Positions 1 to 63,644 of a stretch of DNA of 63,644 bases are shown in pieces. Origin of the DNA: Mycobacteriales bacterium (GTDB taxonomy: Bacteria > Actinomycetota > Actinomycetes > JAFAQI01). The translations under genes were made by a program, and so were the position numbers. Position 1 is the stretch's first letter; each line of letters begins with the position of its first letter. The notes under the pieces are model-generated. The model saw only the letters and a program-made list of their open reading frames with translations, made no database searches and had not been told where the DNA came from. The stretch is from positions 1 through 63,644 of the forward strand of contig DATJSI010000104.1 in NCBI GenBank assembly GCA_035504215.1, given 5' to 3'.

Positions 1-1145
1 CGGTTCGGTCGGCTGTCGGTTCCGGTTCCCGCGACCCACTGCCAGTTCAACGTGTTGTTGGCGATGTCCCCGTCGACGAGCAGGTCGAAGAAGTGCCGCG
101 CCCCGAGCCGCCAGTCGAGGTAGAGGTGCTTGGTCAGAAAGCTCGCGGTCACCAGGCGGGACCGGTTGTGCATCCAGCCCTCGCGCGCGAGCTGCCGCAT
201 GCCGGCGTCGACCAGCGGATAACCGGTGCGGCCCTCCCGCCAGGCCTCGAACGCGGCGTCGTCCGTGCGCCAGCGGTCGTGCTTGGTCCGCCAGTCCGCG
301 TCCACCACCTCGGGGCGGTCGGCCAGCACCTGGTGGAAGAAGTCGCGCCAGGCGAGCTGGCGGAGGAACGCATCCGCGCCGCGCCGCCGGCGGTCGACCT
401 TCGACGCGAGCTCGACCGGGCTGACGCAGCCGAAGTGCAGGTACGGCGAGAGCCGGCTGGTGACGTCGGCGGCGAGGTCGTCGTGGCCGTCGTCGTACCC
501 GGCGAGGTGCCGGGCCAGCCAGGGGGACATCCGCTTGCGGCCGGCCGTCTCGCCGCCGGCGGCAACATCGGGGCTGCGCGCGCCCCGGCACAGGTCGGCG
601 GCATCGGGCAGGCGGCCGGTCGCGAGCCCTTCCGGGAGCGTGAGCCGCCGGGGCGCGGGCAGGACCGAACGCGGGTGATGGTGCTGCCACTTGCGGTGGT
701 ACGGCGTGAAGACGCTGAACGGCCGGCCGTCGCCGGTGGTCACCGAGCCGGGAGGCGCGATCACGTGGGCGTCGTGGACGACCAGCTCACGCCGGCCGAG
801 AGCAGCGGCGAGGCGTTGCTCGCGGCGAACGGCGTACCGGCTGTAGTCGGCGCTGATGTGCACCGCGGCTGCGTCGAGGCTCGCAGCCAGCCGCGCGACC
901 TCGCGCGCGACGTCGCCGCGGCGGATGACGAGCGCGGCGCCGCGCGAGCGCAGGGATGCGTCGAGGTCACTGAGCGATTGGGCAAGGAACGCGGCCGGGT
1001 TCGGACGGTTGAACGGAAGGCCGGTGATGGCGGCGTCGACGACGAACAGCGGTACGACGAACTCCGCCGAGCGCGCGGCGGCATGCAACGCAGGATGATC
1101 ACGAACCCGCAGGTCCCGAGTGAACACCACAACCGCAACCGTCAC
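1..1145 (-). CDS. phr: Deoxyribodipyrimidine photolyase (partial, 3' end outside window)
   Basis: This is a class I photolyase/cryptochrome-family flavoprotein, which would repair UV pyrimidine dimers using light, FAD and an antenna pigment. About 381 residues are visible. The N-terminus (VAVVVFTRDLRVRDHPAL) is the typical start of the antenna-binding Rossmann domain. The FAD domain carries WMHNRSRLVTASFLTKHL and the C-terminal hallmark NNTLNWQWVAGTGTDS, so only the last part of the protein is missing. The start is a GTG (codon 1145-1143), the first plausible initiator before the conserved N-terminal strand. It is transcribed divergently from the AbiEi-like gene, and the left hairpin repeat lies about 20 bp upstream of its start. 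CPD versus (6-4) specificity cannot be decided here. Confidence 0.92.
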   Translation of the reverse strand, partial: MTVAVVVFTRDLRVRDHPALHAAARSAEFVVPLFVVDAAITGLPFNRPNPAAFLAQSLSDLDASLRSRGAALVIRRGDVAREVARLAASLDAAAVHISADYSRYAVRREQRLAAALGRRELVVHDAHVIAPPGSVTTGDGRPFSVFTPYHRKWQHHHPRSVLPAPRRLTLPEGLATGRLPDAADLCRGARSPDVAAGGETAGRKRMSPWLARHLAGYDDGHDDLAADVTSRLSPYLHFGCVSPVELASKVDRRRRGADAFLRQLAWRDFFHQVLADRPEVVDADWRTKHDRWRTDDAAFEAWREGRTGYPLVDAGMRQLAREGWMHNRSRLVTASFLTKHLYLDWRLGARHFFDLLVDGDIANNTLNWQWVAGTGTDSRPN

Positions 1146-1166
1146 CCCCCGATCCTCCCCTGCCGC

Positions 1167-1212
1167 GCACTTCATGGCCGGCTGGCCTGGCTAGAGCGTG
1201 TTCAGACGGCCA
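1167..1212. repeat. Left copy of a 39-bp hairpin-forming inverted repeat
   Basis: Bases 1174-1212 match the reverse complement of 2242-2280 at 36 of 39 positions. The similarity continues outward for about 7 bp with one indel (GCACTTC against GCACTC). The copy is itself a stem-loop: TGGCCGGCTG (1175-1184) pairs with CAGACGGCCA (1203-1212) at 9 of 10 positions around an 18-nt loop containing CTAG. Together with the right copy it brackets the AbiEi-like gene. I see no target-site duplication. Confidence 0.8.
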
Positions 1213-1286
1213 CCGGCTTGGCGTTGCTGTCCACAGATCGGCCCGACGCGCCGATTGGAGGTCACTGGCGACCGCACCCTCGACAA

Positions 1287-2252
1287 ATGCCGCGACGATG
1301 CCACACCGATCCTTCGTTTCCCGCCCTGATCCAGAGCCAAGACGAGATCGTGCATCGGGATCAGGCCCTGGATGCGGGTTTGACCCGGCGCGCGATCGAC
1401 TACCGGCTGGGCACTCACGAGTGGTCCACCCTGCTTCCAGGGGTGTACCTGACCCGCCCCGGCGAAGCCCACCGCCGCCAACTGCTCATTGCCGCTGTTC
1501 TCTTCGCGGGCCCCGAGAGTGCAATCGACGGCCCGGATGCATGTCGGTTCCACGGCATCAAATCCGCTCCGGTCGACGACAGTGCGGTACACGTCGTGCT
1601 TCCGTGGGGCACACCGATCCGCAGTCGGGGCTTCGTCGTCGTCCGACGGACGATCTTCCCGATCCCGATCGTGCGCACCGACCGAGTGCGATACGTCGAC
1701 GCAGCAACAGCGGCGATCGCGGCGAGCCGCCTCGTTGGTGCGGACCGAACCGCGCTGGCAATCATGAGCGAAGTCCTGCAGCGACGGCTGACGACGTACG
1801 ACGAGCTGGTCCGTGCGCACATTCAGGGGCAACGACGCAACGCGCGTCGCGGCGACGCCGCGATCGCGTACCTCGGTGCCGGCATCCGTTCGACGCCTGA
1901 GGCCGACTTTCTCCGACTGGTGTCTGCCAGCACTGTTCTGCCAAGACCGCTCTTGAACCCGACGCTTCGACTACCAGGTGGACGTGTGGTCAGCCCCGAT
2001 GCATTGTTCGTAGATGCAGGCCTCGTCCATGAGACCAACGGCCGCCTGGCGCACGAACGCGCGGATCTCTTCGAGCAGATGCAGCAGCGTCATGACCTCA
2101 TGACCGCTGCTGGGTTGACGATCCTGCACAACTCCCCACGCCGGCTCGTCACCCACGGGCGCGAAGTGATCGGCGAGATCGAAGCTTGCTATCGACAACT
2201 CGCCGGTCGCGGCCTCCCCCGCGGCGTCGCGGTGCTGAGTATGGCCGCCTGA
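1287..2252 (+). CDS. AbiEi-type wHTH / DUF559-like endonuclease-fold protein, solitary
   Basis: A 321-residue protein of the actinobacterial family usually annotated as 'type IV toxin-antitoxin AbiEi antitoxin domain-containing'. Residues ~10-60 (QDEIVHRDQALDAGLTRRAI then LLPGVYLT) form the AbiEi_4-like winged helix. The last ~100 residues (VVSPDALFVDAGLVHETNGR, then ERADLFEQMQQRHDLMTAAG) resemble the Vsr/DUF559 restriction-endonuclease fold, with candidate acidic residues in the SPDALFVD and VHETN strands. No AbiEii nucleotidyltransferase toxin lies beside it, so it is not a standard two-gene AbiE system. The chosen start is the ATG before PRRCHTDPSF; no clear ribosome binding site is visible. 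Its last codons (MAA-stop) fall inside the right hairpin repeat. Biological role unknown. Confidence 0.75.
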   Translation: MPRRCHTDPSFPALIQSQDEIVHRDQALDAGLTRRAIDYRLGTHEWSTLLPGVYLTRPGEAHRRQLLIAAVLFAGPESAIDGPDACRFHGIKSAPVDDSAVHVVLPWGTPIRSRGFVVVRRTIFPIPIVRTDRVRYVDAATAAIAASRLVGADRTALAIMSEVLQRRLTTYDELVRAHIQGQRRNARRGDAAIAYLGAGIRSTPEADFLRLVSASTVLPRPLLNPTLRLPGGRVVSPDALFVDAGLVHETNGRLAHERADLFEQMQQRHDLMTAAGLTILHNSPRRLVTHGREVIGEIEACYRQLAGRGLPRGVAVLSMAA

Positions 2253-2286
2253 CCACGCTCTAGCCAGGCCAGACGGCCATGAGTGC
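2242..2286. repeat. Right copy of the 39-bp hairpin-forming inverted repeat
   Basis: Reverse-complement partner of the copy at 1174-1212. Its own arms are TGGCCGCCTG (2242-2251) and CAGACGGCCA (2270-2279), pairing 9 of 10 around an 18-nt loop. It overlaps the stop codon of the AbiEi-like gene and ends just before the glyS stop. There is no T-run on either strand, so it is not a classical intrinsic terminator, although it sits between convergent genes. Confidence 0.8.
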
Positions 2287-2289
2287 GGG

Positions 2290-3696
2290 TCAGCAGGCGG
2301 GGAGGGTTTGCAGCAGGTAGGACTCCACCTGGTCGATGGCGATGCGGTCCTGGCTCATGGTGTCCCTCGAGCGGATGGTCACCGCGTTGTCGTCGAGCGA
2401 CTCGAAGTCGATCGTGACGCAGAACGGCGTACCGATCTCGTCCTGGCGCCGGTAGCGCCGGCCGATCGCGCCCGCGTCGTCGAACTCCACGTTCCACCGC
2501 TGCCGCAGCGCCGCCGCCAGGGCCTTCGCTCGCGGCGAGAGGTCGGCGTTGCGCGAGAGCGGCAGCACCGCGACCTTCACCGGCGCCAGCCGCGGATCGA
2601 GCCGCATCACCGTGCGCTTTTCCATCACGCCCTTGGCGTTCGGCGCCTCGTCGGTCGTGAGCGCCGCGAGCAGGAACGCCAGCACACAGCGCGTGAGCCC
2701 GGCCGCGGGCTCGATGACGTACGGCGTCCACCGCTCGCCCTTGTCCTGGTCGAAGTAGGTGAGGTCGGCGCCCGAAGCCTTCGCGTGCGTCTTCAGGTCG
2801 AAGTCGGTGCGGTTCGCGATCCCTTCGAGTTCGCCCCACTCCGAGCCGCCGAACCGGAAGCGGTACTCGATGTCGACGGTCCGCTTCGAGTAGTGCGACA
2901 GCTTCTCCTGCGGGTGCTCGTAGCGGCGCAGGTCGTCGACCGGGATCCCGAGGTCGACGTACCAGTCCCAGCGGGTCTGGATCCAGGTCTCGTGCCACTC
3001 CTCATCCGTTCCGGGCTCGACGAAGAACTCCATCTCCATCTGCTCGAACTCGCGGGTGCGAAAGATGAAGTTGCCCGGCGTGATCTCGTTGCGGAACGAC
3101 TTGCCGACCTGCGCGATCCCGAACGGCGGCCGGCGCCGCGCCGCCGTCATCACGTTGAGGAAGTTGATGAAGATGCCCTGCGCGGTTTCCGGCCGCAGGT
3201 AGTGCAGCGACCCCTCGTCCTCGGTCGCGCCGAGATGGGTGGTCATCAGGCCGTTGAAGGTCCGCGGCTCGGTCCAGGCGCCGCGGGTTCCGCAGTGCGG
3301 GCAGGCGATGGTCGACATCGCGATCGAGTCGGGGTCGTCGATCTTCTTCCGCTCCGCCTGCCCCTCGCGCAGGTGGTCCTGGCGGAAGCGATGATGGCAG
3401 GACTGGCACTCCACCAGCGGGTCGACGAACGCGTCGACGTGGCCGGAGGCACGCCACACCTCCGGCGCGAGGATGACCGCGGAGTCGAGACCGACGATGT
3501 CGTCGCGGGTCTGGACCATCGCACGCCACCACTGGCGGCGGATGTTCTCCTTCAGCTCCACCCCGAGCGGGCCGTAGTCCCAGGCGGAACGGCTGCCGCC
3601 GTAGATCTCTGACGAGGGAAACACGATGCCCCGCCGCTTGCAGAGGCTGACCAGCTCCTCGATGCGTACGGCGTCATGAGCGGCGTTGGCAGCCAT
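2290..3696 (-). CDS. glyS: Glycyl-tRNA synthetase (alpha2 type)
   Basis: A class II aminoacyl-tRNA synthetase of 468 residues, the usual size for the homodimeric GlyRS of actinobacteria. The N-terminus contains the family signature ([16 protein letters not shown], then [14 protein letters not shown]). A zinc-type insertion is visible as CQSCHHRF and CPHCGTRG. Class II motif 2 is [20 protein letters not shown], and the motif 3 region reads [13 protein letters not shown]. The C-terminal anticodon-binding domain begins near [13 protein letters not shown]. The ATG start ([20 protein letters not shown]) fits family length. It is convergent with the AbiEi-like gene and divergent from the small membrane protein gene. 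Confidence 0.97.
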
Positions 3697-3794
3697 CGTT
3701 CGGTCTCCATCCGGCTGGCGGTCGGCGGCGAAGACGCCAGCCTAGCGGCGATCCGATCGACCCCGCACCGGGCTTCCCTGTGAAGATGGCTTCC

Positions 3795-4025
3795 ATGCCA
3801 CGCCGGGCCGTCACGTTCGGGATCGCCGTCGCGGTCGGCGCGCTGTTCATCGCCGGCCTCTTCCTGCACGGCGTCGCAAGCTTCGGGCTGCTCGCGCTGA
3901 CCGACCTGGTGCTGGTCACGCTCGCCGTGACCACGTGGCCGGTGCTCCGTCGCGGCGACCGGCTGATGCGCAGCGTAGTGATCGCCGCGATCGCCGCGGT
4001 TGCCGTCGCGCGCCTGGTCGGCTAG
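3795..4025 (+). CDS. Small membrane protein (DUF6703-like)
   Basis: A 76-residue protein with a basic N-terminus (MPRRA), a hydrophobic segment (VTFGIAVAVGALFIAGLFL), a second one (FGLLALTDLVLVTLAVTTW), a short basic loop (RRGDRLMR) and a third weak segment (SVVIAAIAAVAVARLV). Size and layout resemble the small actinobacterial DUF6703 proteins, but that link is only by pattern. Other in-frame starts exist at 3780 (GTG) and 3786 (ATG); I chose 3795 because AAGATGG precedes it at suitable spacing. It lies between glyS and the VOC gene on the opposite strand. Function unknown. Confidence 0.55.
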   Translation: MPRRAVTFGIAVAVGALFIAGLFLHGVASFGLLALTDLVLVTLAVTTWPVLRRGDRLMRSVVIAAIAAVAVARLVG

Positions 4026-4029
4026 CGGG

Positions 4030-4404
4030 CTACGCCGACCCGAGCCGGCCGCCCGCTTCGAGCAGCTCGATCCGGTTGCCGAGCGGGTCGCGGGTCGACC
4101 CGCGTCGAGCACCGAAGATCTCGGCCTGCGGCTGCCACGCCGCACCGGCCCGCTCGAGCCGGCCGAGCACGTCGTCGAAGTCGTCCAGCACCAGCGCGAA
4201 GTGGCTGTCGTCGTGCATCGCGGCGTCGGCTCGCTCGCTGATGTGCACCTGCGCGCCGTCGTTGACGTCGAACCACGCACCGCCGGGCGTCGTGCCCTCG
4301 GCCGGTTTCTCGACCCGCCGCAGCCCGAGCACGTGGGTGTAGAACGCAGCGACCCGCCCGGTCTCGCCGGGACGGACGACCACGTTGACGTGATGCAGTC
4401 TCAC
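4030..4404 (-). CDS. VOC-superfamily (glyoxalase/bleomycin-resistance-like) protein
   Basis: A 124-residue single vicinal-oxygen-chelate domain with two beta-alpha-beta-beta-beta halves. It begins [20 protein letters not shown] and ends with the typical [11 protein letters not shown]. Possible metal ligands are the His in LHHVN, the His of QVHIS and the Glu of IELLE. The GTG start overlaps the uppS stop (GTGA), with GAGGAGG at proper spacing inside the uppS 3' end, so it is probably translationally coupled to uppS. VOC proteins include glyoxalase I, dioxygenases and antibiotic-binding proteins; nothing here identifies the substrate. Confidence 0.85.
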
Positions 4405-5210
4405 AAGTCCTCCTCGGCCCCACCGTAACGCCGGTCCCGCCGGGCATACTCCTCGATCGCCGCCCACAGCGCGAGCCGGTCGTAGTCCGGCCAGAGCGTG
4501 TCCTGGAAGACCATCTCGGCGTACGCCGCCTGCCAGAGCAGGAAGTTCGACGTCCGCTGCTCCCCCGACGAGCGCACGAACAGATCAACGTCCGGCATCT
4601 CCGGCTCGTCGAGATAGCGAGCGAACGCGCGCTCGTTGACCTTGCCGGGTGCCAGCCGGCCGGCCTCGACATCGCGAGCGAGCGCAGCCGCGGCGTCGGC
4701 GATCTCAGCCCGACCGCCGTAGTTGACGCACATGGTGAGCGTCAACACGTCGTTGGCGCGCGTCATCTCCTCCGCGATCTCGAGCTCGTCGATCACCGAC
4801 TTCCACAGTCGCGGCCGGCGCCCGGCCCAACGCACCCGCACCCCCATCGCGTGCATCTCGTCCCGCCGCCGCCGGATGACATCGCGGTTGAACCCCATGA
4901 GGAACCGCACCTCGTCAGGTGACCGCTTCCAGTTCTCGGTGGAGAACGCGTACGCCGACAACCACTTCACGCCGATCTCGATCGCACCTTCGACCACGTC
5001 GAACAACGAGCTCTCGCCCTGCTCGTGACCGACCGTCCGCGGGAGGCCGCGCTGCTTGGCCCAGCGCCCGTTGCCGTCCATGACGATCGCGACGTGGTTC
5101 GGCACCAACTCCGGCGGGATCACGGGCGGGCGGGCACCCGACACATGTGGCGCCGGAGGGCGGATCGGCTCGCTTCGTCCCCCGCGCCTTCGCGTCGACC
5201 TCGACCTCAC
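4401..5210 (-). CDS. uppS: Isoprenyl diphosphate synthase (cis-prenyltransferase)
   Basis: A cis-prenyltransferase that extends an allylic diphosphate with isopentenyl diphosphate to make the polyprenyl carrier for cell-wall assembly. Its 269 residues carry all family signatures: [17 protein letters not shown] (catalytic Asp and diphosphate loop), [20 protein letters not shown], and [15 protein letters not shown] near the C-terminus. The close match of these motifs to Mycobacterium Rv2361c suggests decaprenyl diphosphate synthase activity (from my knowledge of that protein). The GTG start overlaps the recO stop by 4 bp and gives an Arg/Pro-rich N-terminal tail. Longer in-frame starts would run deep into recO and were rejected. 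Confidence 0.95.
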
Positions 5211-5938
5211 GGCCGCTCGACCAGACGCAGCGACCGCAGCCCGCGCTCGAGATGCCACTGCAGGTGCGACGCGACGAGACCACTCGTCTCGCGCTGGACC
5301 TTCGTGTCCGCCGCGTCCGCGGTAGCCCAGTCGCCCGACAGGAGCGCCACCATCAGCTCGATCGAGGCCGCGGACACGAGCGCTGCACCGGGCGGCCGGT
5401 GCTCGGTGCACACGACCCCGCCCAGCGCAGGCGAGAAGTACCGGTGCGGTCCCGGCGTCTCGCAACGCGTGCACGCGTCGAGAACCGGCTCGTAGCCGGC
5501 GATCGCGAGCGCCCGCAGGATGAACGCGTCCAGCACAAGGGTCGGCGAATGCTGGGACTCCGCGAGCGCTCGGAGGGCACTGACCACGAGGAGGTAGAGC
5601 CGCAGCGACGGCTCGCGCTCCTCCGCACTCAGCCGCTCGGCGGTCTCCAGGACCGCGGTTCCGGCGGTGTAGCGGCCATAGTCGGAAGCGATCCGCTCGC
5701 CGTACGGCTCCAGCGTCTCGGCCTGCGTGACCGTGTCCAGCGACCGCCCCTCGTAGAGCTGGAGGTCGACGTGCGAGAACGGCTCGACCCGCGAGCCGAA
5801 CCTCGAACCGGTACGCCGCACACCCTTGGCCACCGCGCGCACCCGCCCGTGGCGGCGTGTCAGCAGCGTGATGATCCGGTCCGCCTCACCGAGCTTCTGG
5901 GTGCGAAGCACGACAGCTTCGTCTCGGTAGAGCGGCAC
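5207..5938 (-). CDS. recO: DNA repair protein RecO
   Basis: The RecFOR-pathway mediator that helps load RecA onto SSB-coated single-stranded DNA and anneals strands. Its 243 residues match family size. The N-terminal OB fold starts [20 protein letters not shown]. The C-terminal helical domain carries the zinc-finger cysteines [10 protein letters not shown] and GGVVCTEH. The GTG start was chosen because it directly precedes the conserved OB-fold strand. It is downstream of era (59-bp gap) and coupled to uppS by a GTGA overlap, the usual actinobacterial order era-recO-uppS. Confidence 0.95.
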
Positions 5939-5997
5939 CCGCTCATTGTCTCCCGGGCAGCCGCCGGACCACCGGATCCGGCGCCGCCGCGCCACGG

Positions 5998-6891
5998 CTA
6001 GAAGCCGAGCCGGCGCAACTGTTTGGGATCGCGCTGCCAGTCCTTCGCGACCTTCACCCGAAGGTCGAGATAGACCTTCGACCCGAGCAAGGCCTCGATC
6101 TGCCGGCGCGCTTTGGTCCCGACGTCGCGCAGGCGCTCTCCGCCGGACCCAATGACGATGCCCTTCTGGCTGTCGCGCTCCACGTAGAGCTGCGCGTCGA
6201 TCTCGACCAGGCCGCCGGGCTCGGCCGGGCGGCGGATCTCCTCGACCACTACCGCGATCGAGTGCGGGAGCTCGTCGCGAACCCCCTCGAGCGCAGCCTC
6301 CCGCACCAGCTCCGCGACCATCTGTGCCTCCGGCGAGTCGGTCAGCTCGCCGTCGGGATACATCGGCGGTCCTTCCGGCAGCCGGCCGAGCAGCACCTCG
6401 GTGAGCAGGTCGACCTGGAAGCCGTTCACCGCGCTCACCGGCACGACCTCGGCCCAGTCGCCCAGCTCGGCAACCTGCAACAGCCGTGCACCGACCGTGT
6501 CCCTGTCCACCAGGTCGGTCTTCGTGACGACGGCGACAACCGGCGTCTTCGGCGCCGCGCGGCGGATCTGCTCCGCGATGAACCGATCGCCGGGGCCGAC
6601 CTTGTCGGAGGCGGGCACGCAGAAGACGACCACGTCGACCTCCGAGACCGTCGCCACCACGAGCTCGTTCAGCCGCTCGCCGAGCAGCGTGCGGGGTCGG
6701 TGGAACCCCGGGGTGTCGACGAGCACGAGCTGCGCATCCGGTCGATGCACGATCCCCCGGATCGCGTGCCGCGTGGTCTGCGGGCGGTCCGACATGATCG
6801 CGACCTTGGTACCCACCAGCGCGTTGGTCAGGGTCGACTTGCCGGTGTTGGGCCGCCCGAGCAGGCAGGCGAACCCGGAGCGGAAGGTCAC
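5998..6891 (-). CDS. era: GTPase Era
   Basis: A ribosome-assembly GTPase that binds the 3' end of 16S rRNA. Its 297 residues carry G1 GRPNTGKST, G3 DTPG, G4 TKTD and a C-terminal KH domain with IVIGSGGERL. The GTG start overlaps the upstream GNAT stop (GTGA) and gives the expected N-terminus ahead of G1. A longer in-frame ATG upstream would overlap the GNAT gene by about 46 bp and is unlikely. Expected to be cytosolic and peripherally membrane-associated. Confidence 0.96.
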   Translation of the reverse strand: MTFRSGFACLLGRPNTGKSTLTNALVGTKVAIMSDRPQTTRHAIRGIVHRPDAQLVLVDTPGFHRPRTLLGERLNELVVATVSEVDVVVFCVPASDKVGPGDRFIAEQIRRAAPKTPVVAVVTKTDLVDRDTVGARLLQVAELGDWAEVVPVSAVNGFQVDLLTEVLLGRLPEGPPMYPDGELTDSPEAQMVAELVREAALEGVRDELPHSIAVVVEEIRRPAEPGGLVEIDAQLYVERDSQKGIVIGSGGERLRDVGTKARRQIEALLGSKVYLDLRVKVAKDWQRDPKQLRRLGF

Positions 6892-7412
6892 TGCTCGCCG
6901 CGCACCTTGCTGTACAGAACCATGTCGCGCCACTCACCACCGCGGAAGCAACCCCGGCGGATGACCCCCTCGCGGGTGAACCCGGCGCGCTCCAGCGCCC
7001 GCTGCTCGGGAATGTTGCCGGTCTCGGTCGATGCCTCGACCCGCTCGTACAGCGTGTGCTGGAACAGGTACTCGGCCGCGAGCCGCTGCGACTCGGCGCC
7101 GTACCCCTTGCCGCGATGCTCCGGCGCGACCCAGATCCCCATGTTCCAGCAGTCCCCGTTCGGCGGCGGGCCGTGGAAGACCTTGATCCACGTCACCGCG
7201 CCGACCACGGTGTCCTCGTCGTCGACGATCGCCAGCATCCCCTGGTCGCGGCGAAGGGTCTCGCCGCTCTCGACCCGCTTGCGCACCCGGCCCGCGTCGC
7301 TGAAGCCGAACCAAGCGAGGTCGCCCGCGACGTCGGCGGACGCATACTCCGCCTCGAGGATCTCGACATCCGCTGCCTCGACCCGGCGCAGCCTGATCGC
7401 GGCGGGGCTCAT
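6888..7412 (-). CDS. GNAT-family N-acetyltransferase (RimJ/RimL type)
   Basis: A 174-residue acetyl-CoA-dependent N-acyltransferase. The acetyl-CoA motif is WVAPEHRGKGYGAESQRLAA (Q/R-x-x-G-x-G/A type), and the C-terminal NIPEQRALERAGFTREGVIR is the hallmark of the ribosomal-protein acetyltransferase subgroup. Its start overlaps the stop of the upstream cytidine-deaminase-like gene and its stop overlaps the era start, so it sits inside the era operon. The acceptor substrate is not predictable. Confidence 0.88.
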   Translation of the reverse strand: MSPAAIRLRRVEAADVEILEAEYASADVAGDLAWFGFSDAGRVRKRVESGETLRRDQGMLAIVDDEDTVVGAVTWIKVFHGPPPNGDCWNMGIWVAPEHRGKGYGAESQRLAAEYLFQHTLYERVEASTETGNIPEQRALERAGFTREGVIRRGCFRGGEWRDMVLYSKVRGEQ

Positions 7413-7723
7413 GGCGCCACTACATGCACGACCGGTTCGCCGAGTCCCGCGAGCACTCCGTCGTCAACCGCGCCGGCGGGCGTCACTACCACGGCTGCCT
7501 CCAACGTCGTGGCGCCACTCGATGCCGCGGATGCCACGGCGGCCTGAAGCGCGGTCAACGTCAGCGCGGGCAGCGCAACGCTCGCGGCCACATACGTCCG
7601 GCCGATCTCATCGCGAACCGCGGCGCCCTCATCGGCACCGGTACGCGCCCGAGCCGACCGGGCAAGGGTCAAGAGCTTCTCGTCCTCCGGATCCACGGCC
7701 ACCAGGCTACGGATCGGGGTCAC
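7409..7723 (-). CDS. Cytidine-deaminase-fold protein lacking the zinc site
   Basis: A 104-residue protein resembling the small deaminase-fold proteins found next to era in actinobacteria (DPEDEKLLTLARSARAR, then VRDEIGRTYVAASVALPALT). Unlike true cytidine deaminases (~130 residues, with HAE and PCxxC zinc ligands) it contains no Cys and no HAE motif, so hydrolytic deamination looks impossible by the known mechanism. It is coupled by 4-bp overlaps to both the DUF2071 gene and the GNAT gene. A structural or binding role is an inference. Confidence 0.7.
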   Translation of the reverse strand: MTPIRSLVAVDPEDEKLLTLARSARARTGADEGAAVRDEIGRTYVAASVALPALTLTALQAAVASAASSGATTLEAAVVVTPAGAVDDGVLAGLGEPVVHVVAP

Positions 7724-8472
7724 GCGCGTGCACCTACACCTGCCGGTAGCCGGCGCGGCCAGCCGAAGACGGTGTGCACACCGTGGCTGAACCGGGCAGG
7801 CACGGTCGGCAGCCCGTCAACGGGCAGGCCGGCCGCAGCGACGAGCTCATCGGACAGCTCCAGCACCCGCGCCTCACGCAGCGGCCACGCGCCGTGCGCG
7901 TTGGGCGTCCACACCGTGCGGCCCGCGAGTTCGTGATGCAGCCCCCAACGAGAGGTCAGCCAGAGGTCGAGGGCGGTCGGGTCCGTGACCTCCTGACCCA
8001 CCTCGATGGCGATCCGGGTCGACCACCCAGAGCCCGGCCAGCGCCGCCGGCTCGTCCAGACCCATACGTCGCCGGTGCGCTCGACGTGCATCCGCGCCCA
8101 CATGTACGGCAACCGGTAGCCCCAGCGCGCGACCAGCACCGTGCCGAGCCGGCTGGCCTCGAGGCTGCGGAAGACCACCCCGTGATGACCCTCGGCGTCG
8201 ACGCCGTACAACCGCACGTTGGTCTCGAGGAAGTCACCGAAGTACGGCGCGGCATGACCGCGACCCGGTCCGGCCCGGCGCATGTGGAACGGGATCAGCC
8301 CGACGTAGGTCACGCCGTCGACCACGTCGGGTTGCACCCCGGCCGGGAGCAGCGGCGCGACGACGTCAGGATCCACCGACCAGTGCAGGAAGGCCAGATC
8401 GGTCCACTCCTGGTCGAACAGCACCCGGCCCGGCAGTGGCGGCGCGACCTCGGGCACGCCGCCGATGTCCAC
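7720..8472 (-). CDS. DUF2071 (YqjF-like) protein
   Basis: A 250-residue protein of the DUF2071 family. Characteristic segments are FDQEWTDLAFLHWSVDPDVV, GLIPFHMR, FLETNVRLYG, VVFRSLEASRLGTVLVAR and PYMWARMHVE. The family has no established biochemical role; its fold is related to acetoacetate decarboxylase-like barrels, which does not prove an enzyme. It lies 55 bp after the CNNM/CBS gene and is coupled to the next gene by GTGA. The ATG start gives the usual length. Confidence 0.85.
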   Translation of the reverse strand: MDIGGVPEVAPPLPGRVLFDQEWTDLAFLHWSVDPDVVAPLLPAGVQPDVVDGVTYVGLIPFHMRRAGPGRGHAAPYFGDFLETNVRLYGVDAEGHHGVVFRSLEASRLGTVLVARWGYRLPYMWARMHVERTGDVWVWTSRRRWPGSGWSTRIAIEVGQEVTDPTALDLWLTSRWGLHHELAGRTVWTPNAHGAWPLREARVLELSDELVAAAGLPVDGLPTVPARFSHGVHTVFGWPRRLPAGVGARA

Positions 8473-8527
8473 GTCCGCAGGATGGCATCCGCGACGGCGG
8501 CAGCGGACGGCCGCCCGGTGCCCGGCG

Positions 8528-9814
8528 TCAGGCCGGCGAGGCGGCGCCGTTCTCGCCGGCCCTGGTGATGAGCACCGTGCCGATCTGACGTCGCCGTCCT
8601 TTGGAACCCTCGGCCAGGAAGGTCAGCCCGTGCGCGGTCACCGACGCGCCAGGGATCGGCACCCGGCCCAGCTCGGCCGCCAGCAAGCCGCCGACCGTAT
8701 CGACGTCGTCGAGCTCGAAGTCGACGTCGAACATCTCCTCGATGTCGTCGACGGGCACGCGGACGTTGACCCGCACGTGGTCGGGATCGAGCCACTCGAC
8801 CCGCGGCTCCTCGCGGTCGTACTCGTCCGCGATCTCGCCGACGATCTCCTCGAGGATGTCCTCGATCGTCACCAGCCCGGCCGTCCCGCCGTACTCGTCG
8901 ATGACGATCGCGAAGTGCACCTGCTTGGCCTGCATCTCCCGCAGCAGCTCGTCGACCGGCTTGGACTCCGGGATGAAGTACGCCGGGCGCATCACCTCGG
9001 TGATCCGCTCGTTGCTCTGGTCCTCGACGTCGAACGCGGTGCGCGCCAAATCCTTCAGGTAGGCGACGCCGACCACGTCGTCCTCGTTGGCGCCGACCAC
9101 CGGAATCCGCGAGTAGCCGCTGCGCAGAGCGAGCGAGAACGCCTGGCGGACCGACTTGCTCTGCTCGATCCACACCATGTCGGTGCGCGGCACCATGACC
9201 TCGCGGGCGATCGTCTCGCCGAGCTCGAAGACCGAGTGGATCATCTGGCGCTCGCCGCTCTCGATGACCTGGCGCTCCTCGGCGAGGTCCACGAGGTCGC
9301 GCAGCTCGGCTTCGGAGGTGAAGCCGGCGTCGCGTGCGACCGTGCCGGGGATCAGCGCACTGCCGATGCCGATCAACACGTGCAGCAACGGGCCGAGCAC
9401 CCGGCGCAGCCAGATCGCCGTGCCCGCCGACGCGAGCCCGATGCCCGCCGAGTGCTGACGCCCGACCGTCCGCGCGCCGACGCCCACGACGACGAAGTGG
9501 ACGACGGTCATCCCGAGCCCGGCGACCAGCACTGCTTCCCACGAAGCCGGTAGCTGCCGTTCACAGACAACCGCGACCAGCGTGGTCGCGAGCAGCTCGG
9601 CGGCGGTGCGGACGAGCAGCAGCACGTTCAGGTGCGGTCCGGCATCCGCGACCACGGCCGCGAGCCGGCGGGCGCCGCGTCGGCCGTCATGCTCGAGCTC
9701 TTCGACCCGGCTTCGGGACACATGGGCGAGGGCTGCCTCGCTCGCCCCGAACAGGGCGGCCGCGAGGACGAGCACGCCGGCCAGAACGAGGGCCCAGACG
9801 TCCGCTGCCGTCAT
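8528..9814 (-). CDS. CNNM/CBS-domain membrane protein (hemolysin C / CorC-like)
   Basis: A 428-residue integral membrane protein. It contains an N-terminal CNNM domain with about four hydrophobic segments (residues ~5-150), then two CBS repeats beginning around VMVPRTDMVWIEQ and VMRPAYFIPESKPVDELL, then the FAIVIDEYGGTAGLVTIEDI box and a C-terminal CorC_HlyC domain. Family members take part in Mg2+/Co2+ homeostasis; the name 'hemolysin' is historical. Its start overlaps the ybeY stop (ATGA), the standard actinobacterial phoH-ybeY-hemolysin-era neighbourhood. Confidence 0.93.
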   Translation of the reverse strand: MTAADVWALVLAGVLVLAAALFGASEAALAHVSRSRVEELEHDGRRGARRLAAVVADAGPHLNVLLLVRTAAELLATTLVAVVCERQLPASWEAVLVAGLGMTVVHFVVVGVGARTVGRQHSAGIGLASAGTAIWLRRVLGPLLHVLIGIGSALIPGTVARDAGFTSEAELRDLVDLAEERQVIESGERQMIHSVFELGETIAREVMVPRTDMVWIEQSKSVRQAFSLALRSGYSRIPVVGANEDDVVGVAYLKDLARTAFDVEDQSNERITEVMRPAYFIPESKPVDELLREMQAKQVHFAIVIDEYGGTAGLVTIEDILEEIVGEIADEYDREEPRVEWLDPDHVRVNVRVPVDDIEEMFDVDFELDDVDTVGGLLAAELGRVPIPGASVTAHGLTFLAEGSKGRRRQIGTVLITRAGENGAASPA

Positions 9815-10278
9815 CGTCGGCGAACCACGTTCCAGCCGGTGACCAGCCGGTTCTGCTGGCCGAACATCTCACGCTCCTGCTCCGCCTCCGCGTGGTCGTA
9901 GCCGAGCAGGTGCAGGATGCCGTGGGTCAGCAGGATCTCGAGCTCGGCCTCCGTCGAGTGCCGTGCCTGCTTTGCCTGCTCGGCAGCGACCGCCGGGCAG
10001 AGCACGACATCACCGAGCAGCGTCGGCGGCAGGTCGGGGCTCTCGACGTCGTCGCGGTGGTCGTGCAACTCGTCCATCGGGAAGGCAAGTACGTCGGTCG
10101 GCCCTTGCTCGTCCATGAAGTGCACGTGCAGCGCGGTCATCGCCTCGACGTCGACCAGCCGGATCGACAGCTCGACGAGCGGATGCACGCCGAGCTCGTC
10201 GAGCACGAACCGTGCAAGCCGCTCGAGATCTCGCTCGTCGACCGCCACGCCCGACTCGTTTGCAACCTCGATGCTCAC
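9811..10278 (-). CDS. ybeY: Endoribonuclease YbeY (rRNA maturation factor)
   Basis: A zinc metalloenzyme needed for 16S rRNA 3'-end maturation and ribosome quality control. Its 155 residues carry the diagnostic HGILHLLGYDH (three His metal ligands) and the upstream TDVLAFPMDE strand. A GTG start gives IEVANESG at the N-terminus as in homologues. It lies 24 bp after phoH and overlaps the following CNNM/CBS gene. Confidence 0.96.
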   Translation of the reverse strand: MSIEVANESGVAVDERDLERLARFVLDELGVHPLVELSIRLVDVEAMTALHVHFMDEQGPTDVLAFPMDELHDHRDDVESPDLPPTLLGDVVLCPAVAAEQAKQARHSTEAELEILLTHGILHLLGYDHAEAEQEREMFGQQNRLVTGWNVVRRR

Positions 10279-10302
10279 CGGACCCCCGACGTCCGTGCGA
10301 AG

Positions 10303-11358
10303 TCAGCGGCCGGACCGCGTCTGGCGACGCGGACCCTGTGAGCGGCGCTGCTGCGGCGAGGGCGCCGACGTCGCCGCGGCGTGCTCGGCGTCGAAGCGGG
10401 CGTAGGCATCGACGATGTCACTGACCAGACGGTGGCGTACGACGTCGCGAGACGTGAGCCGGCAGAACAACACGTCCTCGATCCCGTCGAGGATCTCCTG
10501 GACGATCTGCAGGCCGCTGCGCGTCCCCGTGGGCAGGTCGATCTGCGTGACGTCGCCGGTCACCACCATCTTCGCGCCGAAACCGAGTCGGGTGAGGAAC
10601 ATCTTCATCTGCTCGGGGCTGGTGTTCTGCGCCTCGTCGAGCACGATGAAGGAGTCGTTGAGCGTGCGGCCGCGCATGTAGGCGAGCGGCGCGACCTCGA
10701 TGACCCCGGAGGCCATGAGCCGCGGAATCGAGTCCGGGTCGATCATGTCGTGCAGCGCGTCGTACAGCGGACGTAGGTACGGGTCGATCTTCTCGTTCAG
10801 CGTCCCGGGCAGGAACCCGAGCCGCTCGCCGGCCTCGACCGCCGGACGGGTCAGGATGATCCGGTTGACCTTCTTGGCCTGCAGGGCTTGCACGGCTTTG
10901 GCCATCGCGAGATAGGTCTTGCCGGTGCCGGCCGGCCCGATCCCGAACACGATCGTGTGCTCGTCGATGGCGTCGACGTACCGCTTCTGGTTCAACGTCT
11001 TCGGTCGGATAGTGCGGCCGCGACTGGAGATGATGTTCAGGCTCAGCACGTCGGCCGGGCGCTCGTCGGTCTGCTCGCGGAGCATCGTGATCGAGCGCTG
11101 TACGGCGTCGGGCGTCAGCACCTCGCCGCGTTCGATCAACGTCATCAGCTCGGCAAAGAGCCGGGCCGCCACGGCGACCTCGATCGCGTCGCCCGCCAAC
11201 GTGATCTCGTTGCCGCGGACATGAATGTCGCAGGAGAACGACCGCTCGATCAGGTGGAGCAGCTCGTCGCTGGATCCGAGCAGTGCCACCATGCTGCGCT
11301 CGCTGGGCACGACGATCAGCGTCGACGTCGTCCCCGCACGTTCGGCCATGGTCGCCAT
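10303..11358 (-). CDS. phoH: PhoH-family ATPase
   Basis: A PhoH-like P-loop ATPase of 351 residues. An N-terminal KH-like domain (FSCDIHVRGNEITLAG) precedes the ATPase with Walker A GPAGTGKTYLAMAKAV and Walker B SFIVLDEAQNTSPEQM, then VTGDVTQIDLP. The C-terminal tail is rich in Gln, Arg and Ser. PhoH proteins are associated with RNA metabolism and are nearly always next to ybeY. I chose the ATG of MATMAERAG; the ATG three codons further in is equally possible and neither has a strong ribosome binding site. Confidence 0.93.
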   Translation of the reverse strand: MATMAERAGTTSTLIVVPSERSMVALLGSSDELLHLIERSFSCDIHVRGNEITLAGDAIEVAVAARLFAELMTLIERGEVLTPDAVQRSITMLREQTDERPADVLSLNIISSRGRTIRPKTLNQKRYVDAIDEHTIVFGIGPAGTGKTYLAMAKAVQALQAKKVNRIILTRPAVEAGERLGFLPGTLNEKIDPYLRPLYDALHDMIDPDSIPRLMASGVIEVAPLAYMRGRTLNDSFIVLDEAQNTSPEQMKMFLTRLGFGAKMVVTGDVTQIDLPTGTRSGLQIVQEILDGIEDVLFCRLTSRDVVRHRLVSDIVDAYARFDAEHAAATSAPSPQQRRSQGPRRQTRSGR

Positions 11359-11407
11359 CGATGCTAATGCCACCGGTCCGGCCAGCGGCGGGCTCGGGAC
11401 CCCGATC

Positions 11408-11758
11408 TCAACCGGGCGGCCAGCCCATCGCCCGGCCGCCGAGCACGTGCAGGTGAGCGTGCATGACGGTCTGGTGGGCGTCCGGTCCGGTGTTGGCGAC
11501 CAGCCGGTACCCGCTCGTGTCGATCCCTTCGATTTCGGCCACCTCGGCCGCGAGCCGCACCATCGCCGAGACGCCGGTGCCGTCTGCGGCCGCGACCTCG
11601 GCGAGGTTCGCATAGTGGTCGCGCGGGATGACGAGAACGTGGGTCGGCGCCTGCGGAGTCAGGTCGCGGAATGCGACCGCGGCATCCGACTCGGCGACGA
11701 TGTCGGCCGCGATGTCCCCGGAAGCGATCTTGCAGAAGATGCAGTCGGCGTCAGCCAC
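11408..11758 (-). CDS. HIT-family nucleotide hydrolase
   Basis: A 116-residue histidine-triad protein hydrolysing or transferring nucleotides from nucleoside phosphates (HINT-like). It starts CIFCKIASGDI and ends with the catalytic triad VMHAHLHVLGGRAMGWPPG. CIFC at the N-terminus is common in HINT-type members. It lies 10 bp after rsmE and 49 bp before phoH in the same direction, as part of the hrcA-dnaJ-rsmE-hit-phoH cluster. Confidence 0.94.
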   Translation of the reverse strand: MADADCIFCKIASGDIAADIVAESDAAVAFRDLTPQAPTHVLVIPRDHYANLAEVAAADGTGVSAMVRLAAEVAEIEGIDTSGYRLVANTGPDAHQTVMHAHLHVLGGRAMGWPPG

Positions 11759-11768
11759 AGCCCGGAGC

Positions 11769-12512
11769 CTAATGTGCGACGTCAGGGCCCATCCGCCACC
11801 GCGTCATGGCGCAGATCACGGCCAATGCCGCGGTGCCCGCGGTCGAGCTGCGCAGGATGCCGGGGCCGAGGCGGACCGCGGTTGCACCCGCCCCTGTCAG
11901 CACCGCGAGCTCCTCCTCGGTGATGCCGCCCTCCGGGCCCACGACCACGAGTACGTCGGTCACCCCGTCGATCCGCTGGGTCGCGAGGGGTTCAGCTGCG
12001 GACTCGTGCAGCACGAACGCCCGGCCGGCGCGAGCACACCGCTGCGCGAGCGACTCGGTCGTCGCCGGCCCGTCGATCAGCGGCCACCACGCCCGCCGCG
12101 ACTGCTTGGCCGCTGATCGCGACGTCGCGGCCCAGCGAAGCGCCGTCCGGTCACTCCACCGAGCGACACATCGCGCGGCGGCCCAGCCGACCACCTCGTC
12201 GACGCCCACCTCGGTCATCGACTCGACCGCCTGCTCGTCGCGGCCGCCACGCGCCAGCGCCTGTGCGACGACCAGCCGCGGCGACGGCGCCGGCACGACC
12301 TCGCGTTCGGCGATGACGACGGTCAGCTCGCCGCGACGCACCTCGCCGACCTGGCCATGGGCGAGCGTGCCCGCGCCATCGGTCAGGTCGACGTGCTCGC
12401 CCGGTCGAAGCCGGCGTACGTCGGCCGCATGGCGGCCTTCGTCCCCCGTGACCGCGACCGGCGCCCCCGGGGTAGCGGTCGAAAGCTCGGCGAAGAACAG
12501 CGGCGGCGTCAC
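11769..12512 (-). CDS. rsmE: 16S rRNA m3U1498 methyltransferase RsmE
   Basis: A SPOUT-class methyltransferase that makes N3-methyluridine at position 1498 of 16S rRNA. It has 247 residues: an N-terminal PUA-like domain (FFAELSTATP ... GDEGRHAADVRRLRPGE) and a knotted C-terminal domain with VVVGPEGGITEEELAVL and LGPGILRSSTAGTAAL. The GTG start (VTPPLFFAEL) is 5 bp after the dnaJ stop and matches family N-termini; a longer in-frame start would overlap dnaJ. Confidence 0.94.
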   Translation of the reverse strand: MTPPLFFAELSTATPGAPVAVTGDEGRHAADVRRLRPGEHVDLTDGAGTLAHGQVGEVRRGELTVVIAEREVVPAPSPRLVVAQALARGGRDEQAVESMTEVGVDEVVGWAAARCVARWSDRTALRWAATSRSAAKQSRRAWWPLIDGPATTESLAQRCARAGRAFVLHESAAEPLATQRIDGVTDVLVVVGPEGGITEEELAVLTGAGATAVRLGPGILRSSTAGTAALAVICAMTRWRMGPDVAH

Positions 12513-12516
12513 GCGC

Positions 12517-13665
<1,149 letters not shown>

Positions 13666-13672
13666 GCCGGCC

Positions 13673-14698
13673 TCAGCCGCCGGCCAGGATCTGGCCCACG
13701 TAGCGCGCCACGGCGAGCACGGCACCCATGGCGCCGGGGTAGTCCATCCGGGTCGGCCCGACGACGCCGAGGGACGCGAGCGCCGTCGAGGCGTCGGCGC
13801 CGTACCCGGTAGTGACGACCGAGGTGGTCTGCAGGCCCTCGTAGGCGTTCTCGATGCCGATGCTCACGTGCACGGTTTGCGGGTCGCGTGCCTCGTCGAG
13901 CAGCCGGAGTAGTACGACGTGCTCCTCGAGTGCCTCGAGCACGGGCCGGATCGAGCCAGGGAAGTCCAGCGCGGCGCTGCGCGCCAGGTTGGCCGTCCCG
14001 GCCAGCGCCACGCGTCCGTCGACCCGCTCGACGAGGGTCTCGAGGACCGTGGAGAGCACCGCGACGATCGTGGGCCGCGCGTCGGCGGCGACGGTCTCGG
14101 GAAGGTCGGTGAGCAGCCCGGCCGCGTCGGCCAGCCGGCGGCCGACCATCCGGGAGTTGAACGCCGTACGCAGCTCCGCCACCTCGTCCTCGCTGAGCGC
14201 ACCGGGCAGCTCGACCACGCGCTGCTCGACCCGTCCCGTATCGGTGATCAGGACGATCATCAACCGGGTCTCGGAGAGCCGGACGATCTCGAGGTGGCGC
14301 ACGGAGGACCGGCTGAGCGACGGGTACTGCACGACCGCAACCTGGCGGGTGAGCTGCGCGAGCAGCCGGACGCTTCTGGTCACGACGTCGTCGAGGTCGA
14401 CCGCGCCGCGAAGGAACTCCTCGATCGCCCGGCGCTCCGGCGGCGTCAGCGGCTTGACCGTCGAGAGCTTGTCGACGAACAGCCGGTAACCCTTGTCGGT
14501 CGGCACCCGGCCGGCGCTGGTGTGCGGCTGGGTGATGTATCCCTCGTCCTCGAGGGCGGCCATGTCGTTGCGGATGGTCGCGGGCGAGACGCCGAGATGG
14601 TGTCGCTCGACCAGCACCTTGGATCCGACCGGCTCGTTGGTCGAGACGTAGTCCTCGACGATGGCACGCAGGACCTCGAGCTTGCGGTCGTCAAGCAT
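13673..14698 (-). CDS. hrcA: Heat-inducible transcription repressor HrcA
   Basis: Repressor of class I heat-shock genes that binds CIRCE and is controlled by GroE. Its 341 residues begin [18 protein letters not shown], followed by the winged-helix recognition region [20 protein letters not shown] and the C-terminal GAF-like region ending [26 protein letters not shown] inverted repeat lies 55-81 bp upstream, so the gene is autoregulated. It is the first gene of the hrcA-dnaJ-rsmE transcription unit. Confidence 0.97.
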
Positions 14699-14752
14699 GC
14701 CGACCCTCCTCGAGCCTTCGTGCGCCGGCGCCGGGGCTCAGCCGGCAGTCGG

Positions 14753-14779
14753 CTGGCACTCAGTCGTCCCGAGTGCCAA
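14753..14779. promoter_or_regulatory. CIRCE element
   Basis: CTGGCACTC, nine spacer bases, GAGTGCCAA. This matches the CIRCE consensus TTAGCACTC-N9-GAGTGCTAA at all but three positions, with TGGCACTC and GAGTGCCA as perfect complementary arms. It lies upstream of hrcA (first gene hrcA, then dnaJ), the known HrcA operator position. Confidence 0.93.
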
Positions 14780-14848
14780 TTCTACGCGAGTCCGGCGGTC
14801 CGCCCGGGGAACGGACGCGCCGTACCCCATCGGCCACACGGATCGGCG

Positions 14849-15505
14849 TCACCGCAGGTAGTGGTCGGGCCGGTGCTGCCACGGGGCGAGCTCGAGGTGG
14901 GTGGGCAGGTCGGCCCGGCCGAGCAGCCAGGCGAGCAGCGCGCGCTGATCCGCGCCGCCGAGCCGCTCGGGCAGCAGCCGCAGGCTGATCGCCAGCTCGC
15001 GGTCTACGTACCCGTCCGGCCAGTCCATCGGCTCGTAGCCGAGCCCGAGATCGACGTGATGGATCTCGACCTCGCGCCAGCGGTGCATCGGCATCGCCGC
15101 GCACGGCCAGGTCTCGCCGCCCGCGTTGAGACCGTGCCCCGCCCACGCCTCGGCGGTCATCGCATCCCAGGTCGCGTCGAGGGTGGCCGAGCTGGCGGCG
15201 ACGTCATCGACGAGCTCGCGCGCCGAGCGGGCCGCGCCGGCCTCGATATCGGCGGCCCGCCGCTCGTGCCCGCCGGCGTACTGGCTGACCGAGTCGCCGG
15301 CGATCGCCGCCCGCAACATCCGGGTGTGGGAGTCGCCGTTGCGGGCGATGTGGGTCAGCGCGTGCCCGACCGTCCAGCCGGGCAGGAGCGACGGGCTGCG
15401 CGCCTGGTCGTCGGTGAGCCCGGCGATCGTGGCGTTCAGCCGGTCGTGACCGACCTTCGCGGCAGCGACGACCTGGGCGATCTCGTCGGGATCGGGCTCG
15501 GGCAC
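14849..15505 (-). CDS. Mycothiol-dependent maleylpyruvate isomerase-family (DinB-like) protein
   Basis: A 218-residue four-helix-bundle metalloprotein of the maleylpyruvate isomerase N-terminal family. Helix segments carry the likely metal histidines: GWTVGHALTHIARNGDSH and MHRWREVEIHHVDLGLGY. Members use mycothiol as a cofactor for isomerase or transferase reactions, consistent with an actinobacterial host; the substrate is not predictable. GTG start. It lies between hemW and hrcA with its own intergenic spacing. Confidence 0.85.
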   Translation of the reverse strand: MPEPDPDEIAQVVAAAKVGHDRLNATIAGLTDDQARSPSLLPGWTVGHALTHIARNGDSHTRMLRAAIAGDSVSQYAGGHERRAADIEAGAARSARELVDDVAASSATLDATWDAMTAEAWAGHGLNAGGETWPCAAMPMHRWREVEIHHVDLGLGYEPMDWPDGYVDRELAISLRLLPERLGGADQRALLAWLLGRADLPTHLELAPWQHRPDHYLR

Positions 15506-15584
15506 CGGCCCATCATCACACCGGCGAGAGAACCGGACCTACGCCGACGACGACAACGCCGCGAGCGTGCGGCTGGGCGACGCG

Positions 15585-15662
15585 TCAGTGCTCTTCCCAC
15601 CAGCGGGCGAGGGTCAGCAAACCCACGGCGACGAGTCCGACGATCGCGAACAAATCGGCCAT
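15585..15662 (-). CDS. Possible 25-residue membrane peptide
   Basis: An ATG-initiated 25-codon frame in the gap between hemW and the isomerase-like gene. It encodes MADLFAIVGLVAVGLLTL followed by ARWWEEH, a single predicted transmembrane helix with a charged tail. No strong ribosome binding site is visible, and I know no homologue. It could be a real small membrane protein or chance; the hydrophobic-then-charged pattern is its only support. Confidence 0.25.
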   Translation of the reverse strand: MADLFAIVGLVAVGLLTLARWWEEH

Positions 15663-15724
15663 GGCATCAGCGTGCCCCCGGCCTATGACACGAACCCCCA
15701 CCTTCGGTGACCTGTGGACAAACA

Positions 15725-16945
15725 TCACGCGACAAGATCGCGGACCACGGCGTCGGCGAGCAGCCGGCCGCGCAGCGTGAGCACGGCACGCCCCTCGTCG
15801 TACGCCGCGGCTTCCAGCAGGCCGTCATCGCGGGCTCGGGCCGCCGCGGCCAGCCCGGCATCACTCAGCGGCTCGAGCCGCAGACCCTCGCGCAGTCGCA
15901 GCCGCAGCAGGACGTCCTCGGCCGCGCGTTGCTGGGCGTCAAGGCGCTCCCGCGCCGCGGCCGGCGAGCGACCTGCTGCAATGGCCGCTGCATAGTCGCG
16001 CGGGTGCTTGACGTTCCACCACCGCACGCCCCCGACATGGCTGTGCGCGCCCGGGCCGATCCCCCACCAGTCACCGCCGGTCCAGTAGAGCAGGTTGTGC
16101 CGGGCCCGGTCCTCCGGCCGGCGCGCCCAGTTGGACACCTCGTACCACTCGAACCCGGCCGCGGTCAGTGCGCGCTCGGCCAGCTCATAGCGGTCGGCGA
16201 GCAGGTCGTCGTCGGTCGCAGTCAGCTGTCCGCGCGCAACCTGCGCAGCCAGCCGGGTGCCCGGTTCGAGGATGAGTGAGTACGCCGACACGTGGTCGAC
16301 GTCCGTCGCTGTCGCGGCGTCCAGCGATGCCTGCCAGTCCTGGTCGGACTCGCCGGGCGCGCCGTAGATCAGGTCGACGCTCAGATGGTCGAACCCGGCC
16401 GCCTTCGCCTCGGTCACGGCGGCCGCCGCCCGGCCCGGCGTGTGCCGGCGGTCGAGCACGGCGAGCACGTGCGGAACGACCGACTGCATGCCGAAGCTGA
16501 CCCGCGTGAAGCCGCCGTCGCGAAGCGCCGCCAGCGAGCCCGGCGTCACCGACTCCGGGTTCGCCTCCGTGGTGACCTCTGCGTCGGGCACGAGTCCGAA
16601 CAGCTCGTCGATCCGGCGCAGGATGCGAACCAGGTCGCCGGCAGGAAGCAGGGTCGGCGTGCCGCCGCCGAAGAACACGGTGGATACGGGTGCCGCGCCC
16701 GGGCCGAGCACGCGTCGGGAGAGCTCGAGCTCGGCGATTGCTGTCTCGGCGTACTGCGACTGTGACGCGCCGCCGCCCAGCTCGGCCGCGGTGTAGGTGT
16801 TGAAGTCGCAGTAGCCGCAGCGGGTCGCGCAGAACGGCACATGCACGTAGACCCCGAACGATCGGTCACCGGCGCCATCCAGCGCGGCGCCGGGCAGCCG
16901 GCCGTCGGCGGGCGCCGGCTCGCCGACTGGCAACGTCGAGGGCAT
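15725..16945 (-). CDS. hemW: HemW-like radical SAM heme-binding protein
   Basis: A radical SAM protein of 406 residues formerly called oxygen-independent coproporphyrinogen oxidase; HemW members bind heme and act as chaperones rather than oxidases. The cluster motif is VPFCATRCGYCDFNTY (CxxxCxxC, followed by Asp-Phe). Further motifs are STVFFGGGTPTLLP, EANPESVTPG, RVSFGMQSV and LIYGAPGES. The C-terminal HemW_C domain carries WWGIGPGAHSHVGGVRWWN. It is 9 bp after adk in the same direction. Confidence 0.92.
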   Translation of the reverse strand: MPSTLPVGEPAPADGRLPGAALDGAGDRSFGVYVHVPFCATRCGYCDFNTYTAAELGGGASQSQYAETAIAELELSRRVLGPGAAPVSTVFFGGGTPTLLPAGDLVRILRRIDELFGLVPDAEVTTEANPESVTPGSLAALRDGGFTRVSFGMQSVVPHVLAVLDRRHTPGRAAAAVTEAKAAGFDHLSVDLIYGAPGESDQDWQASLDAATATDVDHVSAYSLILEPGTRLAAQVARGQLTATDDDLLADRYELAERALTAAGFEWYEVSNWARRPEDRARHNLLYWTGGDWWGIGPGAHSHVGGVRWWNVKHPRDYAAAIAAGRSPAAARERLDAQQRAAEDVLLRLRLREGLRLEPLSDAGLAAAARARDDGLLEAAAYDEGRAVLTLRGRLLADAVVRDLVA

Positions 16946-16954
16946 CAGCCCGGC

Positions 16955-17530
16955 TCAGCGATCGCTGACGTCGCCGATCGCCGCGAGGATCTCGGCGGTG
17001 ACCTCTTCCTCGCTGAGATCGCCGTTGACAACCCGCAGCAGGCCGCGGCTGCGGTAGTAGTCGATCAGCGGCCGGGTGGCCTCGTCGAAGACCTCGAGCC
17101 GGTTGTGCACGACCTCGGCCGTGTCGTCACTGCGCCCCTCGGTCTTGGCGCGGGCGAGGATCCGCTCGACGAGCACGTCACGTGACGCGTCGAGGTAGAT
17201 CACGGCGTCCGGCACGGCACCGATCTCCTCTGCCATGCCGCGCGCGACCACCGCCTGACCGACCGAACGCGGGAAGCCGTCGAGCACATAGCCGTTCCGC
17301 TCCACCGCGGCGGCGACCACCGGCATCACGAGCTCGATCACGAGCTCGTCCGGCACCAGCTCGCCCTGGTCGAGGTACTCCTTGGCCTTCGTACCGATCG
17401 GCGTACCGGCCTCGACCTCGGCGCGCAGCAGGTCACCGGCGGCGATGTGCTCGAGCCCGAACTTCTCCGCCAGCCGATCGCCCTGCGTGCCCTTGCCCGA
17501 GCCGGGCGGGCCGATCAGGAGGAGCTTCAC
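16955..17530 (-). CDS. adk: Adenylate kinase, short-LID form
   Basis: Catalyses ATP + AMP to 2 ADP. The 191-residue protein carries the P-loop LLIGPPGSGKGTQ, the AMP site AAGDLLRAEV, YVLDGFPRSVGQA and the lid-flanking R in EGRSDDTAEVVHNRL. The LID is short, as in many actinobacterial enzymes. The usual actinobacterial adk follows secY in the ribosomal-protein cluster; here it lies between an MFS gene and hemW, so it may be a second copy. GTG start 2 bp after the MFS stop. Confidence 0.88.
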   Translation of the reverse strand: MKLLLIGPPGSGKGTQGDRLAEKFGLEHIAAGDLLRAEVEAGTPIGTKAKEYLDQGELVPDELVIELVMPVVAAAVERNGYVLDGFPRSVGQAVVARGMAEEIGAVPDAVIYLDASRDVLVERILARAKTEGRSDDTAEVVHNRLEVFDEATRPLIDYYRSRGLLRVVNGDLSEEEVTAEILAAIGDVSDR

Positions 17531-17532
17531 GC

Positions 17533-18765
17533 CTACAAGGGTTGCACGGCGGCACTCAGCGCGGGCCGGTTCGCTTCCGCCCACCGGCCGACCGGGCCGG
17601 TCGCGAACGCGACGACGAGGAACAGGACTCCGATGCCGATCCAGCCCGCCAGCCCATCGCTGACCACGAACGTCGTGACGATCACCGGCGCGAGCATGTT
17701 GGCGATGGCGTAGCTCATGCTGAACAGGCCTTGGTACTGCCCCTGCAACAGCTCGGGCGCGAGGCCATACCCGATACCCCATGAACCGGCGGCCTGGAAC
17801 AGCTCCCCGGTGACATGGATCAGCTCGGCCACGATGAGCAGCACGATCGCGACATCCCGGTCGCGGCCGCCGGTCAGTCCGTACACGGTGCAGGCGAGGA
17901 GGAACAGCACCCCGCAACGACGTACGGCGCGAACGGACGACTTCAGGTCGTCCACACCCCGACTCGCCCGCACCTGGAACAGCACACACATCGCAGTGTT
18001 GAGCACGAAGATCACGGCAACCATCGCGCGCGGTGCGGACGTGTGTCGCACGACCCAGAGCGGAACGCCGATCTCCAGCAGGCCGTTGTGCACGCACAAC
18101 AGCGAGTTGAGAGCGACCAGCGAGAGATAGGGGCGGTCTCGCAGCGCGACCAGCCGCGGTCCTTCGCCGACGTCGCGCGGCAGCGGAGGCACGTGCGGCA
18201 GCCGCGTGATCAGTGCGGCGGTCACGACGAAGGTCACCGCGTCCGCGATGATCAAGGTCATGTACGCCGCGCGGGTGTCGACGTGCAGAGCGACACCAGC
18301 GAGCGCGGAGCCGAGCCCGATCCCGAGGTTGGTCACTGACCGCAGGTAGGCGCGGGTGTGCACGCGGTCCTCGCCGGCAACCGCGGTAGCGATCAGGCCA
18401 TTGCGCACCGCGTTGGCCGCGTTGGTCGACACCAGCTCGCCGCACGCGATGATCAGGAACACCCAGAACGAGTGGACGAACGCGTACGCCACCATGAACA
18501 GCCCGGCGAAGACCTGCACGGCGACGAGCACCTCGCGGGGCCCGACCAGCTCCGCGATCCGCCCGGCGGGGACGTTGGCGAACAGGCCGACGAGTCCGGC
18601 GATCGTCAGGCCGACACCCACCTCGCGCACCGAGAACCCGACGATGCGCGTGAGGTAGAGCGCAGACGCAGTGAAGAACAGTCCGTTGCCGAGCATGTTG
18701 ACCAAGGTCGCGACGGCCAGCACTCTCGGCGCGCCCTTCGCCGGAAGCACGCTGGTGAGGGGCAC
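17533..18765 (-). CDS. MFS transporter
   Basis: A 410-residue major-facilitator permease with about 12 hydrophobic segments. The cytoplasmic loop between helices 2 and 3 reads NVPAGRIAELVGPREV, a degenerate MFS motif A. Segments such as ATLVNMLGNGLFFTASALYL and TNLGIGLGSALAGVAL fit drug-efflux-type MFS proteins. It lies between lepA (25-bp gap) and adk (2-bp gap). Substrate unknown. Confidence 0.87.
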   Translation of the reverse strand: MPLTSVLPAKGAPRVLAVATLVNMLGNGLFFTASALYLTRIVGFSVREVGVGLTIAGLVGLFANVPAGRIAELVGPREVLVAVQVFAGLFMVAYAFVHSFWVFLIIACGELVSTNAANAVRNGLIATAVAGEDRVHTRAYLRSVTNLGIGLGSALAGVALHVDTRAAYMTLIIADAVTFVVTAALITRLPHVPPLPRDVGEGPRLVALRDRPYLSLVALNSLLCVHNGLLEIGVPLWVVRHTSAPRAMVAVIFVLNTAMCVLFQVRASRGVDDLKSSVRAVRRCGVLFLLACTVYGLTGGRDRDVAIVLLIVAELIHVTGELFQAAGSWGIGYGLAPELLQGQYQGLFSMSYAIANMLAPVIVTTFVVSDGLAGWIGIGVLFLVVAFATGPVGRWAEANRPALSAAVQPL

Positions 18766-18790
18766 ACCCTCACCCTAGGAAGTGCCGCAA

Positions 18791-20647
18791 TCAGGATTTT
18801 GCGGGTTCGCCGGTGGAGAGCGCCGCGATGAACGCCTCCTGCGGAACCTCGACGCGCCCGACCATCTTCATCCGGCGCTTTCCTTCCTTCTGCTTCTCCA
18901 GCAGCTTTCGCTTGCGGGTGATGTCACCGCCGTAGCACTTCGCGAGCACGTCCTTGCGCATCGCGCGGATGTTCTCCCGCGCGATGACACGGGTCCCGAT
19001 CGCTGCCTGAATCGGCACCTCGAACTGCTGGCGCGGGATCAGCTCGCGCAGCTTGGACGCCATCAACGTGCCGTAGCCGTAAGCCTTGTCCTTGTGCACG
19101 ATCGCACTGAACGCGTCGACGGGCTCACCTTGGAGCAGGATGTCGACCTTGACCAGGTCCGCCTCCTGCTCGCCGGCCGGTTCGTAGTCGAGGCTGGCGT
19201 AACCACGGGTCCGCGACTTCAGCTGGTCGAAGAAGTCAAAGATGATCTCTGCGAGCGGCAGCATGTACTTCAGCTCGACCCGGTCCTCGGAGAGGTACTC
19301 CATTCCTTTCAGGGAGCCGCGTCGGGTCTGGCAGAGGTCCATGACGGCACCGACGTACTCGGTCGGAAGCAGCAGCATGGCATCGACGACCGGCTCGAAG
19401 ACCTCGCCGATCTTGCCGGTCGGCCAGTCCGCAGGGTTGGTGACCGTGACCTCGCCGCCGGTCTCGAGCTCGACCCGGTAGACCACGTTGGGTGCGGTCG
19501 AGATCAGCGCAAGGTCGAACTCGCGCTCCAGCCGCTCACGAACGATCTCCAGGTGCAGCAGGCCGAGGAAACCGCAACGGAAGCCGAAGCCGAGTGCGGT
19601 CGAGGTCTCGGGTTCGTAGAGAAGCGCTGCGTCGTTGAGCTGCAGCTTGTCGAGCGCATCGCGCAGGATCGGGTAGTCGCTGCCGTCGATCGGATACAGC
19701 CCGGAGTAGACCATCGGCTTCGGGTGCCGGTAGCCGCCGAGCGACTCCACGGCCGGGCGGGTCGCGCTGGTGATCGTGTCGCCGACCCGGGCCTGGCGGA
19801 CGTTCTTGACGCCCGGGATGACGTAGCCCACCTCGCCGACGCCGAGGCTGCCGGTGGGCGTCTGATCCGGTGCGGCGACCCCGACTTCGAGCGTCTCGTG
19901 CGAAGCACCGGTCGACATCATCAGGCAGCGGTCGTGCGTGCTGAGCCGGCCGTCGACCACGCGGACGTAGGTGATGACGCCGCGGTAGACGTCGTACACG
20001 GAGTCGAAGATGAGCGCGCGCGGCGGCGCCTCCGGGTTGCCGACGGGGGCCGGCACCTGCCGGACCACCTCGTCGAGCAGGTCGCGCACGCCTTCGCCGG
20101 TCTTGGCGCTCACCCGAAGCACCTCGTCGGGGCGACAGCCGATGATGTGCGCGATCTCTTCGGCGTACTTGTCCGGCTGCGCAGCGGGCAGGTCGATCTT
20201 GTTGAGCACCGGGATGATCGTGAGGTCGTTGTCGATCGCGAGGTAGAGGTTGGCGAGGGTCTGCGCCTCGATGCCCTGCGCCGCATCGACGAGAAGGACC
20301 GCACCCTCGCAGGCGGCCAGGCTGCGGCTGACCTCGTAGGAGAAGTCGACGTGGCCGGGGGTGTCGATCAGGTCGAGCACGTACTGCTCGCCGTTGACCG
20401 ACCACGGCAGCCGGACGTTCTGTGCCTTGATCGTGATGCCGCGCTCACGCTCGATGTCCATCTTGTCGAGGTACTGCGCCCGCATGTTGCGGCTCTCGAC
20501 GATGCCGGTGATCTCCAGCATCCGGTCGGCGAGCGTCGACTTGCCGTGGTCGATGTGCGCGATGATGCAGAAATTGCGGATCCGGGCCGGATCGGTACGC
20601 CGGGAGGCGGCGGCATCGGAGTCGGCGGGCACATTCCATCGTGTCAC
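18791..20647 (-). CDS. lepA: Elongation factor 4 (LepA)
   Basis: A ribosome-associated GTPase that back-translocates or rescues stalled ribosomes. Its 618 residues contain G1 AHIDHGKST, the switch region [16 protein letters not shown]3 DTPGHVDF and G4 NKIDLP, followed by EF-G-like domains and the LepA-specific C-terminal domain ending near [16 protein letters not shown]. The GTG start at 20647 has GGAG upstream; a second GTG at 20632 would also fit family N-termini. It is divergent from rpsT across 112 bp, the typical actinobacterial arrangement. Confidence 0.96.
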
Positions 20648-20759
20648 GAATCCGGCTCCGGACCGGGGCGCCGGGCTGCTCGGCGTTCGCTTCGGACGGC
20701 GGTCGGCTGATAACCTGTCAGGCCGAATCTCCACACCCGTCGATCGAGGTAGTTCCCGC

Positions 20760-21020
20760 GTGGCCAACATCAAGTCCCAGATCAAGCGCAACCGCCAGAA
20801 CGAAGCGCGCCGGTTGCGCAACAAGGGTGTGAAGTCCGAGCTCAAGACCGCCGTGCGCCGCTTCCGCGAGGCGGCCGACTCCGGCGACACCGATGCCGCG
20901 ACGACCGCGATGCGCAGCGCGTCCCGGCTGCTCGACAAGGCGGCCAGCAAGGGCGTCATCCACGGCAACCAGGCCGCCAACCGCAAGTCGGCGATGGCGC
21001 AGCGCGCCCAGTCGCTCTAG
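20760..21020 (+). CDS. rpsT: 30S ribosomal protein S20
   Basis: The primary 16S rRNA-binding protein S20, 86 residues: [20 protein letters not shown] at the N-terminus, a helical centre and [20 protein letters not shown] near the C-terminus. GTG start with GAGG upstream. It is the only plus-strand gene within this long minus-strand cluster and is convergent with holA. Confidence 0.97.
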
Positions 21021-21056
21021 CGCAGCGCCGCACAGCGGGTTCAGCGCGGCGTCGGT

Positions 21057-22040
21057 CTAGCGCCCGCCGGAATGGCTGGCCGCCGCAGCCACCGCCAGCA
21101 CCGCCCGCTCAACGGCGTACGCCGCATCGTCTGCCGCGCCTTTGAGGTCGGCGTCCGCGACGGCAACCGCCCGGATCGCTTCGCCCACCGACTCGGGCCG
21201 CCAGCGCCGCAGCCAGCCCTGAGCCCGGCGGACCTTCCACGCCGGCATCCGCAGCTTCGCCGCGAGCGCGTCCGGCGAGCCTTGACCGGCGGCACCGACC
21301 TGGGCGATCAGGCGCAGGTTGGCGGCGAGCGAGCTGCTGACCAGAACTGGGTCCAGGCCGGTCGCGAAGGCCCACCGCAAGGTCTCGAGGGCGGCCGCGG
21401 CATCCCCGTCGACGGCTCGGTCCGCGACCGCGAACCCGGTCGACTCGGCCCGGCCGCGGTAGTAGACGGCGACCTCCTCGACCGAGATCAAGCCACCGAC
21501 GTCGGCAGCGAGCTGCATCGCCGCCGTGGACAGCTCCCGCAGGTCGGTGCCGATCGCGGCGACCAGCTCGGCGGCCGCATCGTGGTCGAGGCTGGCCCCG
21601 GCCGCCCGCACCTCGTCGACGACGAACTGCTCGCGGTCGCGCATCGTCTTGACCGGCGACACCGTGACGACGTGCGCCCCTGCGCCGCGAAGGGTCTCGA
21701 GCCCGGCCTTGCCCTTCACGCCCCCTGCATGCACGCCGATGATGCTCACGCCCGGCTCGGGGGACTGCGCGAACTCGGTGAGGGCGGCGACGAATGCCTT
21801 GTCGGCGTCCTGCAGGTTGCGGACCACGACGGGACGGTCTTCCGCGAACAGGGACGGGCCGAGGATTTCGGCCAGCTCGTCGACGCTGGCCTGCCCGGCA
21901 TCGATCTCGTGCGAGGTGCTGATCACTTCGGCGGGCTCGTCTCCCGGCGAGGCAGCCGCGGCAGTCGCGGCGACCGCGCCGAGTGCTCTCGCCACTGCCC
22001 GGGAGACCAACAGCTCCTCGTCCCCGACGACGAGCGTCAT
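21057..22040 (-). CDS. holA: DNA polymerase III subunit delta
   Basis: The clamp-loader delta subunit that opens the beta clamp. It has 327 residues with LVVGDEELLVSRAV at the N-terminus, the segment ILGPSLFAEDRPVVVRNLQD in the RecA-like domain, and the helical collar ending AVERAVLAVAA. The ATG at 22040 overlaps the comEC stop (ATGA) and was preferred over the ATG three codons upstream. The comEA-comEC-holA order is conserved in many bacteria. Confidence 0.94.
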   Translation of the reverse strand: MTLVVGDEELLVSRAVARALGAVAATAAAASPGDEPAEVISTSHEIDAGQASVDELAEILGPSLFAEDRPVVVRNLQDADKAFVAALTEFAQSPEPGVSIIGVHAGGVKGKAGLETLRGAGAHVVTVSPVKTMRDREQFVVDEVRAAGASLDHDAAAELVAAIGTDLRELSTAAMQLAADVGGLISVEEVAVYYRGRAESTGFAVADRAVDGDAAAALETLRWAFATGLDPVLVSSSLAANLRLIAQVGAAGQGSPDALAAKLRMPAWKVRRAQGWLRRWRPESVGEAIRAVAVADADLKGAADDAAYAVERAVLAVAAAASHSGGR

Positions 22041-23527
22041 GGCGGCCACCGGCCAAGAATGTCACGCGGCTGCGACGCCCGACCGACGTACCGACGGGCG
22101 ATCGCGATCACGACGACCAGCCCGACGGCGACGACGGCCACCGGTGGTGCACCGGGCCAGCGCAAGCCGGCGCCGGGCAGCCCGGCCAACGAGCGCGCGA
22201 CCAGCGCGATCACCGCGGTCGCCAGCGCGGCCAGCCATGCCACCGGCGGTGCCAGGACGGGAACAAGCGTCGCGAGCAACGCGCACACAACGCCGAGGAT
22301 CGTGGCCGGCACGACCGCGGGCGCGGCGAGCAGGTTGGCCGGAACGGCGTACGGCGTCAGCTGGCCGAACGTCATCACCAGCAGCGGCGTGCAGGCCAGC
22401 TGCGCCGCGGCCGGCACCGCGATCGCCACCGCCAGCGGTCTCGGCATGTGCCGGGCCAGCCGATCCGTCCAGCCCGGCGCGACCAGCAGGAGCGCCGCCG
22501 TCGCGCATACGGACAGTCCGAACCCGACGGTGCGGGCGAGGAACGGGTTGACCAGGACCAACCCGAGCACGGCAAAGGCCAGCAGCCGGATCGGGCGCAC
22601 CTTGCGGCCCACGGCCAAGACGAACAACGCGACTCCGCCCATCACTGCGGCCCGCAGCACGCTCGGCGAAGGCCTGGCCAGCACCACGAACCCGGTCAGC
22701 GCGGTTGCGGCGACGGCGATCCGCGTGCGGCGGCGTACGCCGAGAGCACGGGCGAGCGCGAGCGTCACCGCCAGCACGACGCTGACGTTCTCACCCGACA
22801 CCGCTTCCAGGTGCGTGAGCCCGGTGAGCCGCATGTCGGTCTGTAACGACGGTGGAACGTCGGAGACGTCACCGTCAACGAGGCCGGGCAGCAGGCCGCG
22901 CTCGTCCACGGGCAGGCCGCCGCAGGCTCGGCGCAGCGCGGCCCGGGCCCGGCCGGCCAGGCGCTGCCACCACGGCGGCACCCCGATCGCGATCGGTGGC
23001 CCGCGGGCGTCGAGGACCGCGGCGACGTCGTCACCCCGCCGCGCCGCCTCGAGCCGACCGGTCAGCTCGACCCGCTGACCGGGTAGCAGCCCGGTCCACC
23101 CGTCCGAGTACGACAAGACCAGGATCGGACTGCTCGCTCGACGCCAGCCCTCCGCGTGCACCGACGTGGCGGTCGCATCGACGATGGTCAGCCCGACGGC
23201 GGCCGTGCTCGCGATCGGGTCGCGCACGAGTCGCGCAACCAGGTCGACATCGGCACGGTGGGCAGCGAGTCGCGCGACCGTGCTGGCGCGAAGGTCGTGC
23301 ACATGCCACACCGCCGCGAGCGACCCCAGCAAGACGCCGAGCATGGACGCAACGACCAACGCCGCGACCGGCCCGGCCCGCGCGCGACCGACAACGCCGA
23401 GCACGGACGCCGCAGCCGCAACGGCCAACCCGGTCCGGACCGCGAGCAAGGTGCAGACAGCGGTCGACGACCAGGCGCCGACTGCGGCCGCGATCAACCT
23501 TCGGTCAGCGGTCGTGAGCTCAGGCAC
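22037..23527 (-). CDS. comEC: ComEC/Rec2-family DNA uptake channel, without metallo-beta-lactamase domain
   Basis: A polytopic membrane protein forming the channel for single-stranded DNA import in transformation. Its 496 residues comprise N-terminal hydrophobic segments and an OB-like DUF4131 region (LLPGQRVELTGRLEAARRGD), then the Competence domain with LTGLTHLEAVSGENVSVVLA, PSPSVLRAAVMGGVALFV, and NPFLARTVGFGLSVCATAAL. Many full-length ComEC proteins continue with a metallo-beta-lactamase nuclease domain; this one stops after the last hydrophobic segment and RRYVGRASQP. It overlaps holA by 4 bp. Confidence 0.92.
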   Translation of the reverse strand: MPELTTADRRLIAAAVGAWSSTAVCTLLAVRTGLAVAAAASVLGVVGRARAGPVAALVVASMLGVLLGSLAAVWHVHDLRASTVARLAAHRADVDLVARLVRDPIASTAAVGLTIVDATATSVHAEGWRRASSPILVLSYSDGWTGLLPGQRVELTGRLEAARRGDDVAAVLDARGPPIAIGVPPWWQRLAGRARAALRRACGGLPVDERGLLPGLVDGDVSDVPPSLQTDMRLTGLTHLEAVSGENVSVVLAVTLALARALGVRRRTRIAVAATALTGFVVLARPSPSVLRAAVMGGVALFVLAVGRKVRPIRLLAFAVLGLVLVNPFLARTVGFGLSVCATAALLLVAPGWTDRLARHMPRPLAVAIAVPAAAQLACTPLLVMTFGQLTPYAVPANLLAAPAVVPATILGVVCALLATLVPVLAPPVAWLAALATAVIALVARSLAGLPGAGLRWPGAPPVAVVAVGLVVVIAIARRYVGRASQPRDILGRWPP

Positions 23528-23649
23528 GCGGCGACGGTAGGAGCCTCGCGATCGAGCCGACCGGTCGCAGAAGCAACGGTGGACAACGCGGCCGGGAGCG
23601 AGATCTGTGGACCGCCCGGCAGGTTCCGCACGGGCCGCTCAGGCGGCCC

Positions 23650-23829
23650 CTATCCCCAGTTCCACGGGCCGAGGCCGGGCCGCCCTGCCGAGCGGCGGAT
23701 CCGCTCGGCACGCGCGACCCTGCGCGCGAACGCTCGGCGCTTCACGCGCGTCTTCCACATGTACGCCGTGTAGAGAAGCGCACCGATGGCGATGCCGCCG
23801 ATGATCAGGACATCGTGAAGCACGAGCAC
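23650..23829 (-). CDS. Small basic single-pass membrane protein
   Basis: A 59-residue protein: a hydrophobic helix (VLIIGGIAIGALLYTAYMW) followed by a strongly basic cytoplasmic tail (KTRVKRRAFARRVARAERIR) and a short GLGPWNWG end. GTG start with AGGAGC about 9 bp upstream. It lies between comEC and the marR gene in the same direction, 122 bp before comEC. No recognised family; the helix-plus-basic-tail layout and the ribosome binding site are its support. Confidence 0.45.
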   Translation of the reverse strand: MLVLHDVLIIGGIAIGALLYTAYMWKTRVKRRAFARRVARAERIRRSAGRPGLGPWNWG

Positions 23830-23909
23830 ATCATGCCGCTCCTGAACACGGCGTCGCTGTCCGTCTCTCGCGGCCCCCGGCGCGCCAACCACGAGATGCC
23901 GCCGGGGGG

Positions 23910-24422
23910 TCAGGGTTCGTCGGGCTCGCCGGCCATTTCGTGCTTGATGTGGGCCAGCGCGTGCAGTCCGGCCCGAAGGCCGGCCAGCTGCTCCGCCGTG
24001 ATCATCTGCACCAGCTCGGTGTCGACGTCATCAACGCCTGCAGCGGTCGCCCGCGCAGCCTCGCGACCGCGCTCGGTGAGCTGCACGACCGTCCGGCGGC
24101 GGTCGTCCGGGTGCGGCTCGCGGACCAGGTAGCCCCGCGCGACGAGCGTCTCGATCAGCTGGCTCGCCGCCTGCTTCGTGATGCCGAGCCCGCGCACCAT
24201 GTCTCCGGCCGACCCGGCACGGTTCGCCATGCCGCCCAGCACGAAGGCACCGTTTCGTGGCAGGTCGTCCAGCCCTCGCGCGGCCAGGTGGCCGCGGATC
24301 GCGTTCGCGTAGGTCCCGCGGGCCGCGCGCATCAGCGCCGGCAGCGCAATGTCGTCCAGATCGTGCGGGTCGTGCGCCAGTCCGTGCGGATGTTCGCCGC
24401 CGGCAGCGGGGGGTTCGGCCAT
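23910..24422 (-). CDS. MarR-family transcriptional regulator
   Basis: A winged-helix regulator of about 170 residues. The DNA-binding part is LGITKQAASQLIETLVARGY, and the wing reads REPHPDDRRRTVVQLTERG, both typical of MarR. The ATG at 24422 was chosen because longer in-frame starts would run into a promoter and perfect inverted repeat just upstream, and because the -10 hexamer places transcription initiation at this ATG. It probably represses itself through that inverted repeat. The ligand is unknown. It separates comEA from comEC. Confidence 0.88.
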   Translation of the reverse strand: MAEPPAAGGEHPHGLAHDPHDLDDIALPALMRAARGTYANAIRGHLAARGLDDLPRNGAFVLGGMANRAGSAGDMVRGLGITKQAASQLIETLVARGYLVREPHPDDRRRTVVQLTERGREAARATAAGVDDVDTELVQMITAEQLAGLRAGLHALAHIKHEMAGEPDEP

Positions 24423-24429
24423 GACGAGC

Positions 24430-24469
24430 ACAGTACGGCGCCTCCGCACACTGGTCAATTTGGTTGACC
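24430..24469 (-). promoter_or_regulatory. Leaderless promoter with MarR-type operator
   Basis: On the minus strand TTGACC (24458-24453), 17 bp, TACTGT (24435-24430), then 7 bp to the ATG of marR, so the transcript would start at or next to the start codon. The -35 hexamer is one arm of the perfect inverted repeat GGTCAA-N5-TTGACC (24453-24469), which fits autorepression by MarR. Confidence 0.6.
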
Positions 24470-24488
24470 GTCAAGCCAGTGGACAGAT

Positions 24489-25418
24489 CTATGGCGTCAC
24501 CAGCGGTGACAGCTCGGCGTACCGGGCGGGGCCGATGCCGGGCACCTGCTGAAGCTGCGCGACGCTGCTGAACCCGTTGTGGGCATCGCGCCAGTCGATG
24601 ATCTTCTGCGCGGTCACCGGGCCGACGCCGGGAAGCGTCTCGAGCTGGTCGAGCGTGGCGGAGTTCAGCCCGATCGGTGCCGGCGAGCCGCCGGAGCCGT
24701 CGACCCCGCCGGAGTCCGTGCCGTCGGTGGCCGTGCCGGATGTGTTCTGCACGCCGATCAGAAGGAGCTGGCCGTCGCTGACCCGAGCCGCGAGGTCGAT
24801 CGTCGCCAGCTCGCGGTGGTGCAGCGGGCCGCCCGCCGCCGCGATCGCATCGGCCACCCTCGCGCCGACCGGCAGCGTCACGAGCCCTGGCTTGCGCACC
24901 CGGCCGCCGACATCAACGACGATCGAGGAGCCCGCATCGCTCGCCACGGGTGCGGGGTCGGACGGCTGGCCGATCGGGACCGATGCACCCGCGCTCGGTT
25001 GGTACGGGTCAGCCGGGCCGGCGGCGTGGTGACGGACCAGCAGCACGCCGGCCGCGACAAGAGCGACCAGGGCGAGCACGGTGCCCGCTGCCGCCCGGCC
25101 CGTGAGCCGGCCCAGCACGCCGTGCGACCAAGGCGGCGAGCGGTCGATCGCCCAGGCGCGGGCGAGCTCGCCGAACGGCGGTGGACCGGCTGGCCCACTC
25201 GACTCCACCCGATTCAGGTCCGCGGGCGCCGTGGTCGCGGGCGCTGCTTGTCGCAGGAGCGGGACGTCGCCGTCGGTCGGCGGCGGCGGGTCCAGATCGA
25301 CCGACGACAGCGCGGGAGTCCAGCCGCTCGCGGGCCGGCCGAGTCCGAGCGCGGCCAAGCGTTCGCCGGCCCGCGCCCGATCGTCGGCCGTCGCTGCCGC
25401 CCGGCTCGATCGCACCAC
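24489..25418 (-). CDS. comEA: ComEA-like DNA-binding competence protein
   Basis: A membrane-anchored DNA receptor for transformation, 309 residues. A long acidic/Pro-rich cytoplasmic N-terminus precedes one transmembrane helix (GTVLALVALVAAGVLLV, ~residues 112-128). Then come an extracytoplasmic SLBB domain (SSIVVDVGGRVRKPGLVTLP), a Gly/Ser/Asp linker, and a C-terminal double helix-hairpin-helix (NSATLDQLETLPGVGPVTAQ; LQQVPGIGPARYAELSPLV) that would bind dsDNA. Whether this strain is transformable cannot be told from sequence. Confidence 0.92.
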   Translation of the reverse strand: MVRSSRAAATADDRARAGERLAALGLGRPASGWTPALSSVDLDPPPPTDGDVPLLRQAAPATTAPADLNRVESSGPAGPPPFGELARAWAIDRSPPWSHGVLGRLTGRAAAGTVLALVALVAAGVLLVRHHAAGPADPYQPSAGASVPIGQPSDPAPVASDAGSSIVVDVGGRVRKPGLVTLPVGARVADAIAAAGGPLHHRELATIDLAARVSDGQLLLIGVQNTSGTATDGTDSGGVDGSGGSPAPIGLNSATLDQLETLPGVGPVTAQKIIDWRDAHNGFSSVAQLQQVPGIGPARYAELSPLVTP

Positions 25419-25508
25419 GGCGCGACCGTAGGTCGGTTCCCCGGCGCGATCTCAGCGTCGCGTCGTGCTGTGGAAGACCGCGCCTCGCGCCCGACTGGTG
25501 GACGCGGC

Positions 25509-27989
25509 TCAGGCAGCCACGACGTTGACCAGCCGCGGCGCGCGGACGATCACCGTCCGCACCTCACGGCCGGCCAGGGCGCGCGCCACGCCGGGCGCGG
25601 CCAGGGCGAGCTCGCGCAACGCATCCTCAGAGACATCCGCCGCGACGGTCAGCCGGTCGCGGACCTTGCCGTCGACCTGGACCACACACGTGACCTCGTC
25701 CTCGACCAAGAGCGTCTCGTCGTACCCCGGCCACTCGGCGAAGACCACCGAAGGAGCGCGGCCGAGCAGCGACCAGGCCTCCTCCGCGGTGAACGGCGCG
25801 AAGATCGACAGCATCCGCGCCAGCGCCTCGGCCGCCTCGCGGATCGCGGCGGCGCGCTCGGGCGTCGACAGCCCGCCACCATCGATTGCCTTGCGGACCA
25901 GCGAGGTCAGCTCCATCAACCGCGCGATCGTGACGTTGAACCGCTTGGTCCGCGCATGCTCGGTCGCGTCCGCGATCAGCTTGTGCACCGCGCGCCGGAT
26001 CTCCGCATCGCCCGTCGTCGGGTCCGAGTCCATCGCGGCCGACCCGACGTCGCTGGCCACGCGCCAGACCCGGGCCAGCCACTTCACCGCGCCGGTGGGC
26101 GACACATCGGCCCAGTCGATGTCGTCCTCGGGCGGCCCGGCGAACAGCATGGTCACGCGCACTGCGTCCGGACCGTACTTGGCCAGCTCTTCCTGCAGGT
26201 TGACCAGGTTGCCCTTCGACTTCGACATCGCCGCGCCGTCCATGATCACCTGGCCTTGATTGGTCAGGCGGGTGAACGGTTCGGTGAACCCGACCATGCC
26301 CATGTCGTACAGGGCCTTGGTCAGGAACCGGGAGTACAGCAGATGCAGGATCGCGTGCTCGACGCCGCCGATGTACTCGTCGACCGGTAACCAGTCGGCG
26401 GTGCGCTGCGGATCGAACGCGGCCTGGGAGTCGTCCACCGACGGGTAGCGCAGGTAATACCACGCCGAGTCGACGAACGTGTCCATCGTGTCGGTGTCAC
26501 GCGAGGCGGGGCCGCCGCACGACGGGCAGTCGACCTTCACCCACTCGGTCGCCGAGGACAGGGGTGACTCGCCGCCGGTGGGGCGCAGCTCGTAGCCCTC
26601 CGTCGGCAACAGCACCGGCAGCTGGTCGTCCGGCACCGGCAGCTCGCCGCAGGACGGGCAGTGCACGATCGGGATCGGGCAGCCCCAGTAGCGCTGCCGT
26701 GACAGCAGCCAGTCGCGCAACCGGTAGGTCACCGCCGGCTCGCCCTCACCGGCCGACTCCAGGTCCGCCGCGATCGCGGCGATCGCGTCGTCCTTGGTCA
26801 TCCCGTCGTAACGCCCGCTGTTCACCAGCACGCCGTCACCCGTGGTTGCGACGCCCGTCTCGGCCGGGTCCGGCTCGCCGGTGTCCACGACCATCCGCAC
26901 CGGCAGGTCGAAGACCCGCGCGAAGTCCAGGTCGCGCTGGTCGTGCGCCGGGACCGCCATGATCGCCCCGGTGCCGTAGTCAGCCAGGACGTAGTCCGCC
27001 GCCCACACCGCGATCCGCTCGCCGTTGACCGGGTTGATCACGACCCGGCCCAGCGGCACGCCGGTCTTGTCACGTCCCTCGCTCAGCCGCTCGATCTCCG
27101 TCGAGTGCCGCACCTGCTCCAGGTACGACGTGAACGCCTCGCGCTGCTCGTCCGCACACAGCTCACTCGCCAGCTCCGAGTCGGCGGCGACGACAAAGAA
27201 GGTCGCGCCGAACAACGTGTCGGGCCGGGTCGTGAAGACCCGGACCGGCTGGTCGCGACCCTCGATCCGGAAGTCGACGTAGGCGCCGGTCGAGCGGCCG
27301 ATCCAATTGCGTTGCATCGTCAGCACCGGACCGGGCCAGACGCCGTCCAGCCCCGCCATGTCGGCCAGCAACCGCTCGGCGTACTCGGTGATCTTGAAGA
27401 ACCACTGGGTCAGGTTGCGTTTCGTGACCTCGGTGCCGCAGCGCTCGCAGCGGCCGGCGATCACCTGCTCGTTCGCCAGGACGGTCAGGTCCTTCGGGCA
27501 CCAGTTGACCGGTGCCGATTTCCGGTAGGCCAGCCCACGCTCGTACAACCGCAGGAACAGCCACTGGGTCCAGCGGTAGTACTCCGGGTCAGAGGTGTGC
27601 AGCCGGGTCCGCCAGTCGAAGGACATGCCCATCCGCCGGTAGCCCTCGGACTGGACCTCGATGTTGGCGTAGGTCCAGTCCCGGGGGTCCAGCCCACGGG
27701 CCAGTGCGGCGTTCTCGGCCGGCAGCCCGAAGGAGTCCCAGCCGATCGGGTGCAGCACGTCGTGACCGGTAGCGCGGGCGAACCGCGCGACCGCATCGCC
27801 GATGCTGAACGCCTCGGCATGACCCATGTGCAGGTCGCCGCTCGGGTAGCTGAACATGTCGACGACGTACGCCCGCGGGCGGGATCCGTCGTCGACCGGC
27901 TCGAAGACGTGCAGGTCGTCCCAGACCGGCAGCCACTTGTCCACGACGCCCAGCGGGTCGTATCCCGACTCGGGTGCGGCCTCACTCAT
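25509..27989 (-). CDS. leuS: Leucyl-tRNA synthetase
   Basis: A class I aminoacyl-tRNA synthetase of 826 residues, bacterial LeuRS size. The HIGH-type motif is HMGH in [12 protein letters not shown]; the CP1 editing domain follows ([31 protein letters not shown]); the KMSKS-type motif reads AAMSKSKGN; zinc cysteines occur in CPSCGELP and CPSCGGPA. The start ATGAGTGAG gives [15 protein letters not shown] leader with a Leu-rich peptide, a hairpin and an intrinsic terminator lies immediately upstream, indicating attenuation in response to leucyl-tRNA charging. Confidence 0.97.
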
Positions 27990-28042
27990 CGCTGTCTCGC
28001 TCTCTCGTTCTCAACCGAGGGTCAATCGGAGCTTCCGGGCAC

Positions 28043-28068
28043 AGAAAAGGCCCTCACGCAGGAGGGCC
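28043..28068 (-). terminator. Intrinsic terminator in the leuS leader (attenuator)
   Basis: Read on the minus strand: GGCCCTC, loop CTGCGT, GAGGGCC, then TTTTCT. This is a perfect 7-bp GC-rich stem with a T-run, located 54 bp upstream of the leuS ATG and downstream of a Leu-Leu-Leu leader peptide. Its position inside the leuS leader rather than after a gene argues for attenuation. Confidence 0.85.
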
Positions 28069-28102
28069 GCCGCGCTGACGTGGTGCGTAGTCAGCGCGGC
28101 CC
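28069..28102 (-). promoter_or_regulatory. Leader hairpin / candidate antiterminator of the leuS attenuator
   Basis: On the minus strand GCCGCGCTGAC pairs perfectly with GTCAGCGCGGC around a 10-nt loop (28100-28069), directly abutting the terminator stem. The leader-peptide stop codon TGA lies inside its first arm. An alternative pairing, GGGCCGC (28102-28096) with GCGGCCC (28070-28064), would sequester the 5' arm of the terminator. Exactly which fold antiterminates is inferred, not shown. Confidence 0.7.
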
Positions 28103-28132
28103 GGGAAGGAGCAAGCAACGGGTCGCAGACAC
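28091..28132 (-). CDS. leuS leader peptide (Leu-Leu-Leu)
   Basis: A 13-residue reading frame, MSATRCLLLPGPR with a GTG start, containing three consecutive Leu codons of different kinds (TTG CTC CTT). Its stop codon falls in the first arm of the leader hairpin. No Shine-Dalgarno is present; a -10-like TACGAT (28144-28139) ends 6 bp before the GTG, consistent with a leaderless transcript. Stalling at Leu codons when charged tRNA-Leu is scarce would change folding of the downstream hairpins and permit leuS transcription. The inference rests on position, composition and the adjoining terminator. Confidence 0.72.
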   Translation of the reverse strand: MSATRCLLLPGPR

Positions 28133-28310
28133 GAGAAGATCGTATCGCAACCGGCGCATCACGCCCGCCGATAACCCGACGGCCGTCAACCAAAGCGATC
28201 CCCGCAACGTCTCAATAACGAATGAACCGAGCGAGGGTGTCAACCGTCCGAGAAGGCGGAAGACCTCACATAGAGTGCAAGCGCGGGGGATGTTGATGGC
28301 TGGAGACCGG

Positions 28311-29534
28311 ATGCGGGTCAACAGGTCGGCGGCGGGCGTCGCCGCCGCGCTTGCCGCCACCCTCGTGCTCGCCGGTTGCGGCGGCCACTCCTCGCCATCG
28401 GCCGCCGGCGGCGGCTCGAACCCCAGCAGCTCCGCGAGCCCGGTCAGCGCGACGCCGCTGAAAGTGGTGTGGGTCAAGCCGCACCACCTCTCCGCGACCG
28501 GTTCGATCCGCGTGCGGTTCGCGAAGCAGCTGACCTCGGCGACTCCGCTTCCGACCCTCACGCCCAAGGTGCCCGGCAGCTGGGCCCGCCAGGGCACGAC
28601 CGCGGTCTTCACCCCGAGCCACGCCTACCCACCGGACACGACAGTGACGGTGAGCTACGTGAAGAAGTCGGGTACGACGAAGACCCTCGCGAGCGCAGCG
28701 ACACCGACCGGCTCGCTGCTGCGCGCCGAGCAGATCCTCGCGCGGTTGCACTACCTGCCACTCACGACGACCGCTCCCACCCTGACCACCGCCGCCGACG
28801 AGGCCAACGCCGTATTCAACCCACCGGCGGGCACCTTCTCGTGGCGCTACCCGAACACCCCGTCCGTCATCAAGCAGGGCTGGTCGGCGGGCAAGTACGG
28901 GATCGTGGTCCGGGGCGCGATCATCGCCTTCCAGCACCAGCACGGCCTGCCGATCGACGGCACGGTCGGCATTCATACCTGGCGCGCGCTGATCAAGGCC
29001 GACCTCGCCGACAAGCTCGACCCGGACAAGTACAGCTACGTGACGGCGGACCTCTACCTTCCGCAACGCCTCTCGGTGTGGGTCGACGGCAAGACCGTGC
29101 TGACAAGTCCGGTCAACGGTGGCGTCGCGGCCGCGCCCACCCCGCTCGGGACGTTCCCGGTCTACGAGCGCTTCACCTCGACCACGATGCAGGGCACGAA
29201 CCCCGACGGCACCAAGTACAAGGACCCGGGCGTTCCGTGGGTCAATTACTTCTCGGGCGGCTCCGCGGTGCACGGCTTCCCGCGCGCGTCGTACGGCTTC
29301 CCGCAGTCGGTCGGCTGTCTCGAGCTCCCGATCCCGACCGCCGCCGAGGTCTTCAAGCTGATCGACTACGGGACGCTGGTCAACGTCCACGGGCCCTACG
29401 TCAAGCCGCCGCCGGTCGCGACCCCCGCGCCGCCCAGCCCGTCACCGAGCTCGTCGAGCAAGCCGACGCCAACCCACTCCCCCAGCCCGAATCCCAGCTC
29501 GACGAAGTCGCACGCCAAAAAGCCCGCGCACTGA
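28311..29534 (+). CDS. L,D-transpeptidase lipoprotein
   Basis: A secreted cell-wall enzyme forming 3-3 peptidoglycan cross-links. The 407-residue protein has a lipoprotein signal with lipobox LAGC (Cys23), an Ig-like domain, a peptidoglycan-binding module (AIIAFQHQHGLPIDGTVG), and a YkuD catalytic domain with HGFPRASYGFPQSVGCLELP holding the catalytic Cys. A Pro/Ser/Thr-rich tail of ~50 residues ends the protein. The ATG at 28311 was chosen for GGAG five bases upstream and because it gives a proper signal peptide; upstream ATGs at 28290 and 28296 are less likely. Divergent from the leuS leader. Confidence 0.92.
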   Translation: MRVNRSAAGVAAALAATLVLAGCGGHSSPSAAGGGSNPSSSASPVSATPLKVVWVKPHHLSATGSIRVRFAKQLTSATPLPTLTPKVPGSWARQGTTAVFTPSHAYPPDTTVTVSYVKKSGTTKTLASAATPTGSLLRAEQILARLHYLPLTTTAPTLTTAADEANAVFNPPAGTFSWRYPNTPSVIKQGWSAGKYGIVVRGAIIAFQHQHGLPIDGTVGIHTWRALIKADLADKLDPDKYSYVTADLYLPQRLSVWVDGKTVLTSPVNGGVAAAPTPLGTFPVYERFTSTTMQGTNPDGTKYKDPGVPWVNYFSGGSAVHGFPRASYGFPQSVGCLELPIPTAAEVFKLIDYGTLVNVHGPYVKPPPVATPAPPSPSPSSSSKPTPTHSPSPNPSSTKSHAKKPAH

Positions 29535-29543
29535 CGCACGGCG

Positions 29544-30116
29544 CTAGCCCGGAAGCAGCTCGCCGCCGGTGACCTCGACCTCGAGGACGTTCCCCGGTGG
29601 CGCGAGCGGGCAGGCCCACGCCTCGTCGTACGCGCAGGAGGGGTTGTAGGCGAAGTTCAGGTCGACGACCAGCCGGCCATCCCGGCCGCCGAGGTCCGCA
29701 CCCTTGACCGTGTCGAGCACGTACCGTCCGCCGCCGTAGGTGTCAGGGTTCGGGTCGCGCAAGGGCAGCCACACACCACCGCCGTAGGAGGCCAGCCACC
29801 ACACGTCCAGTACGCCGATGCCGTCGAGCCCGACCCGGCCGATCCGCTCGAACGGCACGATGCCGTCCGTGCCGGTCGCGACCTCGATCCGCTGCGGAGC
29901 GACCGCGGTGTCCAGTGCGACGTCGAAGCGCAAGGCCGGGTCGTAGGCCGCGTGCCGCAGCACGGCACGACGGTTCGCCGAGGCCGGGTGCGCACGGAAC
30001 AGCTGCTGGCGGCGCTCGCACCACATCTCGTGGGCGGCGACCGGATCCGGCTCGGCGCGGACGTCGCGATAGAGACCGAACACCTGCCGCCGCCAGTCGA
30101 GCACCTGCAGGCTCAT
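29544..30116 (-). CDS. DUF1684 family protein
   Basis: A 190-residue cytosolic protein of the DUF1684 family. The N-terminal region LDWRRQVFGLYRDVRA leads to a beta-rich core with the family signature DLNFAYNPSCAYDEAWACPL followed by APPGNVLEVEV. The family is often seen in actinobacteria and has no established activity. It ends 9 bp from the convergent L,D-transpeptidase gene and starts 21 bp after the dehydrogenase stop, so it may share that gene's transcript. Confidence 0.85.
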   Translation of the reverse strand: MSLQVLDWRRQVFGLYRDVRAEPDPVAAHEMWCERRQQLFRAHPASANRRAVLRHAAYDPALRFDVALDTAVAPQRIEVATGTDGIVPFERIGRVGLDGIGVLDVWWLASYGGGVWLPLRDPNPDTYGGGRYVLDTVKGADLGGRDGRLVVDLNFAYNPSCAYDEAWACPLAPPGNVLEVEVTGGELLPG

Positions 30117-30137
30117 GGTGGCGACCCTAGGCCGTCA

Positions 30138-31181
30138 TCACGCGGTGAGGTCGACGACCACCTTGATGTCGTCGGGCTGGCGCTCGAGCGCCTTCGGCCA
30201 GTCCGCCATCGGCACCGTTCGCGTGATGATCTTTGCCAGCCACCCCTTGTCGGCCGCCGACAACGCATCGGCGGCCTGCGCGTAGTTGACCAGGCCGGCG
30301 TTGACCGATCCGAAGACCACCTCGTTGCTCAGCACCATCGACTTGTTGACCTCGTCGGTGGCGACGCCGACCTCACGCGTACCGGAGGAGATGCCGGTCA
30401 GGCAGACCACCGCGTCCGGCGCCGCCTTGCCGATGACGTCGAAGACCAGCTGCCCGATCCCGGTCGCCTCGATCACGACGTCCGGCGGGTGCGGCAGGTC
30501 GTCGACGGAGGTGACGTACGTCGCGCCGAGCTCGCGGACCATATCGGGCTTCGGGCCGTCGGTGACCCGGTCGAGCACGGTGACGTCGAGCCCGCGCTGG
30601 CGGCCGATCAGGGCAGCCAGCAGGCCGATCGGACCGGCGCCCGTGACCAGAGCCTGCTTCGGGGTCCACGCCGAGCGCCCGGCGATCTTGCCGACCTGGT
30701 CCCAGGCCTTCGCCACGACCGAGGTGGGCTCGAGCAGCACGCCGAGCTTGTCCAGCGACGCATCGAGCTTGATCCCGAACTTTGCCGGCACCCGCCACTG
30801 CTCCGAGCCGTAGCCGTCGTGGCCCTTGATGCCGCGCTCGGTGAACTGCCCGTTGCGGCAGAAGTCCCACTGGTCGCTGCCGCACGGCTCGCACGGCACC
30901 GGGTCCGGCCGGCGCACCACGCCGGCGATCAGGTCCCCTGCCGCGAACCCGGAGCCGGCCGGGGCATCGAGGACCCGACCGAGCGACTCGTGGAACAGCA
31001 CGATCCGGTCGTGTCCCGCGGGCGCCTCGCCGTACCCCTCGACCGAGACCTCGACGTCGGTGCCGCAGATGCCGACGTACAGGCCTTGGACCAGCACCTC
31101 GCCGTCGGACTCGGGCGGCGGCCCGATCTCCTCTACCCGCGCGCTCGATACGTCGCCGGGCTTAACCGTGCACGCCTTCAC
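30138..31181 (-). CDS. Zinc-dependent glucose dehydrogenase-like MDR oxidoreductase
   Basis: A medium-chain dehydrogenase of 347 residues resembling NAD(P)-dependent glucose 1-dehydrogenases. Catalytic-zinc-site elements are GICGTDVEV and LFHESLGRV. The structural-zinc segment CEPCGSDQWDFCRNG is typical of this subgroup. The nucleotide fold contains LVTGAGPIGLLAALIGR, followed by the Glu_dehyd_C-type domain. It would oxidise an aldose to its lactone; the sugar is not determined. Same direction as the DUF1684 gene. Confidence 0.87.
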   Translation of the reverse strand: MKACTVKPGDVSSARVEEIGPPPESDGEVLVQGLYVGICGTDVEVSVEGYGEAPAGHDRIVLFHESLGRVLDAPAGSGFAAGDLIAGVVRRPDPVPCEPCGSDQWDFCRNGQFTERGIKGHDGYGSEQWRVPAKFGIKLDASLDKLGVLLEPTSVVAKAWDQVGKIAGRSAWTPKQALVTGAGPIGLLAALIGRQRGLDVTVLDRVTDGPKPDMVRELGATYVTSVDDLPHPPDVVIEATGIGQLVFDVIGKAAPDAVVCLTGISSGTREVGVATDEVNKSMVLSNEVVFGSVNAGLVNYAQAADALSAADKGWLAKIITRTVPMADWPKALERQPDDIKVVVDLTA

Positions 31182-31231
31182 GTCGGCTCCTTCGATGACC
31201 CCCGCTTGACGCTACCTACCCGGATCGCCGG

Positions 31232-31933
31232 CTAGGCAGTCGCGTCGACGCCGAGGGTGAACGCCGTCGGGGAAACCGGCACGGCGTCCTTGGCGGGGAA
31301 GGTCCGCAGCACGTGGTCCGCCACGTGCACGGTGACGCCGAACCAGTAGTTCTCGTTGCGGAAGTGGTGCAGCCGGTGCGCCCGCCAGATGTAGCGGTAG
31401 TACCAGTGCTGCGGCCGGTAGCTGGAGTGGATCAGGAAGTGCACCCACTCGTAGGTGAGGTACATCGCGTACGACGCGGCGATGCCGGTGAGGGCGAGCC
31501 GCAAGTCCGGAGTCACCAGCCAGAACACCAGCACCGCTACCGCGCAGGTCCCGATCATCACCGGTCGAGGCACCAGCACGAGGCCGAGCACCTTCGGATC
31601 GGCGTGATGCTGGCGGTGCCGGCGCGAGCTCAGCGGGTCGATCGTGATCGGCCCGAGGCGGCGCGGCTTCAGGTGCAGGACGGTGACATGGACGATCCAC
31701 TCCGTGAACGGCTGGGCGGCCAGGATGATCGCGAGGACGCCGAGGTCCCACCAGCGCCAGCCACCCAAGGCGATCCGAACCGCCAGCGCGATGATGACCA
31801 GCGGGCCGAGGAAGCGTGCGCTGAAGGTCCGCGTGAAGATCCCGAAGGCACCGCGTAAATCCAGGCCGGGCGCGGTGTACGCGTCGGGCTGGGCCTCACG
31901 CCCGCGAACCACACCCAGCGCAGTGAGCGTCAC
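31232..31933 (-). CDS. Fatty acid hydroxylase / sterol desaturase superfamily protein
   Basis: A 233-residue membrane di-iron enzyme. The histidine boxes are EWIVHVTVLH, RRHRQHH, EWVHFLIH and HRLHHFRNENYWFGV. Hydrophobic segments surround them (LGPLVIIALAVRIAL; MIGTCAVAVLVFWLV). Such enzymes insert oxygen into lipid chains (for example hydroxylating fatty acids or carotenoids); the substrate is unknown. It sits between the GH5 gene (16-bp gap) and the dehydrogenase gene (50-bp gap), all on the minus strand. Confidence 0.9.
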   Translation of the reverse strand: MTLTALGVVRGREAQPDAYTAPGLDLRGAFGIFTRTFSARFLGPLVIIALAVRIALGGWRWWDLGVLAIILAAQPFTEWIVHVTVLHLKPRRLGPITIDPLSSRRHRQHHADPKVLGLVLVPRPVMIGTCAVAVLVFWLVTPDLRLALTGIAASYAMYLTYEWVHFLIHSSYRPQHWYYRYIWRAHRLHHFRNENYWFGVTVHVADHVLRTFPAKDAVPVSPTAFTLGVDATA

Positions 31934-31949
31934 GCGCCGATGGTCTCAC

Positions 31950-33143
31950 CTATGCGCGGTGGCTTTGCTTGTCAGCTCGAAGATCCGCCTTGACGCGAAC
32001 GCCGTACGGGCTGGTCGGCGCGCCCGCGAAGTTCTTCACCAATGCCAGGCAGTTGTTCCACGGGTTCCACGTCCATGCCAGCCAGCTCGCGCCGTGTGCG
32101 TCCGCCCAGCCGATCAGCGCCTTGTCGAACCCCGTGGAGCCCGAGTACTTCGGCAGGCAGTTGGCGGCGATCACCTGGTAGCTGGCGGTCAGGTCCGCGC
32201 CGAACTCCCCGATCACCAGCGGCACCTTCTTGGCAACCGCCGCCGGTGCGCCGTTGTAACAGGACACTGAGGTGCAGCCGCCGAAGGAGTACAGGTGGAT
32301 CGACGCGGCCATCTCGTGGTCCGGGTCGGTCGGCTCGTAGCGCAGCCACTCGCCGAGTGACGACGCGAAGTTCAGGCCGCCGACCAGCACGATGTTGCGT
32401 GCGCCGGCCGAGCGAACGGCCTGGATCAGCTGGTTCATCCCGACCGCGGTGTACATCAACGGCCCGTTCTGCGAGTGCAGGACGCAGCCGCCGTCACGCC
32501 AGCACTTCCAGGCCGAGCTCGACAGGGACTGGTTCATCGGCCAGGGCTCGTTGAACAGGTCGAACAGCACGGACCGGTTGCCCTTGAACGCCGCGGCCAC
32601 CTGCGACCAGAACGTCACGCTGTGCGCGTCCGGCATCTGCTCCTGGAACAGCGACGACTCGTTGCCGGGCGCGCTGTTGTGCAGGTCGAGGATGACCGCG
32701 AACCCGTGTGCGTTGAGCTCGCTGACGTACGCCTCGATCGCATGCTGGTAGCTCGCCCCGCCGTACTGCGGTTTGACTCCGCCGATCCCGAGCCAGCACT
32801 GCTCGTTGAGCGAGACGCGTACGGCGTTCGCGCCGCTCCACTTCGCCATCGCGACGACGTGCGAGGTCGGCACCGAGGTGTTCGTTGCGGTGTCGACGTC
32901 GAAGATCCCCCAGCCCTCGATGCAGGCGTACTCGGCACCGGAGTTGTTGAACCCGAGCAGCCGAACCCGCTGACCCTTGGAGTTGGCGAGGTGATTGCCG
33001 ACGACATGCAGCGGCAACGCTGCGTGCCCCTTGGGCTTGGCCGCGTGGTGGGACGGGAACGGCAGTGCGGCGCCGGCCGAGGGCACGGCGATGCAGATTG
33101 CCGCCAAACCGGCCGCTGCGACCCCCCGCCGCCATCGACTCAT
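31950..33143 (-). CDS. Secreted glycoside hydrolase family 5 (cellulase-like)
   Basis: A 397-residue exported retaining beta-glycosidase. The signal peptide is MSRWRRGVAAAGLAAICIAV through SAGA. The TIM barrel carries GQRVRLLGFNNSG, VRVSLNEQCWLG and AVILDLHNSAPG, the acid/base Glu in VLFDLFNEPWP and the nucleophile Glu in VPLVIGEFGAD. The multiple cysteines suggest an extracellular location. The ATG after TAGGAAAT was selected because it begins the signal peptide; longer in-frame starts lack one. It likely cleaves beta-1,4- or 1,3-glucans. Confidence 0.93.
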   Translation of the reverse strand: MSRWRRGVAAAGLAAICIAVPSAGAALPFPSHHAAKPKGHAALPLHVVGNHLANSKGQRVRLLGFNNSGAEYACIEGWGIFDVDTATNTSVPTSHVVAMAKWSGANAVRVSLNEQCWLGIGGVKPQYGGASYQHAIEAYVSELNAHGFAVILDLHNSAPGNESSLFQEQMPDAHSVTFWSQVAAAFKGNRSVLFDLFNEPWPMNQSLSSSAWKCWRDGGCVLHSQNGPLMYTAVGMNQLIQAVRSAGARNIVLVGGLNFASSLGEWLRYEPTDPDHEMAASIHLYSFGGCTSVSCYNGAPAAVAKKVPLVIGEFGADLTASYQVIAANCLPKYSGSTGFDKALIGWADAHGASWLAWTWNPWNNCLALVKNFAGAPTSPYGVRVKADLRADKQSHRA

Positions 33144-33225
33144 AGGAAATTGGTCGGATCGGCACGAACGCCGCTGTGTACTCCGAACGGCTCCGAAGGC
33201 GGGCAAACGGGTGCTACCAGCGAGC

Positions 33226-33930
33226 TCAGCCCGCGGGTGCCGCTTCGCCGGCTTCCGCCTTCGGCACCGACAGCCGCGCCGCGGAGGCATCCATGTGCAA
33301 GCTGATCAGCCGGTCGGCGGCCGCCACGTCGCCGTCGCGAAGCGCGTCGAGGATGCGCTGGTGCTCGGCGACGACGTCCGAGCCGCTCTCGTAGAACGGT
33401 TCCAGCCGGATCAGGCACAGCCGGGTCTCGGCCAGCAAGGTGCGGAACATCCGGGTCAGCCGCGGGCTGCCCGCGGCCTCGACCAGGGTCTGGTGGAAGG
33501 CAAGGTCCTCGGTGATGACGGCGTTCCAGTCGAGCCCGGGGACCGCCAGCCGGTCGACGATCGACTGGAGTGCCGCGAGCGCGCCGCCGGGCATCTGCTG
33601 GGTCACGATGGCGGCGGCGGCGCGCTCGATCACCCCACGCGCGAGGTAGACGTCGCGCGCATCGTCCTGGTCGAGCTGGACCACGAACACGCCACGGTTG
33701 CGCTCGGCGCGCAACAGGCCTTCCTGGATCAGCCGCTGCATCGCCTCGCGAATCGGGCCGCGACTGACCCGCAGCTGGCGGGCGAGCTCCATCTCGGACA
33801 GCTGCGCATCGGCCGGAAAGGTGCCGTCGAGGATCTCCGCCCGCAGCCGGTCGGCGATCAGCGCCGGCGTGCTCTGCAGATGGAGCGGCTCGAGCGAACC
33901 CGCACCCGAACCCGAACTCGGAGTCGACAC
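33226..33930 (-). CDS. GntR-family regulator, FCD (FadR-type) subfamily
   Basis: A metabolite-responsive DNA-binding protein, 234 residues. The N-terminal winged helix includes IADRLRAEILDGTFPADAQL and VSRGPIREAMQRLIQEGLL. The C-terminal FCD domain has the metal-binding pattern through EDLAFHQTLVEAA, AEHQRILDAL and LISLHMDAS. A GTG start gives MSTPSSGSG. Divergent from aroA; ATTG-N4-CAAT sits in the shared intergenic region. It is a candidate controller of the nearby catabolic genes, but that is only an inference. Confidence 0.92.
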   Translation of the reverse strand: MSTPSSGSGAGSLEPLHLQSTPALIADRLRAEILDGTFPADAQLSEMELARQLRVSRGPIREAMQRLIQEGLLRAERNRGVFVVQLDQDDARDVYLARGVIERAAAAIVTQQMPGGALAALQSIVDRLAVPGLDWNAVITEDLAFHQTLVEAAGSPRLTRMFRTLLAETRLCLIRLEPFYESGSDVVAEHQRILDALRDGDVAAADRLISLHMDASAARLSVPKAEAGEAAPAG

Positions 33931-33979
33931 CGCTCACCCTCTTCCGGCCACGGCGCCCGACCCCGGCCCGCGACGGCGG

Positions 33980-33991
33980 ATTGCCTACAAT
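33980..33991. promoter_or_regulatory. Candidate aroA -10 box overlapping a short palindrome
   Basis: ATTG-CCTA-CAAT contains the -10-like TACAAT (33986-33991) on the plus strand, ending 9 bp before the ATG of the short upstream ORF. The symmetrical arms could be an operator for the divergent GntR-family regulator. No convincing -35 was found. Confidence 0.35.
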
Positions 33992-34000
33992 GAGACAACT

Positions 34001-34048
34001 ATGGTAGCCGGGGTGCAGCGGTCGCGACCGCGCTCGACACGGCCGTGA
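34001..34048 (+). CDS. Short upstream ORF overlapping the aroA start
   Basis: A 15-codon frame (MVAGVQRSRPRSTRP) that starts a few bases after the probable transcription start and terminates in TGA overlapping the aroA GTG (GTGA). aroA has no recognisable ribosome binding site of its own and no alternative in-frame start before an upstream stop codon, so aroA may be translated by termination-reinitiation from this frame. The peptide itself resembles nothing known to me. Confidence 0.35.
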   Translation: MVAGVQRSRPRSTRP

Positions 34049-35343
34049 GCGAGCCCACCGCACCGGCCCCACCCGACCCGGCCACGCTCGAGGTCACCGG
34101 CGGCACGCCGCTTCGAGGCCGGCTGCGCATGCCCGGCGACAAGTCGATCTCGCATCGGGCGATCCTGTTCTCGGCGCTCGCATCCGGAACGAGCACGATC
34201 AACGGCCTGTCGGATGGCGCCGACGTCCGGCACACGCTGGCCGCGGTCGAATCGCTCGGTGCCACCGTCGAGCTCACCGATGCCGGCGTATGCATCGAAG
34301 GCGGCCGGCTGCACGCGAGCGGCCAGGTGATCGACGTCGGCAACTCCGGCACCGGCATCCGCCTGCTCGCCGGAGTCGCCGCCGGGCTCCCCGGGCGCAC
34401 CGAGCTCGACGGCGATGCGTCGATCCGCTCCCGGCCGATGGACCGGGTCGCCGAGCCCCTACGGCTGATGGGCGCAACCGTCGGCGGGCCGGCCGCGGGA
34501 CGGTTCGCGCCCCTCGTCATCACGGGCGGCTCGCTTCACGGCATCGACTATTCGAGCCCGGTCGCGTCCGCTCAGGTGAAGTCCGCGGTCCTCATCGCCG
34601 GGCTGGCGGCCGACGGCGTAACCGTGGTCAGGGAACCGGCGGTGAGCCGGCGGCACACCGAGGAGATGCTCGCCGCGCGCGGCGCGGACGTGAGCATCGA
34701 GGGCACGACCGTCAGGCTGCGGCCCTCATCACTGCACGCGCTCGACGAGTCGGTGCCCGGCGACCCGTCCCAGGCCGCGTTCTGGATTGCCGGCGCGGCC
34801 GGCGTCGCCGGCAGCGAGATCACCGTCGAGGACGTCTACCTGGGCCCGGCACGCGACGGCTTCCTCGACGTCCTCCGGCGGATGGGGGCCGACATCGACA
34901 TCGATGCGACCGGCGGCAGCGCCGCCACGATCTCGGTGCGCGGTCGCTCGCTGGTCGCGACCGAGGTTGCACCCGATGAGGTGCCCGGCCTGGTCGACGA
35001 AATCCCCGCGCTCGCCGTGGCAGCCGCCCTCGCGAGCGGTACGACGGTGATCCGCGGTGCCGGGGAGCTCCGCGTCAAGGAGTCCGACCGGTTGGCGACG
35101 ATCACGCAGCTGCTGACCGGCTTCGGCGTACCGGCCGTCGCCGAGGGCGACCGGCTCACCATCACCGGCGGTGCGCCGCTTCGGGCCGCCACGGTCGACA
35201 GTCACGGCGACCACCGGATCGCGATGGCGGCGGCGATCGCGGCGACCGCTGCCACCGGGCGCTCGACCATCACCGGCTTCGAGGCGGTCGCGACCAGCTA
35301 CCCCGCGTTCGCCGCGGACCTCGCCATCTGCACCGGCGCCTGA
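34045..35343 (+). CDS. aroA: 3-phosphoshikimate 1-carboxyvinyltransferase (EPSP synthase)
   Basis: The sixth step of the shikimate pathway: PEP plus shikimate-3-phosphate gives EPSP. Its 432 residues contain RMPGDKSISHRAILFSAL, the motif GNSGTGIRLLAG, SRPMDRV, SAQVKSAVLIAGL, and the C-terminal KESDRLA and DSHGDHRIAMAAA. GNSGT in place of GNAGT points to the glyphosate-tolerant class II-like subgroup, as far as motif reading goes. The GTG start is forced by an in-frame stop just upstream. Confidence 0.96.
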   Translation: MSEPTAPAPPDPATLEVTGGTPLRGRLRMPGDKSISHRAILFSALASGTSTINGLSDGADVRHTLAAVESLGATVELTDAGVCIEGGRLHASGQVIDVGNSGTGIRLLAGVAAGLPGRTELDGDASIRSRPMDRVAEPLRLMGATVGGPAAGRFAPLVITGGSLHGIDYSSPVASAQVKSAVLIAGLAADGVTVVREPAVSRRHTEEMLAARGADVSIEGTTVRLRPSSLHALDESVPGDPSQAAFWIAGAAGVAGSEITVEDVYLGPARDGFLDVLRRMGADIDIDATGGSAATISVRGRSLVATEVAPDEVPGLVDEIPALAVAAALASGTTVIRGAGELRVKESDRLATITQLLTGFGVPAVAEGDRLTITGGAPLRAATVDSHGDHRIAMAAAIAATAATGRSTITGFEAVATSYPAFAADLAICTGA

Positions 35344-35348
35344 GCCCC

Positions 35349-35447
35349 GCCCGTTTCAGCACACAACCGCCCGCGGTTCGTACCGCTTTCGGCGCCGCTG
35401 AAGCGTTGTGCGCTATCCCCGAGCTTCGGTTGTGTGCTGAAGCGGGC
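35349..35447. repeat. 21-bp inverted repeat with 57-bp spacer downstream of aroA
   Basis: Bases 35349-35369 and 35427-35447 are reverse complements at 20 of 21 positions (core TTCAGCACACAACCG). The spacer repeats GCTGAAGCG, present in the right arm at 35436-35444, once at 35397-35405. There is no T-run. It lies 5 bp after the aroA stop. It may be a long terminator-like hairpin or an intergenic palindromic repeat unit. Confidence 0.8.
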
Positions 35448-35475
35448 ATCCCGGCCGCATCGTCGGACTGTCCTG

Positions 35476-35504
35476 TTGTCTTGTTGTCTGCAATCTGTTA
35501 GTTT
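35476..35504 (+). promoter_or_regulatory. Candidate promoter of the phosphoesterase gene
   Basis: TTGTCT (35476-35481), 17 bp, TAGTTT (35499-35504), within an unusually AT/T-rich stretch for this genome that holds the triplicated motif TGTT/TTGTCT. It lies 46 bp upstream of the phosphoesterase GTG. Confidence 0.4.
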
Positions 35505-35549
35505 CCCGCCGACGAGCGCCCTCGATCAGCCCGAGCAGAGGAGCCTGCT

Positions 35550-36797
35550 GTGCCCAACATGCTGTCCAGATCCCGACTCGCGACGGTCGCGACCGCCGGC
35601 CTCGCACTCGTGGTGGGGCTCGCGATCGCGATCCCGAACGCCACTGCGACCGGTGCCGGATCCCGGCCGGCAGCGGCCCATCCGGCCGCGGCGTTCAAGC
35701 AGCCGCCGATCAAGCACGTGTGGATCATCGTGCTCGAAAATGAATCCTTCGGATACACGTTCGGAAAGGCAGGCGAAGCCCAGGCGCCGTATCTCACCAA
35801 GACCTTGACGGCGAAGGGTGCGCTGCTCACCCACTACTACGGGATCGGGCACGACAGCCTGGACAACTACACGGCGATGATCTCCGGGCAGAACTCGAAC
35901 TACGAGCTCGGCCAGGACTGCGGCCTCTACGAGCCGTTCATCCAGTTCGGCGGAGAGAACTACGACAAGTGGACGCCGAAGCTGCACCAGCTGTCGGGCG
36001 AGGGCTGCGTCTACCCGAAGTACGTCAAGACCGTGGTCAACCAGCTGACCGCGAAGGGCCTGACCTGGAAGGCCTACGAAGAGGACATGGGCAAGATCCC
36101 GAGCCGTGACAAGACGGTGAAGACGGCGAACGGCCCGGCCTGCGGGCACCCGAAGCTCGGTGGGGTCGACCTCACCGACTCGACGTCACCGAAGAACGAC
36201 AGCTACGCGACCCGGCACGACCCGTTCATGTACTTCAAGTCGATCACGGGCGACCCGGCGTACTGCGACAGCCACGTTCTCACGATGAGTCCGCTTACGA
36301 GCGACCTGAAGAAGATCTCGACCACGCCGAACTACTCGTTCATCACCCCGAACACCTGCGCCGACGGGCACGACACCCCGAAGTGCCAGGACGGTCGCAA
36401 GGGCGGACTGCCGCGGGTCAACGACTTCCTGAAGAAGTGGATCCCGACCATCATGGCGTCACCGGCATACAAGAAGAACGGCATGATCGTCATCAACTTC
36501 GACGAGTCCGGCTCCGACGAGGACGCCACGGCGTGCTGCGGCGAGCACGACAGCCTCGGCTACTCCGACCCGTCGCACCCCAACATGAACGAGCCGGGGC
36601 TCTACGGTCCGGGTGGTGGCCGGGTCGGTGCGGTCGTCCTGTCGCGCTACATCAAGCCCGGCACGGTCAGCAGCAAGCCGTACAACCACTTCTCGCTGCT
36701 GCGGACGATCGAGGACATCTTCGGGCTGTCCCACCTCGGCGATGCCCGGCAGACGAAGGTCGTATCGTTCGGCGCGGACGTCTACACGAAACGCTGA
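35550..36797 (+). CDS. Secreted phosphoesterase (acid phosphatase / phospholipase C-like, PF04185-type)
   Basis: A 415-residue exported hydrolase of the bacterial phosphoesterase family that includes acid phosphatases and phospholipases C. A signal peptide (ATVATAGLALVVGLAIAIP) precedes HVWIIVLENESFGYTFG. Later motifs are GIGHDSLDNYTAMISGQ, MIVINFDESGSDEDA and YNHFSLLRTIEDIFGLSHLG. Candidate active-site residues are the Glu-Asn in VLENES, the Asp-Glu in FDES and the His of YNHFS. GTG start with GGAG six bases upstream. It is followed at 49 bp by efeO-efeB in the same direction, in the place where an efeU permease might be expected. Confidence 0.88.
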   Translation: MPNMLSRSRLATVATAGLALVVGLAIAIPNATATGAGSRPAAAHPAAAFKQPPIKHVWIIVLENESFGYTFGKAGEAQAPYLTKTLTAKGALLTHYYGIGHDSLDNYTAMISGQNSNYELGQDCGLYEPFIQFGGENYDKWTPKLHQLSGEGCVYPKYVKTVVNQLTAKGLTWKAYEEDMGKIPSRDKTVKTANGPACGHPKLGGVDLTDSTSPKNDSYATRHDPFMYFKSITGDPAYCDSHVLTMSPLTSDLKKISTTPNYSFITPNTCADGHDTPKCQDGRKGGLPRVNDFLKKWIPTIMASPAYKKNGMIVINFDESGSDEDATACCGEHDSLGYSDPSHPNMNEPGLYGPGGGRVGAVVLSRYIKPGTVSSKPYNHFSLLRTIEDIFGLSHLGDARQTKVVSFGADVYTKR

Positions 36798-36805
36798 CAA
36801 TCCAC

Positions 36806-36829
36806 CCGCCGTCCGGTTCCGGACGGCGG
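36806..36829 (+). promoter_or_regulatory. Intercistronic 11-bp perfect hairpin before efeO
   Basis: CCGCCGTCCGG, TT, CCGGACGGCGG: a perfect GC-rich inverted repeat in the 49-bp gap between the phosphoesterase stop and the efeO GTG. No T-run follows, so it may limit read-through or protect the upstream mRNA end rather than being a full intrinsic terminator. Confidence 0.6.
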
Positions 36830-36846
36830 AAGCAAGGCAGGCAAGC

Positions 36847-38043
36847 GTGCGGCAGGCAAGAGCGGCAGTGGTGACGGCGGCGTTCGCCGTCACCACTGCC
36901 GTCTCCGCATCCGGCCCGGCCAGCGCCGCTGCGAGGCACCCGAGCGGCGAGCTGATCAAGGTGAGCACGACAACGTGCGCACCGAGGTGGTGGGCACCGA
37001 ACTCCGGTCGCCGGCACTTCCGGATCGCGAACCGGTCCGCCGAGTCGCTGACGATGTACCTGTTCCACCCGCAGACTGACCGGATCGTGGCCGCGGCAAA
37101 GCGGATCAAGCCGCACTCGACCCGCCGGATCGCGGTCCGCCTGAGTCGGGGCGAGCACCTGCAGTGGGGCTGCTACCTCGCCGGCCGGCCGTCGCGCGTC
37201 TCCGACGTCGAGACCGTCCCGCTCGAGCACGTGTACGGCGGCCACGGCAAGCCGATCGTGCCACTCTCCCGCGACGAGCTGGTGCCCGCGATGAAGGCCT
37301 ACCGGGCGTACGTCGTGCGCGAGCTCGGCCTGCTCACCACGCAGACGTCGACACTGATGGCCGACCTCGGCAGCGACGACGTAGACGCGGCCGAGAGCGA
37401 GTGGCTGGTCGCTCACCAGACCTGGTTGCGGATCGGTCAGGACGACGGCGCCTACAGCGCATTTGGGGCGCTCGGCCGCAAGATCGACGGCACGACCGCG
37501 GGCTTGAACGGCGGCACCTCCAGCCCGCAGTTCACCGGCTTTCACCGGATCGAGTGGGACCTCTGGACCGACCAGGACGTGAGCGCCGCGGCGGCGGACA
37601 GCCAGGTGCTCGTCAAGGACGTCGGCCGGCTGACGGGACGGCCGATCGCCAAGTGGCTGCCCTACGACCTGGCCGGCGTGAGCGGGCTTCCCTTGCGCTG
37701 CCACGAGATCCTCGAGGACGCATTGCGCGACTCGCTCAGCGGCGAGGACGACTACGGCAGCGGCACGAGTCTCGCGTCGGTGCACGCCGACGTGGCCGGA
37801 ACGCGCGAGTTCCTCACGCTGCTCGGCTCGCTGCTCAAGCCCCGAGCCCCGCACCTGGACACACACGCCCGGGCCGCGCTGTCCCGCCTGGACCGGACGC
37901 TCGACGCAACCAAGTCCGACGGCAGCTGGGTCGCCGTCACTGACCTGCCGCGGCGCCAACGCGAGGCGGTCGACTCCGCAACCGGTCACGCATTGAACGT
38001 CCTGGCGCCCATTCCTGACCTGCTCACGATCGGCAAGTCATGA
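36847..38043 (+). CDS. efeO: Iron uptake lipoprotein-like component EfeO (M75/imelysin type)
   Basis: The periplasmic/extracytoplasmic component of the EfeUOB ferrous-iron system, 398 residues with a signal peptide (VVTAAFAVTTAVSASG). An N-terminal cupredoxin-like region (CAPRWWAPNSGRRHFRIAN) is followed by the M75 helical domain with the iron-site HxxE motif in TGFHRIEWDLW and SGLPLRCHEILEDAL. GTG start chosen as the beginning of the signal peptide. It overlaps efeB by 4 bp (ATGA), showing co-translation. No efeU permease is adjacent. Confidence 0.9.
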   Translation: MRQARAAVVTAAFAVTTAVSASGPASAAARHPSGELIKVSTTTCAPRWWAPNSGRRHFRIANRSAESLTMYLFHPQTDRIVAAAKRIKPHSTRRIAVRLSRGEHLQWGCYLAGRPSRVSDVETVPLEHVYGGHGKPIVPLSRDELVPAMKAYRAYVVRELGLLTTQTSTLMADLGSDDVDAAESEWLVAHQTWLRIGQDDGAYSAFGALGRKIDGTTAGLNGGTSSPQFTGFHRIEWDLWTDQDVSAAAADSQVLVKDVGRLTGRPIAKWLPYDLAGVSGLPLRCHEILEDALRDSLSGEDDYGSGTSLASVHADVAGTREFLTLLGSLLKPRAPHLDTHARAALSRLDRTLDATKSDGSWVAVTDLPRRQREAVDSATGHALNVLAPIPDLLTIGKS

Positions 38044-39323
38044 CGATCGACCGCCGTCAGTTCCTCGGCCGCAGCGGCCTCGGCGCGGTGGCGGCAGCTG
38101 CCGTGCTCGGAGCGCTGGATCCGGCCGCCGCGAAGGCCGCGACGAGCGGCCGCCGGGAAGGTGAGCGCGACGAGGCGCCAGAGGTCCCCACCGTTCGGGA
38201 CCCGGCGGCGCACCTGCCCGCCGTACCGTTCCACGGCCTGCACCAGGCGGGCATCATCACGACTCCCCAGCCAGCTGCGTGCTTCGCCTCCTTCGACGTC
38301 ACCGCCGGAGACCGCAAGGAGCTGCGCGAGCTGTTCCGGGAGCTGACCAACCGGGCCCGGTTCCTCACGGCCGGCGGCACTCCACACAACCTCGGTGCCG
38401 GCGCACCGCCGGCGGACAGCGGCACGCTCGGCCCGATCGTCCCGCCGGACGGCCTCACCGTCACCGTCGGTGTCGGCTCGACGTTGTTCGACGACCGCTA
38501 CCGGCTTGCCGCCGCGAAACCGCGCCACCTCACGCCGATGCGGTCGTTCCCCAACGACAACCTGGACCCGGCGCAGACCGGCGGTGACCTGCTGCTACAG
38601 ATCTGTGCGGGCAGCGCCGACACCGCGATCCACGCCCTTCGCGACATCGCCAAGCACACCCGCGGCGCGATGGCGGCGCGTTGGCGGATCGACGGGTTCA
38701 TCTCCCCTTCGCGGCCCTCGGGCGTGCCGCGCAACCACCTCGGCTTCAAGGACGGCATCGCCAACCCGCGGGTCGACGACTCTTCTGTCGCGCGCCAGCT
38801 GCTGTGGGTCGAGCCCGGCCACGGCGAGCCCACGTGGGCGATCGGCGGCAGCTACCACGTCTGCCGGGTCATCAAGATGTTCATCGAGTTCTGGGACCGG
38901 GTCTCGTTACACGAGCAGGAGACGATGATCGGGCGGTTCCGTACGAGCGGTGCTCCGCTGGACGGGACCAAGGAGAGCGACATCCCCGACTTCAGGGCGG
39001 ATCCGGACGGCAAGGTGATCCCACTCGACGCCCACATCCGGCTGGCCAACCCGCGCACCCTGCGCACCGAGCCGAGCCGGATCTACCGCCGGGGCTACAA
39101 CTACGACCGTGGGATCGACCTCAACGGCAACCTCGACATGGGCCTGGTCTTCAACTGCTTCCAGCAGAACGTGAGGCGGCAGTTCGAGGCCACCCAGCTC
39201 CGGCTGGTCGGCGAGCCGATGGTCGACTACGTCAGCCCGGTGGGCGGCGGCTACTTCTTCGCGTTGCCGGGCGTGCGCAACGACAAGGACTGGTACGCCC
39301 GCCGGATGTTCCAGTCGTCGTAG
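38040..39323 (+). CDS. efeB: Dye-decolorising-type heme peroxidase EfeB, Tat-exported
   Basis: A DyP-type peroxidase of the EfeUOB system, 427 residues, exported folded by Tat: DRRQFLGRSGLGAVAAAAV. The heme-peroxidase domain includes PACFASFDVTAGDR, LTVTVGVGSTLFD, the distal GFKDGIANPR with catalytic Asp, and the proximal-His region PLDAHIRLANPR. The C-terminal GGGYFFALPGV is typical. It is thought to oxidise ferrous iron or act on heme for iron delivery. It starts inside the efeO stop and ends 16 bp from the convergent solute-binding-protein gene. Confidence 0.94.
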   Translation: MTIDRRQFLGRSGLGAVAAAAVLGALDPAAAKAATSGRREGERDEAPEVPTVRDPAAHLPAVPFHGLHQAGIITTPQPAACFASFDVTAGDRKELRELFRELTNRARFLTAGGTPHNLGAGAPPADSGTLGPIVPPDGLTVTVGVGSTLFDDRYRLAAAKPRHLTPMRSFPNDNLDPAQTGGDLLLQICAGSADTAIHALRDIAKHTRGAMAARWRIDGFISPSRPSGVPRNHLGFKDGIANPRVDDSSVARQLLWVEPGHGEPTWAIGGSYHVCRVIKMFIEFWDRVSLHEQETMIGRFRTSGAPLDGTKESDIPDFRADPDGKVIPLDAHIRLANPRTLRTEPSRIYRRGYNYDRGIDLNGNLDMGLVFNCFQQNVRRQFEATQLRLVGEPMVDYVSPVGGGYFFALPGVRNDKDWYARRMFQSS

Positions 39324-39339
39324 CGGGGACCGCGAAGCA

Positions 39340-41016
39340 TCAGGTCGCGCCCGGCGCCAGCCGGATCGAGGTCTGCCCGTCGCAGGAGAACTGGTTGAAC
39401 CACCCGTCCGGCGACTGGATGATGTCCTGCCAGCGCGGGTTCCACGCCTCGAGCACGTCGAGGTCCTGCAGCACGATGTAGGGCCGGGCGTTCGCGACGA
39501 TCTCCTGCATCCGGTAGACGATCTTGCGCCGCTTGGCGACGTTGGTCGTGGCGCCCTGCTCCTTGTACAGCTTGTCGTACGTCGGGTTGCAGTAGCCCGA
39601 GTCACTGTTGTCGTACCACTGCGAACAGGTCATCGCGTCGAGGATGTACGTCGGGTCGATGAACGTGTCCCAGCCCCACATCGCCAGGTTGAACTTCCGG
39701 TAGTGATCCGCGGTCAGGTCGTCGTTGAGCGCGTCGTCGTCGGTGTACTGGAAGCTGAGCTTGACCCCGATCTTCTTGAAGTCGTTGGTCATGATCTGGC
39801 CGGTCCGGATCCCCTCACCACCGTTGTCGGTGGATAGATACACGGTGTACGACATCTGATGCCCGTCGGCGACCCTGACCCCGCCCGGACCCATCTTGTA
39901 GCCGGCGGCGTCGAGCAGCTGGTTGGCCTTCGCGATGTCGTAGGGCAGCGGCTTGACCGCCGGGTCGTACCACTTCCCTGATGCCGGCGGAACGATCGAC
40001 TGCGCGGCCTGCGCGTACCCGAGGTAGGCGACGCGATCGATCGTGTTGCGATCAGTGGCGTACTCGAAAGCCTTGCGGACGTTGGGGTTCAGCAGCTCTC
40101 GGTGATTGGTGAGCTTCGGGTTGGTGTTGATGATCAGGTCGTTGAACGCGACTGCGGGCAGGGCGATGATCCGGAAGCCGTTCTTCTTGAGCGGCCGGAC
40201 ATCGGTCGGCGGAAGGTTGGGGTCGCCCGTCGCGGCATCGACTTCGCCCGCGCGCATCGCCGCGACCAGCGCATCGTCGTTGGAGAACAGCTCGACCCCG
40301 AAGCCCGCGATGTGGGCCGGCGGCCCGTAGTAGTGCGGGTTACGGGCGAAGACGATCGCTTCGTTGTAGGTGTACTTCACGAAGATGAACGGTCCACCCG
40401 AGACGATCGGATGACCGGAGGTCGGCGTGTTCGGGATGCTGTGCAACGCCTTGCCGTTGCCCACGGCGTACTTCGCCCAGACATGCTCGGGCAGCACAGG
40501 AATCTGCTCGAGGTTCGCGAGCGCGTCACCTTCGGGCTTCTTGTAGGTGACGACGAGTGTGGTCGGGTTCGGCGCGACCGCGGTGAGAACCCCCGCGACC
40601 GCACTCGCCCACAACGCCGCTGCGCCCTTGTGCAGGCGCACCATCGTCGAGATCGTCCACGCCGCATCCTGCGCGGTCAGCGGCTTGCCGTCGGACCATT
40701 CGGCGTCGGGCCGCGTGGTGAAGGTCCAGGTCCGGCCATGGTTCGACAACACCCACTTCGTCGCGAACGCAGGCTCGAAGTCGAGGGTCTTGAGGTTGTA
40801 CTGGATGATCCGCGGATACATGTCGCTCTGCGTGTCAAGTGCGAGCTGGTCGTCGGTGATCCAGGGGTTCATCGAGTTGATGATCGAGATGGTGCCGATC
40901 CGCAGGAAGCCTCCCGGACCAGGGATGCCGGGGTCGTTCAGTGAGACTCCGCGGTCGCAGCCGGCGAGCAGCATCGCCGCCGCCAGCACCGCGAAAGCGG
41001 TCCGCCGCGCCCTCAC
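39340..41016 (-). CDS. ABC transporter solute-binding lipoprotein (SBP_bac_5)
   Basis: The extracytoplasmic receptor of a peptide/opine-type ABC importer, 558 residues. The lipobox is MLLAGCDRG after a short signal peptide. The family 5 fold is seen in FLRIGTISIINSMNPWITDD, FEPAFATKWVLSNHGRTWTF and KPLPYDIAKANQLLDAAGY. The GTG start overlaps the ATPase stop (GTGA). It is the last gene of the eight-gene operon starting at the enolase gene. Family members bind peptides, nickel, opines or sugars; the ligand is not predictable here. Confidence 0.93.
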   Translation of the reverse strand: MRARRTAFAVLAAAMLLAGCDRGVSLNDPGIPGPGGFLRIGTISIINSMNPWITDDQLALDTQSDMYPRIIQYNLKTLDFEPAFATKWVLSNHGRTWTFTTRPDAEWSDGKPLTAQDAAWTISTMVRLHKGAAALWASAVAGVLTAVAPNPTTLVVTYKKPEGDALANLEQIPVLPEHVWAKYAVGNGKALHSIPNTPTSGHPIVSGGPFIFVKYTYNEAIVFARNPHYYGPPAHIAGFGVELFSNDDALVAAMRAGEVDAATGDPNLPPTDVRPLKKNGFRIIALPAVAFNDLIINTNPKLTNHRELLNPNVRKAFEYATDRNTIDRVAYLGYAQAAQSIVPPASGKWYDPAVKPLPYDIAKANQLLDAAGYKMGPGGVRVADGHQMSYTVYLSTDNGGEGIRTGQIMTNDFKKIGVKLSFQYTDDDALNDDLTADHYRKFNLAMWGWDTFIDPTYILDAMTCSQWYDNSDSGYCNPTYDKLYKEQGATTNVAKRRKIVYRMQEIVANARPYIVLQDLDVLEAWNPRWQDIIQSPDGWFNQFSCDGQTSIRLAPGAT

Positions 41017-43070
41017 GTCGCCACCGTCCCGGCGACCTGCAACAGGACGCATGCGGCCGAGTGCCCCTCCGCGACCGGCAGCAGCGGTGGGTCGACGTCC
41101 CGGCATTCGGGCACTGCGAGCGGGCAACGCGGCGCGAAGCGGCACCCGGGTGGGATCGCGGCGGCGTCGGGGATCTCGCCCGAGATCACCGTCGGCCGGC
41201 GGTCGCCGCCGCGAACGACCGGCACCGCGTCGACGAGCGCACGGGTATAGGGGTGCCGCGGGGCGGCCACCACGTCGGCGGCCCGGCCTTGCTCGACGAT
41301 CCGGCCGAGGTACATCACGGCGATCCGGTCCGCGTAGTGGGCGGCCGTCGACAGGTCGTGCGTGATCATCACGATCGACACCGACTGGGTACGCCGCAAC
41401 GTGTCGAGCACCTCGAGCACCTCGGCGCGCACCGAGACATCCAGCATCGACACGGGCTCGTCTGCGACCAGGATCGCCGGGTTCATGACGAGCGCGGCAG
41501 CGATCGCGACCCGCTGGCGCTGACCGCCGGACAGCTCGTGCGGGAACCGGCCGAGGAACAGCTCCGGGGGATCCATCCCCACCTTCGACAGTGCTTCGGC
41601 GGCGAGACGCTGCCGCTCCTTGCGACCGCTTCCGATGCGGTTCACGCGCAACGGCTCGTCGAGGATCGCGCGCACCCGCATCCGCGGGTCGAGGGACTCG
41701 TAGGGGTCCTGGTAGACCAGCTGCACGGAGTGCCGGAGCCGCCGGCGGGCCTTGCGATCCATCCGCGACAGCTCGTGGCCGGACACCACCACCGTGCCCG
41801 CACTGGTGCTGACGTTGCCGACGATCGCGTGTGCGGTGGTCGTCTTGCCCGATCCCGACTCACCGACCAGAGCGACCATCTCTCCCGGCACGAGCCCGAG
41901 CGACACCCCGTCGACGGCACGCACGATCTCTCTCGGCCGGCCGCGGAGCAGCTTGCCGAGACTTCGCCGGCGCGGGAACCGAACCGCGATGCCGTCGAGC
42001 TCGAGCGCGGGATCCCCGGAGGACACCGGCTGGACGGGGACCTCCGCGCGGGCCGCAGCGTCGTCCGCGGAGCCGGGCAAACCTGCCGCCGCAGGCGCTC
42101 CGGGACCGGCCAGGTGACAGGCCGCTTCCCAGCTCGCGCCGACCCGGAGCAGGACTGGGCGCTCGTGGTCGCATCGGCCGAAGCGCACGTCGCAACGCGG
42201 AGCGAACGCGCAACCGAGGACCTCGTGGTCCAGCCGCGGCGGTGCACCCGGGATCGCTCGCACCGACCGGCGGTCGTAGAGATCCGGGATCGCGGTGAAC
42301 AGCTGTCGCGTGTAGGGGTGCTCCTGGCGCTCGGCGATCGAGCTCACCGGCCCGGACTCGACGATGCGCCCGGCGTACATCACCGCCAGCCGCCCGCAGG
42401 TCGAGGCGGCAGCGGCCAGGTCGTGGGTGACGAGGATCAGAGCGAGGTCCAGCTCGTCGCTCAGCCGACGCAGCAGGTCGAGGATGCTCGCCTGTACGAC
42501 GACGTCAAGCGCGGTGGTCGGCTCGTCGGCGAGCAGCACCTTCGGCTCACAGGCGAGCGCCATCGCGATCGCCGCGCGCTGGCGCATCCCGCCGGAGAGC
42601 TGATGCGGGTAGGAGTGCTCGATCGCGGCCGGGAGACCGACCAGCGAGAGCAGCTCACGCGTGCGCTCGCGCGCTGCGGTGCCGGTGTCCGTGTCGTGCA
42701 CGCGCATCGGCTCGCAGATCTGCCAGCCAACGGTGCGGACCGGGTTCAGCGCATTCATCGCGCCCTGGAAGACGGTCGCGATGTCGCGCCAGCGCCATTC
42801 GTCCGTCCCGCGTTCACCGCGAGAGAGCAGGTCCCGGCCGCCCAACCGGACCGTGCCACGAAGCGACGCGCTCGGCGGGAGCAGCCCCATCAGCGCAAGA
42901 ATCGTGGTCGTCTTGCCGGACCCCGACTCCCCGACGATCGCCAGCCGCTCACCCGCATCGAGAGCGAGGTCGACGCCCTGGACCGCGTGCAGCTCGCCGT
43001 TCGGCAGGTCGAAGAAGACCTCGAGGCCCTCGACCTCGAGCAGGTGGTCGCCTCCGGTCGGGGCGCTCAT
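41013..43070 (-). CDS. Fused double ATPase of a Dpp/Opp-type ABC importer
   Basis: A single 685-residue polypeptide carrying both nucleotide-binding subunits (DppD and DppF equivalents). Half 1 has Walker A GESGSGKTTTILAL, signature QLSGGMRQRAAIAMAL and Walker B VLLADEPTTALDV. Half 2 has GESGSGKTTTAHAI, ELSGGQRQRVAIAAAL and ILVADEPVSMLDV. Each half ends with the oligopeptide-type cysteine motif (CAFAPRCDVRFGRCDHERP; CRFAPRCPLAVPECRDVDPP), known in this family to hold an iron-sulphur cluster. It overlaps both neighbours by 4 bp. Confidence 0.95.
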   Translation of the reverse strand: MSAPTGGDHLLEVEGLEVFFDLPNGELHAVQGVDLALDAGERLAIVGESGSGKTTTILALMGLLPPSASLRGTVRLGGRDLLSRGERGTDEWRWRDIATVFQGAMNALNPVRTVGWQICEPMRVHDTDTGTAARERTRELLSLVGLPAAIEHSYPHQLSGGMRQRAAIAMALACEPKVLLADEPTTALDVVVQASILDLLRRLSDELDLALILVTHDLAAAASTCGRLAVMYAGRIVESGPVSSIAERQEHPYTRQLFTAIPDLYDRRSVRAIPGAPPRLDHEVLGCAFAPRCDVRFGRCDHERPVLLRVGASWEAACHLAGPGAPAAAGLPGSADDAAARAEVPVQPVSSGDPALELDGIAVRFPRRRSLGKLLRGRPREIVRAVDGVSLGLVPGEMVALVGESGSGKTTTAHAIVGNVSTSAGTVVVSGHELSRMDRKARRRLRHSVQLVYQDPYESLDPRMRVRAILDEPLRVNRIGSGRKERQRLAAEALSKVGMDPPELFLGRFPHELSGGQRQRVAIAAALVMNPAILVADEPVSMLDVSVRAEVLEVLDTLRRTQSVSIVMITHDLSTAAHYADRIAVMYLGRIVEQGRAADVVAAPRHPYTRALVDAVPVVRGGDRRPTVISGEIPDAAAIPPGCRFAPRCPLAVPECRDVDPPLLPVAEGHSAACVLLQVAGTVAT

Positions 43071-44029
43071 GTGGCGTCCTTCCCGAGGCCGACCAGCGGT
43101 CGCAACCGCCAACTACGGAAGGCGAAGTGCGAGATCCGCAGCCGTGGGTTCAGTGCGTCCTCGAGCGCCTGGCCGAGCAGGTAGCAGCCGACGATGACGG
43201 CGGCGATGCAGATGCCCGGCGGCACGACGGTCCACCATGCGCCGTAGCTGACCGCGGTGCGTTCGTTCGCGTGCTCGAGGATGATCCCCCAGCTCGTGCC
43301 GTTCGGGTCGCCGAGCCCGAGGAAGTCCAGCGAGGTCTCGTCGAAGATCGCGATCGCGACGCTCAACACCGTGTTCGCGATCAGCAGCGGTGCGACCTGC
43401 GGCAGCACATGGCGGAAGATCGTCGTGGTGTGGCCCGCGCCGATCGTCCGCGCGCGCCGGACGTACACCCGCTCGCGCACGCTCTTGACCTCGGCCCGGA
43501 CGATGCGGGCGGTCGAAGTCCAGAGCAGCAGGCCGATAACCAGGATCACGTGCGAGAGGCTCGGTCCCCACAACGTCGCGACGACGATCATCAGAACGAG
43601 GTCGGGCACGACGAGGAAGTAGTCGGTGATGCGCATCAGCAGCATGTCGATCCAGCCACCGAAGTAGCCGGACAGTACGCCGATCACGCCACCGACACCC
43701 ATCGCCACCGCGGTCGCCGCCGCACCCACGATCAGCGAGACCCGGCCACCGACCAGCACCAGGCTGAGGACGTCGACGCCGCCGTCGTCCGTCCCGAACC
43801 AGTGCTTCGCCGACGGACCGGCATAGACCGGGCCGCTCGGGTTCTGGGTCGAGTGCGGCGCGATCCACGGTGCGATGACCGACAGCACGATGAAGAACAG
43901 CAGGATTCCGAGCCCGACCGCGGCCGACGGACGCTGCCTCAGCAACGACGTGAAGCTCTTCAGAGCACGCTTCGGTCCAGAACCCTGCACCGGCACCGTC
44001 TCGGTCGGTGCAACCGCGACGTCGGTCAC
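43067..44029 (-). CDS. ABC transporter permease (DppC type)
   Basis: A 320-residue membrane subunit with an N-terminal hydrophobic segment (AVGLGILLFFIVLSVIAPWI), the periplasmic HWFGTDDGGVDVLSLVL typical of DppC proteins, and five further helices. The ATPase-contact EAA loop is around VYVRRARTIGAGHTTTIFRH. The GTG start overlaps the DppB stop; a longer in-frame start would run into the upstream gene. Confidence 0.94.
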   Translation of the reverse strand: MTDVAVAPTETVPVQGSGPKRALKSFTSLLRQRPSAAVGLGILLFFIVLSVIAPWIAPHSTQNPSGPVYAGPSAKHWFGTDDGGVDVLSLVLVGGRVSLIVGAAATAVAMGVGGVIGVLSGYFGGWIDMLLMRITDYFLVVPDLVLMIVVATLWGPSLSHVILVIGLLLWTSTARIVRAEVKSVRERVYVRRARTIGAGHTTTIFRHVLPQVAPLLIANTVLSVAIAIFDETSLDFLGLGDPNGTSWGIILEHANERTAVSYGAWWTVVPPGICIAAVIVGCYLLGQALEDALNPRLRISHFAFRSWRLRPLVGLGKDAT

Positions 44030-44991
44030 TGGGAGATCCTCGGGTCGAGCTTGAAGTAGAGCAGGTCGGCGAGCAGGTTGAACAAGACCACCGACACGGT
44101 GAACAGCAGGAAGCCACCCTGCAACATCGGGTAGTCGCGCTGCACCACGGCCTGGTACAGCGCGGAGCCGATGCCCGGCCACGAGAAGACCACTTCCATC
44201 AGGATCGCTCCGGCAACGATCGAGCCCAGCGACAGCGTGACCAGGGTGACGATCGGCAACATCGCGTTACGCAGCGCGTGCGACCACATCATCCGGCCAC
44301 GCCCGATTCCCTTCGCGCGCGCGGTGAGCATGTAGTCCTCACCCAAGGTTTCGAGCAGCGCCGACCGAACGATCAGGGTGTTGCCGCCGTACAACGTCAG
44401 GACCAGGGTCAGCGCCGGCAGCACCATGTGCGCGGCGATGTCGTCGAGGTGTTGCCAGAACGGTGGCGGAGTGACGGCGAACGGGTTCGACGCACCCGCC
44501 GTCGGCAGGTACTTCGAGAACGCGATCAGCAGGACCAGTGCGATCCACTGGGTCGGCAGCGCGTAGAGCACGATCGCCGCGTTGGTGCTGATCTGGTCCC
44601 CGATCGACCCGCGCCGCCAGGCCGAGTAGACCCCGGTGGCGATGCCGACGATCAACGAAAGGATCGTCGCGATGGTGACGACGGGGATGGTGTTCTCCAG
44701 CGCAAGCCGGAGATTCTTGGAGACCGGTTGCTGGTTCGCGAAGGAGTTGCCGAGGTTGCCGTGCGCGAGCTGCTTCAGGTAGTCCCAGTACTGCCGGCCC
44801 AATGACTGGTTCAGACCGAACTCCGCGCGCAGATGTCGCTTGAGCTGGATCGAGGCGTCGGGGATCCGGGCCAGGTTGGTTACCGCTGTACCCGGAAGGA
44901 CCCGGAAGAGCAGGAAGTTCAGCGAGATCGCGACGAAGATCGTCACGATCGTGAACGCCACCCGTTTGATGACGTACTCGGTCCAGTTCAC
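44026..44991 (-). CDS. ABC transporter permease (DppB type)
   Basis: A 321-residue membrane subunit. It begins YVIKRVAFTIVTIFVAISLN followed by the LLFRVLPGT typical of DppB. The EAA loop reads YMLTARAKGIGRGRMMWSHA and the C-terminal region LMEVVFSWPGIGSALYQAV. GTG start with an excellent AGGAAGGGAGG ribosome binding site, in the 15-bp gap after the aminotransferase gene; this is the only non-overlapping junction of the operon and marks the start of the transporter half. Confidence 0.95.
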   Translation of the reverse strand: MNWTEYVIKRVAFTIVTIFVAISLNFLLFRVLPGTAVTNLARIPDASIQLKRHLRAEFGLNQSLGRQYWDYLKQLAHGNLGNSFANQQPVSKNLRLALENTIPVVTIATILSLIVGIATGVYSAWRRGSIGDQISTNAAIVLYALPTQWIALVLLIAFSKYLPTAGASNPFAVTPPPFWQHLDDIAAHMVLPALTLVLTLYGGNTLIVRSALLETLGEDYMLTARAKGIGRGRMMWSHALRNAMLPIVTLVTLSLGSIVAGAILMEVVFSWPGIGSALYQAVVQRDYPMLQGGFLLFTVSVVLFNLLADLLYFKLDPRISQ

Positions 44992-45006
44992 GGGCCGCCT
45001 CCCTTC

Positions 45007-46383
45007 CTAGGTACCGTCCTCGGCTCTCGACTCGGCCGCCCGGATCGAATCGGCGACGATCCCGGCCGCCTGGTCGAGGACGTCGAGTGGGGTGATCAGC
45101 GAGGGCTGGATGTTCAGTGACGTCGTGCTGGAGTCCGCAACCAGCCCGCGGCTGAACATCTCGTGTGCCACCGCATCCTGAAGGTCCGCCGCCCGCTGCT
45201 TGCTCGCGTGATCCCTGACGAACTCGATGGCGGTCAGCGCGCCGACGCTGCGAACGTCCCCGATGGCATCAAAGCTGTCGCGAAGCCCGCCGAACACCTG
45301 TCGCGATCGTTCCTCGATCGCGCGCACGTGGTCGAGGACTCCGGGTGCGGTGATCTCCTCGAGCATCGCCAGCGCCGCTGCACAACTGGCCGGCAGCCAT
45401 GCCCACGTGCTGCCCGTCGACAGGTCGTCGAACGCCCCGAGCGCGCGCTCCGAGCCGAGCACCGCGCCGATCGGCATGACGCCGCCGCCGAGCGCCTTTC
45501 CCATGCAGATCAGGTCCGGATCGACACCGAGCCGCTCGACCGCGAGGAAGGTGCCGGTGCGGCCACATCCGGTCTTGACCTCGTCCGCGCACAACAGCCA
45601 GTCGTGCTCGTCGCACAGCCGGGCGAGTGCGGGAAAGAAGCTCGGTGGTGGCAGCACGACGCCGCCCGACCCCAGCACCGGCTCGATGACCAGACCGGCC
45701 ACGTCGCCGGGATCGACCGCATGGAACAGCAGGAAGTCGTTGAGGTAGTCGACGGTTGCGTCGCCGGTGCCGCCGGTGCGCGGCTCGCCGAACGGCGATC
45801 GGTACGAGTTCGGGTACGGCACGTGCAGGAAGCCGGGAACCAAGCCACGCGCGCCGCGACCGATCTCGGCTGCTTCGGCGCCGAGGGTGGCGGTCACGGA
45901 CGTCTCGCCGTGGTAGCCGCCGAGGAACCCGATGATCACGGGCCGGCCGGTGGCGCGGCGCATCACTCGGACGGCGGTCTCGACCGCCTCGGTGCCGTTG
46001 AGCGCGAAGTCCACCCGCGTGCAGCGCGGCGGCGACAGCTCGATCAGCCGTTCGGCCAACGGCGCGACGTACTCGGTGGTGAAGACGTGGCTGTCCTCAT
46101 TGCCGAATCGCGCGATCGCACGGCTCGCCGCCTCGACTAATCGCGGTGGAGCGGCGCCGAGTGGCACCGATGCGGAAGCGCTCGCCATGTCCAGCAGCAG
46201 GTTGCCGTCGACGTCCTCGATGACGAACCCCGACTTGCGCGTCATGACGATCGGCGCGAGGTGCTCGCCCGTGCCGCGGTAGAGCACGGAGCGCTCCCGA
46301 GCCCGAAGTGCGCGGCTGGCCGGCCCCGGCATCGGCGTGATGATGTCGGGCACGGGCCGACCTTGGAACTCGAACGGCGTCAC
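45007..46383 (-). CDS. Class III PLP-dependent aminotransferase (omega-amino acid type)
   Basis: A 458-residue fold-type I transaminase. The N-terminal region RSVLYRGTGEHLAPIVMTRK includes the substrate-entry loop. PLP-binding features are DFALNGTEAVETAVRVMRRA, GGYHGETS, LLCADEVKTGCGRTG and the Schiff-base Lys in ICMGKALGGGVMPIGAVL. Class III enzymes move terminal or distal amino groups (GABA, beta-alanine, ornithine, taurine) to 2-oxo acids. It overlaps the FAD oxidoreductase stop (GTGA) and lies upstream of the permease genes, so it probably acts on the imported compound or its product. Confidence 0.92.
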   Translation of the reverse strand: MTPFEFQGRPVPDIITPMPGPASRALRARERSVLYRGTGEHLAPIVMTRKSGFVIEDVDGNLLLDMASASASVPLGAAPPRLVEAASRAIARFGNEDSHVFTTEYVAPLAERLIELSPPRCTRVDFALNGTEAVETAVRVMRRATGRPVIIGFLGGYHGETSVTATLGAEAAEIGRGARGLVPGFLHVPYPNSYRSPFGEPRTGGTGDATVDYLNDFLLFHAVDPGDVAGLVIEPVLGSGGVVLPPPSFFPALARLCDEHDWLLCADEVKTGCGRTGTFLAVERLGVDPDLICMGKALGGGVMPIGAVLGSERALGAFDDLSTGSTWAWLPASCAAALAMLEEITAPGVLDHVRAIEERSRQVFGGLRDSFDAIGDVRSVGALTAIEFVRDHASKQRAADLQDAVAHEMFSRGLVADSSTTSLNIQPSLITPLDVLDQAAGIVADSIRAAESRAEDGT

Positions 46384-47990
46384 GACCGCGACCTCCCGCG
46401 GCGGCGGCGCCGGTCGGAGAGGACGGCCGCGGCGCAGTTGCGTCCGTTCGCACCGGTGACGCCACCACCGGGGTGGGTGCCGGCACCGCAGAGGTAGAGA
46501 CCGGCGACCGGAGTCCGGTAGTCGGAGTAGTGCAGGGCGGGCCGGAAGACGAACAGCTGGTCGAGCGTCATGTCGCCGTGCAGCGCATGACCGCCGGTGA
46601 GACCGAGTACGCGTTCCAGATCCAGCGGTGAGAGCACCTGCCGCTCGAGAACGGCACCGGGCAGGTTCGGGAGGAGCTGACCCAGCTCCTCGACCACGCG
46701 GTCGGCGACCGCATCCTTGATCGAGTCCCAGCTGCCGTCGGCGCGCCGATAGGGCTGGGAGTTCACGTCGATGGTGGCGATGTGCCGACGTTCCGGGGCC
46801 AGCGTCGGGTCGTGGACCGTGGGGAAGCAGATCTCGACGTGAGAGCCGGTCGCGGCGATCCCCCGTCGCGCATCGGCCTGCTGGACGTCGAGGACGTCAA
46901 GCGGCGGGCCGATCTCGAGGATCCCACGGTGGTAGGGCTGAACGTCGGACGAGCGGTCGTCCCGTACCCGCGGCAGCTCGGCCAGAGCGAGGTTGATCTT
47001 GATGCTCGTGCCCTCGCAACGGAAGTTCTGGATCGCACTGACGAACTCGTCCGGCAGGGCGACCTTGTCGCAGAGGGTCAGGAAGGTGTGCCGCGGATCA
47101 GCGTTGGACAACACGATCGGGGCGGTGATCTCCTCGCCGTCGTCGAGCACGACGCCGGTCACGCGGTCGCCTGCGACAGTGACCGACATGACCGTCGTAC
47201 CGGTGCGGATCGAGGCGCCGGCCTCGACGGCGGCGTCGGCCATGGCGGCGGTGACCCGCCCCATCCCACCGTCGACGAAACCCCACTGCCGGATCCCGCC
47301 ATCGGGGTCACCGGATGCGTGGTCGTGGAGCAGCACGATGCCGGTGCCGGAGCTGTACGGCCCGGCCAGGCTGTCGTTGATCGCATGCCAGCCCATTGCG
47401 GCCTTGACGATGGCGCTGTCGAACCACTCGTCCAGGTAGTCGCCTGCGGACGCCACCAGCAAGCGCAGGGTCTTTGCAAGCAGCTTTCGCTGCCGTGCAC
47501 CCAAGCGGCCGAGCCGGGCGGCGGTAGACCAGTCGCGCAGATGACTCAGCGACGGGTCCGGCGCCGGAAGGTCCATCGTGGGCAGGAGCACCTGGGAGAG
47601 CGCACCGAGCTCGGACTCGAAGCGCCCGACCGCGTCCGCATCGTGCGCCGAGTGATGGGCGATGGCAGCGGTGGTTTCGCCCGGGTCGTCGCCGATGAGC
47701 AACGAGGTGCCGTCGGGCAACAGGTTGAGGGTCGGTCCGGCCGGGCTCACCGTGATGCCGCGCCGGCGCAACCCGAGGTCGCGCCACACCTCCGGTCGCA
47801 GCATCGCAAGCACGTAGGCACCCGTGCTGGCCCGGTACCCGGGGGCGAACTCTTCCGTGACGCACGCGCCGCCGACGAACGGCCGCCGCTCCAGCACGAG
47901 TGGCCGCAGCCCTGACCGCGCCAGGTAGTACGCCGCGACAAGGCCGTTGTGCCCGCCACCCACGATGACGACGTCTGCCCGCTCGGTCAT
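46380..47990 (-). CDS. PYROXD2-like FAD-dependent oxidoreductase
   Basis: A 536-residue flavoprotein of the phytoene-desaturase/amine-oxidase superfamily, closest in motif to PYROXD2-type NAD(P)/FAD oxidoreductases. The dinucleotide fold is VVIVGGGHNGLVAAYYLARS, followed by VLERRPFVGGACVTEEFAPG. The C-terminal FAD motif is LYLCGAGTHPGGGVTGANGR. It would oxidise a C-C or C-N bond; no substrate-specific signature is evident. It overlaps the glycerate kinase stop (ATGA) and the aminotransferase start, arguing for a shared pathway. Carotenoid desaturation seems unlikely because no crtB or other carotenoid genes are nearby. Confidence 0.88.
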   Translation of the reverse strand: MTERADVVIVGGGHNGLVAAYYLARSGLRPLVLERRPFVGGACVTEEFAPGYRASTGAYVLAMLRPEVWRDLGLRRRGITVSPAGPTLNLLPDGTSLLIGDDPGETTAAIAHHSAHDADAVGRFESELGALSQVLLPTMDLPAPDPSLSHLRDWSTAARLGRLGARQRKLLAKTLRLLVASAGDYLDEWFDSAIVKAAMGWHAINDSLAGPYSSGTGIVLLHDHASGDPDGGIRQWGFVDGGMGRVTAAMADAAVEAGASIRTGTTVMSVTVAGDRVTGVVLDDGEEITAPIVLSNADPRHTFLTLCDKVALPDEFVSAIQNFRCEGTSIKINLALAELPRVRDDRSSDVQPYHRGILEIGPPLDVLDVQQADARRGIAATGSHVEICFPTVHDPTLAPERRHIATIDVNSQPYRRADGSWDSIKDAVADRVVEELGQLLPNLPGAVLERQVLSPLDLERVLGLTGGHALHGDMTLDQLFVFRPALHYSDYRTPVAGLYLCGAGTHPGGGVTGANGRNCAAAVLSDRRRRRGRSRS

Positions 47991-49435
47991 GACGGTCCGG
48001 TCCCCGGCTCGGCGGTCGACGTCTCGATCGCCACCACGAGCAGGTCGGAGATGTTGGTCCCGGTCGGCCCCGTGACGACGAGGTCGCCCAGCCGCTCGAG
48101 GGTGGACTGGCAGTCGTGACGGATCAAGGCACTGTCGAGATCGACGCCCATTGCCCGTGCCGACGGCAGCGTGCTGCTGTCGACACACCCACCGGCCGCC
48201 TCGGTGCCACCGTCGGAACCATCGCTGTCGACGAACCCGGCAGCGGCACGCGCGCCCCCCGCGACCGCGCGCGCGAACGCCACCGCCACCTCCTGATTGG
48301 GACCGCCGGCGCCGATCGTGACACCTTCGCGCCGTTGGATTGACACGGTTGCCTCGCCACCGGCAGCGACCAGCACCGTCCCTGCGGCGAACGGGCGACC
48401 GTGCACGGAGGACTCCGAGGCAAGGGACCCGAGCAACGCTCCAAGGGCCCCCCCGTCGCCGGCGAGGGACGTGCCCAGGATTGCCGGAGTGCAGCCGAGC
48501 GCACGCACCCGCTCGGCCATCCGATCGACGACCGTCGCCCCGGTCACCAGCACCGTGGTCGTGATGTCCAGCCCGGCGAGCGAGGGCGATTCGGCCTCCG
48601 GCGTACTCAGGTGCGCGCGGATCGCCGGGTCGACCGCTTCCCACAGGCCGTAACGACGCAGTACGGCGACCGCGCCATCGCAGTCCGTGCTGTCGGGAAC
48701 GACCACGTCGCACAGCAGGTCGACCGCATCACCGACGACGTCCGACAGCGTGAGGTTCACGATCGTCGCGCCGTTCGCGAGCGCCGCCAGCCGGCCGCCT
48801 TTGATCTGCGACACGTGCTTGCGCACGGTGTTGACCTCGGCGATCGACGCGCCGCTGTCCAGGAGCATCGCGTGCAGCGCCTGCTTCGCGACGAAGTCGA
48901 CGCCATCGGGCGGCACGCAGGCGAGCGCGGACGAGCCACCGGTGAACGCCGTGATGAGCAGGTCACCCGGCCGGCACTGCCCGGCAGCGTCCACCAGCCG
49001 GCGTCCCGCGACCAGGCTGGCTTCGCTCGGCACCGGATGGTCCGCGTCGAGCACCTCGATCCGGTCGAGCCCACCGGGCTGCCCACGCCGGCGGACGACC
49101 AGCCCCCGGTCGATCCGGTCGCCGAGCTTGCGTTCGAGGCCGGCCGCGATCGAGAGGCTCGCCTTGCCGGCTCCGAGCACGACGACCGCGCCGTAGTCGT
49201 CGAGATCGAACGACCGCCCACCGACGCGAAGGCTCGATCCACTGACCGTGACGGCCTCGTCCACTGCCGCAACAGGATCCGCCGCTCGTAAGCCGGTCGC
49301 CAGGACATCGAGGACGACGCCGCGCAACCCGGCGAGGCCGTGGTCGAGCAGGGTCGCGGCGTTCGCCACCGGCGCGAGGTCAGCCGGGCGCGCCGCAACC
49401 GCGTTCGGCTGAGCCTGCGCGGCTTCGACCGTCAC
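47987..49435 (-). CDS. Glycerate 2-kinase (MOFRL/GckA family)
   Basis: A kinase of the DUF4147-MOFRL family, which phosphorylates D-glycerate to 2-phosphoglycerate. Its 482 residues contain the N-terminal Rossmann-like domain with VVVLGAGKASLSIAAGLE, the motif LLITAFTGGSSALACVP, EVNTVRKHVSQIKGGRLA and LTLSDVVGDAVD, and the C-terminal MOFRL domain with GGPNQEVAVAFA and DSDGSDG. The GTG start overlaps the enolase stop. Its product is the enolase substrate, which makes the pairing with the adjacent enolase gene biochemically direct. Confidence 0.92.
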   Translation of the reverse strand: MTVEAAQAQPNAVAARPADLAPVANAATLLDHGLAGLRGVVLDVLATGLRAADPVAAVDEAVTVSGSSLRVGGRSFDLDDYGAVVVLGAGKASLSIAAGLERKLGDRIDRGLVVRRRGQPGGLDRIEVLDADHPVPSEASLVAGRRLVDAAGQCRPGDLLITAFTGGSSALACVPPDGVDFVAKQALHAMLLDSGASIAEVNTVRKHVSQIKGGRLAALANGATIVNLTLSDVVGDAVDLLCDVVVPDSTDCDGAVAVLRRYGLWEAVDPAIRAHLSTPEAESPSLAGLDITTTVLVTGATVVDRMAERVRALGCTPAILGTSLAGDGGALGALLGSLASESSVHGRPFAAGTVLVAAGGEATVSIQRREGVTIGAGGPNQEVAVAFARAVAGGARAAAGFVDSDGSDGGTEAAGGCVDSSTLPSARAMGVDLDSALIRHDCQSTLERLGDLVVTGPTGTNISDLLVVAIETSTAEPGTGPS

Positions 49436-50730
49436 GCGCCGCGGCTCACGCTGGTCGACGGGAACTGCGGTCCGGGGTAGCGCGCGGCGACGCCGAGCTC
49501 CTCCTCGATCTGGAGCAGCCGGTTGTACTTCGACGTCCGCTCGCCGCGCACCGGTGCACCGGTCTTGATCTGGCCGGCGTTCAATGCAACGACGAGGTCC
49601 GCAATGATCGGGTCCTCGGTCTCGCCGGAGCGCTCGGACACGCAGACGGCGTACCCGTGGCCGGTCGCGATCGCGGCGGCGTCCATCGCCTCGGACAAGG
49701 TCCCGATCTGGTTGACCTTCCACAGCAGCGCATTCGCGGCGCCCTCGGCAATCCCGCGCAGCAGCCGGGCGGAGTTGGTGACGAACAGGTCGTCGCCCAC
49801 GATCTGGATCCCGCCCTGCGCGGTCAAGGCGGCGAAGCTCTCGAAGTCGTCCTCGGCGAACGGGTCTTCGATGGTCACGATGCCGAAGTCCTGGATCAGC
49901 TCGAGATAGAGCGCGAGCAGCTCGGCCGCGGGCATCGCCTTGCCCGCCAACCGGTAGACGTTGTCGTCGGCGTCGTAGAAATGGGTGGCCGCGCAGTCCA
50001 GCCCGTAGGCGAACCGGCCGGTGTGGCCGGCCTTGTCGACCCCGGCGTGAAGCAGCTCCAACGCCTCCCGCGGATCGGAGATCTGCGGGACGTAGCCGCC
50101 TTCGTCACCGAGGGCCAGCGCGCTGCGGCCGTACTTCGCCTCGAGCACGTCGGCGAGCGCAAGGTTGACCTCGGAGCTCTCGGCGAGAGCGGCGCCGAAC
50201 GTCGGGGCGCCGATCGGTACGACGATGAACTCCTGGAACTGCAGCTGGCCGGCCGCGTGCCGGCCGCCGTTGATGAGGTTGACCAGCGGGACGGGGAGCA
50301 GGTGGCCGTCCGCGTTCAGGTAGCGGTAGAGCGGCAACCCGGCTGACGCCGCGGACGCCCGGGCCGCTGCGAGGGAGACCCCGAGCAACGCGTTCGCGCC
50401 GAGGGCGGACTTGTCGGGCGTGCCGTCGAGCTCGACCAGCCGACGGTCCAGCGCGCGCTGGGAGTCCGCCGCCCAGCCGGCCACCCCCGGTCCAAGGACG
50501 TCAACCACGTTGGCGACCGCCTGCCGCACGCCGTACCCGCCGTAGCGGCTGCCGCCGTCGCGTAGCTCGCGGGCCTCGTAGGCCCCGGTCGAGCGCCCGG
50601 ACGGCACGTCCGCCCGACCGAGCGAGCCGTCGGCGAGAACCACGTCGACCTGCACGGTGGGCAGCCCGCGGCAGTCGAGCACCTCCCGGGCCGCCACGGT
50701 GCGGATGGTGCGGTCACCGGCGTTCGGCAC
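49432..50730 (-). CDS. Enolase paralogue (divergent active-site loop)
   Basis: A 432-residue enolase-fold enzyme interconverting 2-phosphoglycerate and PEP, if canonical. Retained: INGGRHA (His), FQEF (Glu), ALGDEGGY (Glu), GLDCAA (Asp), VTIEDPF (Glu), IVGDDLFVTN (Asp), LLWKVNQIGTLSE (Lys) and AGQIKTG (Lys). Changed: the loop SGASTG is SGRSTG (Arg46), the DSRGNPTV start is DCRGLPTV, and SHRSGETED is SERSGETED (Glu366 for the conserved His). It is the first gene of the eight-gene operon and sits with glycerate kinase, not in the usual ftsB (divIC)-eno context, so it is probably a dedicated second enolase or an enzyme for a related substrate. Confidence 0.93.
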   Translation of the reverse strand: MPNAGDRTIRTVAAREVLDCRGLPTVQVDVVLADGSLGRADVPSGRSTGAYEARELRDGGSRYGGYGVRQAVANVVDVLGPGVAGWAADSQRALDRRLVELDGTPDKSALGANALLGVSLAAARASAASAGLPLYRYLNADGHLLPVPLVNLINGGRHAAGQLQFQEFIVVPIGAPTFGAALAESSEVNLALADVLEAKYGRSALALGDEGGYVPQISDPREALELLHAGVDKAGHTGRFAYGLDCAATHFYDADDNVYRLAGKAMPAAELLALYLELIQDFGIVTIEDPFAEDDFESFAALTAQGGIQIVGDDLFVTNSARLLRGIAEGAANALLWKVNQIGTLSEAMDAAAIATGHGYAVCVSERSGETEDPIIADLVVALNAGQIKTGAPVRGERTSKYNRLLQIEEELGVAARYPGPQFPSTSVSRGA

Positions 50731-50789
50731 GGAGGCTCCTTCGCGGGGCGCGGTCGGCGATGGGCCGGCCTTCCGGCTCGGCTCGCGCC

Positions 50790-50823
50790 ACCGTATTGTC
50801 GGCTGTGAGGATTGTCAACAACC
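50790..50823 (-). promoter_or_regulatory. Promoter and GntR-like operator of the enolase operon
   Basis: On the minus strand a perfect TTGACA (50818-50813), 17 bp, TACGGT (50795-50790), about 60 bp upstream of the enolase ATG. Overlapping the -35 is the near-palindrome GG-x-TTGT-N2-ACAA-x-CC (50809-50823), of the TTGT-N2-ACAA type bound by several FCD-GntR regulators. This supports a repressor-controlled operon. Confidence 0.6.
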
Positions 50824-50854
50824 TGCAATACGCCCGTCGACGCAGCCGGCGGAG

Positions 50855-52228
50855 CTAGCCGAGCAGGTCGCCCACGATCTCGGCAAAGGCCTCGGTGTGC
50901 CGGTCGATCTGCTCCGCGGTCGTCGCCGGCGACATCAACGCCATGTTGTGGAATGGCGTCAGCACCACGCCGCGGTTCAGCATCGCGAGGTGGATCAGGC
51001 CGTCGAGATCGGCGTCGCCGGCTGCGGCGGCCTCGGCACCGTTACGCGGCATCGCCGGACTGAACAGGTACTCGGCACGGCAGCCGAGCCGGGTCACGTG
51101 CCACGGCGCCTGACGCGCCTCGATCACCGACTCGATGCCGTCACAGAGCCGGACCGCGAGTGCCTCCATCCGTTCGAACGCGTCGCCGGTCAGGACCTCA
51201 GACAGGGTCGCGCGGGTCGCCGCGAGCGAGAGCGCGTTTCCGGCCAGCGTTCCGCCGATCCCCCCGACGTCGGCCTCCTGCCAGAAGGTCTGCTCGACGA
51301 TCTTGGCGGCGACCGCCTCACTCACGCCGTACGCCGCGACCGGCACTCCCCCGCCGATCGTCTTGCCGATGGTGAGCAGGTCGGGCTCGAGGGCGTGCCG
51401 CGCGGTGTAGCCGCCCGGTCCGGCACAGATCGTGTGGGTCTCGTCGATCACCAACAACGTGCCGGTCTGCTTGGTGATCCGCCGCAGTTCGGCGTGGTAG
51501 TCGGGATCGGGCAGCACGATCCCGATGTTGGTCAGCGCGGGCTCGACGAGCACGCACGCAACCTGCTCGTCAGCGAGCGCCTTCTCCAGTGCAGGGATGT
51601 CGTTGATCTCGACCACACGGGTCGACTGGCGCACGTCGAGCGACGGGCCGACGCTGCCCTCTCGGGGCACAACCGCCCCCGACTCGTCGAGCGTTGCGAC
51701 GGTCTCGTCGACCGAGCCGTGGTAGCACCAGTTGTGGACGACGACTTTCGAACGCCCCGTGATGTGTCGCGCGAGTCGCAGGACGAACCGGTTCGCGTCG
51801 GATGCCGTGAGGCAGAACTGCCAGTACGGCATCCCGAACCGGCGGGCCATCTCCTCGCCGACCCACCGGGCGTCCTCGGTGGGCAGCATGAAGGTGGCGC
51901 CCTTGCTCATCTGCTCGCTGACCGCGGCGACCACGGGCGCCGGCCCGTGGCCCGCCATCGCGCCGGTGTCGCCCAGGCAGAGATCGACGTACGTGTGCCC
52001 ATCGATGTCCTCGAGCTCGGCGCCGTGCGCGCCGGATACGACGATCGGGGTCGGGCTCGCCCAACGGGTCATCCAGTTCATCGGTACGCCGTAGAGCAGC
52101 GAGCCCGCGGCGGCCCGGCGGAACTCCACCGACCGGGGATGGTTCGCGACGAAGCGCTCTCGTTCCCGGGTCAGCAGCTCCTGAACCCGTTCGGGTTCGA
52201 CGCCGGTTGATGCGGAGGACGTCCCCAT
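50855..52228 (-). CDS. Class III aminotransferase, glutamate-1-semialdehyde aminotransferase-like
   Basis: A 457-residue PLP enzyme resembling the GSA-aminomutase subgroup: DGHTYVDLCLGDTGAMAGHG, FCLTASDANRFVLRLARHIT, WCYHGSVDETVATL, LLVIDETHTICAGPGGYT and the Schiff-base Lys in DLLTIGKTIGGGVPVAAYG. It is unlikely to be the heme-pathway HemL, given its long N-terminus (ERERFVANHPRSVEFRRAA) and its location beside a catabolic operon. It ends 32 bp from the enolase promoter region and reads in the same direction, so it may be a separate unit of the same regulon. Confidence 0.88.
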   Translation of the reverse strand: MGTSSASTGVEPERVQELLTRERERFVANHPRSVEFRRAAAGSLLYGVPMNWMTRWASPTPIVVSGAHGAELEDIDGHTYVDLCLGDTGAMAGHGPAPVVAAVSEQMSKGATFMLPTEDARWVGEEMARRFGMPYWQFCLTASDANRFVLRLARHITGRSKVVVHNWCYHGSVDETVATLDESGAVVPREGSVGPSLDVRQSTRVVEINDIPALEKALADEQVACVLVEPALTNIGIVLPDPDYHAELRRITKQTGTLLVIDETHTICAGPGGYTARHALEPDLLTIGKTIGGGVPVAAYGVSEAVAAKIVEQTFWQEADVGGIGGTLAGNALSLAATRATLSEVLTGDAFERMEALAVRLCDGIESVIEARQAPWHVTRLGCRAEYLFSPAMPRNGAEAAAAGDADLDGLIHLAMLNRGVVLTPFHNMALMSPATTAEQIDRHTEAFAEIVGDLLG

Positions 52229-52310
52229 GCTCGCTGCCCTTCTCGCGACGAGCGCAGTCGCCGCTGTTCAGCTCGGATCCACCGAGGAGTGGGCGCGATC
52301 GTAACCGGCG

Positions 52311-53492
52311 TCAGACCACGACGCTCACTTTGCGGTCGGCGACAACGGTTTCTTGCTGCGGCACACCGTGTCGCCAGATCAGTGGCAGGCAGCCGATCAA
52401 CACTGCAGCCGATGCTGCGGCACCGACGAACGGAACCCACGGCGCGATCCCGAACAACGCGCCGGCCGCCGCCGCAGAGACGGCCATCGCCGCGGTCTGG
52501 GTCGCGTTCGACAATCCTTGTGCGCGGCCCAGCGCAGCAGCCGGAACGCTCTGTGCGAGCAGCGACTGCGCCGCCGGATAGGCGACCGCGACGCCGATCG
52601 ACTCGATCGAGCCGAGCCCGATCAACAGCGGAAGCGTGTGAAGGAACGGGTAGAGCGCGGCGAAGAACACCGACGACGTCAGGGCGGCGATCGTGAGCAC
52701 GATCCGGTTCAGGTGATCCGTCATCCAGCCCGCGACCGGCGAGAACGCGGCGAACGGCGCAGCGAACAACGTCCAGGACAAGCCGACCTCCCACGCGTGC
52801 GCGCCGCGCAGGTCGAGGAGCAACGTCCAGCAGGTCTCGTAGACGCCGGTGATCAGACCGCCGACGACGCCGGTCACGACGACGCCGAGCAGCAACCGGC
52901 TCACCACCAGGCGGGTGTGGGTCGCATCGCGCATCGCAGCGACCTTCGGCAGGCTGGTGACCACCCACAGGCTGGCGACCGTCGAGGTTGCCGCCGTGGC
53001 GACGAACAGCCAAGCCATCCCCGAGATGCCGGCGAGGCTGCCGGCCAGCGGGCCGATCGCCATGCCGCCGAGCTGGCCGGCGAACAGCCAGGAGAACGCG
53101 CGGCCGCGGCGGTCGATGGGTACGACGGCACCGACCAGCGCGAAGGAGGCGACCTGCACGGCGCCGGCACCGGCGCCTTGCGCGCCACGCAGCACGATGT
53201 AGCCGATCGCGTCCGGATGCAGGAGAAACCCGAGGCTTCCGACCGCGTAGCTCAGCAGGCCGCCGATCAGCACCGGCCGCTGTCCGATCCGGTCACCGAG
53301 GCGGCCGAGCGGGTACTGCACGAGCAGCCCGGCGAAGAAGTACGCCGACATGACCAGGCCGACCCCACCGGTGGACGTGCCCTGGTGACGAAGGTAGGCG
53401 GGCAGCAGCGGAAGGATCGCGCTGGCGCCGAGCCATTCGACGAACGCCGTGCCGGTGAGCACGAGAATGAAACGACGAGCCGACCTGGTCAT
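52311..53492 (-). CDS. MFS efflux transporter
   Basis: A 393-residue, 12-helix major-facilitator protein. The motif A region reads YPLGRLGDRIGQRPVLIGGL, and the antiporter-type motif C region GQLGGMAIGPLAGSLAGIS follows. It overlaps the stop of the upstream TetR gene by 4 bp (ATGA), so both are on one transcript controlled by the operator in front of tetR. A drug or toxic-metabolite exporter is likely; the substrate is unknown. Confidence 0.92.
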   Translation of the reverse strand: MTRSARRFILVLTGTAFVEWLGASAILPLLPAYLRHQGTSTGGVGLVMSAYFFAGLLVQYPLGRLGDRIGQRPVLIGGLLSYAVGSLGFLLHPDAIGYIVLRGAQGAGAGAVQVASFALVGAVVPIDRRGRAFSWLFAGQLGGMAIGPLAGSLAGISGMAWLFVATAATSTVASLWVVTSLPKVAAMRDATHTRLVVSRLLLGVVVTGVVGGLITGVYETCWTLLLDLRGAHAWEVGLSWTLFAAPFAAFSPVAGWMTDHLNRIVLTIAALTSSVFFAALYPFLHTLPLLIGLGSIESIGVAVAYPAAQSLLAQSVPAAALGRAQGLSNATQTAAMAVSAAAAGALFGIAPWVPFVGAAASAAVLIGCLPLIWRHGVPQQETVVADRKVSVVV

Positions 53493-54037
53493 CGCGCCAG
53501 CTCCTCGACGAAGGCCGCCACCTTGGTGCGCAGCGGCTCGTCCAACGGTGCGAAGCCGAACAGCTCCACCAGCCAGAGTCCATCGGACACCAGCCGGGCG
53601 ACCGTGGCGGCCACCGGGTCGATGCCGTCGTCGAGGAACTGCGCCTGGGAGCGGTCGAAGGACTCGCGCATCGGCTTCAGCAGCTGCGGCTCACAGGCCA
53701 TCGCGGCGAGCACTGCGGCGCCGGCTCGCTCGCGGCGAATCTCCTCGGGGGTGCTGGCCCGCCGCACGCTGGCACGGATGTAAGCACGGGTGTACCGGCC
53801 GGCCGGCGGACCGTCGTCGGCTCCTGCCTCGGTGTCGAGCTCGGCATCGAACCCGGCCACCATCCGCTCGACCATCGCGGAGACGAGCGAGTCCCGGGTG
53901 TGGAAGTGGTAGAGGACGCCGCCCTTGCTCAGCCCGGCCTCGGCCGCGGCCGCCTCCAGGGTCAACCGGGCCACGCCGTCGCGGATCACGATGCTCTCCG
54001 CGGCGTCGAGGATCCGATCCCTGGTGCCGGTGGCCAT
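53489..54037 (-). CDS. TetR/AcrR-family regulator
   Basis: A 182-residue repressor. The N-terminal helix-turn-helix is TRDRILDAAESIVIRDGVAR ... LTLEAAAAEAGLSKGGVLYH, with FHTRDSLVSAM following. The ligand domain is of TetR_C type with a conserved WLVELFGF helix. The ATG at 54037 begins MATGTRDRIL; a longer in-frame start would lie across the 30-bp operator palindrome immediately upstream. It represses itself and the overlapping MFS gene by inference. Confidence 0.94.
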   Translation of the reverse strand: MATGTRDRILDAAESIVIRDGVARLTLEAAAAEAGLSKGGVLYHFHTRDSLVSAMVERMVAGFDAELDTEAGADDGPPAGRYTRAYIRASVRRASTPEEIRRERAGAAVLAAMACEPQLLKPMRESFDRSQAQFLDDGIDPVAATVARLVSDGLWLVELFGFAPLDEPLRTKVAAFVEELAR

Positions 54038-54040
54038 GGC

Positions 54041-54070
54041 CTTAGTATACCGTCCGGACGGTACACTAAG
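54041..54070. promoter_or_regulatory. TetR operator palindrome
   Basis: A 30-bp sequence that is palindromic at 28 of 30 positions: a perfect 16-bp centre TACCGTCCGGACGGTA flanked by CTTAGT and ACTAAG. It begins 4 bp upstream of the tetR start codon and almost certainly overlaps the promoter of tetR-MFS. Confidence 0.85.
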
Positions 54071-54099
54071 CAAAGCAAATAGCGTGCTTTGTCCGGGTT

Positions 54100-55182
54100 T
54101 CAGCCCCCCATCGCCGAGGGCTCGCGGGGCTCGCTCTCGACCGGCCCGACGTAGCCGCGGTCGAGCGAGAGCGGCCGACCGGCCGACAGGTCACCGGCCT
54201 GCGAGCCGGTGAATGCGGCGTACTCGACCCGGTTGCGGCCGAGTCGCTTGGCGTCGTACAACGCGTCGTCCGCCGCTTTGAGGACCTGGCTCGCCGACCA
54301 CCCGTCGCGCGCATCCAGGATCGCGACGCCGGCGCTGAGCGTCACCATCCCCTCCGGGCTGGCGGGATGCGGGATTCCCAACGCCTGAACCCCTGCGCGG
54401 AGGCGCTCGACTGCGGTGACGCCCGAGTCGACACCCTGCTCGGCAAACACGCACAGGAACTCCTCGCCGCCGTAGCGGTAGACCGAGTCCCCGGTGCGCA
54501 GCAGCCCGATCAGGCGCGCAGCGACTGCCTGCAGCACCTCGTCACCCGCCTGATGCCCGAACGCGTCGTTGTAGCTCTTGAAGTAGTCGACGTCGGTGAC
54601 GGCCATGCAGTAGCGATGTGCGTAGCGCCGCACCCTGGCCTCGAGCATCTCCAGGTCCTCGCTCAACGCGCGCCGGTTGCGCAACCCGGTCAGCGGGTCT
54701 CGGCGGGCAATCGTCGCGAGCTCGACGTTCAACCGTTCCAGCCGGCTCGCCGACTCCTCGGCAGTGCGCGCCTTGGCACTCAGCTCGGCGGCGTTCGCGT
54801 ACAGGCCCGCGAACACTGACACCTTGGCCTGCAGCTCCTGTGCGACAACGGGTGCGTGGATGAAGTCGACGGCACCCTGGGCGAAGAAGTCGGTGCGCGC
54901 AAGGTCGCTGTCGGCGAACGCCGTGATGAAGATGATCGGGGTGAGCGCGGAACGACTCTGGCGCCGGATCGCCGCGGCGGTCTCGAGGCCGTCCATCACC
55001 GGCATGAGTACGTCGAGAAGGATCACCGCGAAGTCCTGCGCGGCGACGCACTGCAGCGCTGCTGCGCCCGAAGCCGCTTCCACCACCGAGTAACCCAGCG
55101 GCGCCACGACCGCGCGCAGGGCCAGCCGTTTGGCCGGATCGTCGTCGACCACCAGCACGGGGATCCGTTGCGGGCTGCTCAC
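54100..55182 (-). CDS. Response regulator with diguanylate cyclase domain (REC-GGDEF)
   Basis: A 360-residue signalling enzyme. REC domain at residues ~8-122 (VLVVDDDPAKRLALRAV, phospho-acceptor Asp57 in LLDVLMPVMDG), a coiled linker (SAKARTAEESASRLERLNVE), then GGDEF from RDPLTGLRNRRAL. The active site is intact (YGGEEF), with an allosteric inhibitory RxxD (RTGD) five residues before it, so it should synthesise c-di-GMP and be product-inhibited. It overlaps the upstream histidine kinase stop by 4 bp, so the two form a phosphorelay pair. Confidence 0.93.
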   Translation of the reverse strand: MSSPQRIPVLVVDDDPAKRLALRAVVAPLGYSVVEAASGAAALQCVAAQDFAVILLDVLMPVMDGLETAAAIRRQSRSALTPIIFITAFADSDLARTDFFAQGAVDFIHAPVVAQELQAKVSVFAGLYANAAELSAKARTAEESASRLERLNVELATIARRDPLTGLRNRRALSEDLEMLEARVRRYAHRYCMAVTDVDYFKSYNDAFGHQAGDEVLQAVAARLIGLLRTGDSVYRYGGEEFLCVFAEQGVDSGVTAVERLRAGVQALGIPHPASPEGMVTLSAGVAILDARDGWSASQVLKAADDALYDAKRLGRNRVEYAAFTGSQAGDLSAGRPLSLDRGYVGPVESEPREPSAMGG

Positions 55183-56048
55183 TGGTGGATCACCGACTCA
55201 GCGACCGGTCGCAAGGCGCCCCTGATCCGAACGGTGACCGCCAGATCGTCCTCGCCGTCGCCGGCATGGTCACGCGGCGGGATCAGCGGTACGTCGTTGA
55301 CCGGGCGGTCGAGCGGAAGGTACAGCGTGAACGTGCTGCCTTCGCCGGGTCGGCTGCTCACGGTGATCCGCCCGCCCAGGAGCTCGGCGAGCTCGCGGCT
55401 GATGGCAAGGCCGAGACCGGCGCCGCCCGAGCGGCGGGTGCGACCGTGGTGCGCCTGCGCGAAGCTCTCGAAGATCCGCTCGTGATCTTCCGGCGCGATC
55501 CCGATGCCGGTGTCGATGACCGAGACGGCAAGCGCGGGCCGATCGACGGCGATCCAATCGGTCGCCGCGTCCCGCGGAGCATCGGTGATCGCGAAGCAGA
55601 CCCGGACGTCACCTTGCGGCGTGAACTTGATCGCGTTGCCGAGCAGGTTCGTGAGGATCTGCCGCAGCCGTTGGTGGTCGGTGACGATGAGGTCGGGGAC
55701 GTCGGGAGCCACCTCGACGAGCAGCTCGAGCAGCTGCCCGCGGGCGAGGTAGGCGAACTCCCGGCACAACGCACTTCGAAGCTCGGCGATGTCGACCTCG
55801 GTGAACTCCGCCGTCAGAGCCCCGGCCTCGGATCGTGCGAGGTCGAGCAGGCTGTCGACCACGCCCATCAGGTCCTTGCCGCACGCGTGGATGACCCGCG
55901 AGTACTCGACCTGCTGTTCGGTCATGGTGTCGCCGTCGTTTGCGGCCAGCTGCTCGGCGAGCAGGAGCATGACGCTCAACGGCGTGCGCAGCTCGTGCGC
56001 CATGATCGCCGTGAGCGCGGTTCGGTCCCTGTGGCTGAGCGTGGACAT
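55179..56048 (-). CDS. Sensor-domain-less histidine kinase
   Basis: A 289-residue soluble kinase. The HisKA helix MAHELRTPLSVMLLLAEQLA carries the phospho-His near residue 18, right at the N-terminus, so there is no room for a sensor domain and no transmembrane helix. HATPase_c boxes are LTNLLGNAIKFTPQGD (N), SVIDTGIGIAPEDHERIFE (G1/F) and GGAGLGLAISRELA (G2). It is co-translated with the REC-GGDEF gene and probably phosphorylates it. Input must come from a partner or from the cytosol. Confidence 0.92.
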   Translation of the reverse strand: MSTLSHRDRTALTAIMAHELRTPLSVMLLLAEQLAANDGDTMTEQQVEYSRVIHACGKDLMGVVDSLLDLARSEAGALTAEFTEVDIAELRSALCREFAYLARGQLLELLVEVAPDVPDLIVTDHQRLRQILTNLLGNAIKFTPQGDVRVCFAITDAPRDAATDWIAVDRPALAVSVIDTGIGIAPEDHERIFESFAQAHHGRTRRSGGAGLGLAISRELAELLGGRITVSSRPGEGSTFTLYLPLDRPVNDVPLIPPRDHAGDGEDDLAVTVRIRGALRPVAESVIHQ

Positions 56049-56213
56049 CCGGCGTCCGATCTAGCGGAATACGGCTAGAGCGACGGTCCGGGCTCTGGTG
56101 CGGCTCCTGGAACCCGACGGTACTCCGATCCCCGCGCCGCGGTGGCCGAACCGGGGACCTGACTCCGAGTCCGGACGATCAACCGCGGCCCGAGTTCGGT
56201 CGATGCTCTGACC

Positions 56214-56924
56214 ATGGCCGAACCGAGCCGGTACGTCGTCGCGCCGATCGGCCGACGCGTCGCCGCCTGGTCGATCGACGTCGCTCTCGGCGCCCTGCTC
56301 GCGACCGGGTTCGTGCTGGCCGTCGGCGGGGAGCGTGACCTTCGGGAGATCGCGCACCTGGTCGCACTGAAATCGGCGAACAGGCAGACCGGTCACGCCC
56401 TCGCCAGCGCCGCCAACCTCAGCTCCCCGGACCCCGAGGCCCTCAAGCCGATCCTCGGCTTGCTCGGCTGCTTCGCGCTGATCGCGATCTCGTCGGTGGC
56501 CTACCGCGTCGTGACGAACGCGCTCTGGGGAGCCGGCGTGGGCAAGCTGTTGCTGCGGTTGCGCGTGGTCGTCGACGACAACGAAGCCGGGCAGTTCCAG
56601 CCACCGGGTTGGGCGCGGTCCTGGCGGCGGTGGCTCGTCCCGCAGCTACCCGGACTCATTCCGCTGCCCGCAACCGGCCTGCTCGCCTACCTGCCCGCGT
56701 TCAAAGACGGTCGCCGGCGTGGGCTGCACGACCGCGCGGCCGGAACGATCGTGGTCGACCTGCAGCCCGCGCGACCGAGCGCTGAGCCGGAACCGGCTGT
56801 GACCCGGGAAGTCATCGGCGACTACTACGTATCGCCGTCGCCGGCGAGCTACGCGGCGCAGACGACGGACGACCCCGACTCCGCTGCCTCCGCGTCGCCG
56901 GCCGCCGTGACCATCCGCAGGTAG
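56214..56924 (+). CDS. RDD-family membrane protein
   Basis: A 236-residue protein with the RDD hallmark at the first helix (GRRVAAWSIDVALGALLATG, Arg and Asp retained), a second helix (GLLGCFALIAISSVAYRVV) and WGAGVGKLLLRLRVV typical of the family, then a third hydrophobic part (LIPLPATGLLAYLPAF) and GLHDRAAGTIVV. A ~50-residue low-complexity tail follows. RDD proteins are often anonymous membrane components, some with ion-transport roles. Its 3' end overlaps the convergent recombinase-like gene by 76 bp. Confidence 0.9.
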   Translation: MAEPSRYVVAPIGRRVAAWSIDVALGALLATGFVLAVGGERDLREIAHLVALKSANRQTGHALASAANLSSPDPEALKPILGLLGCFALIAISSVAYRVVTNALWGAGVGKLLLRLRVVVDDNEAGQFQPPGWARSWRRWLVPQLPGLIPLPATGLLAYLPAFKDGRRRGLHDRAAGTIVVDLQPARPSAEPEPAVTREVIGDYYVSPSPASYAAQTTDDPDSAASASPAAVTIRR

Positions 56925-57331
56925 AGCAAGACGCTCACCCAGGTCCCGGTCCACGCGCCGCCATCGGGGGCCGGCACGGCGGCCTGGTTCAGCCGGCGGG
57001 CCATCGACCGGATGGTGCCACCGCCCTGGTGCCAGCACCACAACCGCTCGATGTGCCAGCCCTCGACCGGCCGCCAGTCGCGGACCATGCGCAACAGTGC
57101 CAGCCGCCGGAACGCCAGCAGCGGGTCGGCGTCATCGTCAGCGTCGGCCGCAGGCCGAAGGGCGGGTTCGGCGAGCAGTGCCTCGACCTGCCGGCCGTGC
57201 CACCGGCCGCCGTTCGGATCGGCCCACACCGAGTGGTTGAGCGCGGACGCAATCGTCTGCGGCGAGGCGCCGGTCGCGCGGAGGCCGTCGACGAACCAAC
57301 CGAACGCGGGATCGCTCGGCAACGGCACCAT
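56849..57331 (-). CDS. Small protein with two recombinase-domain-like helical repeats
   Basis: A 160-residue protein without a serine-recombinase catalytic domain, whose two halves both resemble the 'recombinase' helical DNA-binding module of large serine integrases. The first is ATGASPQTIASALN with GGRWHGRQVEALL; the second is GGTIRSMARRLNQ with GGAWTGTWVSVLL. The ATG (MVPLPSDPAFGWFVDGL) has GGAG seven bases upstream; the longer in-frame start lacks one. It overlaps the RDD gene 3' end. It could be a standalone DNA-binding protein or a domesticated integrase fragment. I do not recognise the family. Confidence 0.6.
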   Translation of the reverse strand: MVPLPSDPAFGWFVDGLRATGASPQTIASALNHSVWADPNGGRWHGRQVEALLAEPALRPAADADDDADPLLAFRRLALLRMVRDWRPVEGWHIERLWCWHQGGGTIRSMARRLNQAAVPAPDGGAWTGTWVSVLLYLRMVTAAGDAEAAESGSSVVCAA

Positions 57332-57542
57332 GCACGGCTCCTTGCGGCGGATCGACCGCTCGCGCGGCCGGAAGAGTTCGCAGCGCGGATCCCACGGTTC
57401 ACTAGCCGCCCGATCCGGCAGCCTCGAAGAACCCGCGCACCTTTTCAACGGCATCGGCGGCGGCCCGCAACAGAAGCCTTCACACCGTCTTGCGGGGTGC
57501 GAATGCGCTAGGCCATCCGGGTGACACCCGACGGTCGAGCGG

Positions 57543-58208
57543 TCACCGTCCAGCCGGGTATTCGACGAGTCCCTCGCGAACCGCCTTCGACACCGCTTCG
57601 AGCTTCGAGTGCGCGCCGAGCTTCGCGAGTATCGACTGCGTGTAGTTGCGGACCGTGTTGACGCTCAGGAACAACTGGGCGGCGATGTCCTTGTTCGACC
57701 AGCCGCGGGCCATGCAGTCGATGACCTCTCGCTCGCGTGCGGTCAACTCGGTGTTCACCCCCGCCGGGCGCCGCGCGAGCTTGGGCAGCAGGCGGGCGAG
57801 CATCGCCGGGGTGATCAACGCCTCGCCGGCCGCCGCCGACCGTACCGCGTCGGCCACTTCGGCCGCGGCCCGATCCTTGGTGAGAAAGCCGGAACACCCG
57901 GCCTCGATGGCGGCCAGCAGCACCCTGTCGTCTGCGGATCCGGTCAGCATCACCACCATCGCGTGCGGCGCGCGTTGCTTGATCTCCTCGGTGATCTCCA
58001 CCCCGTCGTGGTCGGGCATCCGGTAGTCGACCAGCACCACGTCGGGACGCAGGCGGTCGAACATCTCGAGAGCCGCCGCGCCGGATGCCGCCAACCCGAC
58101 GACCTTGAGGCCATCTTCGTCGTCGAGCAGGCGGGCGAGGCTCTCGGCGAACATCACGTGGTCATCGACGACCAGGACGTTGATGACCTCCGATGGAGTG
58201 TCAGCCAT
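57543..58208 (-). CDS. NarL/FixJ-type response regulator
   Basis: A 221-residue regulator: REC domain (VINVLVVDDHVMFAESLARL; phospho-Asp in VVLVDYRMPDHDG; Lys in GFLTKDRAAAE) and a C-terminal LuxR-type HTH (ELTAREREVIDCMARGWSNK, IAAQLFLSVNTVRNYTQSIL). Its ATG overlaps the 3' end of the following histidine kinase gene by 8 bp, so the two are co-translated as kinase then regulator. Target genes are unknown. Confidence 0.95.
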   Translation of the reverse strand: MADTPSEVINVLVVDDHVMFAESLARLLDDEDGLKVVGLAASGAAALEMFDRLRPDVVLVDYRMPDHDGVEITEEIKQRAPHAMVVMLTGSADDRVLLAAIEAGCSGFLTKDRAAAEVADAVRSAAAGEALITPAMLARLLPKLARRPAGVNTELTAREREVIDCMARGWSNKDIAAQLFLSVNTVRNYTQSILAKLGAHSKLEAVSKAVREGLVEYPAGR

Positions 58209-58920
58209 CGACGGCTCGCTTCTCGAACTCGACGGAGGGGACCGACAGCCGCACCGTCGTACCGACGCCGGGCGCCGAGTCGATGTCCAGCCGGCCATCG
58301 TTGCGTTCGAGCAGGCAGGCGACGACCGTGAGACCGAGCCCGCGCCCCGGCGCCGCAGGTTTGGTGGTCGCGAACGGCTCGGTCGCGCGGTCCCGGATCG
58401 ACTCGGGCATCCCCACTCCGTGATCGGTGATGCGCACCGTCGCATGAGCGTCCGGCGACGGCGCGGGTTCGATGGCCACGTCGATGACTCCCCCGGCCGG
58501 CATCGCCTCGACCGCGTTGAGTGCCACCTCGGCAAGAATCTCGACGAGGTGCTGATGGTCGAACCAGGCGCGGACGGGACCGGCACCGGGCGCGATCCTG
58601 ACGACGACTCCGGCACTGCGACCTACGCCGTCGAGAGCGGTCCGCACGACCTCGTCCAGATCGATCATGGCGGGCTGCGCGACGCCGTTGCCGGCGACGC
58701 GCACGAGTCGGCGGACGAGGTCGGTGGCCTGCCGGGCGGCCGCGTGAATGGCCTCCACGTCGTGCCGCACGGCGGCGTCCTCGACCCGGCGGTCGAGGAG
58801 CACGGCGAGGTTCGCGATCGCGCCGAGCGCGTTCGTCAGGTCGTGCGCGACCCCGCTCACGAGACGCGCGAGCGAGTCCTCGCTCAGACCGGCGTGGCAG
58901 TGCTGTTCGGCCAGCGCCAT
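58201..58920 (-). CDS. Soluble histidine kinase (NtrB-like H-box)
   Basis: A kinase of ~239 residues. The phospho-acceptor box is SGVAHDLTNALGAIANLAVL, of the HDLxN type. ATPase motifs are EVALNAVEAMPAGG (N), RITDHGVGMPESIRD (G1) and GRGLGLTVVACLLE (G2). No membrane segment or recognisable sensor domain is visible. The start is uncertain: ATG 58920 or GTG 58929, the latter with GAGGGA close upstream; much longer in-frame starts also exist. It is the partner of the overlapping NarL-type regulator. Confidence 0.85.
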   Translation of the reverse strand: MALAEQHCHAGLSEDSLARLVSGVAHDLTNALGAIANLAVLLDRRVEDAAVRHDVEAIHAAARQATDLVRRLVRVAGNGVAQPAMIDLDEVVRTALDGVGRSAGVVVRIAPGAGPVRAWFDHQHLVEILAEVALNAVEAMPAGGVIDVAIEPAPSPDAHATVRITDHGVGMPESIRDRATEPFATTKPAAPGRGLGLTVVACLLERNDGRLDIDSAPGVGTTVRLSVPSVEFEKRAVDG

Positions 58921-59170
58921 GTCGGTCACTTCCCTCGCAGCGTTGCCCGCGGCACGAGTGTGCACCCCGGATCGATGCGCTGCGGTCAGGACCCGGCGAG
59001 CGGTCGCGTGGTCCCGGCGACGGCAGGTCCGATCGTATTCCGCCGTTCCACCGGCGGCGCGCGAAGCAGACATTTGACCGCAGATCGTCGCGTGCCCGGT
59101 ACGACGCTGTCGGTCTCTTCCTGATCGGTCATCGTCGGCGTACTCTCAGCCGCGGGCGGAGGGAGCGTGC

Positions 59171-59644
59171 GTGCAACCTTTGTCGGCGAGCGACCTGGAA
59201 CCACCGCATATCGACGGTCCCCGCCGCCTGCTGGTCGGGTACGACCGGCACCCTGCCAGCCACCGCGCGCTCGTGGTCGCGGCGGCGCTCGCCACCGCGC
59301 TCGACGCGACACTCGTCATCCTGCACGTCGTGGATCTCGAGGACTACCCGGTCGACCCCGACTCGGAGGAATGGGAGACCGCCGCGAAGCGCACCATCGA
59401 CCAGGAACGGCAAGAGGCCGCACAGCTGCTCGCGTCGAGCCGCGTGCAGTGGGCGTTCGAGACTGCGCGGGACGAACCCGTGCACGCCCTCGCCCGCGCG
59501 GCCCACGACCACGACGCACTGTTCATCGTGGTCGGCGCGAGCGGTCGTGGACTCGCCCAGCGGCTGCTGCACGGTTCGGTGCCGCAGGCGCTGCTGCGCA
59601 AGCAGCGCAAACCCGTGCTCGTCGTACCGTCGCCCGCCGACTGA
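59171..59644 (+). CDS. Universal stress protein (UspA family)
   Basis: A 157-residue ATP-binding Usp domain: RRLLVGYDRHPASHRALVVA at the first strand, LHVVDLEDYP, and the nucleotide motif GASGRGLAQRLLHGSVPQAL (G2xG9xGS) followed by KQRKPVLVVPS. GTG start with GGGAG five bases upstream. It lies immediately upstream of the fluoride riboswitch but is separated from it by that element, so it is probably an independent transcript. The role is general stress or dormancy by family knowledge. Confidence 0.92.
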   Translation: MQPLSASDLEPPHIDGPRRLLVGYDRHPASHRALVVAAALATALDATLVILHVVDLEDYPVDPDSEEWETAAKRTIDQERQEAAQLLASSRVQWAFETARDEPVHALARAAHDHDALFIVVGASGRGLAQRLLHGSVPQALLRKQRKPVLVVPSPAD

Positions 59645-59667
59645 CCGTTCGGTACCATGGGGGACGC

Positions 59668-59738
59668 GTGATGGCGGTGGGACCCGCCAACAACCGTCGC
59701 AACCCGCGGCCAATGGTTCCTACCTCTTCGGTAGGAGG
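59668..59738 (+). promoter_or_regulatory. Fluoride riboswitch (crcB RNA), translational type
   Basis: The aptamer features line up with known fluoride riboswitches. Stem GGCG/CGCC (59673-59676, 59685-59688) encloses GTGGGACC. AACAACCG follows with a short stem, then CCAATGGTTCCTACC, equivalent to the conserved TGATGGCCTCTAC segment. The pseudoknot is GGGACC (59679-59684) with GGTTCC (59715-59720). Directly after it, CCTACC (59719-59724) pairs with GGTAGG (59730-59735), occluding part of the GGAGG ribosome binding site of the next gene. The two pairings share two bases, so fluoride binding should free the ribosome binding site. A -10-like TACCAT lies at 59653-59658. Confidence 0.85.
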
Positions 59739-59743
59739 CTGCG

Positions 59744-60307
59744 TTGGATCGGCACGCACGAGTGCTGCGCCGTTTCGCTGGGCTGGCAACAATCGGCTCA
59801 GGCAGCGGCATCGATCCCGACCTGGGCGTCGATGACCAACCCGCTCGACCGCTGATCGGCGCGACCGGGGTCCGGACGGCATCGGGCGACTCACGATGGC
59901 CGAGGATCCGATCGGACGTGGTCGCGGTCATCGCCCTCGGTGGCGTCGCCGGCGGCCTCGCGCGCTACGGACTCGGGCGCGCCTGGCCCGCATCCCCCAA
60001 CGCCTTTCCCTGGACGACCCTGCTGACCAACACCACGGGAGCGTTCGTGCTCGCGGTCGTGCTCGTCCTGGCGCTGGAACGCCGGCCTGACAGCAGGTAC
60101 CTGCGACCTGCACTGGGCACCGGCTTCTGCGGGTCCTATACGACGTTCTCCAGCGTCGCGGTGTCGACCGATCTGCTCGGTGCGCACGGCCATCCTGCGA
60201 CCGCGGCGCTCTACGTACTCGGCAGCCTGTTGGCCGGCCTTGCAGCAACGGTGTGCGGAGTAGTCATCGCGCGCTCGCTAGCGACGTCTGCCCGAGCGAC
60301 GCCATGA
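59744..60307 (+). CDS. crcB: Fluoride ion channel CrcB/Fluc (subunit 1)
   Basis: A dual-topology fluoride exporter subunit, 187 residues. A ~55-residue hydrophilic N-terminal extension precedes four helices with ALGGVAGGLARYGLGRAWP, TTLLTNTTGAFVLAVVLV and GFCGSYTTFSSVAVSTDLL (channel Phe/Thr motif). The TTG start is set by GGAGG five bases upstream, which is the riboswitch-controlled ribosome binding site. Its stop overlaps the second crcB (ATGA), giving a heterodimeric or paired Fluc. Confidence 0.93.
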   Translation: MDRHARVLRRFAGLATIGSGSGIDPDLGVDDQPARPLIGATGVRTASGDSRWPRIRSDVVAVIALGGVAGGLARYGLGRAWPASPNAFPWTTLLTNTTGAFVLAVVLVLALERRPDSRYLRPALGTGFCGSYTTFSSVAVSTDLLGAHGHPATAALYVLGSLLAGLAATVCGVVIARSLATSARATP

Positions 60308-60672
60308 CGGTCACGATCCTGGTCGGGGTAGCCGCGGGTGCCGGCGCGGTCTTCCGCTACCTGCTCGACCGCCTGATCCAGCACCAACATGCCTCCACGT
60401 TTCCATTCGGAACGCTCACGATCAACGTCCTGGGCTCGTTCGTCCTCGGCCTGACCACGGGACTGGCCACCCATCACGGCTTGTCGGCGCGCACCGCCGA
60501 CGTGATCGGCATCGGTATCTGCGGTGGGTTCACCACGTGGTCGACCTACTGCTGGGAGACGATCGCGCTGGCCGAGAGCAACGAGCTGGCGCAGTCCGTG
60601 GTCAACGTTGCGGCCAGCCTGACGGCCGGCCTGCTGGCTGCGGCTGCGGGACTGGGACTCGCACTGCTGTAG
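60304..60672 (+). CDS. crcB: Fluoride ion channel CrcB/Fluc (subunit 2)
   Basis: A 122-residue four-helix Fluc protein: LVGVAAGAGAVFRYLLDRLI, FGTLTINVLGSFVLGLTTGL and GIGICGGFTTWSTYCWETIA. Its second-helix Asn and the TT-W-S track match the pore motifs. It starts within the stop of subunit 1 and ends 1 bp before the convergent DUF2079 gene. It has no N-terminal extension, unlike subunit 1; tandem crcB pairs are common in Gram-positives and probably assemble together. Confidence 0.94.
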   Translation: MTVTILVGVAAGAGAVFRYLLDRLIQHQHASTFPFGTLTINVLGSFVLGLTTGLATHHGLSARTADVIGIGICGGFTTWSTYCWETIALAESNELAQSVVNVAASLTAGLLAAAAGLGLALL

Positions 60673-60673
60673 G

Positions 60674-62125
60674 TCAGCGCGCGACCTGCAGCACGGCGTA
60701 GCTTCCCTGCCGGTACACCAGCCGGTACGTCGTACCTGGATGCAACGAGTCCGCGAAGACGACCGGAGAGTCGGCGGCCGAACCTTCGATCGACGTGTCG
60801 ATCGCTACATACTCGGGGATCGTCGAGCCGGTGTCTCCGATCGTGAACACCGTGTGATGCGGCACAAGGAGCGTCAGCAGGCCGACATCCGACTCGACGC
60901 TTGTGCCACGCGGTACGGCGGCCACCGCCGCGGTTGCCGAGGCCGGGAGTCGCTGGTAGCTGGACGGGCGGACGAGGTCACGGAGCGGGAACTGAACGCA
61001 GAGCACGAGCGACACCGCAAGCGCGAGCGCAGGAAGGCGTTGCACGACGCTGCGAACGGTCGGTGAGTCGCTCGAACGCAGCCGGACCAGGCCATCGACC
61101 ATCGCAGCGAACACGATCGGCATGAGCACTGCGCTGTAGTGCCACGAGGTGCCCCAATACCTCGAATCAGCCGACTCGAACCGCCACACCAGGGTGGGAA
61201 GCCCGACGAGAAGCAGCGGCGACCGCAACGCGGCGAACCCCGTGATCGCAACGAGCAGCAGCACCGTGTGCAGCTTCGTCGCGGGCGACACGAGGCGCGT
61301 CACGAGCGTGACCGGGTTCGCTGCCGCGGAAGTGTGCACCATTCCCCAATAGGTATAGGTGTGGTGCGGATTGAAGGCAGGGATCACGAGCCCGATGATC
61401 ACGGCGGTGGCGACCGCGCCACCGACGAGCGTGAGCAGACCGAGCTTTCGCTCGCCACGAAACACGAGGTAGACGCCGATCGCTGCGACGGTGAGCCCGA
61501 GGTCCTCCTTCACCAACACCAGCGGAGCGGACCACAGCACCGCCGCCCGCCAGCGACGTTCGACGAGTGCAGCACAGGCGAACGCCAGCAGCGGGACGGC
61601 GAAGGCGACCTCGTGAAAATCCGCCGCGACCGCAGACTGGATGCCCCACGCGAGCGCGTAGCAGACCCCGACGAGAACACCCGTACGCCGGCCGAGATGG
61701 CGCATGGCGAGCCGCGTGATGGGAACGATCGCGACGGCGAACAACGCCGCCTGTGCGACCTGAAGCGTCAGTGGGCTCGGGAACACCCGGTAGGCCGGCG
61801 CCAGGACGGCGAGAACCGGGCTGAAGTGGTCACCCAAGGCGTCCAGATGCGGCCCGCGAATGTCAGCGACCGGTGCGTGCAGGTGGGCGTAGCCCTGCAC
61901 GATCTGGGTGAAGATCGCGAGATCCCACGACGGTTCGGCGATCCGCAGGTACTGAGCGATCGAGTAGGCGGCGTAGGCGGCGAAGGCCACCGCCGCGATC
62001 GCGTACGGCGCCCACCAGAGCGGCTCGCGTCCCGATCGACGGCCGCCGGCATCCGGGCACAGGTCGACCGCGGCCGGTCGTCCCAGGACGGCCCGGGCCG
62101 GCCGCTGCAACGACGCTGGGCGCAC
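60674..62125 (-). CDS. DUF2079 polytopic membrane protein
   Basis: A 483-residue protein with about ten hydrophobic segments, of the DUF2079 family. Recognisable parts are SWDLAIFTQIVQGYAHLHAP, HLDALGDHFSPVLAVLAPAY, ALAWGIQSAVAADFHEVAFA and LVLVKEDLGLTVAAIGVYLV. The first large loop with several Asp and His resembles GT-C glycosyltransferases, suggesting a polyprenyl-phosphate-sugar-dependent transferase, but this is inference. Convergent with crcB; it lies 84 bp downstream of the sulfotransferase gene. Confidence 0.85.
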   Translation of the reverse strand: MRPASLQRPARAVLGRPAAVDLCPDAGGRRSGREPLWWAPYAIAAVAFAAYAAYSIAQYLRIAEPSWDLAIFTQIVQGYAHLHAPVADIRGPHLDALGDHFSPVLAVLAPAYRVFPSPLTLQVAQAALFAVAIVPITRLAMRHLGRRTGVLVGVCYALAWGIQSAVAADFHEVAFAVPLLAFACAALVERRWRAAVLWSAPLVLVKEDLGLTVAAIGVYLVFRGERKLGLLTLVGGAVATAVIIGLVIPAFNPHHTYTYWGMVHTSAAANPVTLVTRLVSPATKLHTVLLLVAITGFAALRSPLLLVGLPTLVWRFESADSRYWGTSWHYSAVLMPIVFAAMVDGLVRLRSSDSPTVRSVVQRLPALALAVSLVLCVQFPLRDLVRPSSYQRLPASATAAVAAVPRGTSVESDVGLLTLLVPHHTVFTIGDTGSTIPEYVAIDTSIEGSAADSPVVFADSLHPGTTYRLVYRQGSYAVLQVAR

Positions 62126-62209
62126 GTGGTTGTATCGGCAGGCCGCCCGAACGGGTGAAATTCCGTGCCCGGCCAGCCGGACAGCCCGCGTGCGCGGCTA
62201 CCGCCGGAG

Positions 62210-63382
62210 CTAGCGGCTGCGGCCGCCCGACCGGATCCACCGCAGCGGTGCGGTGAGTCGCCACGAGACCGAACCAGTGACTCGTTCGTAGCGCCGCCGC
62301 GCGCGCTCCAGCTCGTCACGCGCGCTCGCCTGGCGCTGCTCGGCCGACGCGAGCTGCTTCGCCAGCCGCTCACTCTTCTTCTCCGCCGCCCGCACCTCTC
62401 GGCGAAAGCTGTCGACCACGGCGTACAGCCGTTGATGCCGCCCGATCAGCTCGCGAAGGTGCGGGAAGTGCGGCTCCACCTGCTTGGCCCAAGCGTCGAA
62501 GTCCGGGTCGGGGTCCACCTCGACCGGCTGGTAGCCGAGCTCGGTGAAGTCTCGCGTGTAGATGCGGTTGACCGTCGCTGCCGAGGCAGCGTCGTAGACC
62601 AGCCGGTCATAGGGCAGTGGGTTGACGTTCGCGCGCCCGAAGTGCAGGACCGGGCCGCCCTGCCCGGCGACGTGGGCCTGCAGCAGCGCGTGCGTCTCAC
62701 GCACCGTCTCGAAGCGACCGATGTGGTTCAGCGGCAACAGATCGATGGCATCGGTCTGGGGTGCCCAGTGGGCGTCGCGCATCTTGGTATCGGTGTAGTA
62801 GCCGTCCGCCATCGCCTGGATGAACCGGTGGAAGTCGGCCAGTACGTCAGCGGTGTTCTCGGGCAGCCGCGGAAACCAGGGGCGGTCACGGTGAAAGCCG
62901 TAATAGAGGGGTTCCTGAAGCAGGATCTTCGACTGCCAGGCCGACCACAGCCGCTTCGCCGGATCGCGTACGACGGTGAACCGCAACCACTCCGGATCGG
63001 CGAGGATCTCCTCGCGCCGATCCGGGTCGACGTCGCGAAACAGGAAGCCGTGGGCCGCCCAGATCTTCATGTCGTGCACGGCCATCACCGGCGAGATCTC
63101 GGGCTTGGTCGAACGCGCGAAGTCGTCGGCCGACATCCCGACGAGCGGCGTCAGCGCCCAGAGCATCGCCGTCCAGGCGACCTTCGGGATCGGCATGAAC
63201 ACGATCTTGTAGTCGGGAACAATGATGGTCCGGCCGTCGACGTGGGCGCGCGCGACCTTCAGCATCGGGTCCTCGGCCCCCGGAATCACCGTGTCACCCT
63301 CCGCGGACACCGGCCGCCTCGTCAGCTCGCGGCCATGATCACATATCACGCTCGACGTTAGCGGCGTACCCGCCTCCGTCAC
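62210..63382 (-). CDS. Sulfotransferase-family protein with C-terminal coiled coil
   Basis: A 390-residue PAPS-dependent sulfotransferase-like protein. The 5'-phosphosulfate loop is DYKIVFMPIPKVAWTAMLWA and the 3'-phosphate site is LRFTVVRDPAKRLWSAWQSK. The last ~80 residues form a predicted coiled coil (REVRAAEKKSERLAKQLASA and onward) ending SVSWRLTAPLRWI, a tail seen on various actinobacterial glycan-modifying enzymes. It would sulfate a carbohydrate or lipid at the envelope; the acceptor is unknown. GTG start; other in-frame initiators near the N-terminus are possible. Confidence 0.85.
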   Translation of the reverse strand: MTEAGTPLTSSVICDHGRELTRRPVSAEGDTVIPGAEDPMLKVARAHVDGRTIIVPDYKIVFMPIPKVAWTAMLWALTPLVGMSADDFARSTKPEISPVMAVHDMKIWAAHGFLFRDVDPDRREEILADPEWLRFTVVRDPAKRLWSAWQSKILLQEPLYYGFHRDRPWFPRLPENTADVLADFHRFIQAMADGYYTDTKMRDAHWAPQTDAIDLLPLNHIGRFETVRETHALLQAHVAGQGGPVLHFGRANVNPLPYDRLVYDAASAATVNRIYTRDFTELGYQPVEVDPDPDFDAWAKQVEPHFPHLRELIGRHQRLYAVVDSFRREVRAAEKKSERLAKQLASAEQRQASARDELERARRRYERVTGSVSWRLTAPLRWIRSGGRSR

Positions 63383-63644
63383 GCGAATGCACGCGTCCGG
63401 CCCCGGGCTACGGTCCCGGCGAGGCTCGACGTAACCGAATCTCCGGGCACGGGAGAATCGGCTCGTGGGTCGAGTCCCGGCTCGGCGCGGGTGGCGCGCC
63501 GGCAGCGAGAGCGAGATTCCCCTTCCCGGCCGAGCCCGCGTCCGGCAGCCGGCTCCGCTCCTGGCCTATCGCGTGCCCTCCGGCCGCGGCGCGACCGAGC
63601 AGCCGAACGCCACGGGCGACGAAGGTGTCGAGCTCAGCGCGCGC
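63383..63644. other. Right edge: no gene that can be called safely
   Basis: The last 262 bp contain open frames on both strands that run off the window. These are a plus-strand GTG frame from 63464 and a minus-strand frame ending about 63415, with content such as ARAELDTFVARGVRLLG. Either could be part of a real gene; neither shows a recognisable domain. Confidence 0.3.

Follow-up and report, generated by a model that had tools for sequence, protein, structure and literature searches.

The locus examined here raises the question of whether the leucyl-tRNA synthetase gene leuS in the window (the whole stretch of 63,644 nucleotides that was analysed) is controlled through a translated leader and, if so, how the ribosome on that leader is coupled to transcription termination.

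Anatomy of the leuS leader

The region upstream of leuS on the minus strand was found to contain a compact series of elements between positions 28144 and 28045 (Table 1). The initial annotation had reported a -10-like box, a 13-codon frame with three consecutive Leu codons, a perfect 11-bp hairpin (here P1) that includes the leader stop codon, and a perfect intrinsic terminator with a T-run, and reading of the sequence recovered each of these at the expected position. The GTG of the frame, leuL, is exactly 6 nt past the -10 box, and the transcription start is predicted to lie at this GTG. A search for sigma-70 promoters found none with a good -35 element at the leuS leader, so the promoter call depends on the -10 box together with the conservation of its spacing. 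The terminator was the only one detected in 1.2 kb of sequence, where 0.3 would be expected, and the fold of the sequence between 28140 and the start of leuS lies 4.1 standard deviations below those of its shuffles (z = -4.1).

Table 1. Features of the leuS leader and its gene in the window (peptides here and in the text are given up to their stop codons)
Feature	Coordinates	Strand	Details	Basis
-10 promoter box	28139..28144	-	TACGAT	sequence
leuL leader peptide frame	28091..28132	-	VSATRCLLLPGPR; GTG start at 28132; stop TGA 28093-28091, inside the P1 5' arm	sequence; orthologues with a Leu run at 54 leuS loci
Control codons	28106..28114	-	Leu-Leu-Leu, TTG CTC CTT	codon choice across 50 leaders
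P1 hairpin (probable antiterminator)	28069..28100	-	11 perfect pairs; 5' arm GCCGCGCTGAC 28100-28090, loop 28089-28080, 3' arm GTCAGCGCGGC 28079-28069	covariation
Intrinsic terminator	28045..28068	-	GGCCCTC-CTGCGT-GAGGGCC + TTTT; 7 bp, arms 28068-28062 and 28055-28049, then a short T-run, TTTTCTGT	terminator search; helix 2 covariation
Possible extended antiterminator	28064..28102	-	GGGCC 28102-28098 : GGCCC 28068-28064	feature of window sequence
leuS, leucine--tRNA ligase	25509..27989	-	predicted controlled gene; ATG at 27989	TIGR00396, 939.8 bits vs cut-off 548.4

On sequence grounds the region would be classed as a transcription attenuator, as a frame that is rich in Leu codons and predicted to be translated precedes leuS, and a terminator lies between the frame and the gene. 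Among 50 leaders, the last codon of the Leu run was CTT in 40 and CTC in 10 and was never CTG, and the middle codon was CTC or CTT in 42. In the leuS gene of the window, 58 of the 70 Leu codons are CTG, three are CTC and none is CTT, and the leader control codons are thus those otherwise rare in this gene. The use of rare control codons is a known habit of attenuators, and decoding of CTC and CTT presumably falls to the tRNA whose anticodon is GAG.

Whether attenuation of leuS had been described in this group was left in doubt by the initial annotation. For S. avermitilis and S. coelicolor, comparative work published in 2005 had already predicted classical attenuators of leuS (PMC1262725), so this type of control is not new. 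When compared by text, the Streptomyces attenuators and the window leader share the gene, a leader peptide with Leu codons, antiterminator and terminator hairpins, and the direction of control. However, the earlier prediction concerned two genomes from another family of the class, and leaderless translation was unmentioned. Reannotation of the S. lividans TK24 genome by RNA-seq later assigned to leuS a leaderless leader peptide, LeuL2 (MRAVRLLLSEPR), with a mapped transcription start and a hairpin and uridines following it (PMC8079986). The window peptide (VSATRCLLLPGPR) likewise has three Leu residues, followed by a hairpin and a U-run, and its predicted leaderless start, Leu triplet, hairpin and terminator upstream of leuS would place it in the LeuL2 type. 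The two differ in that LeuL2 was mapped by RNA-seq whereas the start in the window, at a GTG codon, is a prediction.

Distribution and covariation of the leader

A strict pattern (TANNNT, a gap of 6-7 nt, ATG or GTG, 6-19 codons including Leu-Leu, and a terminator soon after) matched one site in the window, the leuS leader, and no site in 60 first-order Markov random windows (3.8 Mb). All of the 47 matches in 571 kb of related loci were in leuS leaders. By a looser criterion, leuS was preceded by the device in 54 of the 107 loci compared from actinobacteria, a set from which three duplicates were removed and in which a few loci have upstream sequence too short to judge. The gap between the TANNNT box and the start codon was 6 nt in 48 of these loci and 7 nt in the other six, in a search that allowed 3 to 8 nt. 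As the box always lies 6-7 nt before the start, leaderless translation of the peptide, proposed from the window alone, is well supported. The nearest named relatives are metagenome-assembled genomes labelled Frankiaceae. In the window's own family, the device was present in seven genomes with a readable leader (its own included), and it was absent from two members belonging to one genus (G004 and G008).

A covariance model built from 28 leaders, including that of the window, which it matches at E 6e-18, was used to search the class. Matches were found in 173 of 297 genomes at E <= 0.01 and in 111 at E < 1e-8, some of these genomes having been used in building the model. The figure of 173 is an upper one for leuS, as some of the weaker matches are leaders of other genes. 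One match (G181) is a leader upstream of leuS that encodes MRAVRLLLSEPR, identical to LeuL2 of S. lividans. Attenuation of leuS, already known in Streptomyces, is therefore far more widespread than described, and what was a prediction in two genomes now extends across the class as a regulatory element that is supported by covariation and described by a covariance model absent from Rfam. Another genome, G209, carries two strong leuS-type leaders (G209:C30:34677-34771 and G209:C5:472926-473023), and may have two copies of leuS.

Alignment of the leuS leaders of relatives, which had been suggested as a check, revealed both the covarying stems and the conserved Leu run. In the 28 leaders, 10 of the 14 base pairs of P1 and the terminator had changed on both sides, and 98.2% of cells were paired, vs 92.7% when shuffled (0/500 shuffles) and 41-54% in slid controls. 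For P1 alone, 7 of 9 modelled pairs had changed on both sides and 98.8% of cells were paired. On this evidence, both hairpins, P1 and that of the terminator, appear to have been maintained by selection.

The position of P1 relative to the Leu codons was also conserved. Of 50 leaders, 37 have P1 starting 4-5 nt past the last codon of the Leu run; in Actinomadura-type leaders the distance is 8 nt, the base of P1 having been called shorter there by the script. The stop codon, on the other hand, ranges in the 50 leaders from 2 nt before the start of P1 to 23 nt after it, into the loop. This provides a sharp, testable rule, namely a fixed distance from the rare Leu codons to P1 and a free position for the stop codon. 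When the ribosome footprint was taken as 12 nt from the A-site codon, a ribosome on the first Leu codon left a mean of 12.4 P1 pairs in the 50 leaders, as compared with 8.2 for one on the last Leu codon and 1.7 for one at the stop codon. As P1 in this model can form when the ribosome stalls but not once the peptide is finished, it is likely to be the part that reports the position of the ribosome.

Control of termination and alternative readings

Conservation of the Leu run, the leaderless spacing, the terminator and P1 extends through relatives to the level of the class and is accompanied by covariation. The proposal of ribosome-mediated attenuation of leuS was thus borne out, and the leader is very probably an attenuator of transcription that senses charged leucyl-tRNA. 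Judging from the conserved spacing between the -10 box and the start codon, transcription would begin at the leader GTG and the ribosome would load at the extreme 5' end. When leucyl-tRNA is scarce, the ribosome would stall on TTG-CTC-CTT with its front edge just short of P1, so that P1 could form behind the polymerase, the adjoining terminator would remain unused and leuS would be transcribed. When leucyl-tRNA is plentiful, the ribosome would reach the stop codon in the 5' arm of P1, P1 would be blocked, the terminator would form and transcription would end. A synthetase gene should be expressed when the ribosome stalls, and P1 is therefore expected to function as an antiterminator. The same ribosome logic has been set out for ilvB1 of M. 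tuberculosis, another gene with another codon set, in which the antiterminator is left free by a ribosome stalled at codons for branched-chain amino acids and is masked by one that has reached the stop codon (PMC13236596). In S. coelicolor, changing candidate control codons of the ilvB leader is cited in PMC1262725 as having been without effect, and a conserved actinobacterial leader thus need not respond as expected.

How P1 would prevent termination was approached through a search for pairings that exclude the terminator. The initial annotation had included an alternative pairing that masks a terminator arm. Such a pairing, GGGCC:GGCCC, does exist in the window, where it is modelled to capture about 3 nt of the terminator arm with a ribosome on the first Leu codon, but comparative support for it was absent. 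As a general antiterminator this extended P1 was rejected, as 60% of cells were paired, the same as in shuffles, and no double changes were seen. Three other candidates were also rejected. Two of them had been noticed by eye, a pairing between the Leu codons (CUCCUU) and the terminator 3' arm (GAGGGG) and a contact between the loops of P1 and the terminator (UACGCA:UGCGUG in the window). A fixed-offset helix scan, which is weak here as loop lengths vary, gave no clear conserved signal, and the loop contact was missing from most relatives on inspection. For the third, a 2:3 hairpin like that of E. coli, there was no room for a loop. No conserved pairing of P1 or the leader with a terminator arm was found in the comparative tests. 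P1 is thus conserved and, in the model, dependent on the ribosome, whereas a pairing incompatible with the terminator occurs in the window but is not conserved. In equilibrium folding the terminator formed in every modelled ribosome state. With no conserved pairing and the terminator favoured throughout, either antitermination depends on kinetics or its explanation is incomplete, and this step of the scheme is inferred.

The C. glutamicum ilvBNC leader offers a parallel for this step, as its antiterminator directly adjoins the terminator and the two hairpins compete at their bases (PMC11857589). Its control codons include CUU, as in leuS leaders, but the gene and the codon set are different and the trinucleotide overlap at its boundary is not conserved in leuS leaders. 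By analogy with the scheme proposed for ilvBNC, P1 would most likely prevent termination by competition at its junction with the terminator.

A stop codon within a hairpin ahead of a terminator is also the textbook layout of a three-part switch like that of E. coli trp, in which P1 would serve as hairpin 1:2 and its 3' arm, once released, would pair with the terminator as the antiterminator. However, in nearly all loci only 0-3 nt separate the P1 3' arm from the terminator, leaving no 2:3 loop, no such pairing is conserved, and, as the Leu codons precede P1, a stalled ribosome would leave P1 free. This arrangement is considered unlikely.

Slightly less probable still is an added layer of translational control, in which CUUGCUCCUU from the Leu-codon region would pair with the purine stretch before the leuS start and hide it unless a ribosome is on the leader. 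Pairing of the Leu-codon stretch with this purine-rich region appears in the minimum-energy fold of the whole leader (28140-27987, minus strand), but codon rarity offers another explanation for the use of CTC CTT.

Attenuation in response to leucyl-tRNA was further weighed against a constitutive promoter-proximal terminator accompanied by an incidental short frame, with no sensing of leucine. Evidence from a single sequence would permit this, and the terminator remained stable whichever state was modelled; yet the Leu run, the codon choice, the start spacing and the P1 register are conserved across the class and match the amino acid of the gene, and the equivalent leaders of cimA carry Ile runs, making a constitutive terminator very improbable. 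T-boxes control ileS in the phylum Actinobacteria (PMC1262725), but a T-box or other leader that binds tRNA or a ligand can here be virtually dismissed, as Rfam covariance models (T-box and others) gave no match to the leader at the gathering cut-off or at E <= 1, and the peptide, P1 and the terminator account for the whole leader.

Related leaders of cimA, ilvB and leuA

The leuS covariance model also matched leaders of the branched-chain genes ilvB, leuA and cimA. The citramalate synthase gene cimA, identified by TIGR00977, was found to be preceded by short frames with Ile runs, for example VQRTAIIIP, MTIHRIIIARRVG and VQSALIIT. In the genome of the window, MSTITIICERVG is encoded before cimA and is followed by a similar P1 and terminator (G000:C146:5520-5608, minus strand). 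A separate model built from cimA leaders had a match immediately before cimA in 69 of the 91 cimA loci of the class. Most cimA leaders are leaderless by their -10 spacing, and they often use ATT, which is likely to be a rare Ile codon. The work on leuS leads in this way to a putative Ile-sensing counterpart before cimA. No description of an Ile-run cimA leader was found in a literature search of incomplete coverage. It is possible, but rather doubtful, that the leuS, cimA and ilvB leaders share one leaderless design, in which a hairpin at a fixed distance past rare codons and against the terminator is itself the switch, with no conserved competing pairing, and that the Ile-sensing cimA version is undescribed.

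An ilvB attenuator of a known kind is also present in the genome of the window, with the leader VRRILVLVST, a hairpin and a terminator (G000:C37:10723-10801, minus strand; L148). The LEU element of actinobacterial leuA (PMC1262725) resembles the leuS leader in having a leader peptide with a Leu run, but it forms a pseudoknot, has no obvious terminator and is a different device. In one genome, leuA, encoding 2-isopropylmalate synthase, is preceded by the leader MKHLLLIESARH located 6-7 nt past a -10 box (L154; G062:C93:9064-9151, minus strand), and this leader, unlike the described LEU pseudoknot, has a terminator.
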